A stretch of DNA of 45,196 bases from an uncultured Synechococcus sp. Lineage in GTDB: Bacteria > Cyanobacteriota > Cyanobacteriia > PCC-6307 > Cyanobiaceae. This document shows, in pieces, positions 1-45,196 of this stretch. The stretch spans positions 1 through 45,196 of the forward strand of contig CAJXPL010000019.1 in the NCBI GenBank assembly GCA_913057985.1, written 5' to 3'. The position numbers and the translations under genes are program-made. Within the stretch, counting starts at the first letter, position 1. Each line of letters starts with the position of its first letter. Under the pieces are notes generated by a model that was given only the letters and a program-made list of their open reading frames with translations, searched no databases and had not been told where the DNA came from.

Positions 1-1271
1 AGCTCGCAGCCGCGGGCATGGCCGCAGCGGATCGCCACCCGCAGTTCCGCATCACCGGCGCTGTCGATCCAACCGATGGGAGCCGCATAACTGCCCCGTT
101 CAAACGGTTCGAGGGTTCGCAACCAGGCCATTGCGTCGCGGCGCGGCAACCCGGCAACGGCGGGGGTGGGGTGCAGCTGTTCCGCCAGCGCCAGCACGGG
201 CTGACCATGGGTTTCCGCTGTGATCGGGGTGTGCAGGTGGGTGAGGTTGCCGTGGCGGGCCAGTTGGGGTTGGCGGCGGCGGCGGGGGGTCAACCCGTTG
301 CGGCGCAGTTGGTCGGTGATGGTTTCCACCACCAGTTCGTGTTCGCGGCGGTCCTTGTCGGAGCGCAGCAGCTGCGCCCCGGAATCCCCTTGACCCGCCG
401 TGCCGGCCAGGGCATCACTGCGCAGCCATCCGGCGCGCAGGCTGAGCAGCCGTTCCGGTGAGGCACCGAAGAAGGCATCCCCGGCATGGCGCTGCCAGAG
501 GAAGCGGCAGCTGCCGGCTTGCTGCCGCCGCAGCCGTTTCAACAGCGGTAAGGGGTCGAAGCAGTCGGCCAGAACGATGCGGTGTCGCACCGCCAGCACC
601 AGTTTGTGCAGGTCGCCGCTGTTGACTAGATCAATGCCGCGGGTAAGGGCTGTGGCATAGCGCTGCCGCCAGGTTTCCGGTTCTGACGCCGCCACCAGCG
701 CCTGGGGCGTGAGCCGGGTTGGCGTGGCCGGCGTCTTGAGCAGCTGTTCGTGCTTGAGCCAGAGCTGTTCCGCCAGCTCGCGGCAGTCCGCTGCACTGCT
801 CACGACCCCATTCAGCCGCAGCCAGCCCCGGCGTCCCTGACGGCTGAGCTGCCAACGGGGCAGCACCGCCTGCACCGATGGCACCACCGCTTCACTGCGG
901 CGTCGCTCACTCACCTGATCGAAGAAGCGGAAGCGCAGCAGCACCCGAGGCCGCGCATGGGCTGGGCTGTCCGGTGCTGTGTCGTGCAGACGGCTGAGGC
1001 AGAGGTCGGCGAAGCGCTGGGCCTGCTCAAAGCGACGGCTGCCCGCCAGCTCCAGTTCCTGGCAGGGCCCTGCGGCAGCCAGGCAGAGGCCTGGCGCGCT
1101 GTCCCACAGCACCTGCAGGCTTTCCTGCTCCGCCAGCTGCGGCAAGGCCAGAAGCGGGTCGATCCCTTCGATCGGCAGGGCCAGGCTGAGCAGCGCTTCA
1201 TCGCCGTCACAGGCCAACCATCCCCGCTGGGCAGCGGAGAGGAGGGTGCTGAAACAACAATCAGCCGACAT
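1..1271 (-). CDS. menF: isochorismate synthase, C-terminus cut by window edge
   Basis: Converts chorismate to isochorismate, the first committed step of phylloquinone (menaquinone-type) synthesis in the cytoplasm. I translated the minus strand from the ATG at 1271; about 423 codons are open to the window edge. Chorismate-binding family hallmarks are visible: FFGASPERLL, a KDRREHELVV segment, LHPTPAVAGLP, and near the left edge ERGSYAAPIGW followed by VAIRCGHARG. A stop codon lies a few codons upstream in frame, so 1271 is the only plausible start. Only some tens of C-terminal residues should be missing compared with the usual length. It is divergent from menA with about 70 bases between the starts, which probably holds both promoters. 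The family call is secure; MenF rather than a salicylate-type synthase is inferred from the men genes next door. Confidence 0.93.
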   Translation of the reverse strand, partial: MSADCCFSTLLSAAQRGWLACDGDEALLSLALPIEGIDPLLALPQLAEQESLQVLWDSAPGLCLAAAGPCQELELAGSRRFEQAQRFADLCLSRLHDTAPDSPAHARPRVLLRFRFFDQVSERRRSEAVVPSVQAVLPRWQLSRQGRRGWLRLNGVVSSAADCRELAEQLWLKHEQLLKTPATPTRLTPQALVAASEPETWRQRYATALTRGIDLVNSGDLHKLVLAVRHRIVLADCFDPLPLLKRLRRQQAGSCRFLWQRHAGDAFFGASPERLLSLRAGWLRSDALAGTAGQGDSGAQLLRSDKDRREHELVVETITDQLRRNGLTPRRRRQPQLARHGNLTHLHTPITAETHGQPVLALAEQLHPTPAVAGLPRRDAMAWLRTLEPFERGSYAAPIGWIDSAGDAELRVAIRCGHARGCE

Positions 1272-1341
1272 CCGCGGCGTTTCCGGCCAGGGTTACTGCT
1301 CAAATGTATGGGTCTTCGCCCTGCGGGAACGGGTCCTGTCC

Positions 1342-2286
1342 ATGTCTGAGCCGCAGGCTGTCGCATCCCGTTACGCCGATCGGCGCCGTTTGTGGAAGGC
1401 AGCGATCAAGTGGCCGATGTATTCCGTTGCCGTGATGCCTGTGCTGCTGGCGGCTGGATGGCAGTTCGGGGTGGCGGGCTCCCTGCGATGGCTGCAGCTG
1501 GGGGGCTTTGTGTTGGCGGCCATCCTGCTGTTGCTTTGGGAAAACCTCAGCAACGATGTTTTTGATGCGGCCACGGGTGTGGATGCCACCGGTAAGCCCC
1601 ATTCCGTGGTGAACCTCACCGGCCGCCGGGACCGTGTCGCCCAGGGGGCGACTGCTGCGCTGGTGCTGGGGTTGCTGGTGATGGCCGGGTTGGCCTGGAA
1701 CAGCAGCGGTGCGGTGCTGGCCCTGGTGCTGGTCTGCTGCGGTCTGGGTTACGTGTACCAGGGCCCTCCATTCCGTCTGGGCTATCGCGGCCTGGGTGAG
1801 CCCCTGTGCTGGTTGGCCTTTGGGCCCTTCGCCACCGCAGCGGCCCTGGTGGTGTTGCAACCAAGGGGCATGGCGTCAATTCCTTGGGGCACCGCCTTGA
1901 TCTTGGGGGCGGGTCCCGCCCTGGCGACCACCCTGGTGTTGTTCTGCTCCCACTTCCATCAGGTGGAGGAGGACGCTGCCCATGGCAAACGGTCGCCGGT
2001 GGTGCGTCTGGGCACGGCCCGGGCGGCGGCCTTGGTGCCCTGGTTTGTGGCCCTGACGCTGGCGCTGGAATGGGTTCCCGTGCTGCACGGGGACTGGCCT
2101 CCGACGGTGTTGTTGAGCGCTCTCGGCCTTCCTGCCGGCGTGCAGCTGATGCGTCTGCTCCAGCGCCACCACGACCGGCCGGAGCTGATCAGCGGCAGCA
2201 AATTTCTGGCCTTGCGCTTCCAGGGCTGGAATGGTCTGGGGCTGAGTGCGGGCCTGGCGCTGGCTCGTTTCTGGACCGGCGGATGA
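1342..2286 (+). CDS. menA: 1,4-dihydroxy-2-naphthoate phytyltransferase
   Basis: Membrane prenyltransferase of the UbiA superfamily that attaches the phytyl tail to 1,4-dihydroxy-2-naphthoate to make demethylphylloquinone, the precursor of the photosystem I cofactor. The 314-residue protein has the first UbiA Asp-rich motif (ENLSNDVFD, residues about 69-77) and a later polar segment around EEDAAHGKRSP, within about eight or nine hydrophobic helices. The frame is open further upstream, but the ATG at 1342 (MSEPQAVASRY) matches the expected family start and leaves room for a divergent promoter with menF. Its stop overlaps the menC start in an ATGA, so the three following genes are very likely co-translated. 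Confidence 0.93.
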   Translation: MSEPQAVASRYADRRRLWKAAIKWPMYSVAVMPVLLAAGWQFGVAGSLRWLQLGGFVLAAILLLLWENLSNDVFDAATGVDATGKPHSVVNLTGRRDRVAQGATAALVLGLLVMAGLAWNSSGAVLALVLVCCGLGYVYQGPPFRLGYRGLGEPLCWLAFGPFATAAALVVLQPRGMASIPWGTALILGAGPALATTLVLFCSHFHQVEEDAAHGKRSPVVRLGTARAAALVPWFVALTLALEWVPVLHGDWPPTVLLSALGLPAGVQLMRLLQRHHDRPELISGSKFLALRFQGWNGLGLSAGLALARFWTGG

Positions 2287-3251
2287 CGCTCCGGTTGCAG
2301 CGTCGCCGCTTTCGCTTTGCCCTGCTGCAGCCCCTGCGCACGGCATCCGGCGAGCTGCGGGAGCGCTCTGGCTGGTTGCTGCGGCTGGATGACGATCAGG
2401 GGGCCGTGGGCTGGGGAGAAGTGGCTCCGCTTCAGCCGCATCAGTTCACGGCCTGTGAGCACGCCCTCGCCGCGCTGCCGGACGTGCTTTCTCAGGCTCA
2501 GCTGGAGATTGTGTTGCAGGAGGCCCCGGGGCCGGTGGGTTTTGGCGTTGGTGCGGCACTGGCGGAGCTGCAGGGTGTGGTGGGCGTTGCTTCGCCCCAG
2601 GGCTGGCTGAAGGCTCCGGCCCCGGCGCTGTTGCTGCCGGCTGGCGAGGCGATGCTTTTGGCCCTGGAGGCTGCTGCGGCATCGATGGGTGGCCTGGAGC
2701 GCTGCACCTTCAAGTGGAAGGTGGCCACGGCGCCGGATGCTCTGGAGCGTCAGCTGCTCGAGCCTCTGCTCCAGCGGCTGCCGCTCACGGCCCGGTTGCG
2801 TCTGGATGCCAATGGCGGTTGGGACCGCAGCACGGCCCAGGCCTGGATGCAGCGGTTGCGCGATGACCCGCGCCTGGACTGGTTGGAGCAGCCGCTGGCG
2901 GTGGAGGATCAAGCCGGCCTGGAGCAGTTGGCGGCGCTGGGACCGGTGGCCCTTGATGAATCGCTTGACCAGCAGCCGGAGCTGCGCCGCAGCTGGAGCG
3001 GCTGGCAGGTGCGCCGGCCTGCGCTGGAGGGTGATCCCCGCCTGCTGTTGCGGGAGCTGCAGGCGGGGCTGCCCCAACGGATGCTGAGCACGGCGTTTGA
3101 AACCGGCATCGGTCGGCGCTGGCTGGAGCATCTGGCCGGGCTTCAAGCCCAGGGCCCCACGCCGGCGGCACCGGGCCTGGCCCCCGGCTGGACGCCAGCG
3201 GGGCCGATGTTCTCCAACGATCCAGAGCAGGTCTGGGCCGCGGCGGCATGA
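2283..3251 (+). CDS. menC: o-succinylbenzoate synthase
   Basis: Enolase-superfamily enzyme that dehydrates SHCHC to o-succinylbenzoate in the phylloquinone pathway. The 322-residue protein keeps the catalytic KxK (K144, K146) and the three metal ligands: D175 in RLDANGGW, E202 in WLEQPL and D225 in ALDES. At the second catalytic lysine, which sits in a KP-L-G context in the Escherichia coli enzyme, this protein has arginine (VRRPALEGD, R245). It starts with the ATGA overlap with menA and ends with an ATGA overlap with menE. Identity is strongly supported by motifs and operon position; the lysine-to-arginine change is noted as a finding. Confidence 0.92.
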   Translation: MTLRLQRRRFRFALLQPLRTASGELRERSGWLLRLDDDQGAVGWGEVAPLQPHQFTACEHALAALPDVLSQAQLEIVLQEAPGPVGFGVGAALAELQGVVGVASPQGWLKAPAPALLLPAGEAMLLALEAAAASMGGLERCTFKWKVATAPDALERQLLEPLLQRLPLTARLRLDANGGWDRSTAQAWMQRLRDDPRLDWLEQPLAVEDQAGLEQLAALGPVALDESLDQQPELRRSWSGWQVRRPALEGDPRLLLRELQAGLPQRMLSTAFETGIGRRWLEHLAGLQAQGPTPAAPGLAPGWTPAGPMFSNDPEQVWAAAA

Positions 3252-4414
3252 GCGAGCTCGGGCGGCTGGAGCAGGGGCTGGCGGCGGAGCAGTGGGTCCC
3301 CCTGTCGCCCGAGGCGGACGCGGCCCCCATCGCTCAATTGCCTCCGGGCCCGGGGGTGCTGGTGCGCAGTGGTGGCAGCAGTGGCGGCAGCCGTTGCTGC
3401 GCCCAGCCGTCGCTCCATCTGGATCGTTCAGCCGCCGCCACCGCCCATTGGTTGACGGGCATCGGCGTTGATCCCGCCTCCACCCTGCTGCTCAATCCTC
3501 TCCCACTGGCCCATGTGAGTGGTCTGATGCCCTGGTGGCGCAGCCGCTGCTGGGGCGCGGGGCATCAGACACTGACGCCGGGGTTGATGAAAACCCCCAC
3601 CGAATTGCTCGCGTTCTGTCAGGGCCTGCCCGCTTGGGAGACGAATCCTGCCGTGCTGTCCTTGGTGCCCACGCAGCTGGCACGTCTGCTGGCCCATCCC
3701 GATGGGGTGGCCTTCCTGCAGCAGCTGCAGCTGATCTGGATCGGTGGTGCGGCCCTCCCTTCTCCGCTGGCGGATCAGGCACGGGCCTTGCAGCTGCCGC
3801 TGTCGCCCTGTTACGGGTCCACGGAGACGGCGGCGATGGTGGCGGCGTTACCGCCGGAGCGATTCCTGGCTGGAGAGGCGGGGTGTGGGGATCCGCTGGT
3901 GGATGTGGAGTTGCGGCTGGCTCCTGATGGGGCGCTTCAGGTGCGCACCGATCGTTTGGCCCTGGGCCGATGGAGTGCTGATCAGTCGGATCGCTGGGAA
4001 CCGCTTACGGATGCCGATGGCTGGTGGTGCTCCGGGGATAAGGCCGCGTTGACCCCCGGTCTCCAGATTGCCGGGCGCATCGATGGCGCCATTCACTCCG
4101 GGGGGGAAACCGTGTTCCCCGAGCAGCTGGAGGAGCGCTTGATGGCGGCGCTGCAGGCGGCATCGCTCCCGGTGAGCGGCGTGCTGTTGCTCGGGGTGGA
4201 CGATGTGGAATGGGGGCAGCGGCTGGTGGCCCTGGTGGGCAGCTCTGATGCTGCAGTGCTGCAGCGCCTTGAGCTGCTGACGCGGCCTTGGCCGCCGGCG
4301 GAGACGCCAAGACGATGGGTCGTATGCCCCGGCCTGGCCCCTTCGGCGCTGGGGAAATGGCAGCGCCAGCGCTGGCGGGAGTGGTTAGAGCGGCTGGATG
4401 CGGCCGAGGCTTGA
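3248..4414 (+). CDS. menE: o-succinylbenzoate-CoA ligase
   Basis: Adenylate-forming ligase that activates o-succinylbenzoate to its CoA thioester. In order along 388 residues: the Ser/Gly-rich phosphate loop (RSGGSSGGSR, near residue 40), the YGSTETAA motif, a WWCSGDKA segment with the ATP-ribose Asp, the hinge motif GRIDGAIHSGGETVFPEQLEE, and the C-terminal SALGKWQR whose Lys acts in adenylation. It is shorter than most acyl-CoA synthetases, which suits the compact MenE type. The start overlaps the menC stop (ATGA). Its last 30 bases overlap the 3' end of the convergent thioesterase gene. Confidence 0.92.
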   Translation: MSELGRLEQGLAAEQWVPLSPEADAAPIAQLPPGPGVLVRSGGSSGGSRCCAQPSLHLDRSAAATAHWLTGIGVDPASTLLLNPLPLAHVSGLMPWWRSRCWGAGHQTLTPGLMKTPTELLAFCQGLPAWETNPAVLSLVPTQLARLLAHPDGVAFLQQLQLIWIGGAALPSPLADQARALQLPLSPCYGSTETAAMVAALPPERFLAGEAGCGDPLVDVELRLAPDGALQVRTDRLALGRWSADQSDRWEPLTDADGWWCSGDKAALTPGLQIAGRIDGAIHSGGETVFPEQLEERLMAALQAASLPVSGVLLLGVDDVEWGQRLVALVGSSDAAVLQRLELLTRPWPPAETPRRWVVCPGLAPSALGKWQRQRWREWLERLDAAEA

Positions 4415-4834
4415 CGCTTCCAGCCAACGGTCCACGCCATCGGGCAGGGCACAGCGGCGCCGGGTGTTGGCGTTGATGGCGACATGACGCAGGCAGCCTT
4501 TGGCCACCAGCTGCTCCTTCAGCAGCACCTGGCTGTTTACTCCAAAACTGCTGGGATCGAGCCGTTCCGGTTCCAGGCGGATCAGCAGCTGGTCGCCCAC
4601 CTGCACCGGGGCGCGGAAATCGGCATGGCAGTGCACGATCGGCAAGGCCACGCTCGGTTGCCCCCCGCGGCCGCCGGGGAACACCGAACCCGCCGGCAGA
4701 CCAAAGCGTTCGAGGCTTTCCTCCCAGGCTTGGTGGCACCAGCCCAGCAGCTGCTGGAAGTGCATCACGCCTGCTGCGTCGGTGTCGCTGAAGCGCACGG
4801 TTCGGCTCAGCTCCAGCCAAGGGGCAGAGGTCAT
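4385..4834 (-). CDS. 1,4-dihydroxy-2-naphthoyl-CoA thioesterase (hotdog fold)
   Basis: Probably hydrolyses DHNA-CoA to DHNA, the step between MenB and MenA in phylloquinone synthesis. The 149-residue protein is a single 4HBT-type hotdog domain. The active-site region reads RFSDTDAAGVMHF, with the likely catalytic Asp at residue 19, as in the cyanobacterial Slr0204 group. It faces menE and overlaps its last 30 bases tail to tail. The placement beside menF-A-C-E supports a role in this pathway rather than as a general acyl-CoA thioesterase; substrate is inferred from family and context. Confidence 0.87.
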   Translation of the reverse strand: MTSAPWLELSRTVRFSDTDAAGVMHFQQLLGWCHQAWEESLERFGLPAGSVFPGGRGGQPSVALPIVHCHADFRAPVQVGDQLLIRLEPERLDPSSFGVNSQVLLKEQLVAKGCLRHVAINANTRRRCALPDGVDRWLEASSLGRIQPL

Positions 4835-4893
4835 GGCGTTGTGTTGTTGAAGCCGGTTCCGACTGTCACCCTGACAGAAGTTCAGCCTGAACC

Positions 4894-5571
4894 ATGGCCG
4901 CGCCGATCGCCTTCGAGCCCCCGTCCATCCAAAAGGCCTGGCAGGCTTTCCTGGAGCACATCCCTGTGGTGCTGGTGATCTGGGTGGGCTCCATCGTGCT
5001 CTCGCTGCTCGGTGTTCTCGCCTATGCCCTGATCCTCATCGCGGTGTCCGCGACTCTCGGCAGCAGCGATGCAGCGCTGGGGTTGGGGGGTGTTCTGGCC
5101 CAACTGGTTCAGCTGCCCTTCTCGCTTCTGGCAAGCCTGTTGTCGGTGTTGTTGGTGGCTGTTCCTGCCCTCTATTACGAGAGCGGTGAGGTGGTGACGA
5201 TTTCAGCGGCTATCCAGCTGCTTACAGGCCGTTGGTGGCGTTATCTCCTGGCGGGGCTGTTCTTTTCATTCGCCACGACCATCGGTTTTCTGCTCTGCAT
5301 CCTTCCCGGTATTGCAGTGGCGTTGGTGACGCCGGTGTTCGTGAATCGCATCTTCGTCACCGACATGGGCATCGGCGAAGCGTTCTCCCAGTCATTTCAG
5401 GTGGTGTATCGCTCCGAAAATGGCCTGAGCTTTGTGGGCCTCGAGGTATTGACGGGCATTGTCGTGGCGTTTCTGGCCTTGGTGACCTGTGGTCTGGGTG
5501 GCTTTGTGGTGATACCCATGGCCAGCTTTTTCCTTCAGAACGTGGCCTATGAGCGCGGCCTGTTGCGCTGA
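4894..5571 (+). CDS. polytopic membrane protein of unknown function
   Basis: A 225-residue integral membrane protein. Hydrophobic stretches near residues 25-55, 70-90, 115-145 and 185-215 suggest five or six helices, with a short soluble N-terminus that begins PSIQKAWQAF. The layout resembles small bacterial membrane proteins of the DUF975 or glycerophosphodiesterase-membrane-domain kind, but I cannot assign a family firmly. It follows a divergent intergenic stretch of about 60 bases from the thioesterase and ends four bases before the convergent DUF2752-type gene. No function can be stated. Confidence 0.75.
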   Translation: MAAPIAFEPPSIQKAWQAFLEHIPVVLVIWVGSIVLSLLGVLAYALILIAVSATLGSSDAALGLGGVLAQLVQLPFSLLASLLSVLLVAVPALYYESGEVVTISAAIQLLTGRWWRYLLAGLFFSFATTIGFLLCILPGIAVALVTPVFVNRIFVTDMGIGEAFSQSFQVVYRSENGLSFVGLEVLTGIVVAFLALVTCGLGGFVVIPMASFFLQNVAYERGLLR

Positions 5572-5575
5572 AGGC

Positions 5576-5920
5576 TCAGCCGCTGGGCCAGCTGTTGGTG
5601 CCCAGCCGCAGCAGCCAGTAGCTGATCAACCCTCCAGTGATGACCGGCAGGGGCCAGAAGGGCAGGTCCTTTGGGATGAGCCGCTGTTGCCTGAGGGCCA
5701 CCACACTCCAGAGCACCAGCACAACGGCAACTACCGGGCCGAAGAGATGCCATTGCAGCGATCCGCCCAGATCACCAGTGAGTGCTGCGCTTGTTGCTCG
5801 GGTCAGAAAGCAGGTGGGGCAGGGCACGCCGGTGAGGGCGCGAAGCGGGCAGCTCAGGCCGGGTATCCCTGGATGCAAGCCTTTGAGCCATACCGCGCCC
5901 GTGAGGGTTGCGGGTAGCAA
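5576..5920 (-). CDS. DUF2752-type small membrane protein
   Basis: A 114-residue protein with the signature of the DUF2752 family: CPLRALTGVPCPTCFLTRA, with paired cysteines before a TR motif, then two hydrophobic helices (about residues 58-75 and 85-105). The function of the family is unknown. The usual CPxCG form is changed here to CPTCF, so the Gly after the second Cys is lost. The first Met used here precedes a hydrophobic segment. It is convergent with the upstream membrane protein gene and is separated from it by four bases. Confidence 0.72.
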   Translation of the reverse strand: MLPATLTGAVWLKGLHPGIPGLSCPLRALTGVPCPTCFLTRATSAALTGDLGGSLQWHLFGPVVAVVLVLWSVVALRQQRLIPKDLPFWPLPVITGGLISYWLLRLGTNSWPSG

Positions 5921-6000
5921 GAAACCCGTGCGTTGCAGCCGACGAAGGAAACGGTTCAGAGCTTGATGCGACCAGCTGGCCTGGCCACAGTCTGATCAGT

Positions 6001-6523
6001 GATGTCCAATGAGGCGATGGCTGCTCTGATTCGAGCCTTGCTGTCCAACGTGCCGGTCTGGACCTTGATCCTGGCGCTGCTGTTGGCTGTTTTGCAGACC
6101 CGTCGGGCTTGGCGGGTGGATCGATGGGCCGAGGCATCCCTGATTTGGATTGCCTTCTGGGTGTTGGGGATCGGCGGTGTTTACGGCTTTGTGGCTCATT
6201 TGGCCTTCGGGCCGTTCTTGGCTGAACAGATCGGCTGGCCCAACAGTCCGTTCCAGAACGAGGTGGCATACGCCAACCTCACGATCGGCATCTTGGGTTT
6301 CAGCAGTGTCTGGTATCGCCGCCGGGACTACCTGTTGGCGGCCATGGTTGCTTACGGAAGCTGGTTTTTTGCCGACGGTGTCGGCCATGTTGTGTCTCTG
6401 TTGGTGGACAACAACAATGCCCAGTTCAATGCCGGCTCGATTCTCTACACCGACTTATTGACCCCGTTGCTCGTGGTGCTCTTGCTTTGGCTCAGTCGCG
6501 CTGAGCGTTATCGGTTGCGTTGA
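6001..6523 (+). CDS. DUF6790-like membrane protein
   Basis: A protein of about 174 residues with four or five membrane helices. Distinct features are a polar loop with FLAEQIGWPNSPFQNEVAYAN between helices two and three, a YRRRDYL turn, and DGVGHVV in the fourth helix. This pattern fits the DUF6790 group of uncharacterised bacterial membrane proteins. Two adjacent start codons (5999 and 6002 region) are possible and differ by one residue. It ends directly next to the stop of the convergent ndhH gene. Function unknown. Confidence 0.68.
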
Positions 6524-7708
6524 TCAGCGATCCACCGATCCCATGATTACGTCGATGGAACCGAGGATGGCCATGATGTCGGCCACCTTGTGTCCCTTGA
6601 GGATGTGGGGAAGGATCTGAAGGTTGTTGCTGTCGGCAGCGCGGATCTTGAAGCGCCAGGGGGTGACGTCGTTGTTGCCCTGGATGAACACGCCGATCTC
6701 GCCCTTGCCGGATTCCAGCCGGGTGTAGAGCTCGCCGTTGGGGATCTTGAAGGTGGGTGCCACCTTCTTGGCCACGTACTGGAAGTCGAAACTTGCAGCG
6801 TCGCTGCCCTTGCCTTCATTGAGGCGCTTGGCCTCGAGGTTTTCGGTGGGGCCGCCGGGAATCATGTCGCAGGCCTGGCGCAGGATCTTGAGCGACTGGC
6901 GCATTTCTTCGATGCGCACGCGATAGCGGGCGTAGCAGTCGCCTTCCTTCTCCCAGGCCACCTGCCAGTCGAAGTCGTCGTAGCACTCGTAGTGATCCAC
7001 CTTGCGCAGATCCCAGGGCACGCCGGAAGCGCGCAGCATCGGTCCGGAGAGGCTCCAGTTGATGGCGTCCTGCTTCTCGATCGTTCCCAACCCTTCAATC
7101 CGGCGCCGGAAAATCGGGTTGTTGGTGATCAGCTTTTCGTATTCGTCGATCTTGGGGCCGAACCAGTCACAGAAATCACGGCATTTCTCCAGCCATCCCC
7201 AGGGCAGGTCAGCGGCGACGCCGCCGATGCGGAAATAGTTGTTGTTGATCAGCCGCTGGCCGGTGGCAGCTTCCCAGAGGTCGTAAATCATCTCCCGCTC
7301 GCGGAAGATGTAGAAGAACGGGGTCTGGGCCCCCACGTCTGCCAGGAAGGGTCCAAGCCAGAGCAGGTGGTTGGCGATGCGGTTCAGTTCCAGCATCAGC
7401 ACCCGGATGTAGCTCGCCCGCTTGGGCACCGGGATGTTCGCCAGTTTTTCCGGGGCGTTCACCACGATCGCCTCGTAGAACATCCCCGCCGCATAGTCCA
7501 TGCGACTCACGTAGGGCACGAACATCACGTTCGTGCGGTTCTCGGCGATCTTCTCCATGCCGCGATGGAGGTAACCGATCACCGGTTCGCAGTCGACCAC
7601 ATCCTCACCATCAAGGGTGACCACGAGCCGCAGCACCCCGTGCATCGAGGGGTGGTGGGGCCCGAAGTTCACCACCATGGGCTCCGTGCGCGTTTCCAGC
7701 TGCGTCAT
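6524..7708 (-). CDS. ndhH: NDH-1 subunit H
   Basis: Hydrophilic arm subunit (49-kDa homologue) of the cyanobacterial NDH-1 complex, which moves electrons from ferredoxin to plastoquinone at the thylakoid membrane. The 394-residue protein has the expected length and motifs: [11 protein letters not shown] near residue 15, GYLHRGMEK, and a C-terminal DVIMGSVDR. It is transcribed alone here, away from the ndhA-I-G-E and ndhF/ndhD blocks in this window, as is common in picocyanobacteria. The start is a clear ATG at 7708, about 50 bases from the divergent rsmH start. Confidence 0.97.
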
Positions 7709-7740
7709 GGGAGCGGTGGTCCGATCGATGAGTAGATCTT

Positions 7741-7746
7741 AAGGAG
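7741..7746 (+). promoter_or_regulatory. likely ribosome binding site of rsmH
   Basis: AAGGAG matches the Shine-Dalgarno consensus. It lies 16 bases before the GTG at 7763, a longer spacing than usual. A GTG at 7756 has better spacing but is out of frame with the methyltransferase, so 7763 is kept as the start. Confidence 0.45.
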
Positions 7747-7762
7747 TCTTCGCCTGTGGCTT

Positions 7763-8647
7763 GTGTCCCCCTTCAGCCATGTGCCCGTGCTGGCCGATGC
7801 GGTGCTGGATGCGGCCCGGCAGATCCCCCGTCCGGATGGACTGTTCATCGACGCCACCCTTGGGGGCGGCGGCCACAGCGCCCTGTTGCTGGAACAGCAT
7901 CCCGGCCTGCGCTTGATCGGCCTGGACCAGGACGCCACGGCCCGGGCCGCGGCGGCGGAGCGTCTGGCCCCCTTCGGTGATCGCGTCTCGATCGTGGCCA
8001 CCAACTTTGCCGACTATGTGCCGCCCGAGCCCGCCGTGATGGTGCTGGCGGATCTGGGGGTGAGCAGCCCGCAGCTGGATGTGGCGGAGCGGGGCTTCAG
8101 TTTTCGCCTGGATGGTCCCTTGGACATGCGGATGAATGCTGGCGGTGAGGGGGAGACTGCGGCTGAGCTGATCGATCGCCTGGAGGAGAACGAGCTTGCG
8201 GATCTGATCTATGGCTACGGGGAGGAGCGGCTCTCCCGCCGCATCGCCCGGCGGATCAAAGCGGACCTCAAGGACAAGGGCTCCTATGAGGGCACCGCGG
8301 CCTTGGCCTACGCCGTGGCCGGTTGCTATCCCCCCAAGGCGCGGCGGGGGCGGATTCACCCCGCCACCCGCACCTTTCAGGCCCTGCGGATTGCGGTGAA
8401 CGATGAGTTGGGGGTGCTCGATCGCCTTCTCCGGCAAGCCCCCGACTGGCTGGAGCCCAATGGTCTGCTGGGGATCATCAGCTTCCATTCCCTGGAAGAC
8501 CGCCGCGTCAAGACCGCCTTCCTGCGCGATGAGCGCTTGCAACGGATCACCCGCAAGCCGGTGGTGGCCACCGAGCAGGAGGAGGAGGCCAACCCCCGCA
8601 GCCGCAGTGCCAAATGGCGTGTGGCCCAGCGTTTGGCCCCTGCTTAG
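7763..8647 (+). CDS. rsmH: 16S rRNA (cytosine-1402-N4) methyltransferase
   Basis: SAM-dependent methyltransferase (formerly MraW) that modifies C1402 in the decoding centre of 16S rRNA. The 294-residue protein starts at GTG 7763 ([14 protein letters not shown]). Motifs seen in order: [10 protein letters not shown] (SAM loop), GLDQD, the family signature [19 protein letters not shown] with DGPLDMRM, and the C-terminal [12 protein letters not shown]. Its stop overlaps the stop of the convergent cysteine desulfurase gene by four bases. No mra/mur cluster follows, so it is separate from the dcw context found in many bacteria. Confidence 0.95.
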
Positions 8648-9816
8648 CGACCGCTGAGGAACCCGGCGGCAGCTGCGGCGTCGGTGATCGCTGTGATGGC
8701 CTGCTCCACGTCGCGGGCTGTGGTCTGGCGCCCCAGGCTCAGCCGGAGAGAGGCTTCGGCTTCAGCTCGTGAGCGGCCGATTGCTTGCAGCACGTGGGAC
8801 GGGGCACCGTTGCTGCAGGCGGAGCCACTGCTGCAGGCCAGGTGCGGGCGCAGGGCCCGGTGCAGGCGGCTGCCGTTCACCCCGGGAAGGCTGATGTTGA
8901 GGTTGTGGGGCAGGCGCGGCTGCAGGGCCCCATTGAGCAGCACGCCGGGGAGGCGCTGCTGCAGGCCCTCCCACAGCTGATCGCGCAGGTGCTGAAGATG
9001 GCTGTTGCGCTGCTCCTGTTCCTGCAGCGCAAGGCGGGCGGCGGCGGCAAAGCCCACGATCAAGGCGGTGGGCAGGGTGCCGGCCCGGAGCCCGGCTTCC
9101 TGGCCGCCCCCCCACTGCAGCGGTTCGATGGCGATGTCCTCCCGCAGCACTAGGGCGCCAATGCCCTTGGGCCCGTAGAACTTGTGGGCACTGAGGCTGA
9201 GCAGGTCAACCCCCAGGGCATCAGGGTTCAGCGGCAGCGTTCCGAAGGCCTGGGCCCCATCGCTGTGCAGGGTGATGCCATGGCGGCGGCAAACCGTTCC
9301 CAGTTGCTCGAGCGGCTGGAGCACGCCGATTTCGTTGTTGGCCGCCATCACGCTCACCAGCCGCGTTTCGGGGGTGATCACCGCCTCCAGCTGCTCGGGG
9401 CTGATCAGTCCATCGGGGCCTGGGGCAAGCAGGCTGACGTTGAACCCTTCCCGTTGCAGTTGCCGGAGTGGATCCAGCACGGCGTGGTGTTCGGTGGCCA
9501 CGCTGATCAGATGGCCTCTTCCCAGGGCGCGGGCATGGCCCAGCAGCGCCAGGTTGTTTGCTTCGGTGGCACCACTGGTGAACACCAGCCGTTCCGGCTT
9601 CACCCCCACCGCCTCCGCCAGCTGGCGCCGCGCCACGTTCACCGCGGCTGAGGCACTGAGGCCGAGCCGATGTTGGCGGCTGGAGGGATTGCCCCAGTCC
9701 GTACTCCAGAAGGGCGCCATCGCCTCCACCACCTCAGCCGCACAGGGGGTGGTGGCCTGGAAATCAAAGGCGAGAGCCGAGCCGCTCAGGACGGTGCAGG
9801 CAGATGTTGCGATCAT
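8644..9816 (-). CDS. cysteine desulfurase (class V aminotransferase)
   Basis: PLP enzyme that takes sulfur from cysteine for Fe-S cluster or other sulfur-cofactor assembly. The 390-residue protein has the N-terminal [13 protein letters not shown] segment, [10 protein letters not shown], a TEHHAVLD motif, the PLP lysine K212 in [10 protein letters not shown], and the persulfide-forming Cys at C334 in SSGSACSNG. It belongs to the NifS/IscS type rather than SufS, judging by the Cys-loop context. The first strand reads FDFQATTP where YLDNAATTP is usual, a mild divergence. No isc or suf partners are nearby in the window. Confidence 0.92.
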
Positions 9817-9842
9817 GGTGCTGCATTGCGAACAGCACAGGC

Positions 9843-10355
9843 ATGGGTCTGCGATTGCCGATGGCTCTGCTGGGCTTGGGCGGGCTGATCTGGACGCAGC
9901 CTGTCGGCAGCTTTGATCGTCAGCAGGTGCTGGAGCGGATGCGGCAATCGCGGCCAGCCGATCTCAAGGTGTTGATTGAACGCCCGGCCCCCATCGGCAC
10001 CCTGTCGATCGGGATCTATGGGGTCAAGCCAGCGCCGTCGAATCCCGATACCCGCATCTACAGCTTGTGGGAGGAGTCGGCATCGGATCTGAACGTCTAT
10101 GTCGAGAGCGTCAATTGCTCCACGGACAAGCCTCTGAGGGTGAAACGCACCCCTTTGGCGGTTTACGTGCGCACCATTAATCCCGGCGGTCCGATCACGG
10201 ACGTGAACCGGGAGGATCACCTGGTGTGGTGGGCGGCCTGCATGCCGGAGGTGGCGGGAACCGACCCTGCCACGTTGCGCCAGAAGGCACTGGATCTGGG
10301 CTTTTCCACCCTGATTCCCGAACAGCAGGAGCAGTTACCCGCACTGGCCCGTTGA
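9843..10355 (+). CDS. putative exported protein of unknown function
   Basis: A 170-residue protein with an N-terminal signal-like segment (MGLRLPMALLGLGGLIW, then QPVGS), so it is likely exported or periplasmic. The rest is soluble with a single conserved-looking Cys pair (VNCST and AACMPE) that could form a disulfide. No domain is recognised. I chose the ATG at 9843 rather than the upstream in-frame start at 9804 because the former gives a compact signal peptide and avoids overlap with the divergent desulfurase gene. It ends about 40 bases before the response regulator. Confidence 0.65.
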   Translation: MGLRLPMALLGLGGLIWTQPVGSFDRQQVLERMRQSRPADLKVLIERPAPIGTLSIGIYGVKPAPSNPDTRIYSLWEESASDLNVYVESVNCSTDKPLRVKRTPLAVYVRTINPGGPITDVNREDHLVWWAACMPEVAGTDPATLRQKALDLGFSTLIPEQQEQLPALAR

Positions 10356-10394
10356 GCTTGCTCTCCATACATTGCGGCCAGAGCGATTCCAGCC

Positions 10395-11132
10395 ATGAGC
10401 GACGCGCCCATCCCCACCGCTGAATCCGCCGAGGCCGCGGTGCCGGCACCGCGCCTGTTGCTGGTGGACGACGAGCCGGGTCTTCGCACGGCGGTGCAGG
10501 CCTACCTGGAAGACGAAGGCTTTGAGGTGACCACCGCGGTGGACGGGGAGGAAGGCTTCGCCAAGGCGCAGCAGATGCTGCCGGATGTGGTGATCAGCGA
10601 CGTGATGATGCCGCGGCTAGATGGCTATGGCCTGCTGCAGAAGCTGCGCGCTGATGAACGGCTCGGTGGCACCCCGGTGATCTTCCTCACCGCCAAGGGC
10701 ATGACGGCCGACCGCACCCAGGGTTATCTGGCCGGGGTGGATGACTACATCCCCAAGCCCTTCGATCCCGATGAGCTGGTGGCGCGGGTGCGCAACGTGG
10801 CTCAGCGCCAGCAACGGCTGCTGCAGGAGGCGGCGCGCTTTGCGGATACCGACATGGGTCAGATGGCCAAGCAGATCACCGAGATCCGCTCGCTTCTGGC
10901 CCAGGCCGAAGCGCTGCCCTCCACCGAGCCGGTGGTGCACAGCTTCACGCCGCGGGAGGCGAGCGTGCTGCAGCTGGTGGCCGAAGGCCTGATGAACAAG
11001 GAGATTGCCCGCCAGCTGGAGACGTCGATTCGCAACGTCGAGAAGTACGTGAGCCGGCTGTTCAACAAGACGGGCACCTCCAGCCGCACCGAACTGGTGC
11101 GCTACGCCCTGGAGCACCGTCTGGTGACTTGA
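10395..11132 (+). CDS. NarL/LuxR-type response regulator
   Basis: Two-component response regulator of 245 residues. The receiver domain has the acidic pair D25-D26, the phosphoacceptor D69 in VISDVMMP, and the conserved K101 in TAKG. A linker with a likely coiled-coil stretch (residues about 130-170) leads to a C-terminal LuxR-type helix-turn-helix (FTPREASVLQLVAEGLMNKEIA ... VEKYVSRLFNKTGTSSRTELV). The architecture resembles the plastid Ycf29 and its cyanobacterial homologues, but the target genes are unknown. No histidine kinase lies beside it. The stop TGA overlaps the TTG start of the next gene. Confidence 0.92.
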   Translation: MSDAPIPTAESAEAAVPAPRLLLVDDEPGLRTAVQAYLEDEGFEVTTAVDGEEGFAKAQQMLPDVVISDVMMPRLDGYGLLQKLRADERLGGTPVIFLTAKGMTADRTQGYLAGVDDYIPKPFDPDELVARVRNVAQRQQRLLQEAARFADTDMGQMAKQITEIRSLLAQAEALPSTEPVVHSFTPREASVLQLVAEGLMNKEIARQLETSIRNVEKYVSRLFNKTGTSSRTELVRYALEHRLVT

Positions 11133-12049
11133 GAGCTGGCTGGCGCGAGGCTGCGCTCAACCACGGCTGGACCTACCGCGACAAGGTGCCGCCAGCGGAT
11201 GCCGGCATCTTGGTGAGCGATTGGCTGGCGAATCGCTACCGCCACTCCAATGGGGTGGTGTGGCAGCAGCGGATCGCTGCCGGTGAGCTGGATTGGAACG
11301 GAGTGCTTCTCACTGGCGATCGAGTGCTGCAGGGCGGCGAGACTCTTGGTTGGCGGCGTCCGCCCTGGCTGGAGGAGGCGATCCCTGACCAGTGGGAGAC
11401 GATCCACGACGACGGTGACCTGTTGGTGATCAACAAGCCTTCCGGTTTGCCGGTGATGCCCGGTGGTGGCTTCCTGCGCCACACACTCACGGCCTTGCTC
11501 GAATCCACCGGTGCGCGGCCGGTGCACCGCCTGGGGCGGTTCACCTCCGGCCTACAGGTGTGTGCCCGCACGCCGCAAACCCGTGCCCTCTGGTCGAAGC
11601 AGTTCCGGCCCGACGGCGGTTGCCGCAAGGTGTATCAGGCCTGGAGCCGCCTGGTGCCGGGGTTGGAGTTGGGGCAGTGTTTGACGCTGAGCAGTGATGT
11701 GGTGGAACGGCCGCACCCGCTCCTGGGCTGGATCTGGGGGCCGGAACTGCTCGATGATGCGCCGATTCGCAAACGGCTCTCAGCCCACTCCGAACTGGAG
11801 CTGTTGGAACGCACGGCAGAGGGCGATCGCTTGCAGGTGACGATCGCCACCGGCCGGCCGCATCAGATCCGCATTCATCTGGCGCAGCTGGGCAGTCCGT
11901 TGCTGGGGGATCCGTTGTATTTGCCTCATCGCGAGATTTCAGCAACCGCAACCCCCGGGGATGGGGGCTATCGATTGCATGCCTGGAGGCTGGTGGCAGA
12001 TGGATTGGCCCTGGAGTCTTCTCTTCCCCTCGATTGGGGGATTCGCTGA
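11129..12049 (+). CDS. RluA-family pseudouridine synthase with altered active-site Asp
   Basis: Belongs to the RluA/RluD family, which isomerises uridine in rRNA or tRNA. The 306-residue protein begins at a TTG that overlaps the stop of the response regulator, so the two are probably co-translated. The N-terminus has an S4-like part (residues about 25-80), then the catalytic domain with DLLVINKPSGLPVMPGG, PVHRLGRFTSGL, a C-terminal GRPHQIRIHLAQLGSPLLGDPLY. In the standard HRLDxxTSG motif the catalytic Asp is replaced by Gly (G136). A similar HRLGRxTSG form occurs in some plant and cyanobacterial relatives as I recall, so it may be a subfamily trait rather than a broken enzyme. Confidence 0.85.
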   Translation: MRAGWREAALNHGWTYRDKVPPADAGILVSDWLANRYRHSNGVVWQQRIAAGELDWNGVLLTGDRVLQGGETLGWRRPPWLEEAIPDQWETIHDDGDLLVINKPSGLPVMPGGGFLRHTLTALLESTGARPVHRLGRFTSGLQVCARTPQTRALWSKQFRPDGGCRKVYQAWSRLVPGLELGQCLTLSSDVVERPHPLLGWIWGPELLDDAPIRKRLSAHSELELLERTAEGDRLQVTIATGRPHQIRIHLAQLGSPLLGDPLYLPHREISATATPGDGGYRLHAWRLVADGLALESSLPLDWGIR

Positions 12050-12057
12050 GCGATCGG

Positions 12058-12077
12058 CATCCCTCTTTTCAGGGATG
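12058..12077 (+). terminator. hairpin after the pseudouridine synthase gene
   Basis: CATCCCT and AGGGATG form a perfect 7-bp stem with a 6-base loop, eight bases after the stop codon at 12049. There is no T-run after it, so it may be a weak terminator or an mRNA 3'-end stabiliser. Confidence 0.35.
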
Positions 12078-12196
12078 TGTAATTGCAAATATTGTGCAAC
12101 TGAACTCGTAGTTGTTTATACTTGTGTCAAATTTACTCATCTTTCTCAGTCGCTTTTCAGAGAGAATGTTGCTTGGGTTTTTAGGTTTAAAACAAG
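12078..12196 (+). promoter_or_regulatory. AT-rich leader and possible promoter of the chitinase gene
   Basis: This stretch is clearly more AT-rich than both flanking genes. TATACT at 12117-12122 fits a -10 box; a weak -35 candidate (TTGTGC, 12092-12097) is 19 bases upstream. If used, it would give an untranslated leader of about 65 bases before the TTG at 12197. Assignment rests on pattern alone. Confidence 0.35.
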
Positions 12197-15100
12197 TTGA
12201 ATACTCCTGTTTTGACGCTTCAAGCATCCGTTTCCGGCAGCCTCTATTGGGGAGGGATGTCAGGTCAGTTGACCTTGATCAATTCCGGTGACACGTCTCT
12301 CACGGATTGGTCGTACACCTTTCGCACCACCCAGGCAGATGTGAAGGTGTGGTCGTCCACCTACGACGTTGTTGATCTGGGGGACGGCACCTATGAGGTG
12401 ACCGTTGGCCCTCCGAGTTGGGGGGCGTCCATTCCTGCCGGAGGCTCCTTGAGCCTGAGTTTCAACGCGGTCAGCGTGGATCTGCCCAACAGCGGAACAT
12501 TGACGGATGAGATGTTCTTTGCTGATTCAACTGGTGCAGATTTGAGCTCTGAACCGGAGCCTTCTCTCGAGCCGGAACCAGAGCCTGTTCTGGAGCCTCA
12601 ACCGGAGCCTGAGCCTGAGACCCAGCCTGAGGCTGAAGCACCGACGGCCGATGCACCAGCACGCGTTTTCGAGGTCGACGTCTATTCAGGGGAGGTCACC
12701 GACTTCCGCGCGGGCATCGATCGTCTGGATTTTGGCGACAAGTCGGTCCACAACTTGATTCTCGGCAAGACGGAAGAGGGCGACGTCACCTTCTTGAGCC
12801 CCTGGAATGACGCCCAGAAGATGACCCTGGTGGGGGTGACCTACGACCAGCTGGCCCTTGGGGACTACGGCGTCGTTGGCAATGAACACCTGCGTCAGGA
12901 CCTGGGTGGCGTTGTGTCGTGGGAGTTGGGCGTCGGCGAGAAGGATCCCAACACCGTTTACATCCGTTCGCACGAGTACGGGAAGGTCGAGACCATCAGC
13001 GACTTTGATCCGGCCACTGACAGGATCAGTTTTCTCTATTACGGCACCCGTGAGCGTCTTTCGGTGACGCAGGACGGTGCCGACTTGGTCATTTCGACCA
13101 AGCCCACCGGGCAGACCTTCATTTTCCAGAACATCAATCTGGATGACATTCCTGGGGCCAGCCTGGAATTCCACTTTGATCAGATCGTCGAAGACAACCT
13201 CGAGATCCCCTTTGGTCGCGCGGTGGAGTCGTTGACGCTCAAGGACCGCACTGCTCTTCTGACTCCGGCCGCTCCTGCGGGTGAGCAGACGGATGGTTAC
13301 CAGACCCAGTCCGGCGACACGGCCGTGAATGAGCAGCCTCCCCACGACAGCCATTCCATGGGCGACCACGCATCGATGGACATGGATCCGGACATGGAGA
13401 TGGCCCCCGAGACGGACAGCGATTCCGAGCCGCCCAGCGATCCGGAGCCGACCGCTGAGGTTGAATCCGCTGCTTCCGGTCTGGAGGTGTCCGCCACGAT
13501 CACCGGTGGTTGGTCGGGGACTTTCGCTGGAAACGTCACGGTCACGAACACCACCGGCGCGTCGGTCGGCACGGACTGGACGGTGAGCTTTGTCTCCGAT
13601 GCACCGTTGAAGAGCGTCAGCAACTTCGAGTTCACCAACACCCTGCGAGACGATGGCCGCTACACCGTCACCCTGAGCCCTAAGTCCTGGTCTGCCCCCC
13701 TGGCGGCGGGTTCTGCGCAGAGCTCTTACTACCAGGGCTCCGGAGACTTCTCGGATCCGAACCAGGTGTTTGATCTCGCTGCTACGAGCGCCGAGGTCCC
13801 TCAGCAAGAGTCCGAGGCTGAGTCGTCTGTGGTTGAGCAGCCTGACGCTGCTCCGCAACCGGACGCCAGTGACGCTGTGGAGCCCCCCGATGCTGAGGCC
13901 GCTGTTGTTGATGACAGCCCGGTCACAGACGACAGCCCAGACACGGGCGACATCTCAGTGACGGAGGGGGGCACGGTCACCATCGACTATGAACGCCCTG
14001 ACGGCACGACCGACAAGCGGGTGGTGACCTACTTCGAGGAGTGGGGCATCTACAGCCGTGACGTCAATCTGTCGGACGTCGATGGTCAGTCGATGACCCA
14101 CATGAACTACAGCTTCTTTGATGTGAAGGCGGATGGGTCGATCACCCTGTTCGATGAGTTCGCGGCCCTGCAGAAACGCTTCTCCCAGTCCGATCAGGTC
14201 AGCCGCACCTTCAGCTCCAGCGACTACGCCGCCATGGCTCCGGAGCTGCTCGACGTCTACGAAACCTCAGGGCGCTACACCGTCAGCCAAAACGGTGACG
14301 CCATCACGGTGACATCGGTACCCATCGGTTGGAACGGCGTTGGCACCAACGACGCCGGCAACTTTGCGCAGCTGCGCCGCTTCAAAGAGCTCAATCCTGA
14401 AGTCAACCTCGGTTTTGCCCTCGGTGGCTGGACGCTGTCCGATGAGTTCAGCACCGCCTACGCCACCCAGGAGGGTCGCGACAAGTTCGTCGGCGAGACC
14501 GTGCGCATTTTCGAGACCTACGACTTCTTCAATGTCGTCGATTTCGACTGGGAATATCCGGGCGGCGGCGGCAAGGCCGGTAATGCGGACTCCCCCAGTG
14601 ATGGTGCCAACTTTGAGTTGGTGCTGCGTGACCTGCGCACCGCCCTCGATGATCTATCGGTTCGAACCGGTCGTGACTTTGAGGTGTCGATCGCCACGGC
14701 CGGTGGCGAAGAGAAGCTGGCCAACCTCAACCTTGCAGGCATCGACCCCTACGTCGACTTCTACAACGTGATGACCTACGACTTCCACGGCGGTTGGGAG
14801 AACGTTACGGGCCATCAGGCCGCCATGACCGGTGACGCCAACAACTACGACGTCACCGGGGCTGTGGATGTGTTCGAGACGGCGGGGATCGAGCTCAGCA
14901 AGGTGGTGATGGGGGCCCCCGCGTACACCCGTGCCTGGGGGAACGTTGCTGATGGTGGAACCTTCGGTTATCAACAATTCGGCTCCGGCCGTGACGCCAC
15001 CGGTTCGTTTGAAGCCGGTGTCTACGACTACAAGGATTTGCTCGACGACGTCGTGACGGGGACGCGCAATCTCTACTGGGATGACGACAACAAGGCGGCC

Positions 15101-15373
15101 TTCCTCTACGACGGCGATGAGTGGAGCTCGATGGAAACCACCGCCACCATTGCCGGTAAGGCGGCCTATGTGGAAGAAAAGGGACTGGGGGGAATGATGT
15201 TCTGGGCCCTCAGCAACGATGCCGAAGGTGACGCCAGCCTGGTGGCAGCCGCCGATGATTTGCTGCGCCAGGGGGCGAGCTATGCGGAGGTGATCGAACG
15301 CGCCCCAGCCTTCGACGCCATCATTGGCGGCAACGGTGATTTCAGCCTGTCGGATTTCACTGGTCTGGTTTGA
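12197..15373 (+). CDS. modular GH18 chitinase-like protein with two CBM2-like domains
   Basis: A 1,058-residue multidomain protein predicted to bind and hydrolyse chitin outside the cell. Order: CBM2-like domain (about 1-110); Glu-Pro linker (about 117-150); a middle region (about 155-345) with DF..GID.LDFG and ISDFDPATDRISF segments typical of RTX-type secreted proteins; a His/Met/Asp-rich linker (about 378-410); second CBM2-like domain (about 429-535); acidic linker; GH18 domain (about 607-1030). The GH18 active site reads NVVDFDWEYPG with D782, D784 and the acid/base E786; the first Asp of DxxDxDxE is Asn (N779). MTYDFHGGW (M859 on) and GGMMFWALS are also typical. There is no Sec signal peptide, and the C-terminus (FSLSDFTGLV) fits type I secretion. 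A stop sits three codons upstream, so the start must be the TTG at 12197 or a later codon. Function on real chitin is inferred. Confidence 0.88.
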   Translation: MNTPVLTLQASVSGSLYWGGMSGQLTLINSGDTSLTDWSYTFRTTQADVKVWSSTYDVVDLGDGTYEVTVGPPSWGASIPAGGSLSLSFNAVSVDLPNSGTLTDEMFFADSTGADLSSEPEPSLEPEPEPVLEPQPEPEPETQPEAEAPTADAPARVFEVDVYSGEVTDFRAGIDRLDFGDKSVHNLILGKTEEGDVTFLSPWNDAQKMTLVGVTYDQLALGDYGVVGNEHLRQDLGGVVSWELGVGEKDPNTVYIRSHEYGKVETISDFDPATDRISFLYYGTRERLSVTQDGADLVISTKPTGQTFIFQNINLDDIPGASLEFHFDQIVEDNLEIPFGRAVESLTLKDRTALLTPAAPAGEQTDGYQTQSGDTAVNEQPPHDSHSMGDHASMDMDPDMEMAPETDSDSEPPSDPEPTAEVESAASGLEVSATITGGWSGTFAGNVTVTNTTGASVGTDWTVSFVSDAPLKSVSNFEFTNTLRDDGRYTVTLSPKSWSAPLAAGSAQSSYYQGSGDFSDPNQVFDLAATSAEVPQQESEAESSVVEQPDAAPQPDASDAVEPPDAEAAVVDDSPVTDDSPDTGDISVTEGGTVTIDYERPDGTTDKRVVTYFEEWGIYSRDVNLSDVDGQSMTHMNYSFFDVKADGSITLFDEFAALQKRFSQSDQVSRTFSSSDYAAMAPELLDVYETSGRYTVSQNGDAITVTSVPIGWNGVGTNDAGNFAQLRRFKELNPEVNLGFALGGWTLSDEFSTAYATQEGRDKFVGETVRIFETYDFFNVVDFDWEYPGGGGKAGNADSPSDGANFELVLRDLRTALDDLSVRTGRDFEVSIATAGGEEKLANLNLAGIDPYVDFYNVMTYDFHGGWENVTGHQAAMTGDANNYDVTGAVDVFETAGIELSKVVMGAPAYTRAWGNVADGGTFGYQQFGSGRDATGSFEAGVYDYKDLLDDVVTGTRNLYWDDDNKAAFLYDGDEWSSMETTATIAGKAAYVEEKGLGGMMFWALSNDAEGDASLVAAADDLLRQGASYAEVIERAPAFDAIIGGNGDFSLSDFTGLV

Positions 15374-15380
15374 TCTGAAT

Positions 15381-15398
15381 CTCCCTCAGTTGAGGGAG
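15381..15398. repeat. palindrome, first of a complementary pair
   Basis: CTCCCTCA and TGAGGGAG form an 8-bp perfect stem around two bases, seven bases after the chitinase stop. The whole unit is also the reverse complement of the core of the next palindrome (15417-15434), so the RNA could fold either as two small hairpins or as one long 18-bp stem. Confidence 0.8.
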
Positions 15399-15413
15399 GT
15401 GGTGGCTGTTGAA

Positions 15414-15439
15414 CCCTCCCTCAACTGAGGGAGGGTTTT
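15414..15439 (+). terminator. rho-independent terminator of the chitinase gene
   Basis: CCCTCCCTCA pairs with TGAGGGAGGG (10 bp, GC-rich) and is followed by TTTT at 15436-15439. This fits a terminator for the plus-strand chitinase transcript. On the minus strand no T-run follows, so it is probably one-directional with respect to chlM. Confidence 0.8.
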
Positions 15440-15467
15440 GCTCTGGAAGAGGGCTCTTCAGATCTGA

Positions 15468-16181
15468 TCAAGCCTTGCGGAATTCGATCAGGCGCGAGAA
15501 GTAGAAGGGGGCCTTGTTCAGGCTGCGGCGCACCAGCTTGAAGCCGCAGGCTTCCGCCGCTTTGACGATGCCGTCTTCCTTGAGGGTGTAAGCCCGGGTG
15601 GTTTTGCTGGGGCCGGGGAACAGCTGACCGATGCCCTTCAGCAGCGCCAGCAGCGGCGTGTAGGGAGCAAAGCTCACGATCAAGCGTTCTTCGGAGAGGC
15701 TGCAGAGGTGTTTCACCATCTCTTCGGCTGGCTCCTGGGGGTAATGGATGAACACATCCAGGCAGCACACCGTGTGGAAGGAGCCGCTCAGGCTTTCCAG
15801 GTCGCTGGCGAAGAAGTTCAGCTTGGCCATGTCGAGACCAGCCTCGCGTCCTCGGCGCTCCGCCTCCTGGGACATGGCCTCGGAGATGTCGCTGGCGCTG
15901 ATCGAGCCGGCCCCCATCGCTGCCAGTGGCAGGCTGAGGCTGCCCACGCCGCAGCCGGCATCACAGAAACTCACGTTGCTGAGTTCACCGCTCTCTTCGA
16001 TCCAGGCCAGCACCTCATCAACGGTTTTCTGGTGACCGATGCGGATGTTGCGCTGCACCTTGTTCACATCATCGCTGTCGCTGTAGATGCGGTTCCAGCG
16101 GTCGAAACCCGTGGTTTCGAAATAGCCCTTCACCTCTTTCTTCTCGGCCTGTTTCTGCTCCAGCAGTTGATCGGGGGCCAT
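15468..16181 (-). CDS. chlM: Mg-protoporphyrin IX methyltransferase
   Basis: Methylates the C13 propionate of Mg-protoporphyrin IX with SAM, a step toward chlorophyll. The 237-residue protein has the expected length, an N-terminal family segment (VKGYFETTGFDRWNRIYSD), the SAM loop DAGCGVGSLSLPLA near residue 73, and CCLDVFIHYP. It is flanked by the chitinase (convergent) and nagA (upstream on the same strand, 27 bases away), so chlM and nagA may share a transcript. The start ATG at 16181 is supported by the conserved N-terminus. Confidence 0.95.
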   Translation of the reverse strand: MAPDQLLEQKQAEKKEVKGYFETTGFDRWNRIYSDSDDVNKVQRNIRIGHQKTVDEVLAWIEESGELSNVSFCDAGCGVGSLSLPLAAMGAGSISASDISEAMSQEAERRGREAGLDMAKLNFFASDLESLSGSFHTVCCLDVFIHYPQEPAEEMVKHLCSLSEERLIVSFAPYTPLLALLKGIGQLFPGPSKTTRAYTLKEDGIVKAAEACGFKLVRRSLNKAPFYFSRLIEFRKA

Positions 16182-16208
16182 GGCGGAAGGGTTTGCGTCG
16201 GCGGGATC

Positions 16209-17396
16209 CTAAGCAGCGCAGGCCCAGTGCAGCTCACCCTCTTTCTGGTGCCAGCGCAGCAGTTGCGTCAGTGGCCGTCCCATCAGGGCATCCATGCACC
16301 CCGTTGCATCGCCAATCACCTGCCGCGGTGCCACCGTGGCGCTCCAGATCGCAGCACTGGGAGCCTCACTCCAGCGGGCCAGCCGTTTCACTCCCTCCAG
16401 TTGCGGCAGGGTCACCCCCGCCAGGGTGCCGTCCTCGAGGCGGCAGGTGCCGTTCTCCACCAGCAGCACCCGCTCATCCCAGCGGTGCTCTCCGTCGGCC
16501 AGGCCGTAGGGGGCCAGCGCATCGCTCACCAGCACCGTCTGCTCCGCTGCCAGCCGTTGCAACAGCACCGCCATCGTGGGGTGCACGTGCACGCCATCGG
16601 CGATCAGCCCCAGGGCTACCCCTCCGCGCCTGCAGGCTTCCCCAAGAGGGCCCGGTGCCCGGTGGTGCAAGCCCGGCATGGCATTGAAGGCGTGGGTGAG
16701 CATCGCCACCCCCTGATCGAACCCGGTGCTGGCCTGTTCGGCCGTGGCGGCGCTGTGGCCCAGGGCCGCGCTGATGCCCAGCTCCCGCAGTCGCCCGATC
16801 ACCGCAGCGGCTCCCTCCAGTTCGGGGGCCAGGGTGACCAGGGCAATCTCCGTTTCGAACCCACCGATTCGTTCCTCGAGAGCCTCCAGGCTGGGGCTGG
16901 CCAGGTGTTCACGGGGATGGGCACCGCGGCGGGCTTCGGCCAGAAAGGGGCCCTCCAGATGGGCCCCCAGCAGCCGGCAACGGCCGGGTTGATGCAGGTC
17001 CCGCGCCTGCCGCAGCACGGCCAGGGCCTGGCGCAGCGGCGCGATGCCGCAGGTCACCAGGGTCGGTGCGATCGCTTCGACCCCATCGCGCCACAACAGC
17101 TCGAGGAGCTCCTCCAACCGGGGCAGATCCCTCTCGCTCAGTTCCGGGAAGGCCAGCCCCAACCCGCCGTTGATCTGCAGGTCAACACCCCGGGGGCTGA
17201 GCCAGTCACCGTTCCAGTTCGCATCGGTTTGTTGAGCCTCTTGTTGCGCCTCGCCGCCAATCGCCTCGATGCGGCAGATCAGACCCTGCTCGTCCAGGTC
17301 GATGGCATAGCGCTGCTCTCCGTCCCTAGGCAGGGGACCCGGAAGTCGAATGTTGGTGATCCGGTGCATCAACGCAACACTGGCTTCTGCAGCCAT
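16209..17396 (-). CDS. nagA: N-acetylglucosamine-6-phosphate deacetylase
   Basis: Amidohydrolase-superfamily enzyme that removes acetate from GlcNAc-6-phosphate, in amino-sugar recycling or chitin-derived sugar use. Motifs: the metal-site region GAHLEGPFL, LGHSAA, THAFNAMPGLHHR, DGVHVHP and the catalytic Asp in LVSDALAPYG. The 395-residue form starts at ATG 17396, only 11 bases from the divergent purE start; an internal ATG at 17369 would give a more usual N-terminus (MHRITNIRLPG) and more room, so the start is uncertain. Its nearness to the chitinase is suggestive but chlM lies between. Confidence 0.92.
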   Translation of the reverse strand: MAAEASVALMHRITNIRLPGPLPRDGEQRYAIDLDEQGLICRIEAIGGEAQQEAQQTDANWNGDWLSPRGVDLQINGGLGLAFPELSERDLPRLEELLELLWRDGVEAIAPTLVTCGIAPLRQALAVLRQARDLHQPGRCRLLGAHLEGPFLAEARRGAHPREHLASPSLEALEERIGGFETEIALVTLAPELEGAAAVIGRLRELGISAALGHSAATAEQASTGFDQGVAMLTHAFNAMPGLHHRAPGPLGEACRRGGVALGLIADGVHVHPTMAVLLQRLAAEQTVLVSDALAPYGLADGEHRWDERVLLVENGTCRLEDGTLAGVTLPQLEGVKRLARWSEAPSAAIWSATVAPRQVIGDATGCMDALMGRPLTQLLRWHQKEGELHWACAA

Positions 17397-17407
17397 GAGG
17401 GGAGACG

Positions 17408-17962
17408 ATGGCAGTCTTGCCCCTCTGCGTTGTGCCGCCAGTGCTTCCCCGTGTTGCCGTTGTGATGGGCAGTGACTCTGACCTGCCCACCATGGAGCCT
17501 GCCGCCGCGATCCTGCGCGAGCTGGGGGTGGATGTGGAGGTTCGGGTGCTCTCGGCCCACCGCACTCCCTTGGAGATGGTGAACTTCGCTCAAGCGGCCC
17601 GGGACCAGGGGTTTGGGGTGATCGTCGCCGGCGCCGGCGGGGCAGCCCATCTCCCCGGCATGGTCGCCGCCCTCACCACGCTGCCCGTGATCGGCGTCCC
17701 GGTGAAAAGCCGGGCGCTGTCCGGGGTCGATTCCCTCCACTCGATCGTGCAGATGCCGGGGGGGATTCCGGTGGCCACGGTCGCCATCGGTGGAGGCCTC
17801 AATGCCGGCTTGCTGGCGGCGCAGATCCTTTCTGTGGCCGATGCTGGCCTGGCCCAGAAACTTGAGGACTTCCGCAGCAGCCTCCACGATGCTGTCGTCG
17901 CCAAGGATGCGCGCCTGGTTGATCTGGGCAGCACGGATTACCTCTCCCAGATGACTTCATGA
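17408..17962 (+). CDS. purE: N5-carboxyaminoimidazole ribonucleotide mutase
   Basis: Converts N5-CAIR to CAIR in purine synthesis. The 184-residue frame has VVMGSDSDLPTM, LSAHRTP, AGAGGAAHLPGMVAA and SIVQMPGGIPVATV, all typical of class I PurE. A GGGGAG sequence lies just before the ATG at 17408 and supports that start, though it gives an N-terminal extension of about 14 residues before the usual beginning at the VAVVMGSDSD strand. The stop overlaps the next gene by four bases (ATGA). Confidence 0.95.
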   Translation: MAVLPLCVVPPVLPRVAVVMGSDSDLPTMEPAAAILRELGVDVEVRVLSAHRTPLEMVNFAQAARDQGFGVIVAGAGGAAHLPGMVAALTTLPVIGVPVKSRALSGVDSLHSIVQMPGGIPVATVAIGGGLNAGLLAAQILSVADAGLAQKLEDFRSSLHDAVVAKDARLVDLGSTDYLSQMTS

Positions 17963-18588
17963 CTGTTCCCGTTCGTTCCACCCTGCGTTCCACGCTGCTT
18001 TGGTCGGTGGTGCCTGCGGCCATCGTTTATGTGGTCGCCCTGGTCTGGAGCGCCTCGGAGGGCATCAGCGCCAAGATGGTGCTGAAGGACTTGGCCCAGT
18101 CCTGCAAGGCCCCTCTAGGAGAAGGGTTTCTCTCAAGCGTGGGCTATCTGCTTTGGATGGCGTCGGCGGCTATTGCCTTGTTTGCGGCGTCCACCCGGCA
18201 GATCCAGGGCTCCGTTGTGAACCGTCAATTCGCCTTCTGTGGGGGCGGTTTCTCGCTCTGGCTCTGCCTCGACGACATGTTCCTGGTGCATGATCGCTAC
18301 CTCGGCGAGGCGTTCCTCTACATCACCTACGCCTTTTTCACCGGGCTGCTGTTGTTCCGCTTCCGTGGCCCACTGCGTCGCTTCGGTGGCAACACCTTTT
18401 TGGTCTCCGTTGTCCTGTTGGGCCTGTCGGTTCTGACCGATGCCCTGCAGGGGCTCTGGCCGAATTCCTACGAGACGGTGCAGATCTTTGAAGAGGGTTT
18501 CAAGTTCCTCGGGATTGCCGCCTGGCTCAGTTTTTGGTGCCATTACGTCAGTTCCGCTTCCAAGCCGGCTTCCCTTGAGCAGCACTGA
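17959..18588 (+). CDS. polytopic membrane protein, possible CREST/ceramidase-like
   Basis: A 209-residue membrane protein with about six hydrophobic helices. Polar residues inside the membrane region stand out: LDDMFLVHDRYLGE near residues 108-121 and FEEGFKFLG near 177. This clustering of His, Asp and Glu in helices is reminiscent of alkaline ceramidase and other CREST membrane hydrolases, but the match is by eye and weak. It starts in an ATGA overlap with purE. No function is assigned. Confidence 0.65.
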   Translation: MTVPVRSTLRSTLLWSVVPAAIVYVVALVWSASEGISAKMVLKDLAQSCKAPLGEGFLSSVGYLLWMASAAIALFAASTRQIQGSVVNRQFAFCGGGFSLWLCLDDMFLVHDRYLGEAFLYITYAFFTGLLLFRFRGPLRRFGGNTFLVSVVLLGLSVLTDALQGLWPNSYETVQIFEEGFKFLGIAAWLSFWCHYVSSASKPASLEQH

Positions 18589-18609
18589 TCGATTCGCGTC
18601 ATCGAAACG

Positions 18610-19695
18610 ATGACGCCCTGGCCAGCCTGGTTGAGACTCGGTCTTCTGCTGCCGGTGCTGGGCTTAAACGCCTTTGTGCTGAAGCGTTTGCTGGTGCAGT
18701 TCGCCCCATTCCCCGGGCTGTTCCTCACCGCGGCCTTGATCGCCTTTTTGTTGGACCTGCCCTGCCGCTGGCTCGCGCAACGGGGTCTGCCTCGCCCTTG
18801 GGCGATCGTGAGTGTGGTGCTGGTGACCCTTGGGCTGCTGGTCTGGGCGGCTGTGGCCCTGGTGCCGCTTTTGATTGAACAGCTCAGTCAATTGATCAGT
18901 GCTTCGCCGTCCCTGCTCACGGCGGCAGAACAGTGGATCGATCGGGGTCAGCTTTGGGCTGTGGACCATGGCTTGCCCGCGGATTTTGCTGATCTCAGCA
19001 GCGATCTGGTGTCCCAGTTCAGCCGTCTGGCGACGCAGTTGAGTCAGCGGCTGTTGGGCCTGCTGGGGGCGACGGTGGGCACCACGATCAATGTGGTGAT
19101 CGTGGTGGTGCTCGCGGTGTTTCTGCTGCTTGGGGCAGATTCGATCGTCGACGGTCTGGCTCGTTGGCTGCCCGACCGCTGGCGGGGTCTGGTGCAAACG
19201 ACCCTTGAGCGCACCTTCCGCGGCTATTTCGCCGGCCAGGTGCTGCTGGCGCTGATCCTCAGTGCTGGCCAGCTTCTGGTCTTCACCGCCCTGAACATTC
19301 CCTACGGCGTCTTGTTCGCCGTGCTGATCGGCTTCACCACCTTGGTGCCCTACGCCAGTGCGGTGTCGATTGTCTCGGTGAGTGCGGTGCTGGCGGTTCA
19401 GGACCCCCGCACAGGCTTTGAGCTGCTTGCCGCGGCGATCGTGGTCGGTCAGATCGTGGACCAGGTGATCCAACCGCGGCTGATGGGAAGCATTGTTGGC
19501 TTGCAACCGGCCTGGCTGCTGATTGCCTTGCCGATCGGCGCCCGGGTGGGCGCCCTCTATGGCGTGGGGGGTCTGCTGGGACTGCTGTTGGCGGTGCCTG
19601 TGGCCAGTTGTGTCAAGACCCTGGCGGATGCCGCCAGGGCCGACGACGGTGAACTCAGGCCGCCGGAATCACCCCACGATCCTGGAGCGCTTTGA
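18610..19695 (+). CDS. AI-2E/PerM family transporter
   Basis: A 361-residue membrane protein of the AI-2 exporter (PerM, UPF0118) superfamily. Paired hydrophobic helices are present near the N-terminus, a soluble middle (residues about 95-150) is followed by more helices, and the C-terminal family pattern ending in [28 protein letters not shown] is clear. The cyanobacterial role of the family is not known; some members move small signals or act in ion homeostasis. The last 41 bases overlap the 3' end of convergent cysC. Confidence 0.87.
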
Positions 19696-20299
19696 TCACC
19701 AGTTCCACGGAGTCGGCCAGATCCTGCTTGCCTGTGTCGATCTTGAGCTCGGGAGTTTCGGGGGCTTCGTAGGGGCTGGAGATTCCGGTGAATTCCTTGA
19801 TCTGCCCCGCCCGTGCTTTGGCGTAAAGGCCTTTGGGGTCGCGGGATTCGCAGACCTCGAGATCAGCGGCGCAGAACACCTCGAGGAAGTCACCGTCCTC
19901 CACCAGCTCACGGGCCTTGTCCCGGTCTGCACGGAAGGGCGACACAAAAGCGGTCAGCACGATCACGCCCGCATCCAGGAACAGCTTGGCCACTTCACCG
20001 ATGCGGCGGATGTTCTCTTCACGGTCGGCATCGGAGAAGCCCAGGTCTTTGCAGAGGCCGTGGCGGATGTTGTCGCCATCCAGCACATAGGTGGCGAGCC
20101 CCCGCTCGAACAGGGCTGCGTTGACGGCATTGGCCAGGGTGCTCTTGCCGGAGCCGGAGAGTCCGGTGAACCAAAGAATGGCGCTGCGGTGCCCCCGCTG
20201 CTGCGAGCGCTCGTCGCGGCCCACGGAGGCCTCATGCCAGGCGATGTTGGTGGACGCACCTTTGTTGGTGAGTTCTCCGTAGGTCGAATTGGTAGTCAT
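19655..20299 (-). CDS. cysC: adenylylsulfate (APS) kinase
   Basis: Phosphorylates APS to PAPS, the sulfate donor for sulfotransferases and the substrate of PAPS reductase. The 214-residue protein has the P-loop GLSGSGKST (from residue 46), [26 protein letters not shown] and [12 protein letters not shown], and a C-terminal [12 protein letters not shown]. The base composition returns to GC-rich at its first codons. It is the last gene on the strand that carries three of the island's sulfotransferase-like genes just upstream, so PAPS supply is encoded next to likely users. Confidence 0.96.
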
Positions 20300-20518
20300 G
20301 TTTTGAAATTAGAGGTAGCTGGAATTAATACTATTTTTAACTACTCTACGGTATCAGAAGTGAGGTCCTTTGATTGGGGCAAGTTCTCATGAAAGAGAGC
20401 TGTATAACTTCAAGGTTGTCAGGAATCTGATATATTGAAGCTTCTGAATTTGTAATTTATTGTGCAGAAGAATTTCTTTCGCGCAAACTTCAAGATCCTC
20501 AAGTATTAATCAGTTAAA
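20300..20518. other. AT-rich intergenic stretch upstream of cysC
   Basis: No gene is visible. On the minus strand TAGTAT (plus 20327-20332) could be a -10 box for cysC about 30 bases before its ATG. The AT-rich composition marks the left end of the island. No tRNA or clear direct repeat was seen. Confidence 0.5.
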
Positions 20519-21271
20519 TTATCGTATAGAATTAATTGCTCTTTTATGTAACCAGACAGCAAGTTGAGATTTTCTTTCAATTTTTGAGATCATTTCTTTC
20601 GATAGAAAAGGATTAGAATTGCTAGCAATAATATTTCTTGAAAGTTTAGAGGAATTCTTTAATTCAGAATCCAAGGGAAATGCTTCCTTCCATGTTGGTC
20701 GTAGATGAAGAAAATCAAGCTTGCCGCTATCAGAAAGCTTGTGAAAATATAAATTCATGTGTTCGGTTGGAAGTAATACGGTTGGGAGATAGCGCTTAAA
20801 TCTCCTTTCGAAAAACTTTTCTTTGCGTTCCGAATGCAGTTTAATGGCCAGCTTGCAAAGGGTTTTTTTGTTTGGAACTAGTAGTCTTAGGATCCTGTAG
20901 CTGTATAAATCTATTTTTATATTCCCTGTTAAAAAAGTTCGTGGCTCTAAGACATAATTCAGAAAATTTGAGAAGCAGGAAACACTTTTTTCGCCATATA
21001 ATAGATCGATTTGTTCTTTTTTAAGGTGCTTTTTAGATTTCTTCCATACACCACCTCTTCGATCTAAGCCGTAAGACCAGAGAGAGAAGTAATAAGTAGA
21101 GGGGTCCCTAATGGTTAAGAGTGTTGGGAGCTTGAGATCTTTGTTAGAAGGAACAGAATGCTTCTTACCCATTAACTGAGAGCATTCAGTTATATTTGCG
21201 AGTTTATCTCTTAAAAAAGTACATCCAGTTTTCTGAAGATCTAAATACAACCAGGAATCGCTTTTTAGCAT
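20519..21271 (-). CDS. sulfotransferase-like protein (LDLQKTGCT loop)
   Basis: A 250-residue soluble, very basic protein. Near the N-terminus LDLQKTGCTFL (K14 to T18) fits the 5'-phosphosulfate-binding loop that follows the first strand of sulfotransferases. LTIRDPSTYYFSLWSYG (R55, S58) fits the 3'-phosphate-binding motif. The rest is Lys/Ser-rich and not conserved with anything I recognise. It is the last island gene before cysC, on the same strand. Likely a PAPS-dependent sulfotransferase acting on a cell-surface glycan or other metabolite; the acceptor cannot be told. Codon use is strongly A/T-biased. Confidence 0.68.
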   Translation of the reverse strand: MLKSDSWLYLDLQKTGCTFLRDKLANITECSQLMGKKHSVPSNKDLKLPTLLTIRDPSTYYFSLWSYGLDRRGGVWKKSKKHLKKEQIDLLYGEKSVSCFSNFLNYVLEPRTFLTGNIKIDLYSYRILRLLVPNKKTLCKLAIKLHSERKEKFFERRFKRYLPTVLLPTEHMNLYFHKLSDSGKLDFLHLRPTWKEAFPLDSELKNSSKLSRNIIASNSNPFLSKEMISKIERKSQLAVWLHKRAINSIR

Positions 21272-21357
21272 CGTTTTGGATTAAAGCTCTATTTTAGGAC
21301 AGAAAGTGATCTTTTTAATCACATGAATTTTTACTCCTTGTAGTCATGTGTTTTCTT

Positions 21358-22152
21358 TTATTTTCGACGGAGATTCTTTGCTCTTTGTTCTGGATTAATA
21401 AGATGAAATAATTCAGCGCATTCTTCATGGCAATGAGAGATGACAGTTTCTTCGTCGTGGGCGTATGAACTATCCTGCAGCATTTTCAAGTACTTCGTAT
21501 AAACTAGGTTGAAACTTTCCCATGCGGATCTGTCCCCTGACATATAACTCGCGCTGACAGGTACTATTTGGGAATAGTATTTCATGCCTGAATAGTAGTG
21601 TGAAATTTTTCCACGCTTGTCTTCTTGTTTGATAAAGTTGGCTCTTATTCTTTTCGGGTTAAATCTTGCTACTGATGCGTCGCACCAAGCGAAATGCTTG
21701 AATTCAGAATATTCTTCTCTTGAGGCTATGTCAGCAAGAAGAGGTACTTTACTCAGCCAAATTGATAATACTTTTTTGTAGCTATCGACGCTTTTGCCGT
21801 TATAGTCTCTGAAATAATGTTTTATCCCCTTCTCTTGTATAGTTCGATAATTATTCCAGCTAGATTTTGGTGATATGGCTAATTGCATCCTCTGACATGC
21901 CTTAACGTAATTATCGCTTACAAGTACTGCGGGAAGATTTTGTACTGGCATTGAAACTGTCTCAAGGCTAATATCTTGGCTTTTAGAAAACTCTCTAACT
22001 AATTCAAAAATATTTTTTTGATTACTCAAAAATAATAACTTCTCACCCTGAAGCATTTTTAAAGTTTTTTTGAGTGTCTGTAAATACAACTCTGGTGTTT
22101 TCTTGTTCCAGTCCTCAATGATCCACAAACCAGTGACATACAGTTTTGTCAT
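21358..22152 (-). CDS. possible HtrL/WlaTC-like glycosyltransferase
   Basis: A 264-residue soluble protein. It begins with a strand-like MTKLYVTGLWII, has the segment KHFAWCDASVARF near residue 145, and ends with DEETVISHCHEECAELFHLI. This layout recalls the HtrL/YibB (WlaTC-like) family, in which a W-D segment sits at the nucleotide-sugar site. The match is by eye only. It ends 86 bases before the sulfotransferase-like gene downstream and starts seven bases after the stop of the sulfotransferase-like gene upstream, so the three minus-strand genes look like an operon. Function is a guess: sugar transfer onto the polymer that the neighbours sulfate. Confidence 0.5.
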   Translation of the reverse strand: MTKLYVTGLWIIEDWNKKTPELYLQTLKKTLKMLQGEKLLFLSNQKNIFELVREFSKSQDISLETVSMPVQNLPAVLVSDNYVKACQRMQLAISPKSSWNNYRTIQEKGIKHYFRDYNGKSVDSYKKVLSIWLSKVPLLADIASREEYSEFKHFAWCDASVARFNPKRIRANFIKQEDKRGKISHYYSGMKYYSQIVPVSASYMSGDRSAWESFNLVYTKYLKMLQDSSYAHDEETVISHCHEECAELFHLINPEQRAKNLRRK

Positions 22153-22159
22153 TTTCTAA

Positions 22160-22792
22160 TTACGAATAGTTGATACGTACAAATGATTTTGTATCCGGCA
22201 AAGTAACCCCTTTCGGAGGCGCTGCTTTTCCAGTTAAGACTTTGGGGTATGTACTCTGTTTAAACGTATAGTCTCTTTTAAGAAAATCTTGCAAGGCATT
22301 ATAATTGATATTTTCGAGTGATAAAGTAAAAAAGTTCTTTCGCTTGTTAAAAAAAGTATTAACCCTTAAGTGATACTCATAAAATTCACTTCTCCATATA
22401 TCTCTAAGTTCACTTAAGCTGGAAATGCCCTTATGTTCAAGAGCAATTCTCGCATAATTTCCTTGTTTATGTAGCATTCTAGACTTGATCCAGCTCTCGC
22501 AGCTTCTTGTCGTCAAAATGTAATACGATTCGGGGTAGTTTTCAAAAATAGTTTCGAAGTATTCGTAGATGTAAATACATTTTTTATGATTTTCGACATC
22601 CTGAAATAGATCAATATTTTCCATGCCGGAATATGGAGCAATTTTTTGATCTATATTTTTCTTAATAAGCTTTGCAAATCTTACAGAGCCAACTGTATAA
22701 TTATTGCTTGTAAAGAGTCTTCCAAGAGAGGATGTTCCAGTCTTGTTAAAGCCTAATTGAATGACATGGGGTCTAGATCTCAAGGCTTGCAC
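22160..22792 (-). CDS. sulfotransferase-like protein (NKTGTSS loop)
   Basis: A 210-residue protein with GTG start at 22792. VIQLGFNKTGTSSLGRLF (residues 10-27) is a standard sulfotransferase phosphosulfate loop. YILTTRSCESWIKSRML (R96, S97) matches the 3'-phosphate-binding segment, and this pair is typical of the Sulfotransfer_4-type family of bacterial and algal proteins. The short size fits that family. It is the first gene of the minus-strand run in the island's left half and is divergent from the sulfotransferase-like gene at 22942. Acceptor unknown. Confidence 0.78.
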   Translation of the reverse strand: MQALRSRPHVIQLGFNKTGTSSLGRLFTSNNYTVGSVRFAKLIKKNIDQKIAPYSGMENIDLFQDVENHKKCIYIYEYFETIFENYPESYYILTTRSCESWIKSRMLHKQGNYARIALEHKGISSLSELRDIWRSEFYEYHLRVNTFFNKRKNFFTLSLENINYNALQDFLKRDYTFKQSTYPKVLTGKAAPPKGVTLPDTKSFVRINYS

Positions 22793-22941
22793 TCAATTCA
22801 CAGTTTTACTTATCCTACCGTCTTGTTTTTCATAACGCAATGCTATTGGTTTTCTTTAGGAAAGGGACTAGCTAATTCAAACGCTGAATTGCTATTGCAT
22901 ATATCAGATGTGTTAGTGTAGCTATAAAATCATGGACGGTT

Positions 22942-23625
22942 GTGGGTAAGTTCAACTCAGACGAAATAATGGTTGCTGGCCCTTTTAGAAGTTGTACCAA
23001 CTTGATGAAATATATGATTGATAAATATACTCTTTCGAAAGGCTTGTATAATAAATGGTTCTGGAAACATGGCTTTCCCCCAACCATGCCCAGCCGCAAA
23101 AAAATTATACCTTCTCGGATTCCCATAGTAGTTATGGTAATAGACCCATATATATGGCATTCATCTATGTACCAGTTCTGGCTCAGAAGAAGGCCGGAGC
23201 TTCTCGGCAATGGAGAAACTTTGCAGCAATTTATTCGGAAAAATATTTGTATTTATGACAATACTCGAATAAACCATAATCCCCAATATCTATTTGATAC
23301 GCCATCTGATTATTGGAATAAATTCTATTTTTCGTGGCTTCATTGGCCGGCAGTAAGTCGGCAAGTAGTTTTTGTCAAGTCCTCTGATTTATTGCAGCGA
23401 CCGTCATCTTTAATCGCGGAAATAGTATCAAAGTTTCGGTTAGAATTCAGGCATGATGATTCCGTTATACATTTGCCGAAAACCCGAAAAGGACCTGCTG
23501 TTAAGCCTCTTGAAGATTCTAGCGTCAAGAAACTAGACGATTTGGATGTTCGATTTATAAAAAGTCGAGTTAATCCCGATATCGAGCAAAAACTAGAAGA
23601 TGTCTGCTTAAAGCTGCCTTCATGA
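22942..23625 (+). CDS. sulfotransferase-like protein (FRSCTN loop)
   Basis: A 227-residue protein, the only plus-strand gene in the island. IMVAGPFRSCTNLMKYMI (residues 9-26) looks like the RSGTN-type phosphosulfate loop of sulfotransferases with Cys in place of Gly. IPIVVMVIDPYIWHSSMYQFW is a possible 3'-phosphate-binding segment, but with Asp-Pro where Arg-Asp-Pro is usual, so the usual Arg is missing. The start is a GTG; a stop at 22885 limits any extension. It faces the minus-strand gene at 23641 with 15 bases between stops. Could be active with altered PAPS binding or be degenerate. Confidence 0.55.
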   Translation: MGKFNSDEIMVAGPFRSCTNLMKYMIDKYTLSKGLYNKWFWKHGFPPTMPSRKKIIPSRIPIVVMVIDPYIWHSSMYQFWLRRRPELLGNGETLQQFIRKNICIYDNTRINHNPQYLFDTPSDYWNKFYFSWLHWPAVSRQVVFVKSSDLLQRPSSLIAEIVSKFRLEFRHDDSVIHLPKTRKGPAVKPLEDSSVKKLDDLDVRFIKSRVNPDIEQKLEDVCLKLPS

Positions 23626-23640
23626 TGGAGAGCCGCTTTT

Positions 23641-24321
23641 TCAGACGTTTATATCCTTTATTCTTAATATTAAATCAGGTATTGACGATACCTCCTCGGT
23701 TTTGAAGACATTTTCGAGTTGCTCAAAATAGTCAATTCTCTTTATGAATTCTGTGCTAGCATGGTTTAAATTGCTTGCTGCAAATTTGAATCTATCCTGA
23801 GAATCTGTCTTCTTTGTCGTGTTATTTGAAGATGAATTTAATTGTTTGAAATGTATTGATTTTCCAATAGTAGTAGAGAAATGTTTTTCAAGAATATCGA
23901 GTGATGAGATTGGTACAGCAAGATCAACTTCTGATTTAAAGTCTCTGTTGAGAAAAAAGCCAGTGTTTGTCCGTTTCATTTCATTTAGGCACCACTCTTC
24001 GAATGGGATGTCTCCTAAATATTTGTCTATGCGCTTGCTGGCAAGTAGCTTTTTCCTGCAACGATAATCGTACCAGCTAATCATTTTTGATATTGGATGC
24101 CTGCAAGTGCAAATTTTTTGATAACTGCTTGATTTGGGGTATTGTTTTCTTAGGAAAGGTCCCCAGCTTTTCTTGAATTTGTGGGGGCTAATATGCTTGC
24201 CTCCGATATTGACTGAATTCAGTGAAATCTCACAGTATTTTTTGATAGCATTCTCTATGCTTGTTGTAGCGCATTTTGGATTTGAAAAAAATACAAAATT
24301 GTATTTAAGAGAGACAAGCAT
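23641..24321 (-). CDS. sulfotransferase family 2-like protein (NPKCATTS loop)
   Basis: A 226-residue protein from the ATG at 24321, which has a good ribosome binding site (AGGAAG). A frame starting at 24384 would overlap SUI1 by 38 bases and is less likely. FVFFSNPKCATTSIENAI (residues 9-26) and CTCRHPISKMISWY (R74, S78) are the two PAPS-binding motifs of the carbohydrate sulfotransferase (Sulfotransfer_2) type, the family of chondroitin and heparan enzymes. That family mainly acts on sugars, so a glycan acceptor is likely. It follows SUI1 on the same strand with 25 bases between them. Confidence 0.78.
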   Translation of the reverse strand: MLVSLKYNFVFFSNPKCATTSIENAIKKYCEISLNSVNIGGKHISPHKFKKSWGPFLRKQYPKSSSYQKICTCRHPISKMISWYDYRCRKKLLASKRIDKYLGDIPFEEWCLNEMKRTNTGFFLNRDFKSEVDLAVPISSLDILEKHFSTTIGKSIHFKQLNSSSNNTTKKTDSQDRFKFAASNLNHASTEFIKRIDYFEQLENVFKTEEVSSIPDLILRIKDINV

Positions 24322-24330
24322 TGGTTGCGA

Positions 24331-24336
24331 CTTCCT
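24331..24336 (-). promoter_or_regulatory. ribosome binding site deciding the start at 24321
   Basis: On the minus strand AGGAAG ends nine bases before the ATG at 24321. It supports that start over the in-frame ATG at 24384, which lies inside the SUI1 coding sequence. Confidence 0.6.
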
Positions 24337-24346
24337 GGGGTGAATT

Positions 24347-24697
24347 TTAACCTCCCGAGCGTTTAGCTTTGTACCCATTATCAATCAAAATTTTGATTGC
24401 TGTATCGGTGTGATCCCCTTGCAGTTCGATCACGCCGTCCTTGGCGGTGCCGCCACTGCCGATGCAAGTTTTGAGCTTCTTCAGCAGTGCTTTGAAGCCC
24501 GTAGCATCCAGCTCCAGCCCACGGATCACCGTCACTGTTTTGCCACCTTTTCCACCTCGGGTTGGCTGCACCCGCACCATTTGCTGCGCCTTCGCCGTGG
24601 GCTCCGCCGTTGGTCCGCTCGGTCGCTGCAGGCTCTCGGCACTGCTGAATTCCTGCCAGCCTCCCTTCGGCATAAACCCATCGCAACAGGGTTGCAT
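24347..24697 (-). CDS. SUI1/eIF1-like translation initiation factor
   Basis: A 116-residue protein of the SUI1 (eIF1, YciH) family. After a variable N-terminus the core reads VRVQPTRGGKGGKTVTVIRGLEL, LLKKLKTCIGSGGTAKDGVIELQGDH and ends GYKAKRSGG, as in bacterial members. Its role in bacteria is unclear but is thought to bear on start-site selection or ribosome function. The first part is GC-rich, but the last 15 to 20 codons (24347 to about 24405) switch to A/T-rich codons, which suggests the island boundary lies inside the gene. It is divergent from trpB. Confidence 0.88.
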   Translation of the reverse strand: MQPCCDGFMPKGGWQEFSSAESLQRPSGPTAEPTAKAQQMVRVQPTRGGKGGKTVTVIRGLELDATGFKALLKKLKTCIGSGGTAKDGVIELQGDHTDTAIKILIDNGYKAKRSGG

Positions 24698-24772
24698 TGT
24701 CGATGACCGCCCATTCAGCGCCCCATGTCGTGATCGCCTGCTTACGCTTAGCCGACGCTCCGCCGTGGATCC

Positions 24773-26029
24773 GTGACCAGCACCCTGCCCAACGCCAGCA
24801 CTCCGGATCCCTCCAGCCTGCAGCTAGCCGTGCGCCCTGGAGCTCACGGTCGCTTTGGACGGTTCGGTGGCCAGTACGTGCCCGAGACATTGATGCCGGC
24901 CTTGGCGGAACTGGAGCAAGCAGCGGCCCAGGCCTGGAACGATCCCGCCTTCACCGCCGAGCTCAACCGTCTGCTGAAGAACTACGTCGGCCGGGCGACA
25001 CCGTTGTATGAGGCTGAGCGTCTCACCGCCCACTACCGCCGTGCCGACGGTGGTCCCCGCATCTGGCTCAAGCGGGAAGACCTGAACCACACCGGTGCCC
25101 ACAAGATCAATAACGCCCTGGGGCAGGCCCTGCTGGCCCTGCGCATGGGCAAGAAGCGGATCATTGCTGAGACCGGTGCGGGACAGCACGGCGTCGCCAC
25201 GGCCACGGTCTGTGCCCGCTTTGGTCTGGAGTGCGTGATCTACATGGGCGCTGAAGACATGCGCCGTCAAGCTCTCAACGTTTTCCGCATGCGCCTGCTG
25301 GGCGCCACGGTGCAACCGGTGACGGCCGGCACCGCCACCCTCAAGGACGCCACCAGTGAAGCGATCCGCGACTGGGTGACCAACGTCGAGACCACCCACT
25401 ACATCCTTGGATCCGTCGCTGGTCCGCACCCCTATCCGATGTTGGTGAGGGATTTCCATGCCGTGATCGGTGAGGAGTCCAAGCAGCAGTGTCAGGACGC
25501 CTTCGGCCGGCTGCCTGACGTGCTGATGGCCTGCGTTGGCGGTGGCTCCAATGCCATGGGCCTGTTCCATCCCTTTGTGCAGGACACGTCCGTGCGGCTG
25601 ATCGGTGTTGAGGCCGCCGGTGATGGTGTGGCCAGCGGTCGCCACGCCGCGACGATCACTGAGGGACGCGCCGGTGTGCTGCACGGCGCCATGAGCCTGC
25701 TGCTGCAGGACGGCGATGGCCAGGTGATGGAGGCTCACTCCATCAGTGCAGGTCTCGATTACCCCGGAGTGGGGCCGGAGCACAGCTACCTGCGGGAGAT
25801 CGGGCGTGCTGAGTACGCCGCAGTCACCGACCAACAGGCCCTCGATGCCCTGCGCCTGGTGAGTGAGCTTGAGGGCATCATTCCGGCCCTGGAAACCGCC
25901 CACGCCTTCGCCTGGCTTGAGCAGCTTTGCCCCACCTTGGCCGATGGCACGGAAGTGGTGATCAACTGCTCCGGCCGCGGCGACAAGGACGTCAACACCG
26001 TGGCAGAGAAGCTGGGGGATCAGCTCTAA
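24773..26029 (+). CDS. trpB: tryptophan synthase beta chain
   Basis: PLP enzyme that condenses indole with serine to make tryptophan. The 418-residue protein starts at GTG 24773. Motifs: [39 protein letters not shown] with PLP lysine K111, [13 protein letters not shown], the Ser/Gly phosphate loop [10 protein letters not shown], and the C-terminal [12 protein letters not shown]. It is the main TrpB type of proteobacteria and cyanobacteria. trpA is not next to it. The stop is 10 bases before the 3' end of convergent hrcA. Confidence 0.97.
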
Positions 26030-26039
26030 GGAGCGGACC

Positions 26040-27014
26040 TCAGGCCAGCAGCAATTCCAGGTGGCGGGCCACCCGCTGCACGGCGGCGTGAGCCGTGGCA
26101 TAGGCCATCCGCATCGGCCCCACCAGAGCCACATGGCCGAGCCCCTCGTTGCAGCGGTAGGGCGCCTGAACCACGGCACAGGCCTCCAGGGCTGGCTGCG
26201 GATGTTCGTCGCCGATCCACACCCGTGCGGATTCACCGCGGCTGATCAAGGTGGCGGGTTGGTCATCGATCAGTTCCAGTAGCGGCCGAAGGCTGGAGGT
26301 GCTTTCAAATTCCGGTTCGCTCGCCAGCCTTGAAAGGCCATGCACCACCACCTGTGTGGAGTTGGCGGGGGTGGGCTGCTCAAGGGCGTTGCGCAGCACA
26401 GCGCCGCTGTGTTGCAGCTGCCTGGGCAGTGCGTCCCAGTTCAGGTCGCCCTGCTCGAGCTGGGCCGATGCCCAGCGTTCCATCGCGGTGAGTTCGGCTT
26501 CAGCCCCGTGGGGCAGACGCAGGTTGAGGTGGCTGGCGCGGCCATTGGCTTCCACCAGCATCACCAGCAGTCGATCACCGCTGGGCACCAGACGGATCGT
26601 CTCCAGTTGCTGGTTCTCCTGCTGCGGTTGGGTGATCAGGCTCATCAGACCAGTGAAATCCGTCAGCCGCCGGGCAAGATGCATCAGCAGGTCGTCCAAA
26701 CCGGCCCAACGAAGACTGAGGCCGGTGAGCTCCCGTTCCAGGTGTTGAACGGCGATGCCGGGTTCCGGCAGCAATGCATCCACGTAGTGCCGGTATCCCA
26801 TCGGACTGGGAACGCGTCCGGCGGAGGTGTGCGGTTGATGCAGCAGTCCTCGGCGCTCAAGCGCCCCCATGGCGGAGCGAACGGTGGCGGAGCTGGCGGG
26901 GATGCCGAAGCGTTGCACCAGGGTGCGGCTGCCCACCGGCTCCATCGTGTCGACGTAGTGATGCACCGTCGCCTGCAGCACCTGTTCTTGCCGAAGGGAC
27001 AGGGGCTTGCTCAT
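26040..27014 (-). CDS. hrcA: heat-inducible transcription repressor
   Basis: DNA-binding repressor of chaperone genes that acts on CIRCE elements. The 324-residue protein has the family N-terminus (LSLRQEQVLQATVHHYVDTMEPVGSRTL, then a winged-helix segment SSATVRSAMGALERRGLLHQPHTSAGRVPS). The C-terminal part is long and variable, as usual. It overlaps the rhodanese stop in an ATGA, so the two are co-translated. No CIRCE-like inverted repeat or dnaK/groE gene was noticed in the window, so its targets are elsewhere. Confidence 0.95.
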   Translation of the reverse strand: MSKPLSLRQEQVLQATVHHYVDTMEPVGSRTLVQRFGIPASSATVRSAMGALERRGLLHQPHTSAGRVPSPMGYRHYVDALLPEPGIAVQHLERELTGLSLRWAGLDDLLMHLARRLTDFTGLMSLITQPQQENQQLETIRLVPSGDRLLVMLVEANGRASHLNLRLPHGAEAELTAMERWASAQLEQGDLNWDALPRQLQHSGAVLRNALEQPTPANSTQVVVHGLSRLASEPEFESTSSLRPLLELIDDQPATLISRGESARVWIGDEHPQPALEACAVVQAPYRCNEGLGHVALVGPMRMAYATAHAAVQRVARHLELLLA

Positions 27015-27370
27015 CAGTAGCGGGGAACGCTGGGATCCACCTGAAGGCTCCAGGCATCAATGCCTCCCTCAAGGTTCCACACCTCAAGGCCCCAGGGTTG
27101 GTCCAGCAGCCACAGGCCGAAGTGGTAGCTGCGCACGCCGGCATGGCAGACCACCACGACGGGTTGATCGGGGTTGAGGTCGGCCTGCAGTGTTCCAAGC
27201 CATGCATTGGATTGGCTCAGGGGGCGGTGCAGCACCGCACCTGGAAAGGCCGCGATCGCGAGCTCAGCCTCCTCTCGCACATCCACCAGTTGCGGTGAAG
27301 ATCGCTCGCTTTGCAGCCATTGCTGCAGTTCAGAGGCTTGGATTGGTTGTGGTTGTTGGGATTGGCCCAT
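27014..27370 (-). CDS. rhodanese-like sulfurtransferase
   Basis: A 118-residue single-domain rhodanese. LVDVREEAELAIAAFPGAVLHRPL and VVVVCHAGVRS with active-site C75 are typical of the GlpE/thiosulfate sulfurtransferase type, and NLEGGIDAW closes the fold. It could move persulfide sulfur or act as a stress-linked sulfurtransferase. It is upstream of hrcA on the same strand with an ATGA overlap, so it is probably the first gene of that operon. Substrate unknown. Confidence 0.9.
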   Translation of the reverse strand: MGQSQQPQPIQASELQQWLQSERSSPQLVDVREEAELAIAAFPGAVLHRPLSQSNAWLGTLQADLNPDQPVVVVCHAGVRSYHFGLWLLDQPWGLEVWNLEGGIDAWSLQVDPSVPRY

Positions 27371-27387
27371 GGCGCCATTCTGCGGTG

Positions 27388-29004
27388 ATGGACAAAGATG
27401 AGGCGACCCGAGACCGCCGGCCCATGAAGGCCCGCCCCTTCCTCAGCGCTGCCGGCGCTGTGCTGTTGTCGCTGATTTTGCTGGCCGCTGGCCTGCTCTG
27501 GACCATGAACCGCCAGAGCCCCCTGCAGTTGGCGGAGCAGCCGTTGCATCTGCCTCGGGCGGCCCGGTTTGTGCCCCGGGATGCTGACCTCTCCATCCAT
27601 TGGTTGGCCGATCCAGGACGGTTGCCTGCCTACGCCCAGGCCGTTGCCCCTGCCTCCCAACGCCGCGATGCCCGTGATGGCGCCCGGCAGTGGCGCGAAG
27701 GCGTCTTTGCCTTGGCGGGCCTCCAGTTCGGGCTTGAGCTGGAGCCCTGGCTTGGTGAGGAGGTCAGTCTCACCCTCACCGATGGGGATCCCAACACCGG
27801 TTGGGTGTTGGCTTTGACCAGTCGGGATGACGACGGCGCCCGGCGCTTTCTGCAACGGTTCTGGCAGACCCGCAGCCTGGCGGGCACAGACTTGCAGATC
27901 AGCAGTTACCGCGGCATCGGTGTGATCAGCGGCCAGGGGGCGTTGGTGGGGCATGACCCCCAACCCCTGGCCACGGCCTTGATTGACGACGATCTGCTGC
28001 TGGTGGCCTCAGGTCGGGGTGTGCTGGAGCAGGCCCTCGATGTCTCCCAGCTTCCGGATCAGCATCAGCTGGGGGATCAACGCCTGCAGCGTCAGGTGGC
28101 TGAGCTCGGCGAAGGCGTGGCTCTGCTCACGGCATCTCCCCATGCCCTTGAGCATTGGCTGCAGCTGCCTGAGCTGGTGGCTCAACGGGACGATCTGAGC
28201 GGACTCGTGGCATCACTGCGACCGGAGGGATCCACCCTGGCGGTGGATGGGCGCCTTGGGTTCCGGCAAGCCCTTGGCACCGACCCCTGGCCTGGGCTCA
28301 CGGATCTAACCGCTTCAGCCGGTGGCCATGCCCGCTGGCTGGCTCAGCTGCAGAGTCCGGCCCGATTGTTGGATCCCAGCGAAACCCATCCGCTGGCCCA
28401 GTGGTTCGCTCCTTTGCTGAAGCAGCGCCTGGCGGAGCAGCCGGCGGCCGATGCTGTTGTGGGGGCTGATGCTGGCCCTCTTCTCTGGCAGGACCAACCC
28501 GAGGGCTGGCTGCTGGCCACCCGCCCGCAAAGCCCCGTCAGGGATGCGGTGGATGCACGTCTGCAGGAGCAGGGCCTGACCCGTTCTGAGCTGGAGGGCG
28601 ATGGCGAGGTGTTGAGCGTGTGGACGCGGCTGGTGCGCCAGCGGGGACGCCAGCCAGGGGTGGACGCTCAATTGGCCGTGGCTCAGGTTGGCTCGTCAGC
28701 GCTGAACTGGTGGGGGGAGTCCTTGATGGCTCTGGCGCAGCGCCAGAACGGGCGTGCCCTCCAGCCTCGCTTGAACCAGTGGAGGGAGCTCACAGCGTCC
28801 TCCCAGCCCGCGCAGGCCCTTCTGCTGGCGGATGAGCCGGCCCGTGCGCTGTTGGGGCAATGGCGGCCCTGGGCCCTGCTGCAGGTGATGGCGGGGCGGC
28901 CGCTTCAGGATCAGGTCCGCGGCCTTGCGGTGGCTGTGGATGTTGATCGTCAGGAGCAGGCTGGTACCGAGATTCCCTTGCATGCTCGGCTCGAACTCGG
29001 CTGA
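27388..29004 (+). CDS. DUF3352-type anchored protein
   Basis: A 538-residue protein starting at ATG 27388. One N-terminal membrane helix (residues about 18-36) is followed by a large soluble region with repeats of the pattern seen in cyanobacterial DUF3352 proteins: FVPRDADLSIHWL, VSLTLTDGDPNTGWVLALTSRD, and several LLVASGRGVLEQAL-like strands. It is probably periplasmic or lumenal, anchored at the inner face by its N-terminus. Function unknown. Its last 23 bases overlap the start of sixA. Confidence 0.78.
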   Translation: MDKDEATRDRRPMKARPFLSAAGAVLLSLILLAAGLLWTMNRQSPLQLAEQPLHLPRAARFVPRDADLSIHWLADPGRLPAYAQAVAPASQRRDARDGARQWREGVFALAGLQFGLELEPWLGEEVSLTLTDGDPNTGWVLALTSRDDDGARRFLQRFWQTRSLAGTDLQISSYRGIGVISGQGALVGHDPQPLATALIDDDLLLVASGRGVLEQALDVSQLPDQHQLGDQRLQRQVAELGEGVALLTASPHALEHWLQLPELVAQRDDLSGLVASLRPEGSTLAVDGRLGFRQALGTDPWPGLTDLTASAGGHARWLAQLQSPARLLDPSETHPLAQWFAPLLKQRLAEQPAADAVVGADAGPLLWQDQPEGWLLATRPQSPVRDAVDARLQEQGLTRSELEGDGEVLSVWTRLVRQRGRQPGVDAQLAVAQVGSSALNWWGESLMALAQRQNGRALQPRLNQWRELTASSQPAQALLLADEPARALLGQWRPWALLQVMAGRPLQDQVRGLAVAVDVDRQEQAGTEIPLHARLELG

Positions 29005-29470
29005 CCTGGTTCTGTTGCGGCATGGCATCGCTGAACCCCGCCATGCGGGCCAGGACCATCCGGATCGACCCCTGACCGCCGCTGGCCGTCAGCGAACCCA
29101 GCGGGTAGTGGCGGCCCTGGTGCAACGGGGGCTGCGGTTGGATCGCTTGCTGTCCAGCCCTTATCGCCGGGCTCTGCAAACGGCGGAACTGGCGTTGGAG
29201 GCAGGGCTCGCTTCTGAGCTTGCGGTGGATGAACGGCTCCAGCCGGGAGGGGCCCTCAACATGCTCGTGACCGCCTTTGATGAACGGCTTGGTTTGGTCG
29301 GTCATGAGCCGGATCTTGGCAATCTGGCCTGCGGTCTTCTGGGCTGTGACCCGGGTGCCCTGGTGCTGAAGAAAGCTGGCGTGATTCAGCTGTGTCGTTC
29401 CGCGGGCCAGTGGCAGTTGAAGGCCTTGCTTCGGCCAGCACTGTTGATTGACGATTTAGGTTGCTGTTAG
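28982..29470 (+). CDS. sixA: phosphohistidine phosphatase SixA-type
   Basis: A 162-residue histidine phosphatase of the SixA family, which removes phosphate from phosphohistidine, as in Hpt domains. LVLLRHGIAEPR (R13, H14, G15) is the catalytic RHG motif; DRLLSSPYRRALQTAE, and LVGHEPDLGNLA with the second catalytic His, complete the active site. The ATG at 28982 lies within the end of the upstream gene and gives the family-length protein. SixA in bacteria modulates His-Asp phosphorelay; the partner here is unknown. Confidence 0.9.
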   Translation: MLGSNSADLVLLRHGIAEPRHAGQDHPDRPLTAAGRQRTQRVVAALVQRGLRLDRLLSSPYRRALQTAELALEAGLASELAVDERLQPGGALNMLVTAFDERLGLVGHEPDLGNLACGLLGCDPGALVLKKAGVIQLCRSAGQWQLKALLRPALLIDDLGCC

Positions 29471-29483
29471 AGGCAATCAGGCG

Positions 29484-30674
29484 GTGGCCCAGCAGCACAC
29501 AGGCGACCTGCGCCATGCGCGGACCGGGATCGAACTGCGTCCAGGTCTGGATGGCGTGCCGGCCACCCAGTCGGCGATCTGCGACATCGATGGAGAGCAG
29601 GGGCTGCTCACCTATCGCGGCTATCCGATGCAAGATCTGGCGGCCAACAGCAGCTTTCTGGAAACGGCTTATCTGCTGATCTGGGGAGAGCTGCCCAGCC
29701 GCGACCAGCTGGCGGAGTTTGAGCACGCGGTGCAGATGCACCGTCGGGTCAGCTTTCGGGTGCGGGACATGATGAAGTGCTTTCCGGCCAGCGGCCACCC
29801 GATGGACGCGCTGCAGTCCAGTGCCGCTTCCCTGGGGCTGTTCTATTCGCGTCGGGCGATCGACGACCCGCAGTACATCTATGACGCGGTGGTGCGGCTG
29901 ATCGCCAAGATCCCCACGATGGTGGCGGCCTTTCAGCTGATCCGCAAAGGCCAGGACCCCATTCAGCCCCGGGATGACCTGGCCTACTCCGCCAATTTCC
30001 TCTACATGCTCACCGAACGTGAGCCGGATCCCCTCGCGGCGCGGATCTTTGATCGCTGCCTGATGCTCCATGCCGAGCACAGCCTCAACGCCAGTACCTT
30101 CAGTGCTCGGGTCACCGCGAGCACCCTCACCGACCCCTACGCCGTGGTGGCTTCAGCCGTCGGCACCCTGGCGGGCCCACTCCACGGCGGCGCCAATGAA
30201 GACGTCCTCGCCATGCTCGAGCAGGTGGGCAGTCCTGAGAATGCTGGCGCTTTCCTGGATGAGGCCATCGCGGCCAAGCGCAAAATCATGGGCTTCGGCC
30301 ACCGGGAATACAAGGTGAAGGATCCCCGTGCCGTGATTCTGCAGGCCCTGGTGGAGGAGATGTTCGCCAGCTTCGGCCATGACGACCTCTACGACGTGGC
30401 CCGGGCGATCGAAGCAGAAGCAGCATCCCGCCTCGGCCCCAAAGGCATCTATCCCAATGTAGATTTCTATTCGGGCCTGGTGTACCGCAAGCTCGGCATT
30501 CCCAGGGATCTGTTCACGCCGGTCTTCGCCATTGCCAGGGTTGCCGGCTGGCTGGCCCATTGGCGGGAGCAGCTCGGGGCGAACCGGATTTTCCGGCCTT
30601 CGCAGATCTACTCCGGATCCCAGCCACGCTCCTGGATGCCCATTGAGGAGCGCGTCTCGGCTCCGGCCGCCTAA
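29484..30674 (+). CDS. gltA: citrate synthase
   Basis: Condenses acetyl-CoA with oxaloacetate to citrate. The 396-residue protein begins at GTG 29484. It has LHAEHSLNASTF, a His-Gly-Gly-Ala-Asn motif (PLHGGANE), and MGFGHREYKVKDPRA with catalytic Asp region, plus an Arg-rich C-terminus. The length and motifs fit the shorter type I (Gram-positive/archaeal-like) citrate synthase, common in cyanobacteria. It lies 13 bases after sixA and 24 bases before ndhA, so it may be transcribed with them. Confidence 0.96.
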   Translation: MAQQHTGDLRHARTGIELRPGLDGVPATQSAICDIDGEQGLLTYRGYPMQDLAANSSFLETAYLLIWGELPSRDQLAEFEHAVQMHRRVSFRVRDMMKCFPASGHPMDALQSSAASLGLFYSRRAIDDPQYIYDAVVRLIAKIPTMVAAFQLIRKGQDPIQPRDDLAYSANFLYMLTEREPDPLAARIFDRCLMLHAEHSLNASTFSARVTASTLTDPYAVVASAVGTLAGPLHGGANEDVLAMLEQVGSPENAGAFLDEAIAAKRKIMGFGHREYKVKDPRAVILQALVEEMFASFGHDDLYDVARAIEAEAASRLGPKGIYPNVDFYSGLVYRKLGIPRDLFTPVFAIARVAGWLAHWREQLGANRIFRPSQIYSGSQPRSWMPIEERVSAPAA

Positions 30675-30698
30675 GTTGCACCCACTTCCGTCGACACC

Positions 30699-31820
30699 AT
30701 GGTGAGTCCGGGACTGGACCTTGAATTGAGCTTTAGCCAGGCCCTGCAAGGGTTTGGCTTCTCCCCGGAGGTGGCGAGGCTGCTTTGGCTGCCGCTGCCG
30801 ATGTTGCTGGTTCTTGTGGCTGCAGTGGTGGGTGTGCTGGTTTCGGTGTGGCTGGAACGCAAGATTTCCGCCGCTGTCCAGCAGCGAATCGGTCCGGAGT
30901 ACGCCGGTGCCCTGGGCGTGCTTCAGCCCCTGGCTGACGGCCTCAAGCTGCTCGTCAAGGAAGACATCATCCCGGCGCGGGCCGACAGCCTGCTCTTCAC
31001 CCTCGGCCCGGTGCTGGTGGTGGTGCCGGTGATCATCTCCTGGCTGATCATTCCTTTCGGCCAGAACCTGCTGATCAGCAATGTGGGCGTGGGGATCTTC
31101 CTCTGGATCGCCTTCAGCAGCATCCAGCCGATCGGCTTGTTGATGAGCGGCTATGCCTCCAACAACAAGTACTCGCTGCTCGGTGGGCTGCGGGCCGCGG
31201 CTCAATCGATCAGCTATGAGATTCCCCTGGCTCTGGCGGTGCTGGCCATCGTGATGATGACCAACTCGCTGAGCACGGTCGACATCGTTGGTCAGCAGAC
31301 CGGTGCCGGCATCTTGAGCTGGAACATCTGGCGTCAGCCGGTGGGCTTCCTGATTTTCTGGATCTGTGCTCTCGCCGAGTGCGAGCGGCTTCCCTTCGAC
31401 CTTCCCGAAGCTGAGGAGGAGCTGGTTGCGGGTTACCAGACCGAGTACGCGGGCATGAAGTTTGCCCTCTTCTACCTGGCGGGTTACATCAACCTGGTGC
31501 TCTCGGCCGTTCTGGTCAGCGTTCTGTATCTCGGTGGCTGGGGCTTCCCGATCCCTGTGGAGTGGCTCGCCGGCTGGCTGAACCAGCCCATCGATGCGCC
31601 CGTGGTGCAGGTGATCACGGGCACCGTTGGCATCGTGATGACGGTGCTCAAGGCCTATCTGCTGGTGTTCGTGGCGATCCTGCTGCGCTGGACCACCCCC
31701 CGCGTGCGCATTGACCAGCTGCTCGATCTCGGCTGGAAGTTCCTGCTGCCCCTGTCCCTGGTGAACCTTCTAGTGACAGCAGCCCTCAAGCTCGCATTCC
31801 CCGTTGCATTCGGCGGCTAG
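30699..31820 (+). CDS. ndhA: NDH-1 subunit 1
   Basis: Membrane subunit (NuoH homologue) that links the peripheral arm to the plastoquinone site of NDH-1. The 373-residue protein has eight or nine helices and conserved segments [50 protein letters not shown] and [11 protein letters not shown]. It is the first of four NDH genes in a row. The ATG at 30699 is preceded by only 24 bases after gltA. Confidence 0.97.
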
Positions 31821-31879
31821 GTTTTCCTACCTAGGATTTCTTCGCTCTCGGCTCCGCTTCGTCCTCTCCCCTTCAGACC

Positions 31880-32527
31880 ATGTTCGGCTTTCTCAAACAG
31901 GTCGGTGATTACACCCGGGATGCAGTCGATGCAGCCCGGAATCTGGCCCAAGGCTTTTCGGTCACCTTCGACCACATGCAGCGCCGTCCGGTCACGGTGC
32001 AGTACCCCTACGAGAAGCTCATTCCTTCTGAGCGTTATCGGGGCCGGATTCACTACGAGTTCGACAAGTGCATCGCCTGTGAGGTGTGCGTGCGGGTCTG
32101 CCCTATCAACCTCCCGGTGGTCGATTGGGTGATGAACAAGGCCACGAAGAAGAAGGAGCTGCGCAACTACTCCATCGACTTCGGCGTCTGCATTTTCTGC
32201 GGCAACTGCGTGGAGTACTGCCCCACCAACTGCCTCTCGATGACTGAGGAGTACGAGCTAGCGGCTTTTGATCGCCACAGCCTCAACTACGACAACGTCG
32301 CCCTCGGACGCCTTCCCACCAGCGTCACCACAGACCCCTCCGTTGTTCCTCTTCGGGAACTCGCCTATCTGCCGGCGGGCGAGATGGATCCCCACGGTGT
32401 TGCCGCCGATCGTCCCCGGGCTGGTCAGCTGCCGTCTCAGGTGTTGGAGACCCTCACCCCTCCTGCTAAGTCCTCTGCCAAGAATGAGGGACAATCCTCC
32501 AGTGAGGCCAAGGAGGGCGACGCATGA
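31880..32527 (+). CDS. ndhI: NDH-1 subunit I, two 4Fe-4S clusters
   Basis: Ferredoxin-like subunit that passes electrons in the peripheral arm of NDH-1. Two 4Fe-4S motifs are visible: [12 protein letters not shown] (around residue 64) and [12 protein letters not shown] (around residue 104). The 215-residue protein has a C-terminal extension of about 60 residues, longer than the plastid form and Ser/Lys-rich at the end. It follows ndhA after 59 bases and overlaps ndhG in ATGA. Confidence 0.97.
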
Positions 32528-33123
32528 CTATCGCGACAACCACCGAGCTGATCTGTTTTCTGGTGCTGTCCGCCGTTGTGGTGATCGGCGCCTTGGGTGT
32601 GGTGCTGCTGAGCAACATTGTCTATTCCGCCTTCCTGCTGGGCGGAGTGTTCACCGCCGTTGCAGGGCTCTACCTGCTGCTGAACGCCAGTTTCGTGGCC
32701 ATGGCCCAGATCCTGGTGTACGTGGGTGCGATCAACGTGTTGATCCTGTTCGCGATCATGCTCGTCAACAAGCGGGAAGACCTCAAGGCCATCGCCAACC
32801 TCACCACGCGCCGTGTGGTGTCAGCCGGCGTCTGCGCCGGCCTGCTGGCGTTGCTGGTTCGTGTTGTGGTCACCACCCCCTGGTCGCTGCCCGGTCCTGC
32901 CGCCGTGGGTGAGGAAGCCACGGCCCGCATCGGTGAACACCTGTTCACTGATTACCTCTTGCCGTTTGAGGTGGCATCTGTGCTGTTGCTGATGGCCATG
33001 ATCGGCGCCATCGTCCTGGCCCGTCGTGATGTGCTCGCCACCGATGTGGTCACCGGTGAAGTGGCCGATCAAGGCCTGATTGAGAAGGCCCGTACTCCCC
33101 TGCTGATGAATCGAGCGGACTGA
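32524..33123 (+). CDS. ndhG: NDH-1 subunit 6
   Basis: Membrane subunit (NuoJ homologue) of NDH-1. The 199-residue protein has five predicted helices; the segment [25 protein letters not shown] (residues about 59-83) is the family signature. It starts in an ATGA overlap with ndhI and its stop overlaps the ndhE start by one base (TGATG). Confidence 0.96.
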
Positions 33124-33452
33124 TGAGCGACTTACTTGCCACACTTCCCTCCCTGCAGGCCTACCTCCTGGTGGCTGCAATGCTCTTCTGCATCGGGGTC
33201 TGGGGTTTGATCAACAGCCGCAATGCGGTGCGCGTGCTGATGAGCATTGAGCTGATGCTCAATGCCGTGAACATCAACTTGATGGCCTTTTCCTCCTTCG
33301 TGGATGGTGATCTGATTCGCGGCCAGGTCTTCGCTGTGTTTGTGATCACTGTGGCCGCCGCTGAGGCCGCTGTCGGTCTGGCGATCTTGCTGTCGCTTTA
33401 TCGCAATCGCGTTACCGTCGACATGGAGCAGTTCAACCTGCTGCGCTGGTAA
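33123..33452 (+). CDS. ndhE: NDH-1 subunit 4L
   Basis: Small membrane subunit (NuoK homologue) of the proton-pumping arm. The 109-residue protein has three helices and the motif [23 protein letters not shown] with the membrane Glu important for proton movement. It is the last NDH gene of the run; NAD kinase begins 18 bases later. Confidence 0.97.
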
Positions 33453-33470
33453 CTCCCGCACACCTGGGTC

Positions 33471-34421
33471 ATGCGTCTCGATCGGGTCTGGGTGATCTAT
33501 CGGGCCGATAGTCAGCCTGCCCAGCGTGAGGCCCGGCAATGTGCCAAGGAGCTGAAGGCCCTCGGCTCCCATGTGGTTACCGCGATGTCTGGGCAGCGGG
33601 TGAACCCTTTCCCTGGCCTGCTGGCTGTTGAAGAGTCGTTGCCCGACCTGGCCTTGGTGCTGGGGGGAGATGGCACGGTGCTGGGGGCTGCCCGCCACCT
33701 GGCGGTGCATGACATCCCGATCCTCAGCATCAATGTGGGAGGCCATCTGGGTTTTCTCACCCATGACCGCCGTGTGTTGCGCGGCGATCAGATCTGGCAA
33801 CGCCTTCAGGACGATCAGTTCGCGATTGAACGGCGCATGATGCTTCAGGCAATGGTGGATCGCCGTTCTGCTGAAGATCGAGCGGCTTCGCCGGGCCCGT
33901 TGCAGCAGCCGGATCTCGAAGACGATGAAGAGCACCACTGGGCCTTCAACGACTTCTACCTGCGGGCCTATCGCGATGAAATTTCGCCCACCTGCACCCT
34001 GGAGCTCGAGATCGATGGGGAAGTGATCGATCAGGTGCGTGGTGATGGCCTGATCCTCTCCACCCCCACGGGCTCCACCGGGTACGCCCTGGCGGCAGGG
34101 GGACCGATTCTTCATCCCGGCATCGATGCCATCATCGTTGCCCCGATCTGCCCGATGAGTCTCTCCAGCCGAACGCTGGTGGTGCCGCCCCGGGCCAGGT
34201 TGGCGATCTGGCCTCTTGGGGCTGGGGATCACCGGATCAAGCTTTGGAAAGACGGCGTGGGCTGCACGGTGCTCGAGCCTGGCGAGTGCTGTGTTGTTCA
34301 GCAGGCGCGCCACCATGCCCTGATGGTGTTGCTCAATCAAAGCCCGTCGTATTACCGAACCCTGTCCCACAAGCTGCACTGGGCGGGAAGCCTGCACGCG
34401 GCGCAGCCCTCGCAGAATTGA
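33471..34421 (+). CDS. nadK: NAD kinase
   Basis: Phosphorylates NAD to NADP. The 316-residue protein has the [12 protein letters not shown] nucleotide motif (GGDG at 65-68), an [10 protein letters not shown] loop, the insertion [21 protein letters not shown] in place of the shorter NDE segment, and [21 protein letters not shown]. It lies 18 bases after ndhE, an arrangement that places NADP supply in the same transcript as a dehydrogenase. Cyanobacteria usually have two NAD kinases; this is one of them. Confidence 0.95.
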
Positions 34422-34424
34422 GCT

Positions 34425-34931
34425 ATGGCCCTCGAGATTGAACGGCGCTTTCTGGTGCGGTCGGATGCCTGGCGCAGCAGTGCTGGCCCTGCACAGCCGT
34501 TGCGTCAGGGATATCTGGCCGCCAGTGCTGAAGGTGTGACGGTGCGGATGCGTCTGCGCGGGTCGGATCAGGCCTGGCTCACCCTGAAGGCTGCTGCTGA
34601 TGCCGTTGGTCTGGTGCGCCATGAGTTCGAATATCCGATTCCCGTGGCGGACGCCGAAGCCCTATGGGATCTGGCGCCGCACCGCCTGGACAAAGTCCGC
34701 TACGCCTTGGATTGCCCTGGTGGTGACTGGGTGGTGGATTGTTTCCAGGGCGAGAACGCCCCCTTGGTGCTGGCGGAGGTGGAGCTGGCATCGGCCCAGG
34801 CGGATCTGCTGATTCCGCCCTGGTGCGGAGAGGAGATCACGGGGGAATCCCGCTGGAGCAATGCGGTGCTGGCGCAGCACCCGGTTCAGTCCTGGCCCGA
34901 AGAGCAGCGTCGCCGTTTTGGCTGGCCCTAA
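34425..34931 (+). CDS. CYTH domain protein
   Basis: A 168-residue triphosphate tunnel metalloenzyme-type (CYTH) protein. It begins ALEIERRFLVRSDAW, the usual ExExR/K motif, and has RMRLRGSDQAWLTLK and HEFEYPIP with further acidic residues and an EVELAS strand. Members cleave triphosphates such as PPPi or inorganic polyphosphate. The Arg at the normal Lys of EIERK is common. It starts four bases after the nadK stop. Confidence 0.88.
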   Translation: MALEIERRFLVRSDAWRSSAGPAQPLRQGYLAASAEGVTVRMRLRGSDQAWLTLKAAADAVGLVRHEFEYPIPVADAEALWDLAPHRLDKVRYALDCPGGDWVVDCFQGENAPLVLAEVELASAQADLLIPPWCGEEITGESRWSNAVLAQHPVQSWPEEQRRRFGWP

Positions 34932-34967
34932 GGACGGACTGGATTTGTCTTCAGGTTTCCTTTAGCT

Positions 34968-35183
34968 TTGAGGAGTTCTGATTGGTGGCTCCTTCCAGTG
35001 GTGGGTCTGTACGACACAACTGGAATGCTTCGCTTCGCAGGGTCGAGCGTGGAGGCCTGCCTGGAATACGCCTCGCTGTTTCAGATTCCTGTAGGCCCCA
35101 CCTCCCTGCAAAGCCTGCCGGAGCCTGTCAGCTCCACGATCAGGCTGAGGGGGGATCGTGTTCTGGAAGGACGCAACAGTTGA
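34968..35183 (+). CDS. small open frame, possible conserved protein
   Basis: A frame of up to 71 codons. The interior (VVGLYDTTGMLRFAGSSVEAC, then LEYASLFQIP) looks like a folded peptide rather than random sequence and resembles small conserved marine picocyanobacterial proteins I recall, but only by memory. Start is uncertain: TTG 34968 or GTG at 34998 or 35001. The last 44 bases overlap the convergent 3' end of the PedR-like gene. Whether it is translated is unknown. Confidence 0.4.
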   Translation: MRSSDWWLLPVVGLYDTTGMLRFAGSSVEACLEYASLFQIPVGPTSLQSLPEPVSSTIRLRGDRVLEGRNS

Positions 35184-35418
35184 AGCCGTCCCTGCAGATC
35201 TTGCCGTTGTCCATGGCCCAATTGAGCAGTGCCACCCGGTTCTTGGAACCGGTCTTGGTGAACACGTTGCTCACATGGTTGTCCACTGTTCGTTTGCTGA
35301 TAGTGAGCCGGTCAGCGATTTCCTGATTGGTCAATCCTTCGGCCACGAGCTCGATGATCTCGATCTCCCTTGCAGAGAGGGAGATCTCTAGAGGATCCGT
35401 ACCGTCGAGGGAGGACAT
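35140..35418 (-). CDS. pedR: PedR-like LuxR-type transcription regulator
   Basis: A 92-residue stand-alone LuxR-type helix-turn-helix protein without a receiver domain. The core is LSAREIEIIELVAEGLTNQEIADRLTISKRTVDNHVSNVFTKTG. The C-terminus has Cys residues (KICRDGFNCCVLP). This matches PedR, a Synechocystis regulator known to respond to photosynthetic electron transport through thioredoxin. The gene name is inferred from family and the C-terminal Cys. It is divergent from the metF-type gene by about 67 bases. Confidence 0.8.
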   Translation of the reverse strand: MSSLDGTDPLEISLSAREIEIIELVAEGLTNQEIADRLTISKRTVDNHVSNVFTKTGSKNRVALLNWAMDNGKICRDGFNCCVLPEHDPPSA

Positions 35419-35485
35419 GGCTGACCGCCGTTGGGGTCATGCTAGTCCGGACGACCGGTCTGATCCTGCATAGTGGGCCGGTGAA

Positions 35486-36391
35486 ATGGAACGAGATTTG
35501 AGGACGGCGCTGCAGCGCGCAATTGAGGCCGGGGATCAGGTGCTCACGGCCGAGGTGATGCCTCCCCGCGGAGCCGATCCTTCGCACATGCTGGCCATGG
35601 CCGCATCGTTGCAAGGCCGTGTCCATGCGGTGAATGTGACCGATGGCAGTCGGGCCGTGATGCGGATGAGCAGCCTGGCCTCTTGCAAGTTGCTGCTTGA
35701 GGCCGGTCTGGAACCGGTCTTGCAGATGGCCTGCCGGGATCGCAACCGCATCGCCCTCCAGGCCGACCTGCTCGGGGCCCATGCGCTTGGGATCCGCAAC
35801 CTGTTGTGTCTCACTGGCGATCCAGTGCGGGCGGGTGATCAGTCGGATGCACGGCCGGTGAATGAGTTCGAGTCGGTGAAGCTCCTGCAGCAGGTGGACG
35901 CTCTTAATCGAGGCATGGATCCCGTGCAGGGCACCCTGCCGGATGGGGCGACCACGCTGTTTGCCGGGTGTGCTGCCGACCCGCAATCGAGGAGCTGGAG
36001 CGGTCTCCAGCGTCGGTTGCAGCGCAAGCAGGCGGCGGGAGCCCGTTTCGTTCAAACCCAGATGGTGATGGACCCTGAAGCGCTCGAGCGCTTCCAGCGC
36101 GAGCTGGCAGGCCCCCTGGGTCTGCCCGTGCTCGCTGGCGTGTTTCTGCTGAAGTCAGCCAAGAATGCCCGGTTCATCAATCGCGTTGTGCCGGGAGCCT
36201 GCATCCCCGATGCGTTGATCCATCGGCTGGAGTGCGCCGAGCATCCCGCCATGGAGGGTGTGGCCATCGCCGCTGAACAAGTGAAGCGCTACCTCGGCAT
36301 CGTTCGTGGCGTGCACTTGATGGCGATCAAGGCGGAGGAGCGGATCCCGATGATCCTGGATCGCGCCGGGCTCAGCTCGCTGCCTGGGTGA
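35486..36391 (+). CDS. metF: methylenetetrahydrofolate reductase family protein
   Basis: FAD enzyme that reduces methylene-THF to methyl-THF for methionine synthesis. The 301-residue protein has AEVMPPRGADP, HAVNVTDGSR, LEPVLQMACRDRNR, NLLCLTGDPVRAGDQ and QTQMVMDPEALERF, the expected order of motifs. The Glu of the usual start region is at AEVMPPRG. The last 20 bases overlap the 3' end of the convergent cugP-like gene. Confidence 0.86.
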   Translation: MERDLRTALQRAIEAGDQVLTAEVMPPRGADPSHMLAMAASLQGRVHAVNVTDGSRAVMRMSSLASCKLLLEAGLEPVLQMACRDRNRIALQADLLGAHALGIRNLLCLTGDPVRAGDQSDARPVNEFESVKLLQQVDALNRGMDPVQGTLPDGATTLFAGCAADPQSRSWSGLQRRLQRKQAAGARFVQTQMVMDPEALERFQRELAGPLGLPVLAGVFLLKSAKNARFINRVVPGACIPDALIHRLECAEHPAMEGVAIAAEQVKRYLGIVRGVHLMAIKAEERIPMILDRAGLSSLPG

Positions 36392-37550
36392 GGTCGGTGC
36401 CGAGCAGCTCTGCCATGGCCTTTTGCTGTGGGGAAGGCTCCACAAGGTCCTGACGACGGGCATCGGTGATCAGCCAGTCGAGCGAGGCCTCCTGCAGATC
36501 GAAGTGATCACCGTCCTTGCCCACGCAGTAGCGGCCAAACACCAGCTTCTCGAGCAGCTGCACGCCAGGGCCGATGCGCGAATAGTCGAAGATGATCGAG
36601 TTATCAACGGTGGCGCCCTCACAGATGTGGCAGCTGGGGCCGATCATGGTGGGTCCAATGATGGTTGCGCCGTCTTCGATCTTGGTCATGCCGCCCACGT
36701 AGACGGGACCGCTGACGTTGATCTTGTCCCAGTTGGCGGCCACATTCAGGCCGGTGTAAACCCCTGGGCGCACCTCCTTGCCGGGGATGCCCACCTGACG
36801 GACGTCACCCATCAACACGCTGCGGATGGCTTGCCAGTAGTCGGGAACCTTGCCGATATCCACCCATTCGAAATCCATCGGGATGGCATAGAACGGTGCA
36901 CCGAGCTCGGCGAGTTTCGGGAACAGATCCGAGCCGATGTCGAAGGACTGACCCGAAGGGATGTGTTCGAAGATCTCCGGCTCGAAGATGTAAATGCCGG
37001 TGTTGATCGTATCGCTGAGGGCTTCGTCGACGCTGGGCTTTTCCTGGAAGCTTGAAATTCTGTCCTGATCATCGGTGACCACAACGCCATAGCTGCTCAC
37101 CTGATCCTTGGGGACCCGTTTGGTGACGAGGCTGGCGATCGCACCCTTCTCTTTGTGCAGGCGTACTGCTTCGCTGAGATCAAGGTCGATCAGCGCATCG
37201 CCGCAGAGCACCACGAAGGTGTCGTCGAAGAAATGCTGGAAATCCTGGATTTTTTTGAGTCCGCCTGCAGACCCCAGGGCACTGCCGATCAGTTCGCCGT
37301 CTTCAATCCGTCCTTCAAAGCTGTAGGCAATTTCAACCCCGAAACGCTGGCCATCCCGGAAGTAATTTTCAATCTCTTCGGCTAAGTGGGAGACGTTCAC
37401 CATCACTTCGGTGAAACCGTGCTCCTTGAGCAGTTCCAGCAGAAATTCCATCACCGGCTTCTGCAGGATCGGAATCATCGGCTTGGGGATCACATGAGTG
37501 ATCGGTTGGACCCGCGTGCCTTTACCAGCCGCCAGAATCATCGCCTTCAT
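36372..37550 (-). CDS. cugP: CugP-type UDP-glucose pyrophosphorylase (NDP-sugar pyrophosphorylase)
   Basis: Forms UDP-glucose from UTP and glucose-1-phosphate, if it matches CugP of other cyanobacteria. The 392-residue protein begins MKAMILAAGKGTRVQPITHV, a nucleotidyltransferase signature, with KPMIPILQKPVMEFLLELL, a CGDALIDLDL metal motif, FQEKP and a DFEWVDIGKVPDYW segment. The C-terminal half carries left-handed beta-helix repeats (IEDGATIIGP, CHICEGATVDNS). The N-terminus matches my memory of Slr0207. A mannose-1-phosphate guanylyltransferase is an alternative. Confidence 0.8.
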   Translation of the reverse strand: MKAMILAAGKGTRVQPITHVIPKPMIPILQKPVMEFLLELLKEHGFTEVMVNVSHLAEEIENYFRDGQRFGVEIAYSFEGRIEDGELIGSALGSAGGLKKIQDFQHFFDDTFVVLCGDALIDLDLSEAVRLHKEKGAIASLVTKRVPKDQVSSYGVVVTDDQDRISSFQEKPSVDEALSDTINTGIYIFEPEIFEHIPSGQSFDIGSDLFPKLAELGAPFYAIPMDFEWVDIGKVPDYWQAIRSVLMGDVRQVGIPGKEVRPGVYTGLNVAANWDKINVSGPVYVGGMTKIEDGATIIGPTMIGPSCHICEGATVDNSIIFDYSRIGPGVQLLEKLVFGRYCVGKDGDHFDLQEASLDWLITDARRQDLVEPSPQQKAMAELLGTDLTQAAS

Positions 37551-37596
37551 TGGCGTTTGGTCCGGTCAATACAAGGCCACGACCATAGCCCCTGTC

Positions 37597-38499
37597 TTAG
37601 GCCGCCACGACCGTCCGGGTCGGCGACGGATCTGGCACCTGAAGGCTTCGGATTGGCAGTTGCGTTGCAGTGCCACTCGCTGGGATGAATTTCAGCCGTA
37701 GGGGACCGTGGAGCCAACCCTCCTGCTCCAGCTCAACCTGGCCCTGGGAGGAGAGAAACAGCAGGGCCCAGAACACCCCGACCCGGTCACGGTCCAGGTC
37801 CGCGGCGGCGGCCATCTCCCACTGATCCACCAGTTGATCGAAGCCCACCCAGTCCAGGGCGGTTTCCCAACCGTTCAGAAACACGCCCAGTGCTGCGGTT
37901 GTTTCCGGCAGCTTTTCGCGGTGGGCCAGTCCGGCCACCTGGGCGATGGCTTCACGGTTGCTGTAGCGCTTCTGCCGTTTGCGGCGGCGTGCCTCGAGCT
38001 CGTCAGATTCCAGCTGCTCGGCAATTGTTTCCAGCTGTTCGATCAGCTCCCCGAGGGTGACGGGCCGACGCAAGGGCGGGGGTGCCACGGGTCGCCGCTG
38101 CAGATGACGTTCCGGCCGTCGGGGCAGATCAAAGGCCGGATCCAGCCAGCCTTGCTCATCGAAGTCGGCATCGAAGTGATCTTCGACTTCGGGCGGCGGC
38201 GGCAACATGCTGGTTTCAAGCATTTCCGCCTTAAGACCCACCAGCACGGAGGCGGCCAGGAAGGCTTCGCTGCTGTCAGCCAGGTCCCGTTCGTAGCTGC
38301 CGCCCCGTCCGGCCAGGGCGGCTGCCACCTGCCCGGGAACTTCGATGCGTTGCCGGAGTTGATCCAGAAAGCCGTCGATGACGGCAATCACATCCACATC
38401 CCAGGGATCGAGATCGCCCCGCTCAGCTGCGTCCTGCAGCAGCCGAATCGCAAGGCGGGCTCCAGCATCAGCGCCGTCGTTGGGGGGCACCTGGAGCAA
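37597..38499 (-). CDS. scpA: segregation and condensation protein A
   Basis: Kleisin subunit that joins SMC to the ScpB partner for chromosome organisation. The 300-residue protein has an N-terminal domain with GDLDPWDVDVIAVIDGFLDQL, AFLAASVLVGLKAEML, a central charged linker, and a C-terminal winged-helix segment DRDRVGVFWALLFLSSQGQVELEQ. No scpB is adjacent. The 46-base gap to cugP holds no obvious site. Confidence 0.9.
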   Translation of the reverse strand: MLQVPPNDGADAGARLAIRLLQDAAERGDLDPWDVDVIAVIDGFLDQLRQRIEVPGQVAAALAGRGGSYERDLADSSEAFLAASVLVGLKAEMLETSMLPPPPEVEDHFDADFDEQGWLDPAFDLPRRPERHLQRRPVAPPPLRRPVTLGELIEQLETIAEQLESDELEARRRKRQKRYSNREAIAQVAGLAHREKLPETTAALGVFLNGWETALDWVGFDQLVDQWEMAAAADLDRDRVGVFWALLFLSSQGQVELEQEGWLHGPLRLKFIPASGTATQLPIRSLQVPDPSPTRTVVAA

Positions 38500-38557
38500 G
38501 TCAATTCACCCTTTCCCGGCAAGGTATCGGTCCTCAACCGGTGTCGCCAGTGCTGCC

Positions 38558-38959
38558 TCAGGCCGCGCTGCTGGCGTCGGAGACCTCTGCCTGGTCGTTG
38601 TCGTTGCTCTCGGCACTGGTCGCGCTGACGGTGGTGGCAGGCAGGAGGCCCAGCTGGGTTTCAACGGTGGAGCGGTAGCGGCTGAGGTCGGTCTCCAGTT
38701 CCTGGATCCGCACCTGCTGTGCTTCGTATTCGTTCGCTTTGCTGAACTGTTCAACGTTGTTGAGCATCCCGGTCCAGGCGGCGAAGAACCAGGCCGACAC
38801 GGCTCCCAACCCCGCTGCCAGCAGCAGCAGACCCGCCAAAGGCAGGGTGTACTCCACACCGGGCAACACGTGAACCGTCGTGGGGCTGGTGTTCGCCAGG
38901 GTGAAGAACACCGTGATCAGGCCGAAGCTGAAGATCAGGCCGAAGTTGATCTGACGCAT
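38558..38959 (-). CDS. LapA-domain membrane protein
   Basis: A 133-residue protein with two N-terminal helices (about 6-24 and 40-63) and a coiled-coil stretch (residues about 73-100, VEQFSKANEYEAQQVRIQEL) followed by a Ser/Ala/acidic tail. This is the LapA (lipopolysaccharide assembly protein A) domain layout. In cyanobacteria its role is unknown. It lies between scpA and ndhD on the same strand. Confidence 0.75.
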   Translation of the reverse strand: MRQINFGLIFSFGLITVFFTLANTSPTTVHVLPGVEYTLPLAGLLLLAAGLGAVSAWFFAAWTGMLNNVEQFSKANEYEAQQVRIQELETDLSRYRSTVETQLGLLPATTVSATSAESNDNDQAEVSDASSAA

Positions 38960-39026
38960 GGCAGGGGAGCGTTCCCCTGGAACTTACGGACGGTTGGCCG
39001 GGAATGAATCGGAATCGATACGTGAT

Positions 39027-40664
39027 TTATGACGCGCCTACGGCGGGGGCTTGGATGACTGCTGGAACGGGCGCCTGACCTCGAATCAGGGGGGCCGTTG
39101 GTGAGATCACCTGTTCCATCGCACCCAGGTTTCGGTTCACTAGGGCTTCAATCGAGCTGCGGTAGCTGTCGGTCATCAGCTTGGGGTATAGCCCGATTCC
39201 GATGATCGGCACCAGCAGGCAGCCGATGATGTACACCTCGCGCGGCTCCGCATCCACCAGGTTGGTGTGGGATACGAGCTCCTCTTTTTCCTTGCCGAAG
39301 AAGATCTCGCGAAGCATCGAGAGCAGATAGATCGGTGTGAGGATCACGCCGACGGCGGCCAGTCCGCAGATCACCACGCGGAAGGGCAGGGTGTAGGCCT
39401 CATCCGTGGCGAAACCAGCGAACACCATCAGTTCGCTCACGAACCCGCTCATGCCGGGCAGGGCCAGGGAGGCGAGGGCACACACCGTCCAGAGCGCGAA
39501 CATGATGCGCATCTTCTGGCCGATGCCTCCCATCTCATCCAGCTGAAGCGTGTGGGTGCGGTCGTAGGTGGCACCCACGAGGAAGAACAGGCTGGCGCCA
39601 ATCAAGCCGTGGCTGATCATCTGCAGCATGGCGCCACTGGTGCCCAGGGCACTGAAGCTGCCCACGCCGATCAGCACGAAGCCCATGTGGCTGATCGAGC
39701 TGTAGGCGATCTTTCGCTTGAGGTTGCGCTGGGCGAAGGAGGTGAGGGCGGCGTAAATGATGTTCACCACCCCCAGCACGATCAGCAGTGGGGCGAACTG
39801 AGAGTGCGCCGCTGGCAGCAGTTCACAGTTGAAGCGCAGCAGGGCATAGCCGCCCATCTTCAGCAGGATGCCGGCCAACAGCATGTGCACCGGTGCCGTT
39901 GCTTCGCCATGGGCATCCGGCAGCCAGGTGTGCAGGGGCACGATCGGCAGCTTTACGCCGAAGGCGATCAGCAGCCCGGCGTAGCAGAGCAGTTGAAAGC
40001 CCGTGCCGAAGTCTTTGGCTGCGAGAGCGGTGTACTCAAAACTGGGGGTGCCGCCGCCGAAGAAGCCCATGGCCAGGGCGGCCAACAGGATGAACAGGGA
40101 GCTGCCGGCGGTGTAGAGGATGAATTTGGTTGCGGCGTACTGGCGTTTCTTGCCGCCCCAGATGGCCAGCAGCAGATACACCGGGATCAGTTCCAGCTCC
40201 CAGGCCAGGAAGAACAGAAGCATGTCCTGCACGGCGAAGACGGCGATCTGGCCGCCGTCCATGGCCAGCAGCAGGAAATAAAACAGCCGCGGTTTGAAAC
40301 TCACCGGCCATGCCGCCAGGCAGGCCAGGCTGGTGATGAAGCTGGTGAGCAGGATCAACGGCATTGAGAGCCCGTCGGCTCCCACCGCCCAGGTGAGGCC
40401 AAGATCCGGCAGCCAGCTCACCCGTTCGGACAGCTGCAGACCACTGAGGCTGGGGTCATAGCCGGTGAGGTAGGCCGCGACGGTGATCAGGAAGGTGATC
40501 AGCGTGACGATCAGGGCGTACCAGCGCACCTGTTTGCCCTCGCCTTTGTCTGGAACCAGCGGCACCAGCAGGGCACCCACAATCGGCACCAGGATCGACA
40601 GGCTCAGCCATGGAACTGTGGCCTGCACCGGATCGCTGAGTCCGGCGACTGCGAATTCGAACAC
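39027..40664 (-). CDS. ndhD: NDH-1 subunit 4 (NdhD1-type)
   Basis: Membrane proton-pumping subunit (NuoM homologue). The 545-residue protein has about 14 helices; [23 protein letters not shown] contains the key membrane Glu, and [36 protein letters not shown] is the family signature. It is paired with ndhF upstream on the same strand, which matches the NdhD1/F1 pair that works in respiration and cyclic electron flow. The D1 assignment is from the pairing and expected length. Confidence 0.95.
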
Positions 40665-40708
40665 GCTGATCCGACCCTCACTGGATGGATCGTAGAAATC
40701 ATGGCCGC

Positions 40709-40738
40709 TGTGTCATCACCTCGATAGGCGATGACACA
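40709..40738. repeat. hairpin between ndhF and ndhD
   Basis: TGTGTCATC and GATGACACA form a perfect 9-bp stem around a 12-base loop in the 88-base gap. No T-run follows on the minus strand. It could cause partial termination or stabilise the ndhF part of the transcript, or be a regulatory site. Confidence 0.5.
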
Positions 40739-40752
40739 CATGGGAGATGGGC

Positions 40753-42768
40753 CTATGCGATTGGTCCGCCGATCACGCCGAATAGCACCACCAGGCCGAT
40801 CACGCCGGCAAACACAATCAGGGCATAGAACTGGGCCCGTCCGGTCTCCAGATATTTGAGACCTTCGCCGCTGCCCAGGGTGAGCAGTCCGGTGAGGTTG
40901 ACCACGCCATCCACCACTTTGGCGTCCACCTCGAGCACCTCCCGTGCCAGTTTGCGGCTGCCGCGAACGAACAGCTTTTCGTTCAACACATCGAGATACC
41001 ACTTGTTGGCGAGGAAGGCATTGACCGCCGGGAAGCGGCCGGCCACCAGCTGCCCCAGATCAATCCGACGCAGGGCATAGGCCAGAACAGCCAGGCTGAT
41101 GCCGGCAACGGAGATGGCCACGGAGGCGCCCGCCAGGGGGAGAAACTCGCCCCAGCTGAACTGTTCGGCCATCTCGAGGGCTTCTTCCGGATTGAGAAGG
41201 CCCGCAAAACGGCTGTTCCATGGGGTGCCCAAGAGGCCAATCAGGACGGAAGGCACCGCCAGCACCGCCAAGGGGGCCGCCATCGGCCAGGCCGATTCGT
41301 GCACGCTGCCGCCATGGGCGTGGTGCTCGGAAGGATCCTTGCCAGCGGCGGTCAGCAGCTGGGCCTGCATGGCGGTGTCATTGCCGCGGAATTCCCCTTC
41401 AAAGGTGAGGAAGTAGAGCCGGAACATGTAGAAGGCCGTCATCCCCGCCGTCAGGAAGCCCACCACCCAGAGGATCGGGTAGCTGTTGAAGGCCTGACCA
41501 AGAATTTCGTCCTTGCTCCAGAAGCCGGCCAGGGGCGGAATGCCACTGATGGCGATGCAGCCGATGAAGAAGGTGATCGAGGTGACGGGCATCTTTTTGC
41601 GCAGGCCGCCCATCAGGCGCATGTCCTGGGCAAGAACGGGCTCGTGGCCCACCACCTCCTCCATGGCGTGGATGACGGAGCCTGATCCCAGGAACAACAT
41701 CGCCTTGAAGAAGGCATGGGTAACCAGGTGGAAGATGCCGGCGACCGGGGCACCGCAACCCATCGCCAGCATCATGTAGCCGAGCTGGGAGACGGTGCTG
41801 TAGGCCAGACCCTTCTTGAGGTCCATCTGGGTGAGGGCGATGGAAGCCCCCAGGAAGCAGGTGATCGTGCCAACGACGGCGATCACGGTTTGAACGATGG
41901 GGAACTGGGCGTAGAGGGGATCAAGGCGGGCCACCAGGAACACCCCTGCGGCCACCATCGTTGCGGCGTGAATCAGCGCTGAAATCGGCGTCGGGCCTTC
42001 CATGGCATCGGGCAGCCAAACGTGGAGAGGGAACTGGGCCGACTTGGCCATCGGACCCATGAACACCAGCAGGCAGAGCAGCAGCGCTGCCCATGGGGCC
42101 ACCGTTCCGGCGGCCAGGCCGTTCTGCAGACCATCGGCGATTCCCTGGAAATCGAAGCTTCCGGTGGCCCAGAACAGGCCAAGGATGCCCAGCAGCAGGC
42201 CGAAGTCACCAACCCGGTTCACCACAAAAGCCTTCTGAGCGGCGTGGGCGGCACCGTCGCGGTCGTACCAGAAGCCCACCAGCAGGTACGAGCACATGCC
42301 CACCAGCTCCCAGAAGACGTAGATCTCCAGAAGATTGGGGCTGATGATCAGACCCAGCATGGAGCTGCTGAACAGCGCCAGGTACGTGAAAAAGCGCACA
42401 TAGCCCTTGTCATGGGCCATGTAGCCGTGGGAATACACCAGCACCAGCAGGGCGATGGTGGTGACCAGCGCCAGCATCACCGCCCCGAGTGGATCCACCA
42501 CGTAGCCCATCGGCAGAACGAAGTTGCCTGCGCTGGCCCATACGAACAGATGCTCAACGGGCGGGGCGCCATTGAGCTGGTTGAACAGGATGCTGTAGCT
42601 GAGGGCCGCAGCTGCGCCAACGCAGGAGATCAACAGCAGCGCAACGGGTTTGCGCAACCGATTGATCGTGCGGTTGAAGCTGATCAATCCCAACCCGGTC
42701 AGCACTGCGCCGAACAGGGGCAGAACCGGAATGAGCCAGGCGAGTTCCTCGGCCGAGGGCATCCGCAA
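40753..42768 (-). CDS. ndhF: NDH-1 subunit 5 (NdhF1-type)
   Basis: Largest proton-pumping membrane subunit (NuoL homologue), 671 residues. Signature parts: YVFWELVGMCSYLLVGFWYDR with the membrane Glu, AKSAQFPLHVWLPDAMEGPTPISALIHAATMVAAGVFL, MGLRKK-type loop (MGGLRKKMPVTSITF) and SKDEILGQAF. The C-terminal lateral helix region is present. It is the first gene of the ndhF-ndhD pair and lies 28 bases from the NnrU-type gene upstream. Confidence 0.96.
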   Translation of the reverse strand: MRMPSAEELAWLIPVLPLFGAVLTGLGLISFNRTINRLRKPVALLLISCVGAAAALSYSILFNQLNGAPPVEHLFVWASAGNFVLPMGYVVDPLGAVMLALVTTIALLVLVYSHGYMAHDKGYVRFFTYLALFSSSMLGLIISPNLLEIYVFWELVGMCSYLLVGFWYDRDGAAHAAQKAFVVNRVGDFGLLLGILGLFWATGSFDFQGIADGLQNGLAAGTVAPWAALLLCLLVFMGPMAKSAQFPLHVWLPDAMEGPTPISALIHAATMVAAGVFLVARLDPLYAQFPIVQTVIAVVGTITCFLGASIALTQMDLKKGLAYSTVSQLGYMMLAMGCGAPVAGIFHLVTHAFFKAMLFLGSGSVIHAMEEVVGHEPVLAQDMRLMGGLRKKMPVTSITFFIGCIAISGIPPLAGFWSKDEILGQAFNSYPILWVVGFLTAGMTAFYMFRLYFLTFEGEFRGNDTAMQAQLLTAAGKDPSEHHAHGGSVHESAWPMAAPLAVLAVPSVLIGLLGTPWNSRFAGLLNPEEALEMAEQFSWGEFLPLAGASVAISVAGISLAVLAYALRRIDLGQLVAGRFPAVNAFLANKWYLDVLNEKLFVRGSRKLAREVLEVDAKVVDGVVNLTGLLTLGSGEGLKYLETGRAQFYALIVFAGVIGLVVLFGVIGGPIA

Positions 42769-42796
42769 AAAGGAGGTTGAAGCGAGTGTAGGCAGC

Positions 42797-43528
42797 TCAG
42801 CCCAGCAGGTTCTGGAGTGCTGAATTGCGCATCAACTCGGCAGCCGTCGGAATGAAGCGATGGGCCCACCAGAACACGCCGACGGCGATGGCGATGCCCA
42901 GTTGTGCCGGTCGAACGAATTCCTGCCACTGCAACTGCTGGCGTCCATCCAGCACCGCTGCGAAAGGCACGATCGAGGTGCTGGCCTTGAGCTCGTCAAA
43001 GGCTTCGCCGAAGCGGGCCTTTAGGCGCCGGTCGCCATGCCAGACGGCGAAGAGGTGATGGCCGATCAGGCCCACGCAGGTCACCAGCATGAAGCTGCTG
43101 CCGATCCAGAGGGCATGGGTGAGGCACCAGAGGATTTGCCCGATGGCCTGGGGATGGCGGCTGATACGGATGATCCCCGTGGCGTAAAGACGCACCTGCG
43201 GTTTCAGCACCGCCGGGATCTCCAGCAGGTTGTAGGTGGCTGGATAGAGGAAGAGAAAACTGATGGCGGTTCCGATCCACACGAGCGGAATCACCCCAGG
43301 CACGCCCTGGAGATTCCACAGCCGCATCCCGTCGTAGCGATGGGCCAGGAACCATCCGATCACCACCACGGCCGAGGGAATGCTGGCTGCCGCGAAGATC
43401 AGGCGCCAGGCCCGTGCTCCGATCACGGCCTCAGCCCGGCTGCGCAGGGCAGCACCACCGCTGTGAATTACGGCAAACAGGATCAGCAGCACCAGCATCA
43501 CGACGCTGCTGTGGTGGGTGGAGGCCAT
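42797..43528 (-). CDS. NnrU/Z-ISO family protein, likely zeta-carotene isomerase
   Basis: A 243-residue membrane protein of the NnrU family with six helices. Conserved His-containing segments include FAVIHSGGAALRSRAE, ISRHPQAIGQILWCLTHALW and LIGHHLFAVWHGDRRL. The plant homologue Z-ISO is a haem-dependent 15-cis-zeta-carotene isomerase, and cyanobacterial members are assigned that role in carotenoid synthesis. Here the role is inferred. It is divergent from rbcR by about 80 bases. Confidence 0.8.
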   Translation of the reverse strand: MASTHHSSVVMLVLLILFAVIHSGGAALRSRAEAVIGARAWRLIFAAASIPSAVVVIGWFLAHRYDGMRLWNLQGVPGVIPLVWIGTAISFLFLYPATYNLLEIPAVLKPQVRLYATGIIRISRHPQAIGQILWCLTHALWIGSSFMLVTCVGLIGHHLFAVWHGDRRLKARFGEAFDELKASTSIVPFAAVLDGRQQLQWQEFVRPAQLGIAIAVGVFWWAHRFIPTAAELMRNSALQNLLG

Positions 43529-43609
43529 GGCGGCTGCGTTGGAAGGGCGTGATTCTGGCTGTCGGACGTGGCGGTCCTAAATTTCTGGTGTTCCTCCGGG
43601 TGTTCCGCG

Positions 43610-44599
43610 GTGGCAGATCTGCCGTTCACCCTCGACCAGCTGCGGATCCTTCGCGCGATTGTCAGTGAGGGCAGCTTCAAGAAAGCCGCCGACAGTCTTT
43701 ACGTCACCCAGCCCGCCGTCAGCCTTCAGATCCAGAACCTGGAGAAGCAGTTGGAGGTTTCGCTGTTTGATCGCGGCGGGCGCAAGGCGCAGCTCACTGA
43801 GGCCGGTCATCTGCTGCTGAGTTACTGCGACCGGATCCTCAGCCAGTGCCATGAAGCCTGTCGGGCCCTGGATGATCTCCACAACCTCAAAGGTGGATCC
43901 CTGATCGTGGGGGCAAGCCAGACCACCGGCACCTATTTGATGCCCCGGATGATCGGTCTGTTCCGCCAGAAATATCCGGACGTTTCCGTGCAGCTCCAGG
44001 TCCACAGCACCAGACGCACGGGCTGGAGTGTGGCCAACGGTCAGATCGACCTGGCGATCATCGGTGGTGAATTGCCGGCGGAACTCAATGAACTGCTGCA
44101 GGTGGTGCCCTACGCCAGTGATGAGCTGGCGCTGGTGCTGCCGGTGAAGCACCCCTTGGCCCGACTGGCTGAACTCACCAAGGAAGACCTGTATCGCCTG
44201 GGCTTCGTCTGCCTCGATGCGCAATCCACCACCCGGAAGATGGTCGACCAGCTTCTGGCGCGCTCCGGCCTGGATGTGCAGCGCCTGCGCATCGACATGG
44301 AGCTGAATTCGCTGGAAGCCATCAAGAATGCCGTTCAGGCGGGCCTGGGAGCCGCCTTTGTTCCCGTGGTGTCGATCGAGCGGGAGTTATCGGCGGGAAC
44401 GATTCACCGGCCCCAGGTGGCTGATCTGCAGGTGAGACGCCAGCTCAAGTTGATCACCCATCCCGCCCGCTACTGCTCACGCGCCTCGGTGGCCTTCCGC
44501 AATGACGTTCTGCCCGTCTTCGCCAGCGCTGACAGCCCGATTCGTCAGGCAGCGAAGGTCGTGCCTGAAGCGATCGGGGAGCAACTGGTTCAGAACTGA
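43610..44599 (+). CDS. rbcR: LysR-type regulator RbcR
   Basis: A LysR-family transcription factor of 329 residues. The winged helix reads [50 protein letters not shown], the strong RbcR/Ycf30 signature, and the effector domain starts [21 protein letters not shown]. RbcR acts on carbon-fixation genes in relation to CO2 supply. I take the GTG at 43610 ([11 protein letters not shown]) rather than the GTG at 43568 because the former gives the family start. The 3' end overlaps the convergent gene by 10 bases. Confidence 0.9.
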
Positions 44600-45196
44600 T
44601 CGGCCTCGGGTGTCACGCCCACCGTGTCGTCGGCGACGCCTCGGGTGAGGAATTTGTTCTCACTGATATCGGTTTGGTAGACGCAGCGCACCACGGGCTT
44701 GTCCCGAACGGAGCCGATGTAGGCAAAAGTGTTCATCCGCTGTTTGCACTCACGCTCCTGCTCGGCGGTGATGGCCCCCTCCTTGCGCAGCACCGACCAG
44801 TTCTCCCGACGGATCACGCAACCCGGTTGCAGGGTTGGCTGGGTCACAAAGCTGCTGGAGGGGTTGAGCGTCGTGTACATCTCGATGTCCATGACGAAGG
44901 CGCTCGCCCCCCACTGGCGGCAGAACTCCGGGTCGGGAACGGCCATGTCCAGTTGCTGGGAGCTGGCGATGTTTCCCTGGTCTCCCGTGGTGGTGCTGGT
45001 GACAGCGCTGCCGATACCGATTCCCACCACGAGAACTCCTGCCAAGACGGCCACGGTGAGGGTGCTGAATTGAAAGCCGCCCTGGCTGCCTCCACCACCT
45101 GGTGGCGGGCCGGGAGGACGGCCGTATCCGCCTCGGGGTGGAGCGTCATAGCGGTACCGCTCACCGCGGTCGTAGCGGCCATCACGCGGTCGGCGG
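44590..45196 (-). CDS. DUF3172-type membrane protein, N-terminus cut by window edge
   Basis: About 202 residues are present; the reading frame stays open to the right edge. It has a Gly/Pro/Arg/Tyr-rich N-terminal segment ([19 protein letters not shown]) followed by one membrane helix ([21 protein letters not shown]) and a soluble C-terminal region with paired Cys ([51 protein letters not shown]). This matches the cyanobacterial and plant DUF3172 family of unknown function. Confidence 0.8.

Follow-up and report, generated by a model that had tools for sequence, protein, structure and literature searches.

An AT-rich insert between cysC and a SUI1-family gene in Synechococcus as a probable transferable cassette for surface-glycan sulfation and glycosylation

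An AT-rich insert with five genes, four of sulfotransferase type and one glycosyltransferase-like, was found in a window of 45,196 nucleotides (the whole stretch of DNA analysed) from an uncultured Synechococcus sp. We propose, with a probability of roughly 0.6, that the insert is a transferable cassette for the sulfation and glycosylation of a surface glycan, probably from a low-GC, Prochlorococcus-like source. The genes for cell-surface sulfation in picocyanobacteria are little charted as far as the literature was searched, and no account of this cassette was found among the matches listed. The block occurs in one genome and is missing from the same site in ten congeners, a clean plus/minus comparison. 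Such a comparison would make the effect of the cassette on coat sulfate, and with it on phage or grazer susceptibility, directly testable.

Composition and boundaries of the insert

The GC content was 0.359 over positions 20300-24405 and 0.637 in the remaining window. It fell below 0.50 in 41 of 447 sections of 500 nt, every one within about 20100-24600, and the lowest value elsewhere was 0.508. The first-pass annotation had described a sharply AT-rich insert in a GC-rich chromosome at 20300-24346. Its composition was confirmed, but the AT-rich stretch passes 24346 into the end of the SUI1 gene, whose last 72 nt (stop included) have 42% GC versus 61% in its other 279 nt. The edges were set by alignment with five congeners (Table 1). 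All five ORFs are open and span 20519-24384, which rules out a reading as broken genes.

Table 1. Features of the insert and of its flanking genes.
Feature	Position	Strand	Remarks
cysC, APS kinase	19655..20299	-	PF01583, E 2.2e-71; same strand as ORF1 and downstream of it
AT-rich insert	20300..24405		4,047 bp (20300-24346) between the cysC start and SUI1, extending into the SUI1 3' end
ORF1, sulfotransferase-like	20519..21271	-	5' loop LQKTGCTF, 3' motif RDPSTYYFS
ORF2, glycosyltransferase-like, HtrL_YibB-like	21358..22152	-	PF09612, 17.1 bits vs cut-off 24.1
ORF3, Sulfotransfer_4 family	22160..22792	-	7 bp upstream of ORF2; PF17784, 29.8 vs 22.8 bits
Divergent ORF3-ORF4 intergenic region	22793..22941		149 bp; 116 bp in the Prochlorococcus relative
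ORF4, Sulfotransfer_3-like	22942..23625	+	5' loop FRSCTN; Ile at the basic position of the 3' motif
ORF5, Sulfotransfer_2-like	23641..24384	-	PF03567, 18.3 vs 22 bits, E 0.0027 (under cut-off)
SUI1-family gene	24347..24697	-	PF01253, E 3.5e-16; last 23 codons AT-rich, unlike congeners

The five genes

The 3'-phosphate motif of PAPS sulfotransferases is defined as R-x7-S. Both PAPS signatures, the 5'-phosphosulfate loop and R-x7-S, are present in ORF1, ORF3 and ORF5. The four loops quoted in the first-pass annotation were all found, namely KTGCT in ORF1, NKTGTSS in ORF3, FRSCTN in ORF4 and NPKCATTS in ORF5. The accompanying attribution of PAPS-binding motifs to four genes holds for ORF1, ORF3 and ORF5; that ORF4 has no basic residue at the 3'-phosphate position had been passed over. 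The four proteins match different families or relatives and not one another, in agreement with the view that no simple tandem duplication is involved. When the ORFs were scanned singly, ORF3 was the only one above its Pfam cut-off. The assignments of ORF1, ORF2, ORF4 and ORF5 are based on relatives and motifs, with a predicted fold in addition for ORF4 only. Searches of solved structures by sequence gave nothing useful for ORF1, ORF3, ORF4 or ORF5 alone.

All six members of the ORF3 alignment (A6) match PF17784 at E <= 0.1, and a search with its profile gave nine sulfotransferase sequences of solved structure, at E 4e-5 to 7e-4. The residues N16, K17, G19, T20 and S22 of the loop region, together with R96 and S104, are invariant in the six rows. 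For ORF1, K14, T15, T18, R55, P57 and S63 are invariant in the five rows of alignment A5. No Pfam, NCBIfam or PHROGs family was matched by ORF1 at E <= 1, and no credible solved structure was found from its profile. One of its relatives reaches PF03567 at 18.2 bits, under the cut-off of 22 (L026), and another has no sulfotransferase family match (L030). For ORF5, K37, R95, P97 and S103 are invariant in the five rows of alignment A8. The true start of ORF5 may be 24321 because the A8 relatives begin at its Met22.

ORF2 missed every cut-off in the family scans. Its Prochlorococcus relative is also under the PF09612 cut-off (22.7 versus 24.1 bits), and two of the eight members of the ORF2 family alignment (A4) match PF09612 at E <= 0.1, the best at 8.7e-5. 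No credible PDB chain was found with the ORF2 profile. A W-x-D motif is conserved in the family. HtrL_YibB proteins are described as LOS-associated in the part of the source consulted (PMC4172580).

The Pfam scan gave no sulfotransferase family match for ORF4 itself. Relatives were found at 59, 44, 38, 36, 21 and 19% identity, and among those scanned only L104 passed PF13469 (Sulfotransfer_3), at 27.4 versus 27 bits. In the genome contigs, ORF4 alone retrieved no relatives and a three-row alignment retrieved four; these scans use short peptide patterns and miss relatives. Structure prediction, which had been suggested as a check, was run on ORF4. The AlphaFold model (pLDDT 76.4, pTM 0.79) shows a sulfotransferase fold, whose absence had been named as a refuting outcome; a single-sequence model (pLDDT 33) was set aside. 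With Foldseek, the top match was 6xkg (E 6e-4) and the best 50 rows were all sulfotransferases, with query TM-scores of 0.33-0.59. The PDB matches of the VIA comparison were likewise sulfotransferases (Z 12.3, rmsd 3.4, 178 aligned). The first residue of the 3'-phosphate motif is Ile in ORF4, Val in its Prochlorococcus relative (L103), Lys in L098, L104 and L105, and Arg in L099 and L106. The catalysis of ORF4 is in doubt because Ile replaces the Lys or Arg of other relatives at this site. ORF4 may therefore not be a working sulfotransferase, and the earlier suggestion of several sulfated positions stands only in part.

The insertion site

APS kinase, the product of cysC, makes PAPS, the sulfate donor. 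That the insert borders this gene had gone unnoted in the first-pass annotation. The gene is core in the family (matched in at least 186 of 201 family genomes), and the source genome has a single cysC among the matches listed. In ten of the ten congeners drawn, cysC and SUI1 are neighbours and the insert is absent at the site, among the matches listed. Because the two genes adjoin in these congeners, the simplest reading of the insert is a gain in this genome, as the first-pass annotation had supposed in calling the genes acquired.

At least 15 enlarged cysC-SUI1 intervals occur in other genera, where ORF lists pick antisense frames in the GC-rich DNA. A search of 15 such loci with the five ORFs and 11 further sulfotransferases as queries, 16 in all, gave no match at E <= 0.01, and cysC and SUI1 were matched in all 15. 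A recurring sulfotransferase hot spot between cysC and SUI1 was therefore rejected on present evidence (0 of 15). A phage origin seems unlikely: a search of 50,697 phage records with the five proteins gave no match at E <= 0.01; at E <= 10, ORF4 gave partial matches only, with E values of 5-10. No match appeared in viral contigs with single proteins or with the alignments A4 and A3. This absence is weak evidence because the contig scans use short peptide patterns.

The cassette in other genomes

An uncultured Prochlorococcus, AG-918-F13, carries ORF1-ORF2-ORF3-ORF4 in an order and on strands identical to those of the Synechococcus insert. The identities are 32% for ORF1, 60% for ORF2, 69% for ORF3 and 59% for ORF4. 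Between the cassettes, ORF2, ORF3 and ORF4 differ by 0.56-0.57 at third codon positions and by 0.17-0.22 at second positions, a pattern as expected under purifying selection. ORF1 is the least constrained gene (32-34% identity between the cassettes). The Prochlorococcus cassette differs in its genome site, and a Sulfotransfer_3-like gene (23.8 bits, under the cut-off of 27) replaces ORF5. There it lies away from cysC, and SUI1 and cysC adjoin with no insert. Therefore, the cysC neighbourhood of the Synechococcus cassette may be an accident. Broken genes in related genomes had been named as a point to check. The four genes are open in AG-918-F13, the one genome found to share the cassette; a weak ORF5 match in another genome (G086, E 9.1e-4) covers a frame with five stops. 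In the wider phylum, ORF5 was found in its own genome and in one congener among 244 genomes. The ORF3-ORF4 intergenic region gave no convincing conserved element or promoter. Promoter-like sites numbered 17 versus 11.4 +/- 3.6 in shuffles, and terminator-like sites 2 versus 3.4 +/- 1.6.

Relatives of ORF2 and ORF4 are directly adjacent in three Rhodobacterales, Aliiroseovarius, Actibacterium and Tropicimonas, with a 4-bp overlap in Tropicimonas. In Prochlorococcus, ORF3 stands between them. A search of 72,556 plasmid records gave a single strong ORF4 match and a single ORF2 match (E <= 1), which lie side by side in the same record; no ORF1 match was found in plasmids at E <= 1. ORF2 also occurs with no ORF4 relative nearby, at three g34 loci and at L112 (within 1.5 kb). 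The cross-phylum pair offers a small system for matching a sugar with its sulfation.

An alternative is that surface-glycan genes of mixed origin gather at a permissive intergenic site, with no cassette function and with cysC there by chance. The cysC-SUI1 site takes other genes too, as the enlarged intervals elsewhere indicate. Lone sulfotransferase genes also lie amid other genes elsewhere in the family, and the Prochlorococcus cassette has no ORF5. We consider this alternative unlikely, since four genes keep their order and strand in two genomes at different chromosomal sites and ORF2 and ORF4 remain together in another phylum.

The transferable cassette is our preferred explanation. Its conserved part would consist of ORF3-ORF2-ORF1, which share a strand, and the divergent ORF4. 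The probable role of ORF2 is to attach a sugar to a glycan of the cell surface, be it LPS, capsule or exopolysaccharide. ORF1, ORF3 and ORF5, the last a local addition, probably move sulfate from PAPS onto hydroxyls of that glycan. ORF4, a frequent partner of ORF2, would either use an altered cofactor site to sulfate what ORF2 makes or act as a non-catalytic partner. In the Synechococcus genome the cassette would have landed between SUI1 and cysC, so that ORF3-ORF2-ORF1-cysC run on one strand. This run may link the expression of the sulfotransferases to the PAPS supply. Several observations weigh against this explanation. cysC is a core gene and is present regardless, ORF2 is under all family cut-offs, ORF4 has Ile at the 3'-phosphate site, and no export or polymerase gene was found in the family scan of the five ORFs. 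The low identity of ORF1 between the cassettes and the occurrence of ORF2 apart from ORF4 point the same way.

A bolder version, which we hold to be rather unlikely, would treat ORF2 and ORF4 as a minimal 'sugar plus sulfate' module moving on its own between cyanobacteria and Rhodobacterales. The picocyanobacterial ORF4, lacking the standard 3'-phosphate contact yet under selection, would then have an altered cofactor mode or serve as a scaffold. The landing beside cysC would have made an operon in which a core PAPS gene is run by the acquired cassette.

Route of arrival

The cassette could have arrived by homologous recombination and not by a mobile element. The exchange would have run through the core genes on either side, and the donor would be a low-GC relative already carrying the cassette at this site. 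Exchange of islands by homologous recombination has been proposed for aquatic prokaryotes in the part of the source consulted (PMC4033161). The AT-rich final 23 codons of SUI1, unlike those of congeners, are consistent with this route. The best of 44 family SUI1 tails came from a 36% GC genome and was identical at 14 of 23 positions, and the ten congeners reached 10-11 of 23. No tRNA, a target for a mobile element, was found in the window, and the scan of the five insert ORFs gave no integrase match. On the other side, AG-918-F13 has the cassette elsewhere and its SUI1-cysC site is empty. The start of cysC is like that of congeners and unlike that of low-GC genomes. Identity at 14 of 23 positions is a weak match, and the SUI1 tail ranked second by score came from a 64% GC genome. 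We regard the route as possible, at somewhat less than even odds, and it is compatible with the transferable-cassette explanation. No near-exact repeats flanking the insert were found. There is an imperfect 30-nt inverted pair (77%), with one arm in cysC and the other beyond SUI1.

The acceptor and known sulfation systems

The first-pass annotation had read the genes as a glycan-decorating set. Relatives of several ORFs indeed lie near sugar-nucleotide or glycosyltransferase genes, and a sulfated glycan is suggested by these neighbours. An epimerase-family gene and a mannose-1-phosphate guanylyltransferase gene stand farther along from the cassette in AG-918-F13. Partial ORF5 relatives (33-47% of the query) are on Rhodobacterales plasmids. 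Two of the three annotated regions with ORF5 relatives contain UDP-galactopyranose mutase and glycosyltransferases, and the third contains a glycosyltransferase and a Stf0 sulfotransferase.

PAPS sulfotransferases use many acceptors, so the products might act on a target other than a surface glycan, such as a secreted natural product, a lipid or a peptide. Among the PDB matches of ORF4 are SULT, tyrosylprotein and glycopeptide enzymes besides heparan ones, and the Xanthomonas peptide RaxX is described as having a sulfated tyrosine (PMC6637879; RaxST, PMC4216712). Such a target seems quite improbable. At L103, L091, L100 and L101 there are sugar-nucleotide, glycosyltransferase or more sulfotransferase genes nearby. 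Of the ORF4 profile matches, heparan sulfate 3-O-sulfotransferase 3A1 comes closest to significance (E 0.012), and none of the five ORFs was recognised as a peptide or polyketide gene.

The sulfotransferases of the insert adjoin cysC, a core gene of the family; the PAPS-synthesis genes of the nod and rax systems may be dedicated copies. The likeness to nodH-nodPQ and to raxST-raxPQ, the latter described in PMC4216712, is that a sulfotransferase is fed by PAPS-making ATP sulfurylase and APS kinase. The Synechan (xss) cluster for a sulfated exopolysaccharide of Synechocystis PCC 6803 is likewise cyanobacterial and resembles the insert in that glycosyltransferases accompany sulfotransferases from distinct subfamilies (PMC8205485). 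According to the part of that account consulted, xss lies on a megaplasmid, where two sulfotransferase and eight glycosyltransferase genes are joined by Wzx/Wzy and regulators. The insert combines four genes of sulfotransferase type with a single glycosyltransferase-like gene, and none of its five ORFs was found to be a Wzx/Wzy or ABC export gene. The sulfated capsule clusters described for Vibrio KMM 8419 (PMC11641403) and Cobetia marina KMM 1449 (PMC11766843) group genes for PAPS synthesis with sulfotransferases and glycosyltransferases in a single region. They are given there as about 80 and about 70 genes, respectively, both with export, and Vibrio KMM 8419 has second copies of cysC, cysN and cysD (PMC11641403). 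In contrast, the insert has five genes beside the only cysC of the genome among the matches listed. Distant ORF4 relatives also adjoin cysC in two Aureimonas genomes.

Content of the insert

The insert between cysC, the gene of APS kinase, and an SUI1-family gene is 4,047 bp long and carries five open ORFs, of which ORF5 overlaps SUI1 if its first start codon is used. The GC content of the AT-rich block is 0.359 vs 0.637 in the remainder of the window, and the 500-nt windows with GC below 0.50 (41 of 447) are confined to about 20100–24600. The first-pass annotation had described an acquired AT-rich block, and this is borne out by the GC difference and by the adjacency of cysC and SUI1 in all ten congeners drawn.

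Coordinates of the features, single-sequence family matches, and differences at codon positions 1/2/3 between the source and Prochlorococcus cassettes
Feature	Sequence	Coordinates	Strand	Family match	Positions 1/2/3
Large ORF	window	12197–15373	+		
cysC	window	19655–20299	−		
AT-rich block	window	20300–24405			
ORF1	window	20519–21271	−		0.52/0.41/0.62
ORF2	window	21358–22152	−	HtrL_YibB-like, below cut-off	0.30/0.21/0.56
ORF3	window	22160–22792	−	Sulfotransfer_4 (PF17784), 29.8 bits, over cut-off	0.22/0.17/0.57
ORF4	window	22942–23625	+		0.34/0.22/0.56
ORF5	window	23641–24384	−	Sulfotransfer_2-like, below cut-off	
SUI1-family gene	window	24347–24697	−		
Distant ORF4-like gene next to cysC	L099 (Aureimonas)	6007–7589 (region)			
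Distant ORF4-like gene next to cysC	L106 (Aureimonas)	8001–9314 (region)			
Sulfotransfer_4-like gene	L095 (source genome, C14)	7178–9387 of locus (region)			

Four of the genes had been read as different sulfotransferase-like genes and the fifth as glycosyltransferase-like. The HMM search upheld this above the cut-off for ORF3, and it fell short for ORF2 and ORF5; ORF1 and ORF4 as single sequences matched no sulfotransferase family. The insert ORFs had no match in NCBIfam and one, insignificant and to ORF3, in PHROGs. PAPS signatures comprise a 5′ loop with Lys and a 3′ motif, R-x7-S. Neither varies within the small alignments made for ORF1 (five rows), ORF3 (six rows) and ORF5 (five rows). 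The 3′ motif of ORF4 keeps Ser and has Ile at the basic position, where its relatives carry Lys (three), Arg (two) or, in the Prochlorococcus copy, Val. A model of ORF4 was built from five sequences (pLDDT 76.4, pTM 0.79). Foldseek ranked heparan sulfate 3-O-sulfotransferase 3 first among PDB matches, with E 6e-4 and no other match below 0.001, and the best 50 rows were all sulfotransferases with query TM-scores of 0.33–0.59. VIA-align gave SULT1C3 a Z of 12.3 (rmsd 3.4, 178 aligned) and several heparan enzymes 11–11.7; Z values within 1 were regarded as tied. Because the matches of both methods are sulfotransferases, the predicted fold of ORF4 is a sulfotransferase fold, in line with the early reading of the gene as sulfotransferase-like.

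Site of insertion

Among 201 family genomes, own included, cysC was matched in 186 and SUI1 in 184. The two are 31 bp apart, from match coordinates, in eight of the ten congeners; in the other two (G089, G147) they are adjacent and the match begins within cysC, so the spacing is inexact. The insert is new in the source genome relative to the congeners drawn, and the short cysC–SUI1 link is lost. An alignment with five congeners puts one edge within SUI1; the opposite edge falls roughly at the first codons of cysC. The final 72 nt of SUI1 have 42% GC vs 61% in its remainder. Judged by sequence, this tail differs from that of the congeners: among 44 tails of the family, obtained from 45 loci, the best belongs to a genome of 36% GC and shares 14/23 residues, vs 10–11/23 in the ten congeners; the tail ranking second by score belongs to a genome of 64% GC. 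No tRNA was found in the window and no near-exact repeats flanking the insert; within cysC and past SUI1 lie the two arms of an imperfect 30-nt inverted pair (77%).

The interval is sometimes longer in other genera, about 0.8–10.7 kb in the 15 fetched (L005–L019), where it is a variable spot with assorted GC-rich genes. Queries with the five ORFs and with 11 further sulfotransferases, 16 in all, gave no match at E ≤ 0.01 in these 15 intervals.

The cassette in other genomes

A scan of genome contigs returned nothing with ORF4 alone and four loci with ORF4 plus two relatives. In one of these, uncultured Prochlorococcus AG-918-F13, ORF1-ORF2-ORF3-ORF4 have the order and strands of the insert, with identities of 32, 60, 69 and 59%, on a stretch of 29% GC. 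The place of ORF5 is occupied by a Sulfotransfer_3-like gene, below cut-off. A four-gene core is thus conserved in one other genome, and here it is extended by ORF5 and placed beside cysC: the parts are known and the arrangement is new. From the codon-position differences, ORF2, ORF3 and ORF4 look to be under protein-level constraint, and ORF1 is the loosest of the four; no substitution rate is given for ORF2–ORF4 because synonymous sites are saturated.

Relatives of ORF2 occur in two of the 175 genomes of the Prochlorococcus genome's family, one being AG-918-F13; the match G761:C15:49964-50779 overlaps in coordinates G169:C15:50045-50776 of the 201-genome search and is probably from the same genome, which fits the first-pass inference that the source is a marine Synechococcus. 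In the 201 genomes, ORF4 was matched in its own genome only, ORF2 in own plus three, ORF1 in own plus five of one genus, and ORF5 in own plus two weakly, one spanning a frame with five stops. ORF3 was matched in 23, own included, at 25–33% identity and different locations. The ORF1-like sulfotransferase of five genomes of genus g24 (L026–L030) is flanked by unrelated, core-like genes in the four loci read. In two congeners (L036, L038) and in L095, a Sulfotransfer_4-like gene lies directly behind a likely GMP synthase (by eye); its family match was checked singly for L036, and for L036 and L038 also as members of the ORF3 alignment.

The pair of ORF2 and ORF4 recurs in another phylum. Among 72,556 plasmid records ORF4 had one strong match, in Aliiroseovarius sp. 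M344 (35.5%, E 3e-39), and two others of E 0.2 and 6. The single ORF2 match (33.5%, E 1e-34) is in the same M344 record, neighbouring the ORF4 relative on the opposite strand. Relatives of both adjoin in two more of the contig-scan loci, those of the Rhodobacterales Actibacterium (128 bp gap) and Tropicimonas (4 bp overlap); ORF1, ORF3 and ORF5 had no match at these three loci. Overall, the two adjoin directly in two of the four contig-scan loci and on the plasmid, and are one gene apart in a third locus. ORF2 was matched in two of the 169 genomes of the Actibacterium genome's family, one being that genome itself; the other relative has no ORF4 within 1.5 kb. For three ORF2 relatives of genus g34 no ORF4 relative was present in the fetched 18 kb, and one of these stretches (L091) contains Sulfotransfer_3 genes over cut-off.

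In Aureimonas psammosilenae (21%), the fourth contig-scan locus, and in Aureimonas sp. AU20 (18.9%, E 0.2 in the plasmid search) cysC is directly behind a distant ORF4 relative, and these are possibly two-gene units of APS kinase plus sulfotransferase. One Aureimonas copy is on a plasmid.

cysC and the likely acceptor

ORF3, ORF2, ORF1 and cysC share a strand, and a simple scan, which finds few terminator-like sites anywhere, found none on this strand between ORF3 and cysC. PMC11641403 regards clusters that combine PAPS synthesis with sulfotransferases as a hallmark of sulfated polysaccharide synthesis. Any coupling with cysC may, however, be a by-product of the landing site, because the AG-918-F13 cassette lies away from cysC and the SUI1-cysC pair is intact there.

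The majority of marine Synechococcus island genes are without assigned function. The acceptor of the putative insert enzymes is likely a surface glycan, on the following grounds. Further on past the AG-918-F13 cassette are an epimerase-family gene and a mannose-1-phosphate guanylyltransferase/isomerase. ORF5 relatives lie beside UDP-galactopyranose mutase and near glycosyltransferases on Palleronia and Leisingera plasmids, and near a glycosyltransferase and an Stf0 sulfotransferase in Paroceanicella. HtrL_YibB proteins are described as LOS-associated in a passage of PMC4172580, and cyanobacterial sulfotransferase genes as mostly within EPS clusters in one of PMC8205485. The plasmid matches of ORF5 numbered six, two being unannotated and one methylmalonyl-CoA mutase. 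In the large ORF of the window, the C-terminal half, by eye, presumably resembles a glycoside hydrolase 18 chitinase, and segments resemble cellulose-binding modules.
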